Source of the DNA: Halobacteriales archaeon QS_1_69_70
Lineage (GTDB): Archaea > Halobacteriota > Halobacteria > Halobacteriales > Haloarculaceae
Reading direction: 5' to 3'
NCBI GenBank assembly: GCA_003021005.1
Contig: PXRI01000043.1
Span: forward strand, 2,958 to 48,021
Length of the DNA stretch: 45,064 nt
Both the position numbers and the translations under genes were made by a program. Positions 1 through 45,064 of this stretch are shown here, piece by piece (the stretch's first letter is position 1; the number at the start of each line of letters is the position of its first letter). Under the pieces are notes generated by a model that was not told the origin of the DNA, made no database searches, and saw only the letters and a program-made list of their open reading frames with translations.

Positions 1-480
1 GCCGGGCGGCCGACCGTAGGGAGGCCGCCGAATGGGCGAGCGGGAGGACCGACCGCAGGGAGGGACGACACGCGAGCCGCGCGGCCGACCGTAGGGAGCC
101 GTGACCGGAGGGAGCGGCTCCGGATGCGTGAACGGTGAGCGGGAGGTCGAGCGAAGCGAGACCTCCAGGGGCGAGCGGCGAATGCGAGGGCCGACCAGCG
201 GGAGGCCCTCGGGAATGCGAACGGCGACCAGTGGGAGCCGTGAGCCGGAGGGGAGCCGCGAGCGAAGCGAGCCGTGAACGAGGGAGGCCGCCGAACGAGC
301 GAGCGGGAGCCGCGAGGCCGAACGAAGTGAGGCCTCGACAGGAGCGAGCGGGAGGAGGGAGCGGAGCGACCGACGACACGCGAGCCGCGAGGCGCGACCA
401 CCGGGAGCACCTCGGAAGGGGCGAGCGGCGAGCGGAGCGAACCGCGAGCACGGGAGCGCCGCCGAACGAGCGAGCGGGAG
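1..480. repeat. Hairpin array 1 (variable-arm, constant-core hairpins)
   Basis: No convincing gene is present. The stretch is a run of short hairpins, each with an 11-nt core between complementary arms. Copies (arm; core): 5-29 GGCGGCC, GACCGTAGGGA; 95-121 GGAGCCG plus a T.G pair, GACCGGAGGGA; 142-166 GGAGGTC, GAGCGAAGCGA; 185-211 CGAGGGCC, GACCAGCGGGA; 221-241 ACGGC, GACCAGTGGGA; 313-337 CGAGGCC, GAACGAAGTGA; 388-414 CGAGGCGC with one mismatch, GACCACCGGGA. The 3' arm is the exact complement in all but the last. Degenerate copies whose arms do not pair lie at about 48-66, 81-103, 254-275 and 425-446. This array reads GA-core on the plus strand; the other four arrays are inverted. Long open frames across it are composition artefacts. 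Confidence 0.85.
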
Positions 481-668
481 GACCGGGAGTCCCGCCGAAC
501 ACGGCCGCCAGCCACCCGATGAACGCGTCAGGCCCCTGGCCGCGACCCTCGCCGGCGGCCCACGCGTCGCCGTCGAACGGATCGGCGGCCGGGCGCCGTC
601 CCACCGACGGCGTCGCGGAACACCGCCGGCGCCGACGCGCCGCCCACGTCGGCTTGGTCGGCCGACAC
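481..668 (-). pseudogene. Possible decayed ORF at end of pcm operon
   Basis: A GTG at 668 sits one base after the pcm stop and opens a frame starting MSADQADVGGASAPAVFRD. That frame degrades after about 23 codons. A second frame then looks coding (AADPFDGDAWAAGEGRGQ, then DAFIGWLAAVF, about 500-590) and runs into the hairpin array without its own stop. The codon-like GC3 pattern switching frame suggests a gene broken by a frameshift and truncated by the array. I do not recognise the product. It may equally be non-coding high-GC sequence. Confidence 0.25.
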
Positions 669-669
669 G

Positions 670-1228
670 TCAGGACTCCCCGCCCTGCATCGGGACGAAC
701 CGGACGGCGCCGTGCTCCTCGCGCTCCGGGCCCGCCGGAGTCTTGGTGACCGTCACGAGCCGCTGGCTGGTAGTGCCGATCGGCGCCACCAGCCGGCCGC
801 CCGCCCGCAGCTGGTCGACGACGGGGTCGGGGACCGAGGCGGCCGCACAGGTGAGATACGCCGCGTCGTAGGGGGCGTGCTCGGGCCAGCCCTCGTGGCC
901 GTCGCCCACCCGGACGTGGACGTCGTAGGAGAGTTCCGCCAGGCGGCCGCGGGCCTCTCGGGCGAGCCGGTCGACGTACTCGACGCTGTAGACGTTGCCG
1001 TCGTCGACGATCTCCGTCGTGACCGCCGCGTGGTAGCCACAGCCCGTCCCGATCTCGAGGACCTCGTCGCCGGACTCTAAGCTGAGGTGGTCGCACATGA
1101 TGCCGACCATGTGCGGTGCGGAGACGGTCTGGTCGGCGCCGATGGGGAGCGGCCGGTCGGCGTAGGCGGCGTCCCGCCGCCCGCTGGGCCTCGGCGTCGT
1201 CGCCGTCGGGGGAGTCACGCCGGAACAT
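670..1228 (-). pseudogene. pcm: Protein-L-isoaspartate O-methyltransferase, N-terminus deleted and frameshifted
   Basis: The downstream part is a clear PCMT: RRDAAYADRPLPIGADQTVS, APHMV, the SAM-binding VLEIGTGCGYHAAV and a PCMT-type C-terminus. PCMT repairs isoaspartyl residues using SAM. The natural start appears to be ATG 1228 (MFRRDSPDGDDAEAQRAAG), three bases after the stop of the upstream gene, but this frame does not join the PCMT frame. The 30-40 residues normally lying before the DAAYADRP segment are missing, as if a deletion had shifted the frame. The in-frame alternative is a GTG at 1218 with a non-family leader (VTPPTATTPRPSG). It is therefore either a pseudogene or a 182-aa truncated enzyme. 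Family assignment is strong; loss of function is inferred. Confidence 0.8.
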
Positions 1229-1231
1229 CGC

Positions 1232-1882
1232 CTACCACCCGGACCAGGCCCTGCTCCGGGCGTCCTCGTCGCGGGCGTACACCCGCTTTATGTCCTTCGC
1301 GGGGGCGGCGTCGCCGTCGTAGTCGTACCCCTCGCGGGAGTAGCCGGTGGCGTCATCGCGGACGAGCAGCCGCTCGACGGTGAACGCCTCGTTGCCGTAC
1401 TCGTGGGTATCGCCGACGACGAACGCCTCGTCGCCCGGCACCTGGATCTTGACGCTCCGCGTCTCGTCGTGGCCGCCGTCCTTGGGGTGCAGCGTCAGGT
1501 TCACCGCGACGTTGCCGACCGCGCGCGACCAGATGGTCTTGACCGCCTCGGCGGATGCCTCCTCGAGGCGGGCGCCGTCGGTCGTCTCGATGGCGGTGAC
1601 GCGGGCGGTAAGAACCGCCGCGTCGGTCTCGACGAGGAACTCCTGGCCGACCGACAGCGTCTCGTCGGGCGGGACCTCGATGAAGGCCGCCTCGGACTCG
1701 CCCTCCTGGGAGACGACGACGCGGCGCTCGACGGTCGCATCGCGCTCGAGTGTGGTTTTGTGGACGTGGCCGCAGTCGGCACACCGGACGGTCGCCTGGC
1801 CCCCACGCGCGAGCACCTCGTGGGCCGTCTCGGTCCCGGTCGCACAGGCGGGACAGCGGACCGCGACGCGCTGGTGGCTCAT
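1232..1882 (-). CDS. HVO_0476-family zinc finger protein
   Basis: A 216-aa cytosolic protein with an N-terminal four-cysteine zinc-binding site: CPAC near residues 10-13 and CADC near residues 34-37, followed by GHVH. The rest is beta-rich and soluble, with the haloarchaeal HVO_0476-type pattern (VKIQVPGDEAFVVGDTHEYG, then KDIKRVYARD). Its role is unknown; a nucleic-acid or RNA-modification role is only a guess. It overlaps the stop of the upstream RecA-like gene by four bases (ATGA) and is followed three bases later by the broken pcm, so the three genes form one minus-strand operon. Confidence 0.85.
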   Translation of the reverse strand: MSHQRVAVRCPACATGTETAHEVLARGGQATVRCADCGHVHKTTLERDATVERRVVVSQEGESEAAFIEVPPDETLSVGQEFLVETDAAVLTARVTAIETTDGARLEEASAEAVKTIWSRAVGNVAVNLTLHPKDGGHDETRSVKIQVPGDEAFVVGDTHEYGNEAFTVERLLVRDDATGYSREGYDYDGDAAPAKDIKRVYARDEDARSRAWSGW

Positions 1883-3111
1883 CGCTCGCCCCCGTCCGCG
1901 CCGGTGTCGGCGCCTGGCGGCCCGGCAGCCCCATCCGGGGCGTCACCGGACGCCGGCTCGATTTCGTCCGTGGTGTCGTCGCCGGCGGCCGCCGCCTCGA
2001 CGTCCGCCGCGCAATCGTCCGCCGCCTCGTCATCCGCCTCGCCCGACTCGGCGGCATCGTCGCCGGAGTCGGTCGCCACGAGGCCCCGGCCCTCCGCGAA
2101 CTCGTAGGTTACCCAGCGGCGGATCGCGAACACGCCGGTCATCTTGCGGACGCGGATGCGCTTCATCAGCGCGTCCTCGACGACGTCGTCGGAGAGCGCG
2201 AGGTCGATGACGCCGTCGGCGATGTAGCCGAGGTCGTGGGGGAACGCGTCGCCGCTGTCGATCCGGCTGGCGCCGGCGAAGACGGGGACGCCACGTGACT
2301 TGGCGACGGCGGCCCGGAGGTCCTTCACGAAGTCGTAGCCCTGGACCGGCTGGACGAGCGAGCCGAACTCGGTGAGCGAGTCGATGACGACGACGCCCTC
2401 CTCGGCGTCGACGTCCGTGGCGGCGTCGACACACCCCTCGACGCCGTTGAGCACCGCCTGCGGGTTCGATGGGTCCCGAATGTTGGTGGTCGAGCCGGCC
2501 GCGACGCGGTGGAGGTGGCGGTTCCAGTCGCTCATGCTCTCGGTCATCCCCTCGGGGTCGTCGAGCCGGTAACTGAAGCAGTCGAGCAGGCGCAGCTGGC
2601 CGGACGCCAGGTACGGCAGCACGTTCCACCCGAGGGCGACGAACTCCTGGACGACCGACACCGGCGTGTCGAGGAACGCGACGAGGACGGCGGGTTCGCC
2701 CCGCTGGAGGGCGCGCCAGACCACCTCCGCGTGGAGGGCCTCGGTCCGGGTGCCCGGCTGCCCGGACACGAGCACGACGGCGTTCCGCGGCATCCCCTGC
2801 GGAAGGCCCGCCCGGAGCGCCGAGACGCCGGGGTCGAACCGGCGGCCGCCGTGGTACTCGGTGAACACCCGGTCTTCCGCCAGCAACGTCTCCCGGCAGG
2901 GCGCCGAGCAGAAGTGGTAGGTGACGCCCTCGTGGTCGGCCGTCACCGGCGCCTCGGGGATGGGCAGCCGGCAGTAGTCGCACTTGCGGTCCTCCCGTGA
3001 CTCGTCGGGGTCCTCCGCCGCCCCGTCGGCAGACCCGGCTGCCGCCTCCGCGTCCCCGGCCGCCCCGTCGGCGTCCACGGGTGCTCCGTCGGCGTCCTCT
3101 GACTCGTCCAT
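1879..3111 (-). CDS. TRASH-type zinc finger fused to degenerate RecA/KaiC-like ATPase
   Basis: 410 aa. Residues 1-43 are an acidic Ala/Asp tail. Residues 44-72 hold CDYC and CSAPC, a TRASH/YHS-like metal site. From about residue 105 a RecA/RAD55-like fold follows: AVVLVSGQPGTRTE sits at the Walker A position but has no lysine, and VVVIDSLTEF is a good Walker B. The C-terminus is a disordered Asp/Glu/Ala tail. ATP hydrolysis may therefore be lost; a sensory or regulatory role is inferred, as for haloarchaeal HTR-like or RAD55-like proteins. ATG 3111 is preferred over a TTG at 3123 because it lies about 27 nt from a TATA box, as expected for a leaderless mRNA. First gene of the operon with the zinc finger and pcm. 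Confidence 0.75.
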   Translation of the reverse strand: MDESEDADGAPVDADGAAGDAEAAAGSADGAAEDPDESREDRKCDYCRLPIPEAPVTADHEGVTYHFCSAPCRETLLAEDRVFTEYHGGRRFDPGVSALRAGLPQGMPRNAVVLVSGQPGTRTEALHAEVVWRALQRGEPAVLVAFLDTPVSVVQEFVALGWNVLPYLASGQLRLLDCFSYRLDDPEGMTESMSDWNRHLHRVAAGSTTNIRDPSNPQAVLNGVEGCVDAATDVDAEEGVVVIDSLTEFGSLVQPVQGYDFVKDLRAAVAKSRGVPVFAGASRIDSGDAFPHDLGYIADGVIDLALSDDVVEDALMKRIRVRKMTGVFAIRRWVTYEFAEGRGLVATDSGDDAAESGEADDEAADDCAADVEAAAAGDDTTDEIEPASGDAPDGAAGPPGADTGADGGER

Positions 3112-3133
3112 GTCCCGCCTCAAGAACGACCAC

Positions 3134-3187
3134 GCGTATAACAGCGACGGCTGGTCACAAGGGACGACCAGGCGTATAACAGCGACG
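3134..3187 (-). promoter_or_regulatory. Tandem duplicated promoter for the RecA-like gene operon
   Basis: The 16-bp sequence CGTCGCTGTTATACGC (minus strand) occurs twice, at 3134-3149 and 3172-3187, with a 38-bp period. Each copy contains a TTATAC TATA-like box. The proximal box is about 27 nt from ATG 3111, the spacing of a leaderless archaeal start; the distal copy would give a 38-nt longer transcript. Confidence 0.6.
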
Positions 3188-3213
3188 ACGTGGCCGGCGG
3201 TCGGGCGCCCGCC

Positions 3214-4191
3214 CTATCCGACGCGCGGGAGGTCCAGTTCCGTCCCGTCGGCGTATACCGTCGGCTCCCGGATGACGCCGTCCATGTGGATGGGCGCGTC
3301 GACGTCGCCGCCGATGCCGGCGTCGTCCCCGACCGCGACGTGGACGGTGCCGCCGGCCTTCTCGTCGAGCAGGACGCTGCCGACGAGGTCGGTGACGCCG
3401 ACGTTCGTCCCGATGCCCAACTCCGCGAGGTTGTAGGCGTCACGGCCGACCTCCTCGGCGGCGGCCTCCAGTTCCGTCCGGATGGCGTCGTCGTCGACGC
3501 CCGTGACGGAGCCGTCCGCGACTTCGAACGTCACGGTGTGGCCGGCCTCGAGCAGGCCGTGGGGCCGGATGGTGCCGTCGACGACGTAGGTCCCGTCCGC
3601 GGAGGCGGGGCTGATGAACACCTCGCCGGCGGGCAGGTTCGAGAAGGCCCCGGGCTCGTGGACGATGCCGGTGTCGTCTCGCCAGGCGCGGTCGCCGACC
3701 TCGAAGGTGACGTCGGTGCCCTGCGGCGAGGTGACCCGGACCTCTTCGGCGTCATTAACCGCCTCAAGAATGCCGGCGCACGCGGCCGCGATGGCATCGT
3801 AGTCGGCGTCGAGCCCGGTGGTGAACACCGCCTCGGTGATGCCGGGCAGCGTCGCGCCGCGGGCGCCCCTGTCGGTGGCCTCCGAGCGGGCTCGGGTGTG
3901 GCTGAGGCTCTTCGTGGTCGGGGCGAGGAACGCGTCGGCCGCCGCGAGCGCATCGGCAAGCGGTCCGGGCGGTTCGGCGCCGTGCTGGGGCCCCGGCGGG
4001 TACCGGACGATGACCGCCTCGTCGGTCGCCCCGAGGGCGGCCTCGTAGAGGGCGTCGCCGATCGGGCGGCGCCGGTCGTCGGTGACGACGACGCAGGTCT
4101 CGCCCTCCCGGACCGCCAGACACTGCTCGACGGCGGTCTCGGCGGCGGTCGCGACCGCGTTCGGCGCGTCGATCTCCAGCCGTTCGGTCAT
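3214..4191 (-). CDS. M29-like aminopeptidase
   Basis: 325 aa. The C-terminal half carries the M29 (AmpS/PepS, thermophilic aminopeptidase) pattern in order: SNLPAGEVFISPASADGT, LLEAGHTVTFE, NLAELGIGTNVGVTDLVG, LLDEKAGGTVHVAVGDDAG and APIHMDGVI. The Glu, His and Asp residues in these blocks correspond to the dinuclear metal ligands of the family. The predicted role is cytosolic release of N-terminal residues from peptides. It is shorter than the roughly 400-aa bacterial members, and the N-terminal domain is the divergent part. ATG 4191 is chosen because the sequence upstream of it is non-family and a TATA-like GCATATC lies about 28 nt upstream. Confidence 0.8.
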   Translation of the reverse strand: MTERLEIDAPNAVATAAETAVEQCLAVREGETCVVVTDDRRRPIGDALYEAALGATDEAVIVRYPPGPQHGAEPPGPLADALAAADAFLAPTTKSLSHTRARSEATDRGARGATLPGITEAVFTTGLDADYDAIAAACAGILEAVNDAEEVRVTSPQGTDVTFEVGDRAWRDDTGIVHEPGAFSNLPAGEVFISPASADGTYVVDGTIRPHGLLEAGHTVTFEVADGSVTGVDDDAIRTELEAAAEEVGRDAYNLAELGIGTNVGVTDLVGSVLLDEKAGGTVHVAVGDDAGIGGDVDAPIHMDGVIREPTVYADGTELDLPRVG

Positions 4192-4300
4192 GGGTCGAAG
4201 TTCGGACGGAGTCGGGATATGCGTTCGGACGGGCGGAACAATCCCGACGGTTGCGGGCCTCGACGAGGATTCGGAGTGAGTAGCCGAACGCCCTCGCACC

Positions 4301-4460
4301 GAGGCGTTTTGCCTTCCGACCGCCCCGCTGCTCCTGGCGGGGTCGGTCGTCGTCGAACTCGGGGCGAGACTCGCGCTGGCCGCCGGCTACCGCCAGCGGG
4401 ATGTCGGGGCGGTCCTCGCGATGTACCTGATCCCATCGACGCTCCTCGTTCACCCGTTCG
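4301..4460 (+). pseudogene. DoxX-like membrane protein fragment
   Basis: In one frame this stretch reads PLLLAGSVVVELGARLALAA, GYRQRDVGAVLAMY, then LIPSTLLVHPFVQ. Two hydrophobic helices separated by GYRxRDVGA and ending in TLLVHPF match the C-terminal half of DoxX/SURF4-type quinol-related membrane proteins. There is no start codon or N-terminal half, and the frame runs on into the regulator start region, so it looks like a gene remnant. It sits at the edge of the lower-GC stretch. Confidence 0.5.
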
Positions 4461-4501
4461 TTCAGGTCAGATTTTTCACGACCGACGGGATTGTTCCGCA
4501 C

Positions 4502-5299
4502 ATGCAGGATGCCGCCCGGTTCCTCGCAAACTCCCCGGACCGGCTCGCCCTCCTCACGAGGCTCCGAACGGGGGCCGCACGTCCCGGGACCCTCGCAAAC
4601 GACCTCGATTGTGCACGTCGAAGCGTTCAGCGTAACCTCTCTGCCTTCGTCGAGCGCGGCTGGGTCGAACGGGACGAGGGCGGCTATCGCCTCACTACCG
4701 CGGGAGATCTCGCTGCGAGGGCCCACGCTGACTACCTCGATCGACTAGAACGTCTCGACCGATTCACCCCCTTACTCCGTCACCTCGATACCGATCACAC
4801 CCCACCGCTCTCGCTGCTTGCGGACGCCGACATCGTCGTCGCCTCGCCGGAGAATCCACAGGCACCGGTTCATGCCTACGTCGACCGGCTCGAGCAGTTC
4901 GAGGGCGACAGCATCCGGATGTGCTCGCCTGTCCTCTCACGTATCTTTCACGAAGCTCACGCCTCGCTGGCGATGCGGGGAGTCCATACTGACCTCGTGC
5001 TCTCGGAAGCGACTACGAAACAGGCCCGGGAACTCAACCCGCTGGAGTTCGAGACCATCCTCCGCGTCGGCGTTCTCAACCTATACGCCCACCCCGACTC
5101 AGTTTCGATTGGCCTAACCGTTGGTCAGGACCGACTATTGCTTGCAGCCTACGACGAGACGGGACATCTGGAGGCCTGTCTCGCCTCGGACGACTCCAAC
5201 CTACTCGGATGGGCCGAGGAACTCTTCGAGCGCTATCGCGAGCGCTCAGTGAAGGTCGAACCGTCGGACGGCCTCCCCTCCGACCTCGACTCCGAGTAG
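4502..5299 (+). CDS. FilR1-type winged helix-turn-helix regulator
   Basis: 265 aa. Residues 1-70 form a winged HTH (ARFLANSPDRLALLTRL, then ARRSVQRNLSAFVERGWVER). The remainder matches the archaeal methanogenesis-regulator FilR1 middle domain (DUF1724), with VVASPENPQAPVHAYVDRL, MCSPVLSRIFHEAH and LNLYAHPDSVSIGLTVGQDR. Such proteins are ligand-sensing transcription factors; the ligand here is unknown. ATG 4502 is about 30 nt after an AT-rich box (GATTTTT near 4467-4473), so it is probably leaderless. It precedes the epimerase by 95 bp on the same strand and may control it. Codon use is less GC-biased than in neighbours, hinting at transfer. Confidence 0.85.
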   Translation: MQDAARFLANSPDRLALLTRLRTGAARPGTLANDLDCARRSVQRNLSAFVERGWVERDEGGYRLTTAGDLAARAHADYLDRLERLDRFTPLLRHLDTDHTPPLSLLADADIVVASPENPQAPVHAYVDRLEQFEGDSIRMCSPVLSRIFHEAHASLAMRGVHTDLVLSEATTKQARELNPLEFETILRVGVLNLYAHPDSVSIGLTVGQDRLLLAAYDETGHLEACLASDDSNLLGWAEELFERYRERSVKVEPSDGLPSDLDSE

Positions 5300-5394
5300 G
5301 GCCGTGTTCCAACCGGTGGCCCTGTCGGAGATGACAGCCCCTGTCACGTCCGCCCGCAGGTGACGTAAAGCCACGCCAGCGCGTCCGTCCGAGC

Positions 5395-6666
5395 ATGAAG
5401 GTTCTCGTTGCTGGCGGTACCGGCTTCGTCGGTACTGCGCTCGTCAGGGAACTAACCGCCCGCAATCACGAAGTGTCCGTCCTCTCGCGCTCACCAGCGG
5501 AGGCGGACGTGCCCCCTGGGGTCGACCGTATCGCTCTCGACCTAACGAGCGCACATGCAGACGCCGTCACTGAGGCGGTCGCCGGCCACGATGCCGTGGT
5601 CAACCTCGTCGCGCTCTCGCCGCTGTTCACTCCGAGCGGCGGGACCGAAACGCACGAGACGGTCCACCTCGGAGGAACTGAAGCCCTCGTCACCGCTGCC
5701 GAGGCCGCTAATGTCTCACGGTTCGTGCAGATGAGCGCGCTTGGAGCCGATGTCGACGGCGACACCCACTACATTCGGGCAAAGGGGCAGGCCGAGGCGG
5801 TCGTTCGTGACTCGTCAGTTGACTGGGTCATCGTTCGCCCCTCTGTCGTGTTCGGCGATGGCGGGGAGTTCGTCCGTTTCACCCGCCTCCTCACCACGCC
5901 GTACGTCTCTTGGCTTCCCGGCGGCGGATTCACTCGGTTCCAGCCACTCTGGGTCGGTGACGTGGCCCCGATGGTCGCTGACTGCGTCGACGAAGAGGAC
6001 CGTGATGGCGAGACCTATGAACTCGGTGGCCCCGAGGTACTGACCCTCGCGGACGTGGCTCGTCGAATATACACCGCCGAGGGGCAGTCCCTCCGGGTGC
6101 TCCCGATTCCGATGCCGCTGGCGAGATTCGGTCTCACCATCGGTGGGAGTGTCCCGGGGTTTCCGATGGGGCCCGATCAGTACCGCTCACTACGATTTGA
6201 CAACACCGTCGATGGCGGCGACCCCAACGAAAACGACGTGCACGCCTTCGGTGTCGATCCGGCGGCTCTCCGGACGCTCGATGACTACCTCGCCGGCGAC
6301 GACGCTGGGGGTTCGGAGACCGACTCAGGGTCGGTCTTTGTCGGGACGGAGACGCTCGGTCTCTTCGCGTTCCTCTCGCTCGCGTGGTTTCTCCCGGGCG
6401 TCGTCGACATTTACTCGGTTCCAGGGCTAGTCCTGCTGTTCATTCCCTCGTATCTGGTGGCCATGGTATTCTACGACGGGGTCTTCGGTCTCGGAGCTTT
6501 CGTCTACGCGCTCGAAGGTGTCGTCGGCAAGTCCCCGCATCTGTGGCAGGCCGGCCTGTTGGTCACGTACTACCTGTTCTCGGTAGCTGCTGTAACCCTC
6601 GGCCGGGCCCTGGAGCGGCGGTTCAGCCCAGTCCCCGCTGACGCGGAGCCCTCCGATCCCCAATGA
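5395..6666 (+). CDS. NDUFA9-like NAD(P)-binding epimerase with C-terminal membrane domain
   Basis: 423 aa. Residues 1-300 are an atypical SDR fold: nucleotide-binding GGTGFVGTALVREL at residues 7-20, then YIRAKGQAEAVV and VDWVIVRPSVVFG, the pattern of the complex I NDUFA9 / YwnB-like group. From about residue 320 three hydrophobic segments follow (LGLFAFLSLAWFLPGVV, VPGLVLLFIPSYLVAMVF, AGLLVTYYLFSVAAVTL), anchoring the enzyme in the membrane. The substrate is unknown; quinone or lipid metabolism is a guess supported by the DoxX fragment upstream. It overlaps the next small gene by four bases. Composition is less GC-rich than in flanking genes. Confidence 0.85.
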   Translation: MKVLVAGGTGFVGTALVRELTARNHEVSVLSRSPAEADVPPGVDRIALDLTSAHADAVTEAVAGHDAVVNLVALSPLFTPSGGTETHETVHLGGTEALVTAAEAANVSRFVQMSALGADVDGDTHYIRAKGQAEAVVRDSSVDWVIVRPSVVFGDGGEFVRFTRLLTTPYVSWLPGGGFTRFQPLWVGDVAPMVADCVDEEDRDGETYELGGPEVLTLADVARRIYTAEGQSLRVLPIPMPLARFGLTIGGSVPGFPMGPDQYRSLRFDNTVDGGDPNENDVHAFGVDPAALRTLDDYLAGDDAGGSETDSGSVFVGTETLGLFAFLSLAWFLPGVVDIYSVPGLVLLFIPSYLVAMVFYDGVFGLGAFVYALEGVVGKSPHLWQAGLLVTYYLFSVAAVTLGRALERRFSPVPADAEPSDPQ

Positions 6667-6932
6667 CGCTTCGCTACACCGTCGCTGCTGGCTGTCTACT
6701 CGTCGGACTCCTGCTCGTCGTCCAGGGTGCAGCCGTTTCCCCGCAGGCCACGTCCGTCGAATGCAGTTCGTCGTCCTCCGCGACTGCCACCGGGCCAACT
6801 CCCACGCCCGACTGCGTTCGGACGACCGAACCTGCGGCTGGCCAGCAGCTCTACGTCCTCGTGCTCGGTGCTGGCGTCGCTGGCAGTGGAATCGTCGTTG
6901 TCGCTCTCGATCGGCGGTTTGCTCGGCGGTAG
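6663..6932 (+). CDS. Small two-helix membrane protein, unknown function
   Basis: 89 aa. A hydrophobic N-terminal helix (AAGCLLVGLLLVVQGAAV) is followed by a Ser/Thr/Pro-rich external loop containing two cysteines (near residues 34 and 51), then a second helix (LYVLVLGAGVAGSGIVVVAL) and a basic tail. The start overlaps the epimerase stop (ATGA), so it is translationally coupled and probably acts with that membrane-bound enzyme. No family recognised. Confidence 0.65.
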   Translation: MTLRYTVAAGCLLVGLLLVVQGAAVSPQATSVECSSSSSATATGPTPTPDCVRTTEPAAGQQLYVLVLGAGVAGSGIVVVALDRRFARR

Positions 6933-7122
6933 CGCGGATCGGCTCGCTATCAGTGCCCCTCTCCGGATGTGGACATCCCCGAGACGACGTCGACACCAGC
7001 TAGAGCGACCTGCCTGTTGCAGGCGACCACGCTGATGCTCACCACTATGACGATCCTGGCGGTTTACCGCCCAAGTATCGTACGCGTCGCCCGGTGACGA
7101 CAGACCAAAGTGGAGGCCCGGC

Positions 7123-7995
7123 GTGGCCCCGCGCGTGATCGAGCAGTACCTCGAGCGGCTCTTCACCTGGGAGAGCCTCGAGAACACCGAACGCGGTGTG
7201 GAGTTCGAACTCAAAAACCGGCTCATCGAGGCCGAGTTCGAGGGCGTCACGACGGTGGTGGTGGACGGCGAGCCGATCGCCGCCGAAGATGTCACCCTCG
7301 TGCTCTCCGACGAGGAGCGGTACACCGCCGACGAGATAACGCCCGACGCCCCGCTCGAACTCGACCTCGCCGAGACGGTGCAGGTGATCCTAGAGCGCGA
7401 CCGGCTCCGGCTCGGGGTCCACGAGCTCGAGGTCGGGCTCCGGGTGGAGGGCTACGGCGAGGTCGGCTTCACGACCGACGACGAGGTCCGGACCGAGGAC
7501 CTCCTCGACGTCGACCCGGGCGAGTATACCGTCGCGGAACTCCGCGAGCTGGCGGCGGCCGTCACCGAACCGGAGTCACTCGAGCGCCTGCTCGCCCGCG
7601 AGCGGGACGGCCCGGACCGCACGACGGCCGTCGAGTTCCTCGAGGGCCGGCTCGAGGCGGCCGAACCGCTTTCCGCCGAGGAGATGGTGCGCTCGGAGCC
7701 GACGACGAAGGACACCGGGAGCAGCATCGTGAACGACCTCCTGGTCGAGGTGCTCGAGTCACCCCAGCGTGTCTCGGTGTACCTGACGGTTCAGACGCTG
7801 GGCGCCGGGACCCCCGAGGAGATCGCCGGCCGGACGCTCTTGCCGGAAAACACCGTCCGGTCGACGCTCGAGGACTTCGAGTCGGAGGACCTCGCCGACC
7901 GCGGGGAGGACGGCGAGTACTCCGTGGCCTCGCCGGTGTCGGTCCTCCAGAAGCGCCAAAAGGACCTCTGGAGCATCCTCCGGAGCACGCTCTAG
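7123..7995 (+). CDS. Conserved haloarchaeal protein with C-terminal winged helix
   Basis: 290 aa, soluble and strongly acidic. The N-terminal half is beta-rich (ENTERGVEFELKNRLIEAEF, LGVHELEVGLRVEGYGEVGF). Residues 205-290 resemble a winged HTH: LVEVLESPQRVSVYLTVQ, GTPEEIAGRTLLPENTV, RSTLEDFESEDLADR, then a wing GEDGEYSVASPV. It may be a DNA-binding or protein-interaction module; no function is known to me. The start is taken at GTG 7123; GTG 7135 (MIEQYLERLF) is an alternative. No partner gene is closely linked. Confidence 0.65.
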   Translation: MAPRVIEQYLERLFTWESLENTERGVEFELKNRLIEAEFEGVTTVVVDGEPIAAEDVTLVLSDEERYTADEITPDAPLELDLAETVQVILERDRLRLGVHELEVGLRVEGYGEVGFTTDDEVRTEDLLDVDPGEYTVAELRELAAAVTEPESLERLLARERDGPDRTTAVEFLEGRLEAAEPLSAEEMVRSEPTTKDTGSSIVNDLLVEVLESPQRVSVYLTVQTLGAGTPEEIAGRTLLPENTVRSTLEDFESEDLADRGEDGEYSVASPVSVLQKRQKDLWSILRSTL

Positions 7996-8097
7996 GTCGA
8001 CCCGGGGGCCCGGTCGGGGGTCGTCTCGGGCGCGCCGGTGGCCGACAGCAGTGCTCGGTCCTGTCATTCCCTGTTAGGCCAAGAGATCGCCGGGCGG

Positions 8098-8233
8098 CAT
8101 CCCCGGATACCTCCGCTGGCCGACCGCACGACATCCCCGGAGGCCTCCACTGGCCGACCGCACGACATCCCCGGAGACCCCCATTGGCCGGCCGCACAAC
8201 ATCCCTGGAGACCTCCGCTGGCCGACCGCGCCG
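8098..8233. repeat. 34-bp tandem repeat, four copies
   Basis: Four units of exactly 34 bp start at 8098, 8132, 8166 and 8200, each beginning CATCCCCGGA or CATCCCTGGA and containing TGGCCGACCGCACGA or a near copy. Copies differ at a few positions. The period is not a multiple of three and no frame is conserved, so it is non-coding. It fills most of the 292-bp gap upstream of the metallo-beta-lactamase gene. Confidence 0.85.
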
Positions 8234-8287
8234 CCCGGCCACGTTGCTGACCCGCCACCTTTTGTCGATCCCGACGGTAGCCCCGGC

Positions 8288-9190
8288 ATGGCCATCGGCG
8301 ACGTCCACGAGGTCGAGGCAGTCTCCGACTGCTACTACGTCGACACCGGGATGTACGACACCCCCGAGTACGGCGCCGTCTACCTGCTGGACGCGGACCG
8401 ACCCGCCATCGTCGACGCCGGCATCGGCTCGAACCACGAGCGGGTGCTCGACGGCCTCGAGACGGTCGGCATCGCCCCGACCGACCTGGCGGCCATCGTC
8501 CTCACCCACGTCCACCTCGACCACGCCGGCGGCGCCGGGTTCATCCACGAGGCGACCGGTGCGGACGTCTACGTGTCCGAGGCGGGCGCGTCGTTCCTCA
8601 CCCACCCCGACCGCATCTGGGAGGGCACCAAGGCGGCCGTCGGCGACCAGATCACGTACTACACCGAGCCCATGCCGGTCCCGGCCGACGCCATCGAGCC
8701 GCTCGGCGACGGCGCCACCGTCGACCTCGGCTCGACGGAACTCGACATCCGCCACGCCCCGGGCCACGCCTTCCACCAGGTCGTCCTCCACGACCGGGCC
8801 GCCTCCGCCGTCTACACCGCCGACGCCGCCGGCATCTACGTCCCCGCCCGGGACGCCGTCCGGCCGACCTCGCCGCCGCCCGACTTCGACCTCGAACAGG
8901 TCGTCGCCGACGCCCGGCTCCTCGCCCGGATGGACCCCGAGACGCTCTGCTACCCGCACTTCGGCACCGTGCCCGCCGACGAGCGGATATCGGAGTACGT
9001 CGGCGTCATCACCGACTGGGTCGAATCCATCGCCGAGACGCGCCGCGAGCTGGCCGACGATGACGCGGTCGTCGAGCAGTTCGTCGAGGCCGACGACATC
9101 GACGAACTCTGGGGCGAACACAAAGCCCACGGCGAGATCGCCATGAACGTCCGCGGCGTCCTCCAGTATCTGGACGACCGCGAGGCCTGA
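8288..9190 (+). CDS. MBL-fold metallo-hydrolase
   Basis: 300 aa. The metallo-beta-lactamase signature LTHVHLDHAGG (HxHxDH) lies near residues 73-83. A later metal-ligand region is RHAPGHAFHQVV, and CYPHFG near residue 220 supplies another histidine. These ligate two metal ions, usually Zn or Fe. Members are soluble hydrolases or glyoxalase II-like enzymes; the substrate cannot be told here. ATG 8288 follows a CTTTTG element by about 25 nt. It stands alone between the 34-bp repeats and the antiporter gene. Confidence 0.9.
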   Translation: MAIGDVHEVEAVSDCYYVDTGMYDTPEYGAVYLLDADRPAIVDAGIGSNHERVLDGLETVGIAPTDLAAIVLTHVHLDHAGGAGFIHEATGADVYVSEAGASFLTHPDRIWEGTKAAVGDQITYYTEPMPVPADAIEPLGDGATVDLGSTELDIRHAPGHAFHQVVLHDRAASAVYTADAAGIYVPARDAVRPTSPPPDFDLEQVVADARLLARMDPETLCYPHFGTVPADERISEYVGVITDWVESIAETRRELADDDAVVEQFVEADDIDELWGEHKAHGEIAMNVRGVLQYLDDREA

Positions 9191-9223
9191 CCCCGGCGCA
9201 CCGGCCCCGCCGGCGCTCGGGGG

Positions 9224-9230
9224 TTTTATT
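9224..9230 (+). promoter_or_regulatory. TATA box of the antiporter gene
   Basis: TTTTATT. A start site about 26 nt downstream would be near 9253, beyond the upstream GTG at 9240, so this box favours GTG 9270 as the start codon. Confidence 0.5.
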
Positions 9231-9269
9231 CGGACGGCCGTGGAAGCGGCGACCGACGGAGCTGGTCCC

Positions 9270-11126
9270 GTGGCGAGTCAACTGATCCCCCTCGTGGCCG
9301 CCATCATCGCCATCGGGGTGGCCGCCCAGATACTCGCAGACCGGTTCGAGGTCCCGAGTATCGTGTTCCTCATCGCGGCCGGCATCGCGCTCGGCCCCGA
9401 GGGGATGGGCGTCATCACGCCGGGGTCGTTCGACGCGCTCCCGGCCATCGTCGGGCTGTCGGTCGCCATCATCGTCTTCGAGGGCGCGTTCCACCTCGAG
9501 ATCGAGAAGCTCCGGCAGGCGACGAGCGAGAGCCTCCGTCTCGTCACCCTCGGCGCCGGCATCGCGCTGGTCGGGACGGCGGTCGTGGTGCGGTTCGCGC
9601 TCGGCGCCTCGTGGGGGATCGCCGTCCTCATCGGCGCGCTTTTGGTCGCCACCGGCCCCACGGTGATCACGCCGATCCTGAAGGTGGTCCCCGTCCGGGA
9701 CCGGGTCGCGGCGGCCCTCGAGACGGAGGGCATCGTCAACGACGTGACGGCCGCCATCCTCGCGGTCGTCGTCTTCGAGACCATCCGGCTGGAGAACCCC
9801 ACGCCCGTGGAGTCGTTCCAGCTGTTCGCCCAGCGGCTCGGCGGCGGGGTCCTCGTCGGCGTGCTCGTCGCCGTCATCGTCTGGTACGTGCTCCGGTACA
9901 TCGACCTCTCACCGGGCGACGCCCCGCGGAACGCCCGGCTGGTCGTCCTGGCCGGCGCGCTCGTGGCCTACGGGGCCGCCGAGTCCATCGCCAGTGAGGC
10001 CGGCGTCGCCGCCGTCGCGACGGCCGGCATCATCCTCTGCAACCTGGACGTCCCCTACGAGGACCAGATATCGGCGTTCAAGGGCGACGTCACGCTCATC
10101 GTCCTCTCCTTCGTCTTCATCACGCTGGCGGCGCTGTTGCGGTTCCAGGACCTGCTCGCGCTCGGGCCCGGCGGCGTGGTGGTCGTCGTCGCCGTCGTCG
10201 CCGTCATCAGGCCGCTCCTGGTGTACGTCTCGACGGTCGGCGGCCAGCTCAGCCTGAACGAGCGGCTGTTCGTCGGCTTCGTCGGCCCCCGCGGGATCAT
10301 CCCAGCCTCGGTCGCGACGCTCTTTGCGATCGAACTCCAGGCATCCGGCCAAGAGGGGGCGGCGACGCTTCTGGTCGGGACGGTGTTCCTCGTCATCCTC
10401 ACGACCGTGGTCCTGCAGGGCGGGTTCGCCCGCTACATCGCGGAGCGACTGGACGTGATACCCATGCGTGTGATCGTCATCGGCGGCGGACGGGTCGGCC
10501 GCGAAGTCGCCAACCGGCTGGAGGACAGGGGCGAAAACGTCGTCATCGTCGACAGCGACGAAACGGCGGTCGAGAAAGCGAGGGACGCCGGCTTCACCGT
10601 CCGTATCGGGGACGCGACCAACCTGGAGACGCTCCGGTCGGCCGGCGCCGCGAACGCCAGCACGATCATCGCCGCGACGGGCGACGACGACGCGAACCTG
10701 CTCATCGGTCGGCTGGCGACCACGAAGTTCGATCCGGAGCGCGTCGTCTGCCGTGCCAACCAGCCGGCGAACGTCGACGCGTTCGACGACCTCGGCGTCC
10801 ACGTCATCTCCTCGTCGCACGCCGTCGCCCAGGAGATCGACAACGCCATCGAGCGGCCCGCCATGCAGCGGTGGGAGGAGAACATCGACCGGCCCGGCGG
10901 CGGCGACGTCCAGGAGGTCACCCTCACCGGCGAGACCTACGAGGACCGCCAGGTACGGGACGTCGGCCCGGCGCTGCCCGGCCAGTGTCTCATCGGCCTC
11001 GTGACGAGCGACGGCGAGACGTTCGTCCCGGAGGCCGACTACGTCCTCGAACGCGGCGACCGCGTCACCATCATCGGCGAACACGACGCGGTCCGCGAGG
11101 CGATGGCGGTCTTCCGCGGCCAGTAA
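9270..11126 (+). CDS. CPA1-type cation:proton antiporter with TrkA-N and TrkA-C domains
   Basis: 618 aa. Residues 1-395 form about 12 membrane helices of the Na+(K+)/H+ antiporter fold. The core motif EGIVNDVTAAI has the ND pair typical of CPA1/NhaP rather than the DD of electrogenic CPA2. From residue 399 a Rossmann TrkA-N (RCK) domain begins with MRVIVIGGGRVGREVANRL and DSDE, followed by a TrkA-C domain (VRDVGPALPGQCLIGLV, ending VTIIGEHDAV). Nucleotide-gated cation extrusion at the cytoplasmic membrane fits a halophile that must export Na+. GTG 9270 is preferred to GTG 9240 from the TATA position. Confidence 0.9.
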   Translation: MASQLIPLVAAIIAIGVAAQILADRFEVPSIVFLIAAGIALGPEGMGVITPGSFDALPAIVGLSVAIIVFEGAFHLEIEKLRQATSESLRLVTLGAGIALVGTAVVVRFALGASWGIAVLIGALLVATGPTVITPILKVVPVRDRVAAALETEGIVNDVTAAILAVVVFETIRLENPTPVESFQLFAQRLGGGVLVGVLVAVIVWYVLRYIDLSPGDAPRNARLVVLAGALVAYGAAESIASEAGVAAVATAGIILCNLDVPYEDQISAFKGDVTLIVLSFVFITLAALLRFQDLLALGPGGVVVVVAVVAVIRPLLVYVSTVGGQLSLNERLFVGFVGPRGIIPASVATLFAIELQASGQEGAATLLVGTVFLVILTTVVLQGGFARYIAERLDVIPMRVIVIGGGRVGREVANRLEDRGENVVIVDSDETAVEKARDAGFTVRIGDATNLETLRSAGAANASTIIAATGDDDANLLIGRLATTKFDPERVVCRANQPANVDAFDDLGVHVISSSHAVAQEIDNAIERPAMQRWEENIDRPGGGDVQEVTLTGETYEDRQVRDVGPALPGQCLIGLVTSDGETFVPEADYVLERGDRVTIIGEHDAVREAMAVFRGQ

Positions 11127-11150
11127 CCGGCCGGCCATCCGTGGCGGACG

Positions 11151-11157
11151 TTTTATG
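11151..11157 (+). promoter_or_regulatory. TATA box of the aldehyde ferredoxin oxidoreductase gene
   Basis: TTTTATG lies 33 nt upstream of ATG 11184, giving a start site within a few bases of the start codon. Confidence 0.5.
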
Positions 11158-11183
11158 CGGCGGAGCACCCTATCGGACGGTCG

Positions 11184-12878
11184 ATGATACACGCAGAGGG
11201 TCCGCTCCTGTCAGTCGACGTCGGCGCCCGGACGGCCACCGAGGTGGACGTCGACGACGTGCTCGAATCGTATATCGGCGGTCGCGGCGTCGGGACGAAG
11301 CTCGCCCACGACCGCATCCCCTTCGACGCCGATCCGCTCGGCCCCGACAACTGCCTCGTGTTCGCCGTCGGCCCGCTCCAGACCACCATCATGTCCTACA
11401 CCGGCCGGATGTCCTGTACCGGCCTGTCGCCGCTGACGGACGGGCTCCTGTCGTCGAACGCCGGCGGGTTCATGTCGCGCCCGTTCGTGGATACCGGCTA
11501 CAGCGCCGTCGAGATCACCGGCGAGAGCGACGAGCTGGTCGGCGTCCACGTCACCGACGACGGCGTCGCCTTCGAGCCAGTCCCCGACCTCGCGGAGGCG
11601 ACCGTCGGGGAGACGACCGAGTACGTCGCGGCCGCCCACGACCTCGAGGAGAGCCACACCGCCGTCGTCGGCCCCGCCGGCGAGAACGCGGTCCGGTATG
11701 CGGCCATCATCACCTCCGGCTCCCGGGCGTTCGGCCGCGGCGGCCTCGGCGCGGCGCTGGGCGCCAAGGACGTCAAGTACCTCGCCGTCGAGGGCGACTC
11801 CCGCCCGACCGTCGAGGGCCTGGACGAGGAGCTGATCCGGGAGATCCACACGGAGGCCTCCGAGTCCGGCAGCCCCATGAAGGACGCCGGCACCGTCTCC
11901 GTCTCGGACTACGCCAACGCCGTCGGCGCCCTGCCCACGAAGTACTTCCAGGAGCGCAGCTACGACGACGTCGACGACATCGGCTCCGCCGCCGTCATCG
12001 AGCACAAGTACGAGAAGGGCACCTGCTCGTCGTGTGCCTTCGCCTGCAAGCTCCCGACCCGCGACGAGGACTCGGGCCTCGAGACCGAGGGCCCGGAGTA
12101 CGAGACGATGATGGCGTTCGGCTCCAACGCCCTCGTCGACGACTTCGTCGACATCATGCGCTCGAACGACCTCTGTGACCGGTACGGGCTCGACACCATC
12201 TCCTGTGGGGACGCCATCGCCGCCTACCTCGCTAGCGAAGCGGAGTTCGGCAACGCCGAGTTGATCCACGACCTCATCGAGAAGATCGCCTACCGGGAGG
12301 GAGTCGGCGACACGCTCGCGGAGGGCATCGACAGAGTCCACGACGAGCTGGGCGTCGACAACTGGTCGATGAAGGGCATGGAGTTCGCCGCCCACGACGG
12401 CCGCACGCTCAACGGGCAGGGCCTGTCGTTTGCGACCTCGAATCGCGGCGCCGACCACATGTACGCCGAGATGTACCAGCTCGAGTACCCACTGGTCGCC
12501 CCGGACCGGGCCCTGGAGGCCGACGGCGTCGCGGGCAAGTCCGAGCGCCTCGTCGAAATGGAGAACAAGAACGCCATCCACGACTCCGGGGTCCTCTGTA
12601 AGTTCGCGTTCTCGAACATGACCCACGACCGGTACGCCCGGCTGTTCGACACCGACTGGGAGACCCTCCAGGACGTCGGGGCCCGCGTCGTCGAACTCGA
12701 GCGACACTTCAACAACGAGCGCGGCTTCGACCGCGCCGACGACGAGGACCTGCCGTACGACCTCGAGGGACTCGGGGCGGAACTGTCGAACTACTACGAC
12801 CTCCGGGGCTGGAACGACGACGGCACCGTCCCGGACGACGCCATCGGCGGGCCGGACCTCGCCAGCGCGGACGACTGA
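11184..12878 (+). CDS. Aldehyde ferredoxin oxidoreductase family (tungstopterin) enzyme
   Basis: 564 aa. AOR family, slightly shorter than the usual 600 aa. The N-terminal domain has the pterin-binding run GGRGVGTKL, FAVGPLQTTI, YTGRMSCTGLSPLTDGL and AIITSGSRAFGRGGLGAALG. The [4Fe-4S] ligands are CSSCAFAC near residues 280-287 plus a later cysteine in SGVLCKFAFS. These enzymes oxidise aldehydes with a tungsten-bispterin centre and ferredoxin. The true substrate is unknown; haloarchaea have several paralogues. It is monocistronic, with its own TATA box. No MoaD-like or ferredoxin gene is adjacent. Confidence 0.92.
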   Translation: MIHAEGPLLSVDVGARTATEVDVDDVLESYIGGRGVGTKLAHDRIPFDADPLGPDNCLVFAVGPLQTTIMSYTGRMSCTGLSPLTDGLLSSNAGGFMSRPFVDTGYSAVEITGESDELVGVHVTDDGVAFEPVPDLAEATVGETTEYVAAAHDLEESHTAVVGPAGENAVRYAAIITSGSRAFGRGGLGAALGAKDVKYLAVEGDSRPTVEGLDEELIREIHTEASESGSPMKDAGTVSVSDYANAVGALPTKYFQERSYDDVDDIGSAAVIEHKYEKGTCSSCAFACKLPTRDEDSGLETEGPEYETMMAFGSNALVDDFVDIMRSNDLCDRYGLDTISCGDAIAAYLASEAEFGNAELIHDLIEKIAYREGVGDTLAEGIDRVHDELGVDNWSMKGMEFAAHDGRTLNGQGLSFATSNRGADHMYAEMYQLEYPLVAPDRALEADGVAGKSERLVEMENKNAIHDSGVLCKFAFSNMTHDRYARLFDTDWETLQDVGARVVELERHFNNERGFDRADDEDLPYDLEGLGAELSNYYDLRGWNDDGTVPDDAIGGPDLASADD

Positions 12879-13249
12879 CGACGCCACGACGACCTCACCC
12901 GATCCGGCACCATCCCCAGATTTATACCCGGTGACGGGACCACCGACCCCGTGCGCTGACCAGCAACGGCCGGCGTCCTGCGGGAGCGCGGTGCAGCGCC
13001 GGTCGACAGCGACCGCACCGCCTGCTCGCTACGCCGTGGACTCCGACCCGGGCCACGCCGAATCGCCCGCCTTCGTCCCTGCCGGTGGCGGGACTCGGCC
13101 GAACGCCGGGGGGTCGGCATGCCGGGCCGGCTCGAACATCCGATCCGCAGTTGCTGGCGTGTGGGGACGACAGCCCCAGCCGAACCACAGCTTTATTCTC
13201 CGGCCCGGAGACCCACTGGCTAGACACACATCCGCTCGAGGTGATACAC
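12879..13249. other. Intergenic region with an orphan promoter-like site
   Basis: No convincing gene. A good TATA-like TTTATA at about 12919-12924 has no ATG within 180 bp and could drive a small untranslated RNA; it reads almost equally well on the other strand. A second box TTTATT at 13192-13197 precedes the ACT-domain gene by about 55 nt. Confidence 0.4.
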
Positions 13250-13762
13250 GTGTCGGAAACGTTCGAGACGATCATGCGGCGGTTCGAGGACAGCCCGAGC
13301 CAGCAGGCCGTCATCCGGCTGTTGCTGGAGCGCGGCTTCTCGGTCAACGACGACGGCCGGGTGGTCTCCGGCGGGATCGAGATCCCGAACACGGGGATCG
13401 CCAGGGAGATCGACGTCGACCGCCGCGTCGTCGACGCCACCACCGACGCCATCCTCGCGGACGAGGAACTCCGGCGGATCTTCCAGAACATCTCCGCCAT
13501 CCCCTCGCTGATGGACCTCGCACCCGTGCTCGACCTGACGGTGCTCACGGTCCGGGTGACCGACGCCGACCAGCACGGCATCGTCGCCGACGTCACGCGG
13601 GTGCTGGCCGACCGCGGCATCTCGATTCGACAGACGATAAGCGAGGACCCGGAGTTCACCGACGAGCCGAAGCTGTACCTCGTCACGGACGCGGACCTCT
13701 CGGGCGACGTGATCACCGAGATCCGCGGGCTCGAGGCCGTCAGGAAGATCGAACTCGAGTAG
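13250..13762 (+). CDS. ACT-domain regulator of amino acid metabolism
   Basis: 170 aa. The first 85 residues resemble the HTH-like half of the archaeal predicted amino-acid-metabolism regulator family (COG2150 type): FETIMRRFEDSPSQQAVIRL, GGIEIPNTGIAREIDVDRR. The C-terminal half is an ACT domain (LTVLTVRVTDADQHGIVADV, TRVLADRGISIRQTISED), which binds amino acids. It probably represses or tunes amino-acid biosynthesis genes, but no target is visible. Start GTG 13250 (VSETFETIM) matches the family N-terminus; GTG 13241 is an alternative. A TATA box at 13192-13197 leaves a short leader. Confidence 0.8.
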   Translation: MSETFETIMRRFEDSPSQQAVIRLLLERGFSVNDDGRVVSGGIEIPNTGIAREIDVDRRVVDATTDAILADEELRRIFQNISAIPSLMDLAPVLDLTVLTVRVTDADQHGIVADVTRVLADRGISIRQTISEDPEFTDEPKLYLVTDADLSGDVITEIRGLEAVRKIELE

Positions 13763-13891
13763 ACGGCCGACGGATCGGTAGGGGTCGGCGACGGCGGGCC
13801 AGCACCCCACCCAAGGGGCCGACCTCGATCCTGCTCCGCCGTTCGGGTCGAACGTATTAGGGCCCGGTCCCCGGCCGTCGTCGTCCGACCG

Positions 13892-14011
13892 ATGGGACCG
13901 CGGTCACCGCACGTCGGCACCTGCGGCCCGGCCCGCTTCCATCAGGGTCCCGCGCGGTGTGGCCCGGTACCGGGGTGCCTTTACCAGCGGGGCCGGATAG
14001 GGCTGGTATGA
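13892..14011 (+). other. Possible leader ORF overlapping the ileS start
   Basis: A 39-codon frame opens at ATG 13892 (MGPRSPHVGTCGPARFHQG) and its TGA overlaps the ileS ATG (ATGA). An AT-rich GTATTAGG at 13853-13860 is at the right distance to act as its promoter. No family; it may be chance in GC-rich DNA, but the coupling geometry is worth recording. Confidence 0.2.
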
Positions 14012-17000
14012 GCAGGTTCGAAGCGGTCGACGGCCGGTACGATCCCGGGGCCGTCGAGGACCGCGTCTTCGACCGGTGGGACGCGGTCGACGCCTACGAG
14101 CAGACCAAGCGGCACCGCGCCGACGGCGAGGACTTCTTCTTCGTTGACGGCCCGCCGTACACCTCCGGGGCGGCCCACATGGGGACGACGTGGAACAAGA
14201 CGCTGAAGGACGCCTACATCCGGTACCACCGGATGTGCGGGTACGACGTCACCGACCGGCCCGGCTACGACATGCACGGGCTCCCCATCGAGACCCGCGT
14301 CGAGGAGCAACTCGGCTTCGAGAACAAGAAGGACATCGAGGCCTTCGGCGAGCGGAACTTCATCGAGGCGTGCAAGGAGTACGCGACCGACCAGCTGGAG
14401 GGGCTCCAGGAGGACTTCAAGTCGTTCGGGGTCTGGATGGACTGGGACGATCCCTACCGGACCGTCGATCCCGCCTACATGGAGGCCGCCTGGTGGGGGT
14501 TCGCCCGGGCGCACGACCGCGGGCTCGTCGAGCAGGGCCCGCGCTCGATCAGCCAGTGTCCGCGGTGTGAGACCGCCATCGCGAACAACGAGGTCGAGTA
14601 CGACCACGTCGAGGACCCCTCGATCTACGTCCGCCTGCCGCTGTCGGACCGGGAGGGCTCGCTCGTCATCTGGACCACGACGCCCTGGACCGTCCCCGCG
14701 AACACGTTCGTCGCCGTCGACGGCGACGCCACCTACCGGGCCGTCGAGGCGCGTGACGGCGACGAGACGGAGCTGCTGTACCTGGAGGAGTCCTGCGTCG
14801 AGGAGACGCTCGAGCGGGCCGGCTACGACGAGTGGACCGTCCGGGAGTCCGTCGCCGGCGAGGAGATGGTCGGTTGGACGTACCACCATCCGCTGCGGGA
14901 GGAGGTCCCGGCCGCCCCGGACTCCGAGGCCGCCTGCCGGGTGTACGCGGCCGACTACGTGGAGGCCGACCGGACCGGGCTCGTCCACTCCGCGCCGGGC
15001 CACGGCGAGGAGGACTTCGAGCGCGGCCGCGAACTGGACCTCGAGATCTTCTGTCCGGTCGGGCCGGACGGCACCTACACCGACCGCGGCGGCGCCTACG
15101 CCGGCCAGTTCGTGAAGGACGCCGACGACGCGATCGTCGAGGACCTCGACGCGGCGGGGCTGCTCCTGTCGGCCGACCGACACCACCACGACTACGGCCA
15201 CTGCTGGCGGTGTGACACCCCGGTGATCCAGATGGTGACGGACCAGTGGTTCATCACGGTCACCGACATCAAGGCGGACCTCCTCGAACTCATCGAGGAC
15301 AGCGAGTGGCACCCCTCGGACGCCCGGGACGACCGGTTCCGGGACTTCGTCGCGGAGTCGCCCGACTGGAACGTTTCCCGGCAGCGCTACTGGGGCATCC
15401 CGATACCGATCTGGGTCCCCGACGAGTGGTCCGGCGACGTCGAGGACGCCATCGTCGTCGGCACGCGCGAGGAACTCGCAGACCGGGTCGACCAGCCCGT
15501 CGACCCCGAGACCGTCGACCTCCACAAGGACACCGTCGACGAGTTGACCATCACCGAGGAGGGCACCACCTACACGCGCGTCCCGGACGTGTTCGACGTC
15601 TGGCTCGACTCCTCGGTCGCCTCCTGGGGGACGCTGGAGTACCCCGACACGGAGGCTGCCTTCGAGCGGCTGTGGCCAGCAGACCTCATCATCGAGGCCC
15701 ACGACCAGACCCGCGGGTGGTTCTGGTCCCAACTGGGCATGGGCGGGGCCGCCCTGGAGGAGATCCCTTACCGGGAGGTGGTGATGCACGGCTTCGCGAA
15801 TATGCCGGACGGCCGCAGCATGTCGAAGTCCAAGGACATCTTCGTCGACCCCCATGAGGTCGTCGACGAACACGGCGTCGACCCCATGCGGCTGTTCCTC
15901 CTGTCGGTGACGCCGCAGGGCGACGACATGCGCTTTTCCTGGGCGGAGACCCAGGAGATGGAGCGGCGACTGAACGTCCTCTGGAACGTCTTCCGGTTCC
16001 CCCTGCCGTACATGCGGCTCGACGGCTTCGACCCGACCGCAGGCCGCGAGCCGGGGGGCGCGGCCGACGGCAGCGCGCCCGGCGCCGTCGCCGAGGCCGA
16101 CCTCGAGACCGTCGATCGGTGGGTGCTCTCGCGGCTCCAGACCGTCGTCGCCGAGATGACCGGCCACTGGGAGGCGGTCCGGCAGGACAGGGCCGTAGAG
16201 GAACTCCTCGGGTTCGTCGTCGGCGACGTCTCACGGTTCTACGTCCAGGCGGTCCGCGAGCGGATGTGGGCCGAGGAGGACTCCCCGAGCAAGCGGGCCG
16301 CCTACGCGACGCTGTACCACGTCCTGGTCGAGACGACGAAGCTCCTGGCGCCGTTCGCGCCGCTCGTCGCCGACGACATCTACGGCTCGCTCACGGGCGA
16401 GGCCGGTCACGACACCGTCCACATGTGCGACTGGCCGGCGCCGGACGGGTCGCTGCAGGACCCCGAGCTCGAGGCCGACGTCGAGGTCGTCGCCGCGGTC
16501 GAGGAGGCCGGCTCGAACGCCCGCCAGCAGGCCGAGCGCAAGCTCCGATGGCCCGTCAGGCGCGTGGTGGTCGCGGCCGACGACGAGGCCGCCGCCGCGG
16601 CCGTCGACCGCCACCGCGAGCTGCTCCGTGACCGGCTGAACACCCGCGAGGTCGAACTGGTCGAGACGGGGGGCGACTGGGAGGAACTCCGGTACAGCGC
16701 CCGGGCCGACATGTCGGTGGTCGGCCCCGAGTTCGGCGAGACGGCCGGCGACGTGATGGAGGCGATGAACGCGGTCAGCCTCCGGCAGGCGAGCGTGGAG
16801 GCCCTCGAGGCCGCCGTCGCCGAGGAACTCGGCCGCGAGGTCGCGCTGACCGACGAGATGGTCTCGTTCACCGCCGAGACGCCCGACGGTGTCGAGGGGA
16901 CGCCGTTCGCCGTCGACGGCGAGGACCGCGGCGTCGTCTACGTGGACACGACGCTCACCGAGGACATCGAGGCGGAGGGCTACGCTCGGGAGGTCATCCG

Positions 17001-17232
17001 TCGCGTCCAGGAGATGCGGAAGGACCTCGAGCTGGACGTCGACGCCAGGGTCCGGGTGGACCTCGACGTCGCCGACGACCGGGTCGCCGACCTGGTCCGG
17101 ACACGGGCGGACCTCGTTGGCGAGGAGGTCCGGGCCGCCGAGTTCGGCCCGGTCGCGGACGGCCACGAGCGGACCTGGGACGTCGAGGGCACCGACATGC
17201 AGATAGCCATCGAGCCCGTCTCCGGCGACTGA
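14008..17232 (+). CDS. ileS: Isoleucyl-tRNA synthetase
   Basis: 1074 aa, full length. A class Ia synthetase that charges tRNA-Ile. The HIGH motif appears as HMGT at residues 57-60 in PPYTSGAAHMGTTWNK, and KMSKS as SMSKS at residues 604-608. Between them lie the CP1 editing domain (WTTTPWTVPANT, and near 14990 LVHSAPGHGEEDFERG) and two zinc-like knuckles, CPRC and CWRC. The C-terminal anticodon-binding domain is of the archaeal/eukaryal-like type. ATG 14008 is chosen because family similarity begins at MSRFEAVDGRYDP. The stop is followed within a few bases by hairpin array 2. Confidence 0.97.
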   Translation: MSRFEAVDGRYDPGAVEDRVFDRWDAVDAYEQTKRHRADGEDFFFVDGPPYTSGAAHMGTTWNKTLKDAYIRYHRMCGYDVTDRPGYDMHGLPIETRVEEQLGFENKKDIEAFGERNFIEACKEYATDQLEGLQEDFKSFGVWMDWDDPYRTVDPAYMEAAWWGFARAHDRGLVEQGPRSISQCPRCETAIANNEVEYDHVEDPSIYVRLPLSDREGSLVIWTTTPWTVPANTFVAVDGDATYRAVEARDGDETELLYLEESCVEETLERAGYDEWTVRESVAGEEMVGWTYHHPLREEVPAAPDSEAACRVYAADYVEADRTGLVHSAPGHGEEDFERGRELDLEIFCPVGPDGTYTDRGGAYAGQFVKDADDAIVEDLDAAGLLLSADRHHHDYGHCWRCDTPVIQMVTDQWFITVTDIKADLLELIEDSEWHPSDARDDRFRDFVAESPDWNVSRQRYWGIPIPIWVPDEWSGDVEDAIVVGTREELADRVDQPVDPETVDLHKDTVDELTITEEGTTYTRVPDVFDVWLDSSVASWGTLEYPDTEAAFERLWPADLIIEAHDQTRGWFWSQLGMGGAALEEIPYREVVMHGFANMPDGRSMSKSKDIFVDPHEVVDEHGVDPMRLFLLSVTPQGDDMRFSWAETQEMERRLNVLWNVFRFPLPYMRLDGFDPTAGREPGGAADGSAPGAVAEADLETVDRWVLSRLQTVVAEMTGHWEAVRQDRAVEELLGFVVGDVSRFYVQAVRERMWAEEDSPSKRAAYATLYHVLVETTKLLAPFAPLVADDIYGSLTGEAGHDTVHMCDWPAPDGSLQDPELEADVEVVAAVEEAGSNARQQAERKLRWPVRRVVVAADDEAAAAAVDRHRELLRDRLNTREVELVETGGDWEELRYSARADMSVVGPEFGETAGDVMEAMNAVSLRQASVEALEAAVAEELGREVALTDEMVSFTAETPDGVEGTPFAVDGEDRGVVYVDTTLTEDIEAEGYAREVIRRVQEMRKDLELDVDARVRVDLDVADDRVADLVRTRADLVGEEVRAAEFGPVADGHERTWDVEGTDMQIAIEPVSGD

Positions 17233-17237
17233 ATGGA

Positions 17238-17438
17238 TCCTCGGGCAGTCGCGCGGCTCGCGGCTTCGCCGCTCGCTCGTTCCGAGGCCTCACTTCGTTC
17301 GGCCTCGCGGCTCACGTGTCGTCGCTCCCGTTGGTCACTCCTCCCGCTCGCTCCGTCCGCGGCCTCCCTACAGTCGGCCGCGCGGCTCGCGGCTTCACCG
17401 CTCGCTCCGTCCGCGGCCTCACTACAGTCGGCCGCGCG
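17238..17438. repeat. Hairpin array 2 (directly after ileS)
   Basis: Three clear copies of the variable-arm hairpin, in inverted orientation to array 1. 17283-17307: CGAGGCC arms, core TCACTTCGTTC. 17358-17382: CGCGGCC arms, core TCCCTACAGTC. 17412-17436: CGCGGCC arms, core TCACTACAGTC. Arms are perfect 7-bp complements. Degenerate copies fill the gaps. The array happens to be open in the frame of the following metalloprotease, creating a false N-terminal extension. Confidence 0.85.
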
Positions 17439-17439
17439 G

Positions 17440-19344
17440 GTGGCGGTGGCTCTCCTCCTCGTCGCCGTCGGTGTCGCCACCCTCGCCGGCCCGGCCACCG
17501 CGGAGAGCGTCGACGTCGAGCACACCGTCGGCATGACCGAGGAGGCCGGTACCGTCGACGTGACCACGCAGGTATTCGTCCCGAGCGGCACCGCGAGCCT
17601 CCGTGTCACGATCCCGAGGGAAACCGACGTCTACGAGAAACGCGGGTTCACGAGGGTGGACCATCGGACTTACGAGTGGACTCGCTCGACCGACGAGCCC
17701 TCGCTGTCGTACACGATGGCAGGCAACGTCACCGTCGACCGCGGGAACGGCGACCGTCACCTCTTTGCAGTCACCGACGCGTGGGCCATCGTCAGCTCGC
17801 CGACGGTCGACATCCGGACGGCGAGCAGTGACGTCGCTGCCGACGAGCGGTACCGCGTGGAGGGGCAGGGCGCCGCCGGCCCCGACGTCACCTACCTCGG
17901 CGCCCACGCCAGGCACGTCCGGGCCGCCGACCAGCGGTTCACACTCGTCGTCCCGGACGCCGCCGACATGGCGACGACCCCGGCGGCCGCCCTGGATTCT
18001 CTCGAACAGGCGTCCCGCCGCATCGAGTTCGGCCGGCGGGACGACGAGGTGTTCGTCGTGGTCGCGCCGACGACGGTCGAGTGGGCGGCGACCGGCCTCC
18101 AGCGCGGCGACGCCGACATGTGGATCCGCGACGTCCAGCGGGTCGACACCGTGCGCAACGCCTGGATCCACGAGTACGTCCACACCCGCCAGGACTACGA
18201 ACCGACCGCCGAGACCCGCTGGACCGTCGAGGCGATGGCGGAGTACTACGCGGCGCTCGTCCCATTCGAGGCCGGCCGGATCGCCTACGGCGAGTTCCGG
18301 TCGAAGCTCGAGGACGGCCGCAGCGCGGCGTACGACGACGTCGTGCTCGCCGAGCCCGCGACGTGGGAGCCCGACGAGGGTGATTACGTCAAGGGCGCGC
18401 TGGTCTGGGCGGCGCTCGACCGGCGGCTGCACGCCGAGGCCGACGCCAGCATGGGCGACGTCGTCGCCACCTTCGGCGACCGGGAGGTCTCCCAAGCCGA
18501 CTTCCTCGACACCATCGAGCGGATCGGCGGCGCCGAGGTGCGGTCCGAGGCCCGCGAGTACACCGAGACGACCGCGACCCCCGAGGTCCGGAGCGAAACC
18601 GAGCACGTCCGGGCGTTCGGCGGGCCGCTGGTCCGCAACGAGTTCGACGGCTTCGCCGTCTCCGGACCCGCCCGTGAGACCGATGTGGCTGCCCCGCGGC
18701 TCGTGACCGGTGAGACCCTCGAGGCCACCGTCGTCGTGCGGAACGAGGGCACCGACACGGGCGGGTACTCGGTGCCGTTCCGGGTCGACGGTCGGACGGT
18801 CGCCACGCGAGGCGGCACCCTCGACCCCGGCGAGTCGGCGACGCTTTCGTTCACCCACACGTTCCGGACCGCCGGGGAGTACGACCTCCGGGCCGGGACG
18901 GCCACCGCGACCGCCGTCGTCCGGCGGCCGGCCGAGCCGACGGTGACCGACCTCTCGGTCGACCCTGTCTCGCCGGCCCGCGGTGAACCGGTCCGGATCA
19001 GCGCGACCGTCGGCTCCAGCGCGGACCGGCCGGCGAACGGCACCATCACCATCGCCGTCGACGGCGACGCCCTCGCGACCCGGCGGGTCGCCGTCGCCGA
19101 CGTCACGACCGTCGAGGCGACGACTTCGTTCGACGCGGCCGGCGAGCACACAGTGGGAGCCGGCGACCAGACGAAGTCGGTGACAATTCGGGAAGTGACC
19201 GTCACGCCGACCGCCAGTCCGCCCCCCTCGAACGGCACCGTTCCGGGCACCCCCTCGGGGGGCGCCGGGGCCGGCCCCGGTATCCCGCTGGCGGTCGCCG
19301 CGCTGGCCGGGGCGGCGTTGCTCCTGGGAGGGCGGTCGTCGTGA
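17440..19344 (+). CDS. Secreted HEXXH metalloprotease with CARDB-like domains
   Basis: 634 aa from GTG 17440. Residues 2-22 are a signal peptide (AVALLLVAVGVATLAGPATA). A gluzincin-like site HEYVH at 244-248 is followed by E264 in EAMAEYYA, fitting HEXXH plus a distal Glu. The preceding N-terminal beta region resembles the M1/M61-type fold. Two CARDB-like modules follow (TLEATVVVRNEGTDTGGYSV, then TVTDLSVDPVSPARGEPVRI). A C-terminal Pro/Thr/Gly linker and hydrophobic helix (IPLAVAALAGAALLLGG) anchor it outside the cell. The frame is open back to 17233, but those residues are Ala/Ser/Arg-rich and come from the hairpin array; a signal peptide starting at 17440 makes better sense. The substrate is unknown. 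Confidence 0.75.
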   Translation: MAVALLLVAVGVATLAGPATAESVDVEHTVGMTEEAGTVDVTTQVFVPSGTASLRVTIPRETDVYEKRGFTRVDHRTYEWTRSTDEPSLSYTMAGNVTVDRGNGDRHLFAVTDAWAIVSSPTVDIRTASSDVAADERYRVEGQGAAGPDVTYLGAHARHVRAADQRFTLVVPDAADMATTPAAALDSLEQASRRIEFGRRDDEVFVVVAPTTVEWAATGLQRGDADMWIRDVQRVDTVRNAWIHEYVHTRQDYEPTAETRWTVEAMAEYYAALVPFEAGRIAYGEFRSKLEDGRSAAYDDVVLAEPATWEPDEGDYVKGALVWAALDRRLHAEADASMGDVVATFGDREVSQADFLDTIERIGGAEVRSEAREYTETTATPEVRSETEHVRAFGGPLVRNEFDGFAVSGPARETDVAAPRLVTGETLEATVVVRNEGTDTGGYSVPFRVDGRTVATRGGTLDPGESATLSFTHTFRTAGEYDLRAGTATATAVVRRPAEPTVTDLSVDPVSPARGEPVRISATVGSSADRPANGTITIAVDGDALATRRVAVADVTTVEATTSFDAAGEHTVGAGDQTKSVTIREVTVTPTASPPPSNGTVPGTPSGGAGAGPGIPLAVAALAGAALLLGGRSS

Positions 19345-19574
19345 CCGCCCCGTACCTGGTCTGTCCGACCTGCGAGCACGTCGTCGGCCAGAGGGCCGAC
19401 GGTTCCGTGGACACCGCGGCCGGGAGCGGTGACGGGGACCCGGACCCGGACGTTGCGGACCCGCGGTGTCCCGCGTGCGGCTCGCGCCGTGCCTACCGCG
19501 CCGTGGAGCCGGCGCTGCCCGACGCCGAGAGCGAGGCCTACGTGAAACTCGACGCCGACGCCGCAGAGGACTGA
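19341..19574 (+). CDS. Small zinc-ribbon protein
   Basis: 77 aa with two CxxC knuckles, CPTC near residue 8 and CPAC near residue 43, separated by an acidic loop; this is a rubredoxin-type zinc ribbon. GTG 19341 overlaps the protease stop (GTGA), so it is translationally coupled. Function unknown; haloarchaea encode many such small zinc proteins. Confidence 0.75.
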   Translation: MTAPYLVCPTCEHVVGQRADGSVDTAAGSGDGDPDPDVADPRCPACGSRRAYRAVEPALPDAESEAYVKLDADAAED

Positions 19575-19607
19575 TACCGATACCATGTCGGCCGTTCGCC
19601 CCGGCCG

Positions 19608-20441
19608 CTATAGGGCGTCCGCAATGGCGGGCGCGACGCTCACCTCGGAGACGGCGCGCTCTATGGTGTCGGTCCCGTAGACGGCGTCGACGCCGGCGTC
19701 GGCCAGTCGCGTCCGGGCGCCGTCCGAAAGGAGCGGATGAACGCAGGCGACGACCACCCGGCCGGGGTCGGAGAGCTGTTCGACGGCCGTACGCATCGAC
19801 GCGCCGGTCGCGACGATGTCGTCGACGAGCACCACGTCACGGCCCGCGGTCGCGGCGTCGCCCGGCGTGACCTCGACCGAGGTATCCGAGAGACGGCGCT
19901 TCTCGAAGTGGTCGGCCTCGCCGGCGCCGTAGGCGTCCCGGAGTGTCCGGGCCAGGCCGGCGGCGCCGGCGTCAGGCGAGACGAAAAGGGGGTCCGAGAG
20001 CTCGCCCAGCGGCTCGGCCAGTCGCGCCGCGGCGTCGACGGCCCGACACGGGACGTCGAAGAACTCGCACACGGTGGGCTCGTGGGGGTTCACCGTCAGG
20101 ACGCGGTCGGTGCCGGTGGAGACCGCGCGGGCGACGGCGCGGGCCGAGACCGGCTCGCCCGCGGTGAACGCCTCGTCCTGGCGGGCGTAGCCCATGTACG
20201 GCAGGACCGTGAGGACGTCCTCGGCGCGCTGGCCGGCGGCGTCCTGCAGCTGGAGCAGCTCGAGGTGGGCGCGGTCCGACGTCGTCGCGGCGACGACCAC
20301 CGCGCGGTCTCCGGACCCGCGGACGCGGACCAGCCGCTCGCCGTCGGCGAACCGGTCGTACTCGACCTCGGCGAGCGGCTCGTCGAGTTCCCGGGCGAGT
20401 GCGACCGCGACCGCCTGGGAGGCGGCGCCGGGCACGATCAT
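19608..20441 (-). CDS. prs: Ribose-phosphate diphosphokinase (PRPP synthetase)
   Basis: 277 aa. Makes PRPP from ribose 5-phosphate and ATP. The N-terminal DRFADGERLVRVRG, the active-site region LPYMGYARQDEAFTAGEPVS, the VNPHEP segment and the PRPP-binding loop VVLVDDIVATGASM are all present. It is at the short end for the family, as in other archaea. A TATA-like GTTTACC (minus strand, near 20464-20470) lies about 27 nt upstream of ATG 20441, so it is probably leaderless. It is 48 bp downstream of idsA on the same strand. Confidence 0.93.
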   Translation of the reverse strand: MIVPGAASQAVAVALARELDEPLAEVEYDRFADGERLVRVRGSGDRAVVVAATTSDRAHLELLQLQDAAGQRAEDVLTVLPYMGYARQDEAFTAGEPVSARAVARAVSTGTDRVLTVNPHEPTVCEFFDVPCRAVDAAARLAEPLGELSDPLFVSPDAGAAGLARTLRDAYGAGEADHFEKRRLSDTSVEVTPGDAATAGRDVVLVDDIVATGASMRTAVEQLSDPGRVVVACVHPLLSDGARTRLADAGVDAVYGTDTIERAVSEVSVAPAIADAL

Positions 20442-20489
20442 GCGCGGGTCTCCGGCGGCCGTCGGTAAACGCGTTCCCCTTCGGGGCGG

Positions 20490-21365
20490 CTACCGCTCAC
20501 GGACCACCACGAACTCCGCGAGGTCCTCCAGGTAGCCGACGGCCGCCGAGTCGACGGCGTCGGTGGCCTCCAGGGCGGACAGCGCCGCCTCGGACTCGCT
20601 GCGGGCGCGCTCGTTGGCCTCCTCGGGCGACAGTTCGGTGATCTGGACGAGCGACGGCCGCTTTAGGGCCTCGTCCCGGCCGGTCGGCTTCCCGAGGTCG
20701 GCGGGGTCGGCGGTCGCGTCGAGGACGTCGTCCCGGATCTGGAAGGCGATGCCGACGCGCTCGGCGTAGCGGCCGAACGCCTCGACGGTGTAGGCGTCGG
20801 CGTCGGCGGCGATGGCGCCGAGTTCGGCGGCGGCCCGGAACAGCGCGCCCGTCTTCCGCCGTGCGAGCTCCATGTACTCGGGCTCGCTTTCCGGCTCGTC
20901 GACCAGCTCGGTCGCCTCGCCCTCGCCGAGTTCCACCATCGCCTCGCTGACGACCTGCATCGCACGCTCGTCGGCCGAGAACAGCGCAAACGCCTCCCCG
21001 AGCAGGCCGTCGCTGGTCACGATGGCCGAGCCGTGGCCGAACGCGGCCCAGGCGCTGTCGACGCCGCGGCGGAGGTCCGACTCGTCGATGATGTCGTCGA
21101 CCACGAGCGAGGCGTTGTGGACGAGTTCGATCCCGACCGCGAAGTCCACCGCCCGCCGGGAGGGCCCGCTCGCCTGGCCCTCCTCGCCGGCGAGGTCCCC
21201 GCCGACGGCCTCGAAGGCGAGAAGCGTCACCATCGGCCGCACCCGCTTGCCCCCCGACAGCGCGACGTGCGCCAGCCGCTCCCGCATGGCCCCGGGCTCG
21301 GTGGCGTCGAGGACGGGCTCCAGCCGACCCTCGATGAGGGTCCGACGCCGCTCGAGGTACTCCAT
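20490..21365 (-). CDS. idsA: Polyprenyl (geranylgeranyl/farnesyl) diphosphate synthase
   Basis: 291 aa. Trans-isoprenyl diphosphate synthase with the first Asp-rich motif VVDDIIDESDLRRG (DDxxD) and the second FQIRDDVLDATAD (DDxxD), plus GGKRVRP near the N-terminus that binds IPP. In archaea it supplies GGPP for ether lipids and carotenoids. ATG 21365 (MEYLERRRTLIEGRLEP) matches the family start; the upstream open frame is not coding. The chain length of the product cannot be decided by eye. Confidence 0.93.
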   Translation of the reverse strand: MEYLERRRTLIEGRLEPVLDATEPGAMRERLAHVALSGGKRVRPMVTLLAFEAVGGDLAGEEGQASGPSRRAVDFAVGIELVHNASLVVDDIIDESDLRRGVDSAWAAFGHGSAIVTSDGLLGEAFALFSADERAMQVVSEAMVELGEGEATELVDEPESEPEYMELARRKTGALFRAAAELGAIAADADAYTVEAFGRYAERVGIAFQIRDDVLDATADPADLGKPTGRDEALKRPSLVQITELSPEEANERARSESEAALSALEATDAVDSAAVGYLEDLAEFVVVRER

Positions 21366-21527
21366 GACGGCAGTTGGTCCGGTCCCGGAAGTACGTGACG
21401 GATACGTCCCGAACTTCCTGCACGGGGTCCATGCGGCGGCTCCTCGCGTGCCGCGGCCCCCCAAGCACGGTCAGACAGACTGGAGGTCTCCCGACGATCG
21501 AGGCTCGGTCCCCCGCTCGCCCGATTC

Positions 21528-21600
21528 GCGTGTCGTCCCTCCCTCCGGTCAGTCCTCCCGCTCGCCCATCCGGCGGCCTCCCTCCGGTCGGCCGCCGGGT
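21528..21600. repeat. Hairpin array 3
   Basis: A short array in the 400-bp gap upstream of idsA. One perfect copy at 21572-21596 (GGCGGCC arms, core TCCCTCCGGTC), preceded by the same spacer found in arrays 4 and 5 (CGTGTCGTCCCTCCC, then TCCTCCCGCTCG). Apart from the array, 21366-21762 shows no gene. Confidence 0.8.
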
Positions 21601-21762
21601 CCACGATAGGCGGCACTCCCGATATAGCGTTCGCATTCCCGAGACGCTCCATGCGGTCGCCTCACGCCAGTCGCCCGCGCGGCGTGTCGAAAGACGGCCG
21701 CCGACATGCTTTCGTCAGTGAGCAACGCGATGGTTTGGGTGTTACACAGGGGCTCGGGACGT

Positions 21763-22729
21763 AAGATAACTTTTGAATATTAGAGGAGCCTGCGCTCCGG
21801 TCTGCAGCTTACCTCACTTACTCGGGTAACCGATCGAAAGACGTCACGGACTACCCTGGATCAAGGATACTGCGATAGCCGAGACCTGCCTCCTGAGGCT
21901 CTGCCACACCGGGAGAAAGCCCGAATCGATGTCGCTCGGTCGCGCGTGTACGCACACGTGTGCGAGCAAAACAGATCTTCGAGAACGAGCGATACGTTTT
22001 ATCCCGGTTATCGGTGCCCACTCGTTCGAATGCCTGGCAGGTCCGGTCTCGCTGAAACGGACGATCGCTCGACGACGAACCAGCGTGTGTTAGGCGCCCG
22101 ACGTCGGGACCGTCGAAGGCCCGGACTCGTCGATGGTCGTGGCACGGCCGCAGTCCACGACATACCCACCGTCCGTGGGCGGTTCCTCGTCCTACTCGAG
22201 GGCCCTGTCGCGCCGGTCTTCGGGTGTCTCGCCGTCGTTGCCCGGCCGCTCGGGCCGCTCTGGCCGGGATTCTGCGGAGTGGACGTCGAGTGACCGGAGT
22301 AGTTCGTATATATAGTTCGGATGGTACGTGACGTCGAACCGCTCTTCGATGAAATGATGGACTGCCCGGGTCGTCAACGGTTTTTCAGTCGCGAGCAGCT
22401 GCCGCAGCTGCTGGCGCTCCGACGCAGTCAGTTTCGAGGGCCGCCCGCCGCCGTGGTCCGGCGCGAGTTCGTCGACGCAGCCGTCGTTCCACTGCGCCGC
22501 CCACCGCGCGCCGGTCGGTTGGGACTTCCCCTCGCGAGTCGCGGCTTCCCCGAGCGTGTCTCCACGGTATAGATTCTTGATGAACCCGAGCCGTCGAACC
22601 ATCTCCGGGTCCTCGGCGTCCCGGAGTTTCGCGTCCAGTTCGTCTTCGCTCAGGTGTCGTTCGATCTCCTTCCGCCGACCGGTTCCCATGTGCACTCTAT
22701 CGGCTCTAAATATTCAAATCTTTTCTTAA
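21763..22729. mobile_element. Decayed IS630-type insertion element
   Basis: About 967 bp, flanked by imperfect inverted ends. The left end (21763-21784) reads AAGATAACTTTTGAATATTA; the right end, read inward from 22729 on the minus strand, contains AAGAAAAGATTTGAATATTT. Both continue AGAG. Inside is a minus-strand IS630-like transposase with in-frame stops. The segment is visibly AT-richer than its surroundings. Exact ends and any TA duplication are not certain. Confidence 0.6.
21857..22695 (-). pseudogene. IS630-family transposase, interrupted
   Basis: The first 167 codons (22695 to 22192) are intact: an N-terminal HTH region of IS630 OrfA type (ERHLSEDELDAKLRDAEDPE, MVRRLGFIKNLYRGDTLGEA, DHGGGRPSKLTASERQQL). 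A TAG at 22194-22192 stops it. The same frame continues DEEPPTDGGYVVD and TIDESGPSTVPTS to a second stop near 22093. Much further on, still in frame, FLPVWQSLRRQVSAIAVSLI (21857-21921) matches the NPxEPVWKSLK region at the end of IS630 DDE domains. The rest of the DDE domain is unrecognisable or deleted. The protein cannot be active; the HTH fragment could still be expressed. Start ATG 22695 or 22689. Confidence 0.7.
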
Positions 22730-22820
22730 TCATACCGCCACGATCGTCCGACATTAGGACTTCGTCGCCACGCAACCGGGGTCGCGCGGCTACCGGCACG
22801 CGACCCGCCTTCTCGAGGAG

Positions 22821-23789
22821 TTAAACCTCCGGCGGGTCGCCGCCGAACTCCTCGATGAGCGCGGGGACGACGTCGAAGAGGTCGTCGACGATGCCGTAGT
22901 CGGCGATGTCGTAGATAGGCGCGTTCGGGTCGGTGTTGATCGCGACGATGGTGTCGGCGCCCTTCATGCCGGCGACGTGCTGGACGGCACCGGAGATGCC
23001 GATGGCGATGTAGACGTCGGGGGTGACCACCTTGCCGGACTGGCCGACCTGGCGGTTCTTCGGCAGCCACTCGTTGTCGACGATGGGCCGCGAGGAGGAC
23101 AACGTCGCGCCGAGCGTGTCGGCGAGTTCCTCGACGAGGGGGAGGTTCTCCGCCTCCTCGATACCGCGCCCGATGGAGACGAGGACGTCGGCCTCGGTGA
23201 TGTCGACGTCGCCGCCGCCGACCTCCTCGAACCCGTTGACAGTCGTCCCCGACTCGCCGCCGACGTCGACGTCGATCGGCTCGACGGCGGCGTCGCCGCG
23301 GTCCTCCGCCTGCGGCCACTCGGCGGGCCGGACGGTGACGGCGTACTGGTCGGCGTCGACCTGGTAGGTGGTTTCGACCTTGCCGCCGTACTGCTCGCGG
23401 GTGACCTCGATGCCGCCGCCGTCGACCTCGAAGTCGATGACGTCGGTCACGAGCGGGACGTCGAGCCGCTGGGCGACCGCCGGCGCGTAGTCGAGGCCGT
23501 CGACCGAGTTCGGCGCGACGAGCGCGGTCGGCTCGAGGTCGGCGTGGAGCCGTTCGATGGCCGCCGCGTGGATGCCGTGGTTGAACTCCTCGCCGTCGTC
23601 GACGGTGTAGACGGTGTCGACACCGTCGCGGTTCAGGTCCTCGGCGAAGCCGTCGACGTCGCCGCCGACGACGAGCAGGTTCAACTCCCCGCCCAGGCCG
23701 TCCGCCAGCCGTCGGCCGGCGGTGACGAGTTCGTAGGAGACGTCCCGCACCTCGCCGCGGCGGTGCTCGGCGACGGCGAGGACGCTCAT
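22821..23789 (-). CDS. etfA: Electron transfer flavoprotein, alpha subunit
   Basis: 322 aa. The C-terminal FAD-binding domain is clear: [39 protein letters not shown] and [19 protein letters not shown] carries electrons from acyl-CoA dehydrogenases to the quinone pool. ATG 23789 begins [20 protein letters not shown], the normal N-terminus. It follows etfB on the same strand after an unusually wide 145-bp gap that contains short repeats. Confidence 0.95.
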
Positions 23790-23810
23790 GCGCGGTCACC
23801 CCCGGTGGCG

Positions 23811-23883
23811 GGCGAGCGGGCCTCGAGGGGCCGGATAGCGGGCGGACGGGCCTCGAGCCGCCCCGTGGGCGAGCGGGCCTCGA
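23811..23883. repeat. Three short direct repeats between etfB and etfA
   Basis: GGCGRRCGGGCCTCGA occurs at 23811-23826, 23841-23856 and 23868-23883. The copies fill the gap between the two subunit genes, which are usually adjacent. No open frame continues across it. Their role is unknown. Confidence 0.6.
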
Positions 23884-23934
23884 CCGGCCCGACGGCGGGC
23901 CTGAGTGACTTGCGCTGAACGCGGTCCACGTGGG

Positions 23935-24729
23935 TCACGAGGACACGACCCCCTCGTCGCGGAGAAACGCCGCCAGTTCGCCGGCGGTCTCCTCGGGACT
24001 GCCCTCCCAGTAGGTGGCGTCGCCCTCGGAGGCGGGTTCGTACATGTCGGTGCGATCGACCGGCGACTCGAGCACGGACTCGTCGAGGCCGACATCGTCA
24101 ATGGTCCGGACCTCCAGCTCCTTGCGCTGGGCTTGCCGGATGCCGCGCAGGCTGGCGTACCGCGGTTCGTTGATCCCGGTCTGGATGGTGAAGACGGCGG
24201 GCAGCTCGACGTCGGTGAGTTCCTCGACGCCCCCTTCGAGTTCCCGGCGGACGCTCGCGACGTCGGCGTCGCGGTCCAGTTCGAAGTCGTTGACGACGGC
24301 GGCCCACTCGAAGCCGAGGCGCTCGGCCAGGGCGACGCCGGTGGCACCGTTGGCGTCGTCGCCCGCCTGGACCCCCGAGAAGACAATGTCGGGCGCTTCG
24401 GCCTCGGCGACGGCGGCCAGCAGTGCCGCCTTCGTGTCGACGTCGAGAAAGCCGGCGTCTGCGAGGTTGTCGTCCCACACGCGCACCGCCCGGTCGGCGC
24501 CCTTCGCCAGGGCCATCCGGATCGTCTCCTCGGCGCGCTCCGGGCCGATGGTGACCGTGACGACCTCCACGTCGTCGTCGGCCTCCGACAGCTGGACGGC
24601 CTCCTCGACGGCGTAGTCGTCCCACTCGTTGAGGTCGTACTCGAGGCTGCCGTCGTCGACGTCGAGTCCCGAGATTTGGAACTCGTCGTCGACCTCGGCG
24701 ACCTCCTTGACGGTGACGAGTACCTTCAT
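23935..24729 (-). CDS. etfB: Electron transfer flavoprotein, beta subunit
   Basis: 264 aa. Adenine-nucleotide alpha-hydrolase fold typical of ETF beta: MKVLVTVKEVAEVDDEFQIS, LNEWDDYAVEEAVQLSE, SGVQAGDDANGATGVALAER and the AMP-binding region. Pairs with EtfA to form the soluble heterodimer. It is the first gene of the etfBA unit. The upstream region has a TATA box and dyad sites (see promoter entry), so expression is probably repressor-controlled. Confidence 0.95.
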   Translation of the reverse strand: MKVLVTVKEVAEVDDEFQISGLDVDDGSLEYDLNEWDDYAVEEAVQLSEADDDVEVVTVTIGPERAEETIRMALAKGADRAVRVWDDNLADAGFLDVDTKAALLAAVAEAEAPDIVFSGVQAGDDANGATGVALAERLGFEWAAVVNDFELDRDADVASVRRELEGGVEELTDVELPAVFTIQTGINEPRYASLRGIRQAQRKELEVRTIDDVGLDESVLESPVDRTDMYEPASEGDATYWEGSPEETAGELAAFLRDEGVVSS

Positions 24730-24749
24730 GGCGAGATGTCACCTGAATT

Positions 24750-24793
24750 CACGAACGTTCGTGGTTAAACGTTTGCGAATCGTACAGCGTACG
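24750..24793 (-). promoter_or_regulatory. etfBA promoter with palindromic operator candidates
   Basis: A TATA box GTTTAAC (minus strand, 24764-24770) lies about 38 nt from the etfB ATG. Immediately downstream, at 24750-24763, is a perfect 14-bp palindrome CACGAACGTTCGTG, placed between TATA and the expected start site where a repressor would block the polymerase. AAACGTTT (24767-24774) overlaps the TATA box, and CGTAC-AGC-GTACG (24781-24793) lies just upstream. Confidence 0.6.
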
Positions 24794-24809
24794 TCGGCCG
24801 CCCTCCGGC

Positions 24810-24826
24810 GCTGAACACTGTTCAGC
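24810..24826. promoter_or_regulatory. 17-bp dyad GCTGAACA-C-TGTTCAGC
   Basis: Perfect 8-bp arms around one base, 8 bp after the 3' end of the membrane winged-helix gene and 81 bp upstream of etfB. It could be a second operator for etfBA or part of the 3' end of the upstream transcript. It lacks a following T-tract on either strand. Confidence 0.45.
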
Positions 24827-24833
24827 CACCAGC

Positions 24834-25946
24834 TCACTGCTCGCTCCGGTCGGTCTCCAGGTCCCCGACGCCCTCCTCCGGGAGGCTGATGAGGTTCTCC
24901 CGACCGATCCGGAGCTTGTCGACCCGGTCGTCGTCGGCCATCGACGAGAGGAGCTGGGAGACCTTCGCGTTCGACCAGCCGGTCTCCTTGACGATGTCCG
25001 CCTGCTTCATCCGGCCGCCGCTTTCCTCGAGGAGGTGCTCGACCCGCTCCTCGTCGGACAGGAGCGCGAGGTCCGGGTCCCCGCTCGCCGCCCCCGTCTC
25101 GTCGGTCGACAGGTCGGCGGTGGCCGCCGCCTCGTCCGCGTCGTCCGCCCTGGCGGCCTCGGCGGCCGCCTCGGTGGCGGGCCGCTCGGGTGTTCCGTCG
25201 CGTCGCCGGCGGTACAGGAGGTAGAGGCCGAGCAGGAGGGCGGCGGCGCTCAGCGCGAGCGCCCCGGCGAGCATCGCCCGCGAGAGGTCGCCGTCGAACG
25301 GCTCCACGGGCCCGCTCGAGGGCTCGTAGACGATCTCGAAGTACCCCGGCTCGAATGACCGGGGACCCTCCCACCGGAGGTCGCCCTCCCGGGGACCGAT
25401 CGGCGAGGTCGTCGGCGCGGAGTACCCTGGCGGCGACCGGATGACGAGCGTCTGGTTCGGGCCCAGCCCCGACAGCCAGGTCCCGTTTCCGGTCCGGAAG
25501 GCGTCCCCGACGTACATCGTCCCCTCGTCGCCGATCCGGGCGAAGGAGGTCCAGGTGAACGACACCCGGAGTTCGCCGTACCGGTCGGCCGTCCCCGCCG
25601 AGGAGGTGTTCTCGATCAGTTCCGCCGACCGGGTGGCGTTCGCGATCGACATCTCCCGCCCGGTCGCGTTGGATGCGGCGTCGGCGGCCCGGCGAAAGGC
25701 GGAGACGCCGAGCCGGAAGTCCTGCTCGCCCTGCTCGTACGTCTCGGCGAAGTCCCGGAAGTGCCGGACGTCCGCCTCGTCCTCGAGGGGGACGGTCGCG
25801 ACGATGGTCCAGCGGGCGTCGCCGTCGTCCTGCATCTGGACCTCCAGGCGGGTTTCCTCCGCCGGCGGCTGGGCGCCCGCCGGCGCGGCGCCGACACACA
25901 GCGCGGCCACCAGAAGAGCGGCGAACAGGGAGCCCCGGACCCGCAT
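24834..25946 (-). CDS. Membrane protein with external domain and cytosolic winged helix
   Basis: 370 aa. Signal peptide (MRVRGSLFAALLVAALCVGA, then APAGAQ), an external beta-rich domain (about 25-230) of the DUF7345 type, one membrane helix (AMLAGALALSAAALLLGLYL) followed by RRRR, an acidic Ala-rich linker and a C-terminal winged HTH (SDEERVEHLLEESGGRMKQA, DIVKETGWSNAKVSQLLSS). This is a haloarchaeal one-component layout for sensing outside and binding DNA inside. ATG 25946 begins the signal peptide. It lies upstream of etfB on the same strand and divergent from the next gene. Confidence 0.75.
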   Translation of the reverse strand: MRVRGSLFAALLVAALCVGAAPAGAQPPAEETRLEVQMQDDGDARWTIVATVPLEDEADVRHFRDFAETYEQGEQDFRLGVSAFRRAADAASNATGREMSIANATRSAELIENTSSAGTADRYGELRVSFTWTSFARIGDEGTMYVGDAFRTGNGTWLSGLGPNQTLVIRSPPGYSAPTTSPIGPREGDLRWEGPRSFEPGYFEIVYEPSSGPVEPFDGDLSRAMLAGALALSAAALLLGLYLLYRRRRDGTPERPATEAAAEAARADDADEAAATADLSTDETGAASGDPDLALLSDEERVEHLLEESGGRMKQADIVKETGWSNAKVSQLLSSMADDDRVDKLRIGRENLISLPEEGVGDLETDRSEQ

Positions 25947-26097
25947 ACTCCGAGTTGCACACCGCCAGCGGAAAACGCTTTCCATGGGGCGATAAAACGT
26001 CTCCGTGCTGGAGGAACCGTCTCGACGAATCTGTGCCGGTCTCACACCCTGGGGTCGAGACGGCCGGATTTTTACTTGCCCGGTCCGAGGCGCCGAC

Positions 26098-27312
26098 ATG
26101 GCCGGCCCCCGCGCGTTCGCGCTCGTCCTGCTCGTCACCCTCGGGACGGTCGGCGCCATTGCGGTCGGGGCGACCCAGCAGGGGCCCGCCATGACGGTCC
26201 AGTCCGTCGAGAACGGCTCGAACTACCTCGGCCCGAACGCCGCCGACGTGGACCGGAGCGGCCAGGCGACGGCGTCGCTCGACGTCGCCGCCACCGTCGG
26301 CGCCAACGCCGGCAGCGTCCGCTCTACGTTCTCGCGCGTCTCGGTGCGCAAGCAATACGAGGCCGCCGCCACCCCCTCGGACAGGCGTCGCATCGTCGGT
26401 ACCGGCGTCGACCGGCTCGCGCGACGGGTCGCGGCCCTCGAACGGCGGGAGGTCCGGGCGATAGACCGGTATGCAGCCGGCGAACTCGGAGAGACCGACC
26501 TGCTCCGGATCCTCGCGAGCGTCGACGCCGAGGCGGGAGCGCGGGCCGAAACAGCGCGGTGGCTCGAGTCGCGGGCCGTCGACCTCGAGATGGCCACCGA
26601 GTCCCGCCGTCTGTCCACGCTCCGCATCCGGCTTCTGGCACTCCGCGGGCCCGTCCGGACGGACGGCGCGGCTGGGCTCGACGGATCGGAGCCGACGCGG
26701 GTCCACGTCGAGACCGCCGGCGGCAGCCTCGTGCTCGCGACCGTCGAGCGGAACGCGGCCGGCGAGTACGTCTACGCCCGCGAGGCCTACAGCCCGGCGA
26801 TCAGGAACCGCCGGGACGGGGACCGGTACGAGGACTTCGGCGAGGTGTTCAGACGGCTCGCCGAACGCTACCCGTGGGTGAACGCCCGCAGCCCCCGCGT
26901 CGACGACTCGATACGGATCGGCCGGGCGGGCGAGGGCGCGCCGCTGTACAGCATGGAGTTCAACTACGACCGGGGCTGGCTGACGCCGTACCTCGACGGG
27001 GGCACGGGCCGCGTCGTCAAGGAGGACCAGCGCCGGGAACTCACCGACCGCCCGCCCGACCGCCACAACGCGACGAGCGACGACGGGACCCTGGCGGTCA
27101 CCGTCCGGACCACCTACGCCAGCGGCCCCATGGGCGTCAACGCCACGGACCCAACGACCGGCCGACCGGTGAACGCGACCGTGCTGGTCGACGGCGACCG
27201 GGTGGGCCCCACCCGACGCGGGACGCGGTGGACCGTCGAGCCACGCGGCGCCGTCAACGTCACCGTCGTCCGCGGTGACGCGACGGTCACCACCACGGTT
27301 CGCGCCCCGTAG
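26098..27312 (+). CDS. Secreted haloarchaeal protein, DUF7096-like
   Basis: 404 aa. N-terminal signal peptide (AFALVLLVTLGTVGAIAVGA). The middle is alpha-helical and rich in Arg/Ala/Glu (LARRVAALERREVRAIDRYA), then mixed alpha/beta (APLYSMEFNYDRGWLTPYLD), with a C-terminal beta domain containing NATVLVDGDRVGPTRRGTRW. The layout resembles haloarchaeal DUF7096/DUF7094 proteins; the function is unknown and cell-surface attachment is inferred. A T-rich TATA box (about 26068-26074) is 26 nt from ATG 26098, so it is probably leaderless. It is divergent from the membrane winged-helix gene and precedes the pilin by 37 bp, perhaps in one unit. Confidence 0.65.
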   Translation: MAGPRAFALVLLVTLGTVGAIAVGATQQGPAMTVQSVENGSNYLGPNAADVDRSGQATASLDVAATVGANAGSVRSTFSRVSVRKQYEAAATPSDRRRIVGTGVDRLARRVAALERREVRAIDRYAAGELGETDLLRILASVDAEAGARAETARWLESRAVDLEMATESRRLSTLRIRLLALRGPVRTDGAAGLDGSEPTRVHVETAGGSLVLATVERNAAGEYVYAREAYSPAIRNRRDGDRYEDFGEVFRRLAERYPWVNARSPRVDDSIRIGRAGEGAPLYSMEFNYDRGWLTPYLDGGTGRVVKEDQRRELTDRPPDRHNATSDDGTLAVTVRTTYASGPMGVNATDPTTGRPVNATVLVDGDRVGPTRRGTRWTVEPRGAVNVTVVRGDATVTTTVRAP

Positions 27313-27349
27313 CCGAAGGCTCTTGTAGGATGGGGCGGCCACCGGCCCC

Positions 27350-27805
27350 ATGCCGGATCGAGCGGCCGCGCCAGTCATCGGCGTGGTGCTCCTGGTCGCG
27401 CTGGCGGCGGTGACGGCCGCCGGCGTCGGTGCCCTGGCCGCCGTCGACCCGCCGGCGGAGACACCATCGGCGGCGTTCACCGCCACGGCGGCGCCAGACG
27501 GCACGATAGCGGTGACCCACCGCGGCGGCGACGCCATCAAGCCGGCGCAGCTCCACGTCCGGATCAGCGTCGACGGCCGGCGGCTGGCCGCCCAGCCGCC
27601 GGTCCCGTTCTTCGCCGCCGAGGGGTTCGTCAGCGGCCCGACCGGCCCGTTCAACCGGGGGCACGCCGGCCGGTGGACCGCCGGCGAGACGGCGTCGCTG
27701 CGGGTCGCCTCGACCAACCGGCCGCCCGTCCGGGCGGACGCGACGGTGACGGTCGAGCTGTACGTCTCCGGCCGTCGCCTCGCGACGCTGCGGGCGACCG
27801 CCTAG
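27350..27805 (+). CDS. Archaeal type IV pilin-like protein
   Basis: 151 aa. The N-terminus DRAAAPVIGVVLLVALAAV is the class III signal and hydrophobic helix of archaeal pilins (cut before the helix by a prepilin peptidase). The rest is a small beta domain with the haloarchaeal pilin-type pattern (TIAVTHRGGDAIKPAQLHVR). It may be a minor pilin or a pilin-like surface protein. It follows the secreted protein at 26098-27312 and is followed directly by hairpin array 4. Confidence 0.8.
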   Translation: MPDRAAAPVIGVVLLVALAAVTAAGVGALAAVDPPAETPSAAFTATAAPDGTIAVTHRGGDAIKPAQLHVRISVDGRRLAAQPPVPFFAAEGFVSGPTGPFNRGHAGRWTAGETASLRVASTNRPPVRADATVTVELYVSGRRLATLRATA

Positions 27806-27810
27806 GCGGG

Positions 27811-28040
27811 CTCGACGGGCTCGCGGCTCACTCCGTTCACCGCTCGCACATCCGGCGGCCTCCCTCCGGTCGGCCGCCCGGCTCGCGTGTCGTCCCTCCC
27901 TTCGGTCGGTCCTCCCGCTCGCTCGTTCGGCGGCCTCCCTCCGGTCGGCCGCCCGGCTCGCGTGTCGTCGGTCGCTCCGCTCCCTCCTCCCGCTCGCTCA
28001 TTTCGAGGCGCTCGCTTCGCTCGCGCCTCGCGGCTCGCGG
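27811..28040. repeat. Hairpin array 4
   Basis: Copies: 27823-27843 (GCGG arms, core TCACTCCGTTC), 27854-27878 and 27929-27953 (GGCGGCC arms, core TCCCTCCGGTC), 28004-28030 (perfect 8-bp CGAGGCGC arms, core TCGCTTCGCTC). The identical spacer GCTCGCGTGTCGTC occurs after two copies. It lies between the convergent pilin and methyltransferase genes and covers the last codons of the latter. Confidence 0.85.
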
Positions 28041-28684
28041 TCGTCGCCCGGCGTCGCCGGGCCGTCCTCGGGGACGGCCGCGACGGTGGTGATCGCCCGC
28101 GGCGTGCCGGGGGCGCGCTGCTGGATGTGGTGCTCGACGGTCCCGAAGCCGGCCGCGGCGAACATCCGGTCGGCCTCGGCCTCGTCGTAGAACAGCATGA
28201 TGGCGTCGGCGAGCCGCTGGAACACCGTCGAGTTCGGGTAGTCGGGCCCGACCACGAGGACGGGGCCGCCGGGCCTGGTCACGCGGCGGGCCTCCTCTAG
28301 GGCCGCGACCGGGTTCGGCCAGTACTCGATGGAGCCCGACGACCAGTAGGCGTCGAAGCTGTCGTCGGCGAACGGGAGCCGCTCGGCGTCGCCCCGGACG
28401 AACCGGACCGGCCCGCGCCTGCCGAACTTCCCGTAGGCCCGCTCGAGCTGGTGGGCTGACTGGTCGAGCCCCCAGACGTCGTCGGTGTGCTCGAGCAAGC
28501 CGCGGGTGGCGAAGCCGGTGCCGCAGCCGACGTCGAGCACCCGGTCGCCGGCCTCGACGCCGAACCACTCGATGGCCCGGTCCCGCATCGCCTCGTTCCA
28601 GACGAACGGGTTGATGGCGTCGTACACCGTCGAGAGGTACCGGTAGAACACGCGTGCGCGGGCCTTGTCTTCGAGGAGTCCCAT
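27998..28684 (-). CDS. SAM-dependent methyltransferase, MPBQ/UbiE-like
   Basis: 228 aa. Class I methyltransferase: VLDVGCGTGFATRGLLEH (motif I) near residues 43-60, WGLDQSAHQLERAYGKF, GDAERLPFADDSFDAYWSSG and VTRPGGPVLVVGPDYPNS. It resembles the 2-methyl-6-phytyl-benzoquinol / menaquinone-type methyltransferases; the exact substrate is uncertain. ATG 28684 (MGLLEDKARARVFYRYLSTV) follows a TTATG TATA-like box by about 28 nt. The final residues (GASEASASK) are encoded by hairpin array 4, so the original 3' end has probably been replaced. Confidence 0.85.
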   Translation of the reverse strand: MGLLEDKARARVFYRYLSTVYDAINPFVWNEAMRDRAIEWFGVEAGDRVLDVGCGTGFATRGLLEHTDDVWGLDQSAHQLERAYGKFGRRGPVRFVRGDAERLPFADDSFDAYWSSGSIEYWPNPVAALEEARRVTRPGGPVLVVGPDYPNSTVFQRLADAIMLFYDEAEADRMFAAAGFGTVEHHIQQRAPGTPRAITTVAAVPEDGPATPGDDREPRGASEASASK

Positions 28685-28975
28685 CGCCGGCCGTTGGGCC
28701 GGTCCGGCCATAACACCCCCGGAATCGGCGGGCGCCGCGTTCGGACGTCCCGGTGGGTCGCCGAGCGGCCCCACCGCCGGTGGTGGCGACGCGAACTGTC
28801 GCCGTGCCGGGCCGCCGGCGACGCACTGTCCGTCCCGGATGCCCGTCCGCCACCCTGGTCCTATCGGTTCCACGCTCGCCACCGCGGTCCGAGGGATACC
28901 CCCGAACTGACCCCCGGCCCGGGGCCGCTCGGCCGGTTCTCGAGCGGCCGGCGTCGTTGCACCCCCAACACCGGG

Positions 28976-29105
28976 GTCGTCGCCCTCCCGCCACCCGGTC
29001 ATCGCCCTCGCGACACCGAGGTCGTCGCCCTCCCGCCACCCGGTCATCGCCCTCGCGACACCGAGGTCGTCGCCCTCCCACTACCGCCTCATCGCCGTCG
29101 TACCC
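28976..29105. repeat. 45-bp tandem repeat
   Basis: A 45-bp unit beginning GTCGTCGCCCTCCCGCCACC starts at 28976, 29021 and 29066; the first two copies are almost identical and the third is diverged. A 15-codon period leaves it open in one minus-strand frame, but no start or family supports coding. Together with 28685-28975, where I see nothing recognisable, it fills the 509-bp divergent gap before the atp operon. Confidence 0.85.
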
Positions 29106-29193
29106 GACCGGCCGTGGCGGGTTATGATGGTGTCCCGGGCCCCGTTTCGCAACTACCAAATAGGCCTGTTCCGAAGGTCCGGCCGACATACTC

Positions 29194-29526
29194 ATGGCCA
29201 GGCCAGAGGTTCTCGAACGGATCAAGGAGGCCGAACGCGAGGCCGAGGAGATCGTGGCCGACGCCGAGGAGGCGCGCGAGGAACGCATCGCCGAGGCCCG
29301 CGAGGAGGCCGACCGGATCCGTGAGGAGGCCCGCGAGGCCGCCGACGAGCACGTCGAGGAGCGGCTCGCCGAGGCCCGCGAGGAGATCGAGGCCGAGCGG
29401 GCGGAACTCGTCGAGTCGGGCCGGGCGGACCGGGAGGCTCTGGAGGACCGGGCCGGGCAGCGTCGCGAGGAGACGGTCGAGCACGTCCTGGAGCTGTTCT
29501 CGGAGGCGGTGGATGCTCAGACCTGA
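29194..29526 (+). CDS. atpH: A-type ATP synthase subunit H
   Basis: 110 aa. Almost wholly a charged coiled coil (ERIKEAEREAEEIVADAEEA repeated with EARE units), forming part of the peripheral stalk with subunit E. First gene of the operon; a weak AT-rich box (AAATAGG near 29158) precedes it. It overlaps the atpI start by 14 bp, so translation is coupled. Confidence 0.93.
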   Translation: MARPEVLERIKEAEREAEEIVADAEEAREERIAEAREEADRIREEAREAADEHVEERLAEAREEIEAERAELVESGRADREALEDRAGQRREETVEHVLELFSEAVDAQT

Positions 29527-31753
29527 GCGGATGAGCCGGGTCTCGGTGACGGGCTCGAAGCGCGTGATGGACGAGGCGGTCGAGACCATCCACGACCTGA
29601 ACCTGCTGGACGTCACGGACTACGACGGCTCCTGGGAGGGCTTTTCGCCCGGCGACCCCGTCGAGGGTGCCGACGAGGCCGCCCGGAAGCTCGTCACCGT
29701 CAGGGCGCTGCAGAGCACGCTGGAGGTCACCGACGACGACGCGGGCCGCGTCCGCATCCTCGACGACGACGAACTCGACGCGGAACTCGAGCGGTCCCGC
29801 GAGCGGGTGACCGACCTCGACGACGAGCGGTCGGCACTCGAAGACGAGCGCCGCGAGATCGACGAGAAGATCGAGACCGCGCGGCCGTTCGCGGAACTCG
29901 GCATCGACCTGGACCTCCTGTCGGGGTACGACGCCATCTCGACCGCCGTCGGCGAGGGCAACGAGGACGAACTCCGCGGGGCGCTCGCCGAGTCCGAGGA
30001 GGTCGAGGCCTTCGAGACGTTCGCCGAAGGGGAGTACGTCGCGCTGTTCGTCGCCCCCGCTATCGACGTCGACGACGCGCTGGTCGGCACGCCGTTCACG
30101 CGGTACGAGGTCCCGGCGCTCGCCGAGGTCGAGGCGACGAGCCCGGCGGCGTACGTCGACGAACTCCGGTCCCGTCGCGCCGAGGTCGCCTCGAAGCTCG
30201 AGACCGTAGAGCACGAACTCGAGGACCTGAAACACGACGTCGCCGACTTCCTGCTCGCGGCCGAGGAGAAGCTGTCGATCGAGGTCCAAAAGCGGGAGGC
30301 GCCGCTGCAGTTCGCGACGACGGACAACGCGTTCGTCTCGGAGGGCTGGATCCCGGCCGACCGGTACGCCGACCTCGCCGAGGCGCTGCAGTCGGCGCTC
30401 GGCGACCACGTCGCCGTCGAAGAACTCGAGCGGGCCGACTACCGCGAGGGCGAGTTCGTCGGCGACCACGGCGAGTCCGACCAGGGCGACAGCAGGGAGC
30501 CGGGGGTCGGCGAGGCAGTCGCCGCCGACGGCGCCGGCGACCGGGCGGTTCGGGCCGACGGCGGCCACGCCGGCGACGTCGCGATGAGCGACGGCGAACC
30601 GCCGATCGAGCAGGACAACCCCTCGGGCGTCGAGCCGTTCGAGCTGCTCACGGGGGCCGTCGGGAAGCCGGACTACACCGAACTGGACCCGACGATAGTC
30701 CTGTTCCTGACGTTCCCGCTCATGTTCGGGTTCATGATCGGGGACATCGGCTACGGGATCATCTACACCGGGATGGGCTACTGGATGATTAAGAACCTCG
30801 AGTCGGAGACCTTCGAGGACTTCGGGAAGGTCGCGGCCGCCGCCGGCCTCTCGACGGTCTTCTTCGGCGTCCTCTACGGCGAGGTGTTCGGCCTCCACCT
30901 CGACGCGCTGCCGCTTATCAGCGAGGTGTACGGCCACGCAATCATCGAGAAGGGCCTCTCGCCGGCCAGCGTGGAGTGGGCCCAGGCGTGGTTCGTCATC
31001 ACCGCGCTGTTCGGCGTCTTCCACCTGAACCTCGCCTGGACGTTCGAGTTCATCGAGGAGTACACCTTCCACGGCGCCCGGGCCGCGGTCGAGGAGGTCG
31101 GCTCCTGGCTCCTGATGCTGAACGGCCTCTGGCTTTACGTCTTCAGCCGCATGGGCGCCCCCGAGAGCGTCGGCGGCCCCGGCGGCCCGAAGCCGGCGCT
31201 GCTCTACACCGTATTCGACGGGGGCGAGAACGCCGCGTTCGAACTCGGCTTCGCCGGGTTGCCGATCTGGACCGGCTGGATCGGCGTCGCGCTGATCGGC
31301 GTCGGCGTGGCGGTGCTCGCCGTCGGACCGACCCACGAACTCATCGAGGCCCACCAGGTGCTCGCCCACGTCCTGTCGTACCTCCGGATCGCCGCGGTGC
31401 TGTTGGCGAAGGCCGGGATGGCCTTCGCGGTCAACCTGCTGTTCTTCGGCGCCTACGAGCACCACGGGGAGTTCCACTTCCTGCTCGACCACGGACCCGG
31501 GTGGGCGGAGGCGGAGTACGGCGCCGAGGCGGTGATGTTCCCCGGGCTGATGCACGGCGGCGCCGGCGCGCTGCTCGCCGGCGTCGTCGTCCTCCTCGTC
31601 GGCCACGTCGTCGTGCTGCTGTTGGGGATCACGGCCGCGGGCATCCAGAGCATCCGGCTCGAGTACTTCGAGTACTTCTCGAAGTTCTACGAGGGCGGCG
31701 GCGACCCGTACTCGCCGTTCGGCCACGACCGGCGGTTCACCTCCACCGAGTAG
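29513..31753 (+). CDS. atpI: A-type ATP synthase subunit I (a subunit)
   Basis: 746 aa. The N-terminal half is a cytosolic stalk domain with coiled coils (SRERVTDLDDERSALEDERR); an acidic, Asp/Gly-rich insert near residues 320-370 precedes the membrane half. That half has about seven to eight helices starting TIVLFLTFPLMFGFMIGDIG, including VLAHVLSYLRIAAVLLAKAG, which carries the essential arginine of the proton or sodium path. ATG 29513 (MLRPERMSRVSVTG) is used; ATG 29531 is in frame. It overlaps atpH. Confidence 0.95.
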   Translation: MLRPERMSRVSVTGSKRVMDEAVETIHDLNLLDVTDYDGSWEGFSPGDPVEGADEAARKLVTVRALQSTLEVTDDDAGRVRILDDDELDAELERSRERVTDLDDERSALEDERREIDEKIETARPFAELGIDLDLLSGYDAISTAVGEGNEDELRGALAESEEVEAFETFAEGEYVALFVAPAIDVDDALVGTPFTRYEVPALAEVEATSPAAYVDELRSRRAEVASKLETVEHELEDLKHDVADFLLAAEEKLSIEVQKREAPLQFATTDNAFVSEGWIPADRYADLAEALQSALGDHVAVEELERADYREGEFVGDHGESDQGDSREPGVGEAVAADGAGDRAVRADGGHAGDVAMSDGEPPIEQDNPSGVEPFELLTGAVGKPDYTELDPTIVLFLTFPLMFGFMIGDIGYGIIYTGMGYWMIKNLESETFEDFGKVAAAAGLSTVFFGVLYGEVFGLHLDALPLISEVYGHAIIEKGLSPASVEWAQAWFVITALFGVFHLNLAWTFEFIEEYTFHGARAAVEEVGSWLLMLNGLWLYVFSRMGAPESVGGPGGPKPALLYTVFDGGENAAFELGFAGLPIWTGWIGVALIGVGVAVLAVGPTHELIEAHQVLAHVLSYLRIAAVLLAKAGMAFAVNLLFFGAYEHHGEFHFLLDHGPGWAEAEYGAEAVMFPGLMHGGAGALLAGVVVLLVGHVVVLLLGITAAGIQSIRLEYFEYFSKFYEGGGDPYSPFGHDRRFTSTE

Positions 31754-31942
31754 CGGGGCCGCCCGGGACGTCGCCGCCGGCCTCGATGTCCGTCGTCGGA
31801 CCCACGCGCCGGTGGCGGCGCTGCCGGGCCGGCGTCGAGGTCGTCTCGACCCGCGGGCGGACGGATGCGCGACGATCGGGACCGCCCCGGACCCGCCCGA
31901 GGTCGTTGGGCGGCGGCGTTCCCGTGGCCCGACTTGGGAAGC

Positions 31943-31948
31943 TTTATA
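31943..31948 (+). promoter_or_regulatory. Internal TATA box before atpK
   Basis: TTTATA within GCTTTATACA, 46 nt upstream of the atpK ATG, in the 241-bp gap that separates atpI from atpK. It would give a leader of about 20 nt and extra expression of atpK onward, matching the need for many copies of subunit K. Confidence 0.55.
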
Positions 31949-31994
31949 CAGTCCAAAGGAGCACGTTCGGACGTCCGATCGGGACCCACAAACC

Positions 31995-32246
31995 ATGCTC
32001 GAGACCACCGATATCGCCGCCGTCGCACTGCAGGAGAGTGGAGGTTCCGCCGTAAGCAAGGAGGGGGCCGCGGCCCTCGCCGTGGGCCTCGGTGCGCTCG
32101 GTACCGGCTACGCCCAGAGCCGGATCGGGGCGGCCGCCGTCGGTGCCGTCGCCGAGGACGACGAAATGTTCGTCACCGGGCTGATCTTCACCGCGCTCCC
32201 CGAGACGCTCATCATCATCGCGTTCGTGACCATCTTCCTGGTCTGA
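31995..32246 (+). CDS. atpK: A-type ATP synthase proteolipid subunit K (c)
   Basis: 83 aa. Two hydrophobic helices, GAAALAVGLGALGTGYAQSR and MFVTGLIFTALPETLIIIAF; the conserved ion-binding glutamate is in ALPETL. Forms the membrane rotor ring. It has its own promoter in a 241-bp gap after atpI and is followed 18 bp later by atpE. Confidence 0.95.
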   Translation: MLETTDIAAVALQESGGSAVSKEGAAALAVGLGALGTGYAQSRIGAAAVGAVAEDDEMFVTGLIFTALPETLIIIAFVTIFLV

Positions 32247-32264
32247 CCCCCGTCCGGAGCAACA

Positions 32265-32846
32265 ATGAGCCTCGATACGGTCGTAGAGGACGTCCGGGAC
32301 GAAGCCCGCTCGCGTGCCGAGGAGATCCGCGCCGAGGGCGAGCGCCGCGCCGACGAGATACGCGAGGAAGCCGAGCGCGACGCCGAGCGGCTCCGCGAGG
32401 AGGCCGAAAGGGAGGCCGAGCGGAAGATCAACCAGGAGCGCGAGCAGACCCTCTCCTCGGCGACGCTAGAGGCCAAACAGGAGCGCCTCGAGGCGCGCCG
32501 GGAGGTCCTCGAGGAGGTCCGCAGCGACGTGGAGGCGGCGATCGCCGGGCTCGAGGGCGACGAGCGCGAGGAGCTGACGCGGACGCTGCTGGAGGCCGCC
32601 ACCGCGGAGTTCGACGAGGCGGCGTCGGTTCGGGTCCGCGGCCGCGAGGCCGACGCGGACCTACTGGAGCGCATCGTCGAGGAGCGGGAGGGCTGCTCGG
32701 TCGGCGACCCGCTCGACTGTCTCGGCGGCGTCGTCGTCGAGTCCGACGCTTCGCGGGTCCGCGTGAACAACACGTTCGACTCCGTGCTCGACGAGGTGTG
32801 GGAGGAGAACCTGCGCGAGATCAGCGCGCGCCTCTTCGAGGAATGA
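32265..32846 (+). CDS. atpE: A-type ATP synthase subunit E
   Basis: 193 aa. N-terminal coiled coil (EEIRAEGERRADEIREEAER) and a C-terminal alpha/beta domain (SDASRVRVNNTFDSVLDEVW), the peripheral-stalk subunit that pairs with AtpH. Its stop overlaps the atpC start (ATGA). Confidence 0.95.
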   Translation: MSLDTVVEDVRDEARSRAEEIRAEGERRADEIREEAERDAERLREEAEREAERKINQEREQTLSSATLEAKQERLEARREVLEEVRSDVEAAIAGLEGDEREELTRTLLEAATAEFDEAASVRVRGREADADLLERIVEEREGCSVGDPLDCLGGVVVESDASRVRVNNTFDSVLDEVWEENLREISARLFEE

Positions 32847-33904
32847 AGGTCAGAACCGAGGGAAGCTCGAACTACGAGTACGTCACCGCGAGGGTCCGCT
32901 CCCGGAAGAAGAAGCTGTTCGACGAGGACGACTACCGGAAGCTGGTCCGGATGGGCCAGGGCGAGATCGCCCGGTTCATGGAGGAGACCGAGTACGGGAC
33001 CGAGATGAACGCCCTGGGCACCCGCCACTCGGGCGTCGACCTCGTCGAGTACGCGTTGAACCGCAACCTCGCGAAGCACTTCGACGACCTGTTGACGTGG
33101 GCCGAGGGACCGCTGTACGACTACGTCGCCAACTACCTCCGGAAGTTCGACGCCTGGAACGTCAAGACGGTGATCCGGGGGGTCTACACGGACGCGGCCC
33201 CCGAGGACATCGAGACCGACCTCATCCGCACCGGCGAGTTCTCCGAGCGGCGCCTCGACCGGGCGGCCGAGGCCGGCAGCATCGAGGATGTCACGGAGCA
33301 ACTCTCGCCGACAATCTTCGGCGACCCGCTGGACGCCGCGATGGGGGACTTCGAGAGCGAGGACGTCCTCGTCCCCCTCGAGAACGCCGTCGACCGGGCG
33401 TACTACGCACACCTCCTGGACGAACTCGGCCGGACCGTCCCGAACTCGCCCGAGGCGCTGTACGGCGAGTTCCTCGAGGCGGAGATCGACTTCCGGAACC
33501 TCCGGAACGCCCTCCGGATCGCCCGGAGCGGCGCCGACATCGACCCCGCCGACTACTACATCGAGGGCGGGCAGCTGTTCGACCGGGAGGAGCTCCGGGA
33601 GGTGGCGACGAACGTCGACGAACTCGTCGAACGCGTCCGCGCGAGCACCTACGGGGCGGAGCTGTCCCGGGCGCTCGAGGAACTCGAGGCGGCCGACTCG
33701 CTCATCCGGTTCGAGCGCGCGCTGGAGGCGGCCCTTCTGGAGTACTCCTCGAAGCTGTCGAACCGTTACCCGCTGTCGGTCTGTCCGGTGATCTCGTACA
33801 TCCTCGCCAAGGAGCGGGAGGTCCGGAACGTCCGGGCGATCGCCCGTGGCCGCGAGGCCGGCCTCCCGGTCGAGGAGATAGAGGAGGAGCTGGTGATGAC
33901 ATGA
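32843..33904 (+). CDS. atpC: A-type ATP synthase subunit C
   Basis: 353 aa. Archaeal C (V-type d) subunit linking the central stalk to the K ring: [60 protein letters not shown] and [20 protein letters not shown]. Length and composition are normal. ATG overlaps the atpE stop, and its own stop overlaps the atpF start. Confidence 0.95.
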
Positions 33905-34221
33905 GCCAGGAGATCGCCGTCGTCGGCAGCCCCGACTTCACGACCGGCTTCCGGCTGGCCGGCGTCCGCCGGTTCGAAAACGTGCCGGACGCCGAGCGGG
34001 ACGCGCGGCTCGACGAGGCCGTCGAGGCCGTCCTGGACGACGAGGGGGTCGGGATCGTCGTGATGCACGACGAGGACGTCGCCGACCTGTCGCGCACCGT
34101 TCGACAGCGCGTCGAGACGAGCGTCGAACCGGTGGTCGTCACCCTGGGTGGCGGCACCGGCTCGGGCAACCTCCGCGAGCAGATCAAACGCGCCATCGGC
34201 ATCGACCTGATGGACGAGTAA
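33901..34221 (+). CDS. atpF: A-type ATP synthase subunit F
   Basis: 106 aa. Rossmann-like fold ([32 protein letters not shown]), central-stalk subunit. Starts inside the atpC stop (ATGA) and ends 2 bp before atpA, a tightly coupled order. Confidence 0.95.
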
Positions 34222-34223
34222 CC

Positions 34224-37200
34224 ATGAGCCAAGCAATCGACACCGAAACCGAAGACGAGGGCGTAATCGAGAGCGTCAGCGGTCCGGTCGTGACCGCCGT
34301 CGACCTCGACGCCCGCATGAACGACGTCGTCTACGTCGGCGACGAGGGCCTGATGGGCGAGGTCATCGAGATAGAGGGCAACGTCACCACCGTCCAGGTG
34401 TACGAGGAGACCTCCGACGTCGCCCCCGGCGAACCGGTCGCCAACACCGGGGAGCCGCTGACCGTCGACCTGGGGCCCGGCATGATGGACAGCATCTACG
34501 ACGGCGTCCAGCGACCGCTGGACGACCTCGAAGAGCAGATGGGCGCCTACCTCGACCGCGGCGTCGACGCCCCCGGCATCGACCTCGAGCGGACCTGGGA
34601 GTTCACCCCGGCGGTCTCGGCGGGCGAGGAGGTAGCGCCAGGCGACGTTGTCGGCACCGTCCCCGAGACCGAGAGCATCGACCACAAGGTGCTGGTGCCG
34701 CCGGATTCGGAGGGCGGCGAGGTCGAACGCGTCGAGTCGGGGAACGTCACCGTCGAGGAGACGGTCGTCGAACTCGACTCCGGCGAGGAGATCCGGATGC
34801 GGCAGGAGTGGCCGGTGCGGCAGCCCCGGCCGACCGTCGAGAAGGAGACGCCGACGACGCCGCTCGTCAGCGGCCAGCGCGTCCTCGACGGCCTGTTCCC
34901 CATCGCGAAGGGCGGCACGGCCGCCATCCCCGGCCCGTTCGGTTCGGGGAAGTGCGTCACACCCGAGACACCGGTGATGCTGGCCGATGGTGAAACCGTT
35001 CCCATCGAGGCGCTGTTCGAGCGACTCGCCGGCGAGGCGGCCGAGGAGGCTGGAGAGACACTGGTGGAGGCGGAGACCGAGATACTGACCTTCGACGAGG
35101 ACGCCGGCGAGATCCGGCCGGCGGCCACCTCCCACGTCTACCGCGGGTCGACCGACCGCCTCGTGCGCGTTCGGACGGCCAGCGGCAGGGAACTCGAGGT
35201 GACGCCGGCACACAAGCTGTTCCGAATGGGAGGTGACCTCCGCATCGAGGAGACGCCGGCCGGCGGCATCCAGCCGGGTGATTCGCTCGTGATGCCCCGT
35301 CGGCTCGACGTCGACGGCGAGCTGGCCGGCGTCGATCCCTACGAACTACTGCCCGGCGCGCGCGCGGTAGAGCCCGGCGTCGTCGAACCCGTTCGGGAGG
35401 CGATCGAGGCCGCGGACGCTCGGAAGACGGAGCTCGCCGCGGACGTCGGCGTTTCCTACGACGTGTTCATGAACTACGCGCTCGGGCGAACCCACCCGAC
35501 CCTGGCGTTCGTACGCGACGTGTGCGATCGGCTCGACGTGGAGCGTCCGCGCGTGGGTCGCGTGAAACCGGGAAGCAACGGCAAGCCGATTTCGGTCCCC
35601 GGGCGCGTCGACGGCGCCTTCGCGGAGTTCCTCGGGTTAGTCTTGAGCGACGGGACGTGTACGCCGAAGGCCGTGCGATTCCACAACAACGACGACGACC
35701 TGCGGGCACGGTTCCGGCACCTCGCCGAACAGCTGTTCGGCGTCGAAACCACGGAAACGGTCCACAATACCGTCGAGACGACGCTGGTTCACAGCACCGT
35801 CGTCTCGTCGCTCCTCGCGGCGCTCGGCGTCCCGGAAACCGAGAAGTCGATATCGGCGGCCGTCCCGGACGCGGTGTCGAGGGCGACCGACGAGATGGTC
35901 GCGGCGTTCCTCCGTGGCTACTACCTCGGCGACGGGTCCTTCTCCGGCGGGACGGTCGAGATCAGCACGTCCAGCGACGAGATGGCATCCGGGCTGACGT
36001 ACCTCCTCTCGCGGCTCGGCGTCCGGTACCGGGTGGGCCGCCGCGAGAACGGGGCGACCCGAGTCTCGATCACGGGCGCGGACGAACTGGCGACGTTGTA
36101 CGACGCGTTAGACCCCGGGGACCCGGAGGACCCGCACGAGAAGATCGACGCCATCGGCTCGTACGCCCGGGAGACGACCGGCAACACGAACGTCGACACG
36201 GTGCCGGTCGGGACCGACACGATGCTGGAGATCGCCGAGGCGGCAAGCTACGCCGAGTTCGCCGATGCCGGCGTCGAGACGACGAACTATACGGGGCTCG
36301 GCCAGCAGCCGAGCCGGGAGGCATTCGACACAATCGAGGGCGTCATCTCGGACGGCGGGAGCCCGGTCGCCGAACGGGTCTCAGCCGTCGCGGGGATGCT
36401 CGAGGACGTCGTCTTCGATCCCGTCGTCGACGTCGAGACGATCGAACAGGAACAGACTGTCTACGACGTGACGGTGCCCGGCACGCGAAACTTCGTCGGC
36501 GGAGACGTCCCCGCGGTGCTGCACAACACCGTCGCCCAGCACCAGCTCGCCAAGTGGGCCGACGCCGACATCGTCGTCTACGTCGGTTGCGGCGAGCGCG
36601 GCAACGAGATGACGGAGGTCATCGAGGACTTCCCGGAACTGGAGGACCCGAAGACCGGCAAGCCGCTGATGAGCCGGACGTGTCTCATCGCGAACACGTC
36701 CAACATGCCCGTCGCGGCGCGGGAGTCCTGCGTCTACACGGGGATCACCATCGCGGAGTACTACCGCGACATGGGCTACGACGTCGCCTTGATGGCCGAC
36801 TCGACCTCGCGGTGGGCCGAGGCGATGCGGGAGATCTCCTCGCGGCTCGAGGAGATGCCCGGCGAGGAGGGCTACCCCGCGTACCTGGCGGCGCGGCTCA
36901 GTGAGTTCTACGAGCGCGCCGGCAAGTTCCAGAACGTCAACGGCACCGAGGGCTCGATCAGCGTCATCGGCGCGGTCTCGCCGCCGGGCGGTGACTTCTC
37001 GGAGCCGGTCACCCAGAACACGCTCCGCATCGTGAAGTGTTTCTGGGCGCTGGACGCCGACCTCGCCGAGCGCCGCCACTTCCCCTCGATCAACTGGAAC
37101 GAGTCCTACTCGCTGTACACCGAGCAACTGGACTCCTGGTGGCGCGAGAACGTCGACGAGGAGTACCCGGCGGTCCGCCAGTGGGGCGTCGACGTCCTCG

Positions 37201-37556
37201 ACGAGGAGTCCGAACTCCAGGAGATCGTCCAGCTCGTCGGGAAGGACGCGCTGCCGGCTGACCAGCAGCTCACCCTGGAGGTCGCCCGGTACATCCGGGA
37301 GGGCTGGCTCCAGCAGAACGCGTTCCACGACGTCGACACCTACTGCGACCCGGAGAAGACCTACCGGATGTTGGCCGCGATACGGCACTTCAACGACGAG
37401 GCGTTCGACGCCCTGGAGGCGGGCGTGCCCGTCGAGGAGATCGTCGACATCGACGCCGTCGCACGGTTGAACCGGATGAACACCCAGGCCGACTGGGAGT
37501 CCTACATCGAGGAGCTGGAGGCCGACGTCACCGACCAGCTCCGGGAGCTGTACTGA
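34224..37556 (+). CDS. atpA: A-type ATP synthase catalytic subunit A, intein-containing precursor
   Basis: 1110 aa before splicing; about 585 aa after removal of a 525-aa intein, the normal size for AtpA. The N-extein ends in the P-loop GPFGSGK at residues 237-243; the C-extein resumes [20 protein letters not shown] and continues through [11 protein letters not shown] and [20 protein letters not shown]. Splicing would rebuild GPFGSGKTV, so ATP hydrolysis depends on it. AtpA and AtpB form the catalytic hexamer. It follows atpF by 2 bp and precedes atpB by 2 bp. Confidence 0.97.
34953..36527 (+). mobile_element. Intein in atpA with LAGLIDADG homing endonuclease and HTH
   Basis: 525 aa, from Cys ([14 protein letters not shown], block A) to the terminal VLHN before Thr (block G); block B is [10 protein letters not shown] and block [25 protein letters not shown] endonuclease has both acidic motifs: LGLVLSDGT (about 35629-35655) and [10 protein letters not shown] (about 35910-35939). 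Between blocks B and C lies an XRE-like helix-turn-helix ([20 protein letters not shown], about 35421-35480). The site, inside the P-loop between Lys and Thr, is one used by other archaeal ATPase A-subunit inteins. Local composition is less GC-rich, with rare TTA codons. Confidence 0.95.
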
Positions 37557-37558
37557 CA

Positions 37559-38983
37559 ATGCAGAAGGAGTACGAGACCATCACGGAGATCAGCGGCCCG
37601 CTGGTGTTCGCCGAGATCGACGAGCCCGTCGGCTACGACGAGATCGTCGAGATCGAGACGCCGGACGGCGGCCTCCGCCGCGGTCAGGTCCTGGAGACGA
37701 CCTCCGAGCACGTCGCCATCCAGGTGTTCGAGGGCACCTCGGGCATCGACCGGAACTCCTCGGTCCGGTTCCTCGGCGAAACCCTCCAGATGCCGCTGAC
37801 CGAGGAGCTGCTCGGCCGCGTATTGTCGGGCTCCGGCGAACCGATCGACGGCGGCCCGCAGATCGAGCCCGACGAGGAGCGGGAGATCGTCGGCGCGGCG
37901 ATCAACCCGACCGCCCGCGAGTACCCCGAGGAGTTCATCCAGACCGGCGTCGCCGCCATCGACGGGATGAACACCCTCATCCGCGGCCAGAAGCTCCCGA
38001 TCTTCTCCGGGTCCGGGCTGCCGCACAACGAACTCGCCCTCCAGATCGCCCGGCAGGCGACGGTGCCGGAAGAGGCCGAGGCCGGTGACAGTGGGGGATC
38101 GGAGTTCGCCGTCATCTTCGGCGCGATGGGCATCACGGCCGAGGAGGCCAACGAGTTCATGGCCGACTTCGAGCGCACCGGCGCCCTGGAGCGGTCGGTC
38201 GTCTTCATGAACCTCGCCGACGACCCGGCCGTCGAGCGGACCGTCACGCCGCGGCTGGCATTGACGACCGCCGAGTACCTCGCGTTCGACGAGGGCTACC
38301 ACGTCCTCGTCATCCTGACGGACATGACCAACTACTGCGAGGCGCTGCGGCAGATCGGCGCCGCCCGCGAGGAGGTCCCGGGGCGGCGTGGCTATCCCGG
38401 CTACATGTACACGGACCTGGCGACGCTGTACGAGCGCGCCGGCCGCATCGAGGGCCGGGCGGGCTCGGTCACCCAGATCCCGATCCTCACGATGCCCGGC
38501 GACGACGACACCCACCCGATCCCCGACCTCACCGGCTACATCACGGAGGGCCAGATCTACGTCGACCGCGGCCTCAACAGCCAGGGCATCGAGCCCCCGA
38601 TCAACGTGCTGCCGAGCCTCTCGCGGCTGATGGACGACGGCATCGGCGAGGGCTACACGCGCGAGGACCACGGCGACGTCTCCGACCAGCTGTACGCCGC
38701 CTACGCGGAGGGCGAGGACCTCCGGGACCTCGTGAACATCGTCGGCCGGGAGGCGCTGAGCGAGCGGGACAACGAGTACCTCGACTTCGCCGACGCCTTC
38801 GAGGCGGAGTTCGTCCAGCAGGGCTACGACACCAACCGCGAGGTCGAGGCGACGCTGGACCTCGGCTGGGAGCTGCTCTCGGATCTGCCGCCGGAGGAGC
38901 TCAACCGGATCGACGAGGAGCTCATCGAGGAGTACTACGTCGGCGAGGACGAGAGCGAAACGATCGAAGCGGAAGCAGACTGA
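37559..38983 (+). CDS. atpB: A-type ATP synthase subunit B
   Basis: 474 aa. Non-catalytic nucleotide-binding subunit: [40 protein letters not shown] (no true P-loop lysine, as expected for B) and [20 protein letters not shown]. Full length with no intein. The tail is acidic. It is the last gene before the operon is interrupted by the toxin-antitoxin pair. Confidence 0.96.
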
Positions 38984-39010
38984 CCGGTCGGCGATCCTCT
39001 CTCCTTCATC

Positions 39011-39337
39011 TCATACCCATCCGTCGGGGACGAAAAGCGTCCGGTCGACGAGTTCCTCGTCCGGCAGACGGTCGTCGACGTTGCGGATTGCGCCGGCCAG
39101 TTCGCGAGGGGAAACTTGCTGGTCATCGTAGTACAGAATGCCTGCATGGCCGGTTTCTCCGACGAAATCCGTATCGTTCGTGAGAATGATGTATTCCCGC
39201 TTGGCGGCGTAGTCCAAGAGGTCCGTATCCTTCGTCCCGGAACCGAGTTCTTCGGAGAGCGACGCGGCATCGATCCCTTCACCGCGTAGGGCGTTAGCCA
39301 CCGCTGGCGGAACGTGCTCGTCACAGAGAAGCTTCAT
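39011..39337 (-). CDS. DUF5615 PIN-like toxin
   Basis: 108 aa. The start MKLLCDEHVPPAVANALRGE, the middle DTDLLDYAAKREYIILTNDT and the following DF carry the acidic residues of the PIN-like DUF5615 (VapC-like) fold, a predicted RNase. It overlaps the antitoxin gene by four bases (ATGA), is convergent with atpB across 27 bp and lies inside the atp gene cluster on the opposite strand. Toxicity is inferred from family and pairing. Confidence 0.88.
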   Translation of the reverse strand: MKLLCDEHVPPAVANALRGEGIDAASLSEELGSGTKDTDLLDYAAKREYIILTNDTDFVGETGHAGILYYDDQQVSPRELAGAIRNVDDRLPDEELVDRTLFVPDGWV

Positions 39338-39621
39338 GCCCGCCGTCTGGATTCGAACGCTTCGGGATCGGGTTGCCGGTTCCGGGCCTTTTCGGCTGCC
39401 TTTCGTTTTCGTCGGCGTAACGCTCGCATCTCTTCTGGATGATCGTAGTAGTAGGCGAGTGCCCGGTACACGTCGGCGAGGTGGAGGTCAAAGCCCGCAG
39501 CCACCTCCTCCGGCGTTTCGTCGTCGAGCACCCGGGTGGCGACGTGGAGGACGCCGATTCGCCGCCCCTCGATACGGGGCTCGCCCCCGAGTACGCCCTC
39601 AGTGGAGACGATTTCGGCCAT
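39334..39621 (-). CDS. DUF433 antitoxin
   Basis: 95 aa. VLGGEPRIEGRRIGVLHVAT and EEVAAGFDLHLADVYRALAY are the DUF433 signature; a basic tail (MRALRRRKRKAAEKARNRQP) may bind DNA or the toxin. It is first in the pair, as is usual for antitoxins. A TATA box is 28 nt upstream, so it is leaderless, and a palindrome lies between box and ATG. Confidence 0.88.
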   Translation of the reverse strand: MAEIVSTEGVLGGEPRIEGRRIGVLHVATRVLDDETPEEVAAGFDLHLADVYRALAYYYDHPEEMRALRRRKRKAAEKARNRQPDPEAFESRRRA

Positions 39622-39635
39622 ACTGTGCTATTGGT

Positions 39636-39653
39636 CGTCATGACGGATAAACC
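39636..39653 (-). promoter_or_regulatory. Toxin-antitoxin promoter with operator palindrome
   Basis: TATA box GGTTTATCC (minus strand, 39645-39653) and, abutting it toward the gene, the perfect palindrome CGTCATGACG (39636-39645). This position suits autorepression by the antitoxin. Confidence 0.6.
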
Positions 39654-39794
39654 TGTGTTCATCGAGAACGCGTCCTAAATCATGGCCCCGTGATCGGCGC
39701 GTGAGCGTGCAGTCCGCGTTCCGTGAACCGGCGACGTTTCGGGGTCCTACGGAGCCAACGCCTTCATACAGGGACGGCCCGAACCGGAGATCGC

Positions 39795-40319
39795 ATGTGG
39801 GGTGCAGCGGCGCCGGACCTCCCCGAGGGAGCTCGGTGTATCATGGTCGTCGGATCGCCGGCCGGCGCCGCCGACGCGAGTGCCGCCCTCGCCGCCCGGG
39901 CAGACCGGGTCCTGTTCGTTGGGTACGGCGACCTGACGGCCGACGGGATGGGCGACCGGCTCGAGGAGCGCCTCGAGGACCCGCCGCCGGTCCGCTCGCT
40001 CGGCGTCGGCGAGGACGTAGAGCCAGGTGACCTCACCGGCCAGGGGATGGCGGTCGTGGACGCGCTCGCCCCGGGGACGGCGGTCCGTCTGGACCGCCTC
40101 GACGTGTTGCTCGCCGACGTCGACCGCGAGCCGGCCTTCGAGTTCGTCCACAGCCTCGCCGAGGGGTGTGCACGGGCGTCGGCGTCGATGTACGTCCACC
40201 TGGCCGACGACGCCGTCGACGACCGGACCGTCGTCGCGCTGTCGACGCTGATGGACGCCGTCGTCGACGTCGCGGACGACAGCGTGACGGTCCGGCCGGC
40301 GCTGACAGAGGCGGAGTGA
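39795..40319 (+). CDS. Conserved haloarchaeal protein, degenerate RecA-like (DUF7504-like)
   Basis: 174 aa, soluble and acidic. The order of segments (RCIMVVGSPAGAADASAALA, ADRVLFVGYGDLTADGMGDR, LDRLDVLLADVDREPAFEFV, SASMYVHLADDAVDDRTVVA) resembles a small RecA-like fold with no Walker A. Function unknown. ATG 39795 is 27 nt after TTCATAC. It lies between atpB and atpD together with the VOC gene. Confidence 0.55.
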   Translation: MWGAAAPDLPEGARCIMVVGSPAGAADASAALAARADRVLFVGYGDLTADGMGDRLEERLEDPPPVRSLGVGEDVEPGDLTGQGMAVVDALAPGTAVRLDRLDVLLADVDREPAFEFVHSLAEGCARASASMYVHLADDAVDDRTVVALSTLMDAVVDVADDSVTVRPALTEAE

Positions 40320-40424
40320 AGGTGCGGGCTCCGGCCGGCGATGGCGGCGCCGACCTCTGATCCACCGAGCTCCTTGGAGTCGGAGCCGCAACTGATACGT
40401 TCCTCACGGCCCATCGCGGCCCCG

Positions 40425-40790
40425 ATGCCGCCGTTCGACACACTGTCGGAAGTGATCGTGTACGCCCGGGACCTCGAGAGACTCTCCTCGTTCTACACCG
40501 GCGTGTTCGGGCTCTCGGTCGTCGAGGGGTCGCCGGACGACGGGTTCGTCCGGTTCGATACCGGGTCCTGCAACCTCTGTCTGCACTCGGGCGGGAGGGA
40601 CCGTCGCGGCCGGGACGCTCCGAAGGTGGTCTTCGAGGTCGAGGACGTGGCGGCCGCACGATCGTACCTCCTGGACCAGGGCGTCGATGTCGGCGAGATA
40701 CGGTCGCCGACGCCGGGCACGCAGGTCTGCGACGGCGTCGATCCGGAGGGGAACGCGTTCTCGGTCGAATCGTCGGCGCGAGGGTCCTGA
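40425..40790 (+). CDS. VOC family protein (glyoxalase/bleomycin-resistance fold)
   Basis: 121 aa. A single VOC unit with paired beta-alpha-beta-beta-beta modules: SEVIVYARDLERLSSFYTGV, FGLSVVEGSPDDGFVRFDTG, CNLCLHSGG, VFEVEDVAAARSYLLDQGVD and DPEGNAFSVES. Members bind a metal and act on diverse substrates. ATG 40425 begins the family sequence; the upstream extension is poor. TGATACG lies about 29 nt upstream. Confidence 0.8.
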   Translation: MPPFDTLSEVIVYARDLERLSSFYTGVFGLSVVEGSPDDGFVRFDTGSCNLCLHSGGRDRRGRDAPKVVFEVEDVAAARSYLLDQGVDVGEIRSPTPGTQVCDGVDPEGNAFSVESSARGS

Positions 40791-40838
40791 GCGAACTGGA
40801 AAGGATTAACCCGGTCGCCCCCCAACCCGGCCTCACGA

Positions 40839-41528
40839 ATGAGCAAGGACGTCAAGCCGACGCGGAAGAACCTCATGGCCATCGAGGACCGCATCGAACT
40901 CTCCGAGCGGGGCCACGACACGCTCGAGAAGAAGCGTGACGGCCTCATCATGGAGTTCATGGACATCCTCGACCAGGCCCGGGACGTCCGCTCCGACCTC
41001 GACGACGACTACGAGCGCGCACAGCGCGCGTTGGACATGGCGCGGGCGATGGAGGGTGACGTGGCGGTCCGGGGCGCCGCCGCGGCGCTCAAGGAGCATC
41101 CGGAGATCACGACGCAGTCGAAGAACATCATGGGCGTCGTGGTCCCGCAGATCGAGTCCACCAAGGTCACGAAGAGCCTCGACCAGCGCGGCTACGGGCT
41201 CGTCGGCACGTCGGCCCGCATCGACGAGGCGGCAGACGCCTACGAGGAGCTGCTGGCGACGATCATCCTCGCCGCGGAGGTCGAGACGGCGATGAAGAAG
41301 ATGCTCGAGGAGATAGAGAAGACGAAGCGCCGCGTCAACGCCCTGGAGTTCACGCTGCTGCCGGAGCTCCGGGAGGCCAGAGAGTACATCGAGCAGAAGC
41401 TCGAGGAGCAGGAACGGGAGGAGATCTTCCGGATGAAGAAGATCAAGGCGAAGAAAGAATCCGAGGCAAGAGAAGTCGAACGGAAGGGAGAGGACGAAGA
41501 GCCGCCGGAGATCACAGCCGGCGGCTGA
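40839..41528 (+). CDS. atpD: A-type ATP synthase subunit D
   Basis: 229 aa. Central rotor shaft: long helices at both ends ([20 protein letters not shown] at the start, [20 protein letters not shown] near the end) with a short central domain. A charged Lys/Glu tail follows. ATG 40839 follows a GATTAAC box by about 32 nt, so it can be transcribed separately from atpB, from which it is 1.86 kb away. Confidence 0.95.
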
Positions 41529-41709
41529 CCGTACTCGCCGGGGACTGCCGGACGAGCCAGGACCGCTCCGTCCGCCGGGCGGTGCCGGCAGTACCTTCTT
41601 GACACGGCTCCACGAACCGCCGGGCTATGCACGCGAGGGCTCGAACGAACGGCGGCGTGGGACCGGTCGGTCGACCGAGCCGGGCTGGCCGGCAGGGAGG
41701 GCCGCGCTG

Positions 41710-43137
41710 ATGGGCGAGCGCGAGCCGATCGCCGGGGCGGACAACGCCTGGCGCCGCATCGGCACGATCGACAACCTCACCACGATCACGGGGGTGCTGT
41801 GGTTCGAGGAGGCCATCCGGTACGAGGAGCTCTGTGATCGCCTCGAGGACCGCCTCCTCCGGTTCGAGCGGTTCCAGCAGCGGCCGGGCGGCCGCAACCG
41901 CCTCTTCCGGCGACCGTACTGGGAGACCGTCGAGGCGTTCGACGTCGAGACCCACGTCCAGCACGTCGCGCTGCCCGAGCCACGGGACACGGCCACCTTC
42001 CAGCGGTTCGTCGGCCGCATGATGAGTCGTCCGCTCGACCAGCGCCGGCCGCTGTGGGAGGCGTACCTCGTCGAGGGGGCCGGCGACGGCAACGCCGTGG
42101 CGTTCCGCATCAATCACAGCGTCGGCGACGGCTTCGCTCTGATGTACGTGCTGTTCGGGCTGGTCGACAACCCCGAGGAGATCGAGTTCCCGATGGGCAT
42201 CGTCCCGGACCCGCCGAGCGCCGACGAGTTCCAGCCGGAGGCGGCCGCCGACGGCGGTACTGCGCCGGGGGCCGACCCGGACGCGGACGCGCCGGCGCCC
42301 GGATCGGACGCCGGGGGTGAGCCGGATCGGTCCGGGACGGCGCCGACCCTGGATGGCGTTCTGGAGTCAGTCCGGCTCGCCGGGTCCGCCGTGCGGACGG
42401 GGTGGAACCTCCTGACGCAGGCCGACGAAACGGAGACGTCGCTCCGCGGCGACCTCGGGACCGCAAAGCGGGCCGGCTGGACCGACGAGATCGACCTAGC
42501 GACGGTCCGGGCGATCGGCTCGGAGCACGACGCGACGGTCAATGACGTGCTCTTGGGCGCGCTCGCCGGCGCCTTCCGCCGCCTTTTGACCGACCGCGGC
42601 GAGCCGGTCGAGGGGCGGGAGCTCCGTGTGACCGTGCCGGTGAACCTCCGTCCGATGGCCGAGCGGGACGCCTCCCTGGGGAACCACTTCGGGATGGCCT
42701 TCGTCCCGATCCCGGTCGGGACGCCTGAGTTGGGCGAGCGGCTCCGGCTCATCCACGACCGGATGAGCGTCCGGACGGCCGGCATCGAGGCGTACCTCAT
42801 GTACCTGACGATGCGGGTCGGCGGCCACGCCCCCGACGTGGTGATGGAGTGGCTGATGGCGCAGTTCGAGCGCCGCGCGACCGGCGTCGTGACGAACGTG
42901 CCCGGGCCGACGGACGCCATGGAGTTCGCCGGCCGCGAGGTCACGGATCTCATGTTCTGGGTGCCGCAGGCCAACGACCAGGGCCTCGGGATCAGCATCT
43001 TCAGCTACGACGGCGCCGTCCGGCTCGGCATCGCGGCCGACGCGAACCTCCTGGACGAGCCCGACGAGCTGGCCGAGGCCTTCAGGGCCGAGGTCGAGCA
43101 CCTCGCCGAGGAGTCCGACGCTGTCGGCGACGCGTAG
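41710..43137 (+). CDS. Wax ester synthase/diacylglycerol acyltransferase family
   Basis: 475 aa. WS/DGAT fold: LWFEEAIRYEELCDRLEDRL, WEAYLVEGAGDGNAVAFRIN, the active-site block NHSVGDG (135-141), VNDVLLGALAGAFRRLLTD, VTVPVNLRPM, GNHFGMAFVPIPVG and VTNVPGPTDAMEF. The canonical block is HHxxxDG; here the first His is Asn while the second (H136), usually catalytic, is kept. An acidic Ala/Pro/Asp insert (about 175-215) is disordered. It would esterify acyl-CoA with an alcohol or diacylglycerol; the natural acceptor is unknown. ATG 41710 begins the family sequence. Confidence 0.85.
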   Translation: MGEREPIAGADNAWRRIGTIDNLTTITGVLWFEEAIRYEELCDRLEDRLLRFERFQQRPGGRNRLFRRPYWETVEAFDVETHVQHVALPEPRDTATFQRFVGRMMSRPLDQRRPLWEAYLVEGAGDGNAVAFRINHSVGDGFALMYVLFGLVDNPEEIEFPMGIVPDPPSADEFQPEAAADGGTAPGADPDADAPAPGSDAGGEPDRSGTAPTLDGVLESVRLAGSAVRTGWNLLTQADETETSLRGDLGTAKRAGWTDEIDLATVRAIGSEHDATVNDVLLGALAGAFRRLLTDRGEPVEGRELRVTVPVNLRPMAERDASLGNHFGMAFVPIPVGTPELGERLRLIHDRMSVRTAGIEAYLMYLTMRVGGHAPDVVMEWLMAQFERRATGVVTNVPGPTDAMEFAGREVTDLMFWVPQANDQGLGISIFSYDGAVRLGIAADANLLDEPDELAEAFRAEVEHLAEESDAVGDA

Positions 43138-43204
43138 GCCGACCGGCAGCCGGACCGGAGGGGCCGGGGGCTGGGCTTTTGGCCAACCGGCCCGTCGGGG
43201 TCGC

Positions 43205-43597
43205 GTGGACCGTCCGGAGTGCGGCACGGCGATGGTCGCCTTCGACTTGCCCGCCGAGTACCGCACACACCTCCCGACGTCGGCGGCCCACGCCGCCCTG
43301 TGTCCGGCGTGTCTCGCCCTCGAGCCCGCCGACGCGGCGCCGCCCGACCCCCGCTTCGACCGCGTCAGCGACGCCTTCCCCACCCACGCCGAGGGAGCCG
43401 TCCCGCTCGCCGTCGCCGTCGGGCTGCTCGACTCCCTGGCGCTCCACCGGGACGACATCGAGGCGCTTCTCGGCGCCGCCGAGCGGGCCGGTGTAGACCC
43501 CCTGCTCGTGCTGGACCGGCTGGCAGCCCAGGGCGCCGTCCGGCCGCGCTTCGACCTCGACCGCCGGCGCCACCAGCTCCAGCAGTTGCTGGACTGA
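43205..43597 (+). CDS. DUF6276 family protein
   Basis: 130 aa. An N-terminal PECG and a CPACLAL near residue 35 form a zinc-ribbon-like start, followed by a helical domain with LAVAVGLLDSLALHRDDIEA. This matches the haloarchaeal DUF6276 pattern. GTG 43205 gives the cysteine-bearing N-terminus. Function unknown. Confidence 0.75.
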   Translation: MDRPECGTAMVAFDLPAEYRTHLPTSAAHAALCPACLALEPADAAPPDPRFDRVSDAFPTHAEGAVPLAVAVGLLDSLALHRDDIEALLGAAERAGVDPLLVLDRLAAQGAVRPRFDLDRRRHQLQQLLD

Positions 43598-43651
43598 TAG
43601 CGGGAAACGGGGTCGGATCCGCGCGGGACTCGAAGCGAGCCCGCGGCGGGG

Positions 43652-44887
43652 TCAGACGCCGGTGGAGTACCGCAGGATGGCCGCGATGCCGCCGAAGGCG
43701 GTGAGGAGCTGTTCGCCCTTCTCGAAGTCCGTCGAGATGAACTTGACGTCGGAGCCCCGCTCGTCGGCCAGCGCCATCAGGTGGTCGATGGCGTCCTCCC
43801 GGGATACCACCTCGGCCTCGCCGTACTCGCCGGCGTGGTCCGGGGTGTCGGCGCGGCTGTCGAGGAGTTCGAACTCCTCGCGGCCGTCGCAGTCGACGGT
43901 GACAACGTCCTTCCGGAGGTCCTCGCTGATGAGCAGGCGGTCGACGGCGCCCATCTGGAGGTTCTGCCGGGTGGCGTCGAAGCCGTAGGTGGCCTTGCCG
44001 CCGTCGTGCAGCTGCTCGAAGAACTCCGCCATCTGGGCCTTGTCCTTCATCACCTCCGTCTCGGCCAGCACGTCCTGGGCGGCGTCGACCAAATCGGAGA
44101 GGCCGGACTCGTCGGTGTAGGAGACGTCGAACTTCCCGACCACCTTCTCCTGGAGTTCGTGGTGGAGGTAGTCGCCGTCCAGGAACTCGTCTTTCGTCGG
44201 CGAGGGGCCGCCGACGAGGATGCCGTCCAGCTCGTGGCGCTCCGGGACGAACAGGTCGTCGGCCATCCCGGCGACCTCCTGGTAGAAGTTGTCGATGGCC
44301 TCCAGGCGCAGCCGCGCGAACCGCTGGGCGGACTGGCCGCCCTTCCGCTGCTTGCCCGGCACGAGCGAGGAGGCGGACTTGACGGGCTCGACGCGCTTGC
44401 CCTTCAGCCACCCGACGTTCGCCTCCCGGCGGTCCAGCACGACGAGGCCGTACAGACCCTTGTCGCCGATCATCTCCTGGAGCGGCTCGGTGAGGAAGTG
44501 CGAATCGCAGTGGTAGCGGAACGACTGGATCGGCTCCGGCGGCGACTCGAGCACCTCGGTCACCATCTCCGTTCGGCCGCCACCCGAATCGACGGCGCCG
44601 GAAAAGAGGACCATGCCATTGTCGGGCGGGTGGGTGTCGTAGTACTTCAGCCGGTCCTTGATGCTCGTCAGGGCGTCCTGGACGGCGGTCCGGGTCTGCT
44701 TGGACTTGATATTCGACGCCTCGCTGTGCTCCTGGGTGATGTGGGCGGCCACGTCGCTGATCCGGCGGTCCTCGGGGACGTAGATTGAGACGAGCTGGGT
44801 GCCGGAGCCCGAGTAGTCGTCGAGCTCCTCGAGGACCTTCGTGAACTCGTATTTCTGCCGGTCCGATGGCGCCCCGTCGTCGCTCAT
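43652..44887 (-). CDS. prf1: Peptide chain release factor aRF1
   Basis: 411 aa. Recognises all three stop codons; NIKS at 59-62 reads the codon and GGQ at 183-185 (GKQRKGGQSAQRFARLR) triggers peptide release. The domain-3 motif GGPSPTKDEF is present. A TATA box GTTTTACC (minus strand, about 44911-44918) is 28 nt from ATG 44887, so the mRNA is probably leaderless. Full length. Confidence 0.97.
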   Translation of the reverse strand: MSDDGAPSDRQKYEFTKVLEELDDYSGSGTQLVSIYVPEDRRISDVAAHITQEHSEASNIKSKQTRTAVQDALTSIKDRLKYYDTHPPDNGMVLFSGAVDSGGGRTEMVTEVLESPPEPIQSFRYHCDSHFLTEPLQEMIGDKGLYGLVVLDRREANVGWLKGKRVEPVKSASSLVPGKQRKGGQSAQRFARLRLEAIDNFYQEVAGMADDLFVPERHELDGILVGGPSPTKDEFLDGDYLHHELQEKVVGKFDVSYTDESGLSDLVDAAQDVLAETEVMKDKAQMAEFFEQLHDGGKATYGFDATRQNLQMGAVDRLLISEDLRKDVVTVDCDGREEFELLDSRADTPDHAGEYGEAEVVSREDAIDHLMALADERGSDVKFISTDFEKGEQLLTAFGGIAAILRYSTGV

Positions 44888-44974
44888 TGCCGGACGGTTC
44901 GCTCCCGCGCGGTAAAACTCGTCCGTTTCGGCGCCGTAGCGGACCGCACGCGGCCCGCGGCCGTTCGCGTCGCC

Positions 44975-45064
44975 CGGGTCGGCCGCGCGGCTCGCGTGTC
45001 GTCCCTCCCTGCGGTCGGTCCTCCCGCTCGCTCGGTCCGCGGCCTCCCTCCGGTCGGCCGCGCG
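44975..45064. repeat. Hairpin array 5 (cut by the window end)
   Basis: One perfect hairpin at 45038-45062 (CGCGGCC arms, core TCCCTCCGGTC), preceded by the spacer GCTCGCGTGTCGTCCCTCCC shared with array 4 and a degenerate core TCCCTGCGGTC (45007-45017). The array runs past the window end. Confidence 0.8.

What the first reader, a model, noticed from the sequence alone, without database searches (positions are those of the whole stretch)
1..480. Hairpin family with co-varying arms around a constant 11-nt core: possibly undescribed structured repeat
Seen in sequence: 15 hairpins in five intergenic arrays share an 11-nt core (GA-orientation consensus GAVCRNHGBGA) between arms that differ but stay complementary: GGCGGCC, GGAGCCG, GGAGGTC, CGAGGGCC, ACGGC, CGAGGCC, CGAGGCGC (one mismatch at 388-414, perfect at 28004-28030) and CGCGGCC. 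Within the core, positions 3 and 9 also co-vary: C/G in most, G/C in GAGCGAAGCGA, A/T in GAACGAAGTGA. Most copies can fold as arm pairs, then 5'-GA/GA-3' tandem sheared G.A pairs, an N-N' pair, and C(GNA)G; GAGCGAAGCGA contains GCGAAGC, known as an exceptionally stable DNA mini-hairpin. Compensatory changes in arms and core imply selection on folding, unlike simple GC-rich decay. Being transcribed as RNA, acting in single-stranded DNA, or spreading as a non-autonomous element are inferences.
Basis: partly seen in the sequence, partly recalled or inferred. Interest (0 to 1): 0.9.

Follow-up and report, generated by a model that had tools for sequence, protein, structure and literature searches.

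The report
Haloarchaeal hairpin element inserting into genes
The repeats are copies of a small hairpin-forming DNA element that is widespread in salt-loving archaea, collects in the gaps between genes and sometimes sits inside genes for basic enzymes without breaking their reading frame; no earlier description was found in the searches made.

Summary
The window has 16 hairpins (15 claimed) built as variable arm, GA, x, C(GNA)G, x', GA, complementary arm. In 445 kb of this genome the GA..GA 11-nt loop caps 73 stems of 7 or more pairs; the next loop type caps 8. A covariance model hits 142 of 292 haloarchaeal genomes; a control model of reversed copies hits 0 of 145. Outside the order, 2 of 203 genomes gave marginal matches to the 64-nt unit.

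Filled and empty orthologues show 54-nt in-frame insertions in isoleucyl-tRNA synthetase, a P-type ATPase and a DUF2249 protein. Of 34 hairpins in the best unit matches, 27 lie in genes, all sense and in one phase, reading about REGERSEPSERASGEAAS. One window array is an insertion absent from six relatives.

Best reading: a non-autonomous palindromic mobile element, analogous to Rickettsia palindromic elements. The enzyme that moves it is unknown; Y1 transposases do not track it. An RNA role is at most secondary.

The parts
1..500 (+). Array A; hairpins at 5-29, 95-121, 142-166, 185-211, 221-241, 313-337 and 388-414 (one mismatch); continues upstream of the window across an assembly gap
   Evidence: upstream copy and run of N
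17236..17440 (-). Array B, about 205 nt: three variable-arm hairpins plus two H2 hairpins; an insertion between the IleRS stop codon and the body of the next gene. Six relatives have no spacer here (TGATG/TAATG)
17256..17276 (-). Hairpin H2: GC-[GA]-GCGGC-GAA-GCCGC-[GA]-GC
   Evidence: by eye; same fold predicted for the consensus unit
17283..17307 (-). Hairpin H1, arms CGAGGCC/GGCCTCG, core GAACGAAGTGA
17358..17382 (-). Hairpin H1, arms CGCGGCC/GGCCGCG, core GACTGTAGGGA
17385..17405 (-). Hairpin H2: GC-[GA]-GCGG-TGAAG-CCGC-[GA]-GC
   Evidence: by eye
17412..17436 (-). Hairpin H1, arms CGCGGCC/GGCCGCG, core GACTGTAGTGA (positions 3 and 9 unpaired); 54 nt from the previous copy
21500..21660 (-). 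Array C; one full hairpin at 21570-21598 (9-pair arms) and one armless core
27800..28040 (-). Array D; hairpins at 27823-27843, 27854-27878, 27929-27953 and 28004-28030, spacing 75 and 76 nt between the last three; the last overlaps the 3' end of a called gene (27998-28684)
44990..45064 (-). Array E; hairpin 45038-45062 and one armless core, cut by the window end; continues across an assembly gap

Best explanation
These are copies and decayed tandem arrays of a non-autonomous palindromic mobile element of haloarchaea. The basic unit is 54 nt and folds into two hairpins. H1 is arm-[GA/GA]-x-C(GNA)G-x'-[GA/GA]-arm; H2 is GC-[GA/GA]-GCGGC(GAA)GCCGC-[GA/GA]-GC. The unit sits next to a short copy of the target (CNCGAG or near it; CGCGCG in a variant class), so that target-like CGAG forms the outer part of the 5' arm and pairs with CTCG of the element. 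In this genome copies are mostly between genes; in genes, copies are found where they read in frame as an acidic, stop-free 18-residue peptide. Once in place the unit is multiplied in tandem (54 nt, or longer derivatives of 75 nt here) and decays. Shown: structure, covariation, distribution, clean 54-nt differences between orthologues, in-frame bias, tandem units. Inferred: that the differences are gains rather than losses, movement through a single-stranded hairpin, and supply in trans of an unknown enzyme. Some single copies followed by T-tracts probably serve as transcription terminators (inferred).
For: Filled and empty orthologues: P-type ATPase (6 filled loci: L153, L154, L160, L162, L164 and L225; 24 of the 30 loci shown without the unit); IleRS (L057, L156 filled; L061, L070, L041, L051 empty); DUF2249 protein (L175, L178 filled; 25 of 30 orthologues readable, none filled); LeuRS (3 filled with two units each, the second partly degenerate). 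The hosts of ten gene-borne copies fall in ten different kinds of protein by Pfam, among them IleRS, LeuRS, P-type ATPase, an archaeal helicase, asparaginase and argininosuccinate lyase families. 27 of 27 genic hairpins among the best unit matches are sense and in one phase. Window array B absent from 6 relatives. Unit match in 216 of 292 haloarchaeal genomes (63 of 77 genera), 2 of 203 outside the order, both marginal. R1 hits 142 of 292, reversed control R2 0 of 145; on 80 loci not chosen for the hairpin, 22 hits for R1 and 3 for R2 at E up to 0.1. Stems with a 2x2 mismatch, a short inner stem and a 3-nt cap: GA/GA 103 against 6 for the next type (own), 45 against 17 (80 loci). H2 first pair: GC 121, AT 39, AC 7, GT 7. 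Folds.
Against: No mobilising enzyme identified: no Y1 transposase (PF01797) match in G000, G011 and G014, which had many unit matches, and 20 Y1 loci hold no hairpin in 65 kb. No movement caught between strains. With no filter for gene context the covariation test gave one significant expected pair in this genome, and class-wide four adjacent-column pairs and no expected pair at E up to 0.05. With inner stems of 3 or more pairs and loops of 3-11 nt, GA/GA is not the leading mismatch. The unit's DNA fold is not better than shuffles (z -0.85). L078 carries the insert but the frame is broken after it. The empty form of the L171 gene could not be fixed because that loop varies. Element ends are ambiguous within the repeated target copy. 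No match in plasmids, phages or viral contigs.
Confidence: 0.62

Rival explanations
1. Not mobile: the arrays and gene inserts come from local duplication, template switching between repeats and gene conversion; quasi-palindrome repair during replication makes the arms complementary.
For: Units are tandem with whole-unit spacing (54 nt at 17365/17419 and in L123/L153; 75 nt at 27861/27936). Template switching perfects imperfect palindromes without selection (recalled). Arms near the target resemble the target itself.
Against: The same unit appears in unrelated genes of many genera and in array B where six relatives have no spacer. The GA/GA mismatches stay unrepaired while arms are perfect.
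Confidence: 0.17
2. A transcribed RNA element: a 3' UTR hairpin acting as terminator, stabiliser or processing signal.
For: In 80 IleRS loci, 10 of 43 hairpins (chance coding matches included; 7 in the reversed control) have T4 downstream on the GA strand against 3 on the other strand; several sit right after a stop codon (L116, L122, L137, L141, L145, L152); seven loci picked by eye have a copy downstream of a tRNA gene, on its strand. RNA fold of the unit z -2.49. Hairpins lie upstream of 503 RNA 3' ends in Haloferax volcanii (PMC7237163, passages read; whether they are this motif was not checked).
Against: In this genome T4 is downstream of 2 of 93 copies, and of 0 of 76 in CM-chosen loci. 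Orientation mixed: 8 sense, 6 antisense, 8 arrays in divergent gaps. Little excess of G.T over A.C in arms: 38 versus 29. Many copies inside coding sequence.
Confidence: 0.15
3. A chromosome-organising or protein-binding site kept for a host protein that recognises the hairpin or cruciform.
For: High copy number (130 R1 matches among 150 scored candidates in an 82% complete genome); mostly intergenic in this genome (88 of 93).
Against: Number of matches varies among relatives from none to many (only 24 candidates a genome scored, so counts are lower bounds); position not conserved; two same-genus genomes gave no R1 match at that setting (G008, G017), though G008 has a unit match.
Confidence: 0.06

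Closest known systems
Rickettsia palindromic elements (RPE)
   Same: Short palindromic DNA inserted in frame into unrelated genes and elsewhere; the unit codes for a conserved peptide (passages of PMC10969869 and PMC2996958). Lack of an own transposase is recalled.
   Different: About 150 bp (PMC10969869 passage) against 54 nt; other host domain; here tandem units and a fixed GA/GA-GNA hairpin design. Sequences were not compared.
Palindromic coding elements of Methanocaldococcus jannaschii (Suyama et al. 2005, seen only as a citation in PMC2996958)
   Same: An archaeal palindromic repeat with coding potential.
   Different: Sequence not compared (paper not read); a methanogen, not a haloarchaeon.
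REP elements moved by RAYT; CGTC-tagged REPs (PMC3733652, passages read)
   Same: Short extragenic palindromes in high copy; the CGTC type lacks a dedicated transposase.
   Different: No GTAG or CGTC tag was seen beside the hairpins (GTAG occurs only inside some cores); the passages name bacterial phyla, and the two mentions of archaea in that paper are in its reference list; Y1 genes do not track this element.
IS200/IS605 ends (recalled)
   Same: Subterminal hairpins; an internal sequence pairs with the short target next to the insertion, as CTCG with CGAG here.
   Different: No transposase gene, no tested excision.
DNA mini-hairpin d(GCGAAGC) and tandem sheared G.A pairs (recalled)
   Same: C(GNA)G cap and PyGAPu tandem GA occur in the copies.
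   Different: Known as a model structure, not as a repeat family; no melting done here.

Membership tests
RPE-like palindromic coding elements (as a kind) | Palindromic unit, multicopy | tested here: met
RPE-like palindromic coding elements (as a kind) | In-frame insertion in unrelated genes, with empty orthologues | tested here: met
Rickettsia RPE families proper | Sequence similarity to an RPE family | not tested
   No RPE sequence was fetched
REP/RAYT | GTAG tag beside the hairpin | tested here: not met
   Flanks of the copies listed show no constant GTAG by eye; none in the 54-nt units. GTAG occurs inside some cores (GACCGTAGGGA), not as a tag
REP/RAYT | Associated Y1 transposase gene flanked by copies | tested here: not met
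   0 hairpins in 20 Y1 loci, 65 kb; of 6 near-complete genomes without PF01797, 4 (G005, G021, G038, G039) carry R1 matches
IS200/IS605-derived MITE | Insertion 3' of a fixed short target that pairs with an internal guide | tested here: inconclusive
   CGAG-like target and CTCG in three genes, CGCG class less certain; ends ambiguous
IS200/IS605-derived MITE | Mobilised by TnpA as single-stranded DNA | not testable with these tools
   Needs excision and transposition assays
Intrinsic terminator | Hairpin followed by a T-tract in the sense of transcription | tested here: not met
   T4 after 2 of 93 own copies and 0 of 76 in CM loci; after 10 of 43 in IleRS loci, so met only by a minority
Rfam families | Match at gathering score | tested here: not met
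   0 matches in the window
CRISPR arrays | Regular repeats with unique spacers beside cas genes | tested here: not met
   Repeat spacing irregular, linkers themselves repeated; cas genes not searched

The most novel reading that the evidence does not exclude
A target-guided hairpin element: the 5' arm is in part host target DNA and the 3' arm is the element's guide, so the covarying arms record base pairing between element and target during single-strand insertion. Several guide classes (CTCG for CGAG, CGCG for CGCG, and others in the diverse arms) would then be separate targeting specificities of one element family, moved by an enzyme other than the known Y1 transposases.
Probability: 0.22. 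Interest if true: 0.9.

Novelty: new variant of a known kind. Interest (0 to 1): 0.72.

Why it matters
If right, one small element has been writing an acidic 18-residue peptide into enzymes of haloarchaea (a unit match in 63 of 77 genera sampled), a natural record of how selfish DNA adds protein loops, in archaea this time. It also explains long GC-rich arrays that break assemblies (both window ends are such gaps), and gives a natural library of tandem-GA and GNA hairpins with many compensatory variants. The unknown mover is a concrete search target.

Tried and rejected
Rejected or set back: Rfam family; GTAG/CGTC REP with RAYT; purely RNA terminator; chance of GC-rich sequence; vector in plasmids, phages or viral contigs (no match at the thresholds used, weak negatives for so short a query; one search is one exact pattern). 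Covariation without a context filter was diluted by coding sites, so it was repeated on intergenic sites; both are reported. The pair counts are on copies chosen for pairing and are not independent evidence. Literature: ten searches showed no description of this element in haloarchaea in their listings; passages were read of five papers (PMC3733652, PMC2996958, PMC10969869, PMC7237163, PMC3404096), none in full; subscription journals are mostly not held.

Full report
What was checked. The window lies in an unnamed haloarchaeal genome, G000, 2.45 Mb in 44 contigs and 82% complete. Its isoleucyl-tRNA synthetase (IleRS) is nearest to records titled Haloarculaceae archaeon and Halobacteriales archaeon (80% and 78%) and Natronomonas sp. 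(75%) among 80 kept of 225 confirmed loci. Sixteen window hairpins carry the core with arms. The bare core motif is weak evidence (43 matches, 17.7 expected). Core plus arms is not: in 445 kb of this genome the 11-nt loop with GA at both ends caps 73 stems of 7 or more Watson-Crick pairs, the next terminal pattern 8 (the complementary TC..TC count is the same 73 seen from the other strand). The core-and-arm scan finds 93, and four control cores 0, 3, 1 and 2. The 400 kb beyond the window were taken from contigs that one search had shown to hold copies (15 stretches from base 1 of C17, C8, C10; four from base 1 of C21; C12:70001-90000), so copy density is not an unbiased estimate; the comparison between loop types is unaffected.

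Structure. Among stems interrupted by a 2x2 mismatch, with an inner stem of at least 2 pairs and a 3-nt loop, GA/GA accounts for 103 cases in this genome (next 6) and 45 in 80 loci fetched for IleRS and not for the hairpin (next 17). The cap is GNA in 79 of 103; the next class is A-N-C with 14. With inner stems of at least 3 pairs and loops of 3 to 11 nt GA/GA does not lead, so the enrichment is specific to the short capped form (all). Positions 3 and 9, not selected for, form Watson-Crick pairs in 107 of 114 armed sites of this genome, 119 of 136 in other chosen loci and 35 of 50 in the IleRS loci. On intergenic core sites chosen without regard to arms, a tree-based null test of my own making (Fitch counts on a FastTree tree, 100 null alignments; a simplification of R-scape) gave three pairs at E up to 0.05 in this genome, all predicted (core 3-9 and two arm pairs), and six class-wide, four predicted and two between adjacent columns; 26 different arms occur among 72 well-armed own copies and 40 among 72 class-wide; core 5-7 was not significant. 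Without the intergenic filter the test was diluted: one predicted pair (3-9) in this genome; class-wide four adjacent-column pairs passed E 0.05 and pair 3-9 stood at 0.067. A second hairpin, H2, shares the design: GC, GA, GCGGC, GAA, GCCGC, GA, GC; its first pair is GC 121, AT 39, mixed 14 (nearly all loci, related and overlapping copies not thinned). Folding of the consensus unit predicts both hairpins as DNA and RNA; the energy is ordinary for the composition as DNA (z -0.85) and better as RNA (z -2.49).

Distribution. A covariance model of 69 copies (built on copies chosen for pairing) hits 142 of 292 genomes of the class at E up to 0.001, with 24 candidates scored per genome, and 130 places in G000 with 150 scored. 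A model of 34 of the same sequences reversed hits 0 of 145; the tool warns that a model with no positive genome proves little alone, it was built on fewer rows, and one of its 34 rows has a typing slip. On the 80 IleRS loci the two models give 22 and 3 hits at E up to 0.1. The 64-nt unit hits 216 of 292 genomes, 63 of 77 genera, with 3 candidates scored per genome. In a phylum sample, 29 of 43 genomes of the same order match and 2 of 203 outside it, at E 5e-4 and 9e-4, near the limit.

Insertion. The strongest result concerns copies inside genes. Of 34 hairpins found in 26 of the 30 best unit loci, 27 lie in called genes, all with the GA strand sense and all in the phase GAG CGN AGC GAG (Glu-Arg-Ser-Glu) or its variants, giving peptides like REGERSEPSERASGEAAS; 7 are intergenic, two of them array B of this window. 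These loci were chosen for similarity to a gene-borne unit, and some genes recur (P-type ATPase in five genomes, IleRS in three, LeuRS in three, DUF2249 in two), so 27 is not 27 independent events. Ten of the host genes run through Pfam fall in ten kinds: E1-E2 ATPase, leucyl-tRNA synthetase, DUF2249, archaeal helicase, IleRS-type class I synthetase, aconitase C-terminal domain, amidohydrolase, asparaginase, YcaO and argininosuccinate lyase-type lyase. The other reading frames are basic or unsuited to acidic haloarchaeal proteins (inference), so the phase bias is expected from selection against bad insertions. Among the CM-chosen loci 19 of 76 hits lay in called genes; a few of those are chance coding matches. 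In the ATPase the empty form reads CTCGTTCGTGACGGAGAG (L208) and the filled form carries exactly 54 nt more (L154); L153 has three tandem units and L160 two; 24 of the 30 loci could be shown and lack the unit, and L225 carries it. In IleRS of the Haloarcula group, L057 and L156 carry 54 nt at GACCGCGAGGGC|AGT that L061, L070, L041 and L051 lack. Of the 80 IleRS loci three have the hairpin at this loop (L057, L078, L085) and L032 a coreless remnant; L158, L166 and L147 from other searches have it too. L078 has the frame broken after it. In the DUF2249 protein, L175 and L178 are 17 residues longer over the stretch than the usual orthologue, which I align as an 18-codon unit; 25 of 30 fetched orthologues could be read and none has it. 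LeuRS shows two units in each of three genomes, the second partly degenerate, in a loop that varies in length.

In the window itself, array B separates the IleRS stop codon from the next gene by 207 nt. Eight loci were examined there. In L013, L014, L021, L023, L078 and L085 the stop codon overlaps or touches the next ATG. The more distant L016 and L017 have a spacer; L017 (Halostella) shows an H2-type hairpin at the IleRS end by eye, L016 none. The inserted stretch leaves the frame from ATG 17233 open (ORF 17233-19344); translation could instead start at GTG 17440.

Target. In IleRS, the ATPase and the DUF2249 gene the unit sits 3' of CNCGAG or a near form (CGYGAS), and a like sequence recurs at its other end. 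Host residues to the left (His-Glu in the DUF2249 gene) show that the CGAG there pre-existed; it pairs with CTCG of the unit. A copy in the helicase gene (L171/L303) and array B show CGCG in the same place with CGCG in the 3' arm, but the empty form of the helicase loop could not be fixed. Whether one copy of the target is a true target-site duplication, or pre-existing homology, is not decided.

Mechanism. I commit to a non-autonomous palindromic mobile element, moved in trans as a hairpin, then multiplied in tandem. Mobility and tandem growth rest on the comparisons above; single-strand movement and the enzyme are inference. The Y1 transposase family is in 24 of 40 relatives but matched in none of G000, G011 and G014; of 25 near-complete genomes 6 lack it, and 4 of those 6 (G005, G021, G038, G039) have R1 matches. 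Twenty Y1 loci hold no hairpin in 65 kb. Gaps in the incomplete genomes could hide a transposase.

RNA role. GA strands face both ways relative to genes: in codirectional gaps 8 arrays are sense and 6 antisense, and 8 lie in divergent gaps. Within a space the copies agree: 20 of 21 spaces with two or more copies have one orientation. T4 follows 2 of 93 own copies, 0 of 76 copies in CM-chosen loci, but 10 of 43 in the IleRS loci, against 1, 5 and 3 on the other strand. Arm mismatches in the two richer sets are mostly G.A and A.G; G.T 38, A.C 29 over three sets. So some single copies are likely used as terminators, but RNA folding is not what unites the family.

Comparison with the literature. 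Passages read in PMC10969869 and PMC2996958 describe palindromic selfish coding elements in Rickettsia, Wolbachia and Methanocaldococcus jannaschii. PMC3733652 passages describe tagged REPs in bacterial phyla; its two mentions of archaea are in the reference list. PMC7237163 passages report hairpins upstream of 503 RNA 3' ends in Haloferax volcanii and one tested in a coding region; no sequence was compared. The three PMC3404096 passages concern CRISPR repeats. The ten searches listed in Tried and rejected showed no account of this element; that is a statement about those searches only. The stability of d(GCGAAGC), tandem sheared G.A pairs and IS200/IS605 target pairing are recalled, not looked up, apart from listings.

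Verdict. Observation confirmed; the reading as a structured, spreading repeat is supported and extended; selection on folding and RNA function are not shown. New variant of a known kind, interest 0.72.

Noticed in passing
window 1 and 45064 (L293 about 2877-2957; L294): Both window ends border runs of N inside repeat arrays, so the element probably breaks the assembly.
   Followed up: partly
L113, L114, L120, L129, L133 (family f7 genomes): A conserved GCGGTGGCGCGCGCTGTC precedes the hairpin in several genomes, suggesting a larger composite element.
   Followed up: no
L116, L122, L137, L141, L145, L152 (family f4 genomes): Hairpin directly after a stop codon or nearly so, followed by a second hairpin such as GGCGGCGAGGTCTTCGTGCCGAGCCGCC (by eye).
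   Followed up: no
L117, L119, L125, L127, L132, L148, L150: Copies lie downstream of a tRNA gene on the same strand, from a few to a few hundred nt away (loci picked by eye), some beside a repeated tRNA 3' half.
   Followed up: partly
L026, L064, L074, L021, L069 (IleRS): Other insertions at the same IleRS loop, showing a generally tolerant site.
   Followed up: no
window 22192-22695: Helix-turn-helix (HTH_32/HTH_33) fragment, possibly from a transposase, near array C.
   Followed up: no
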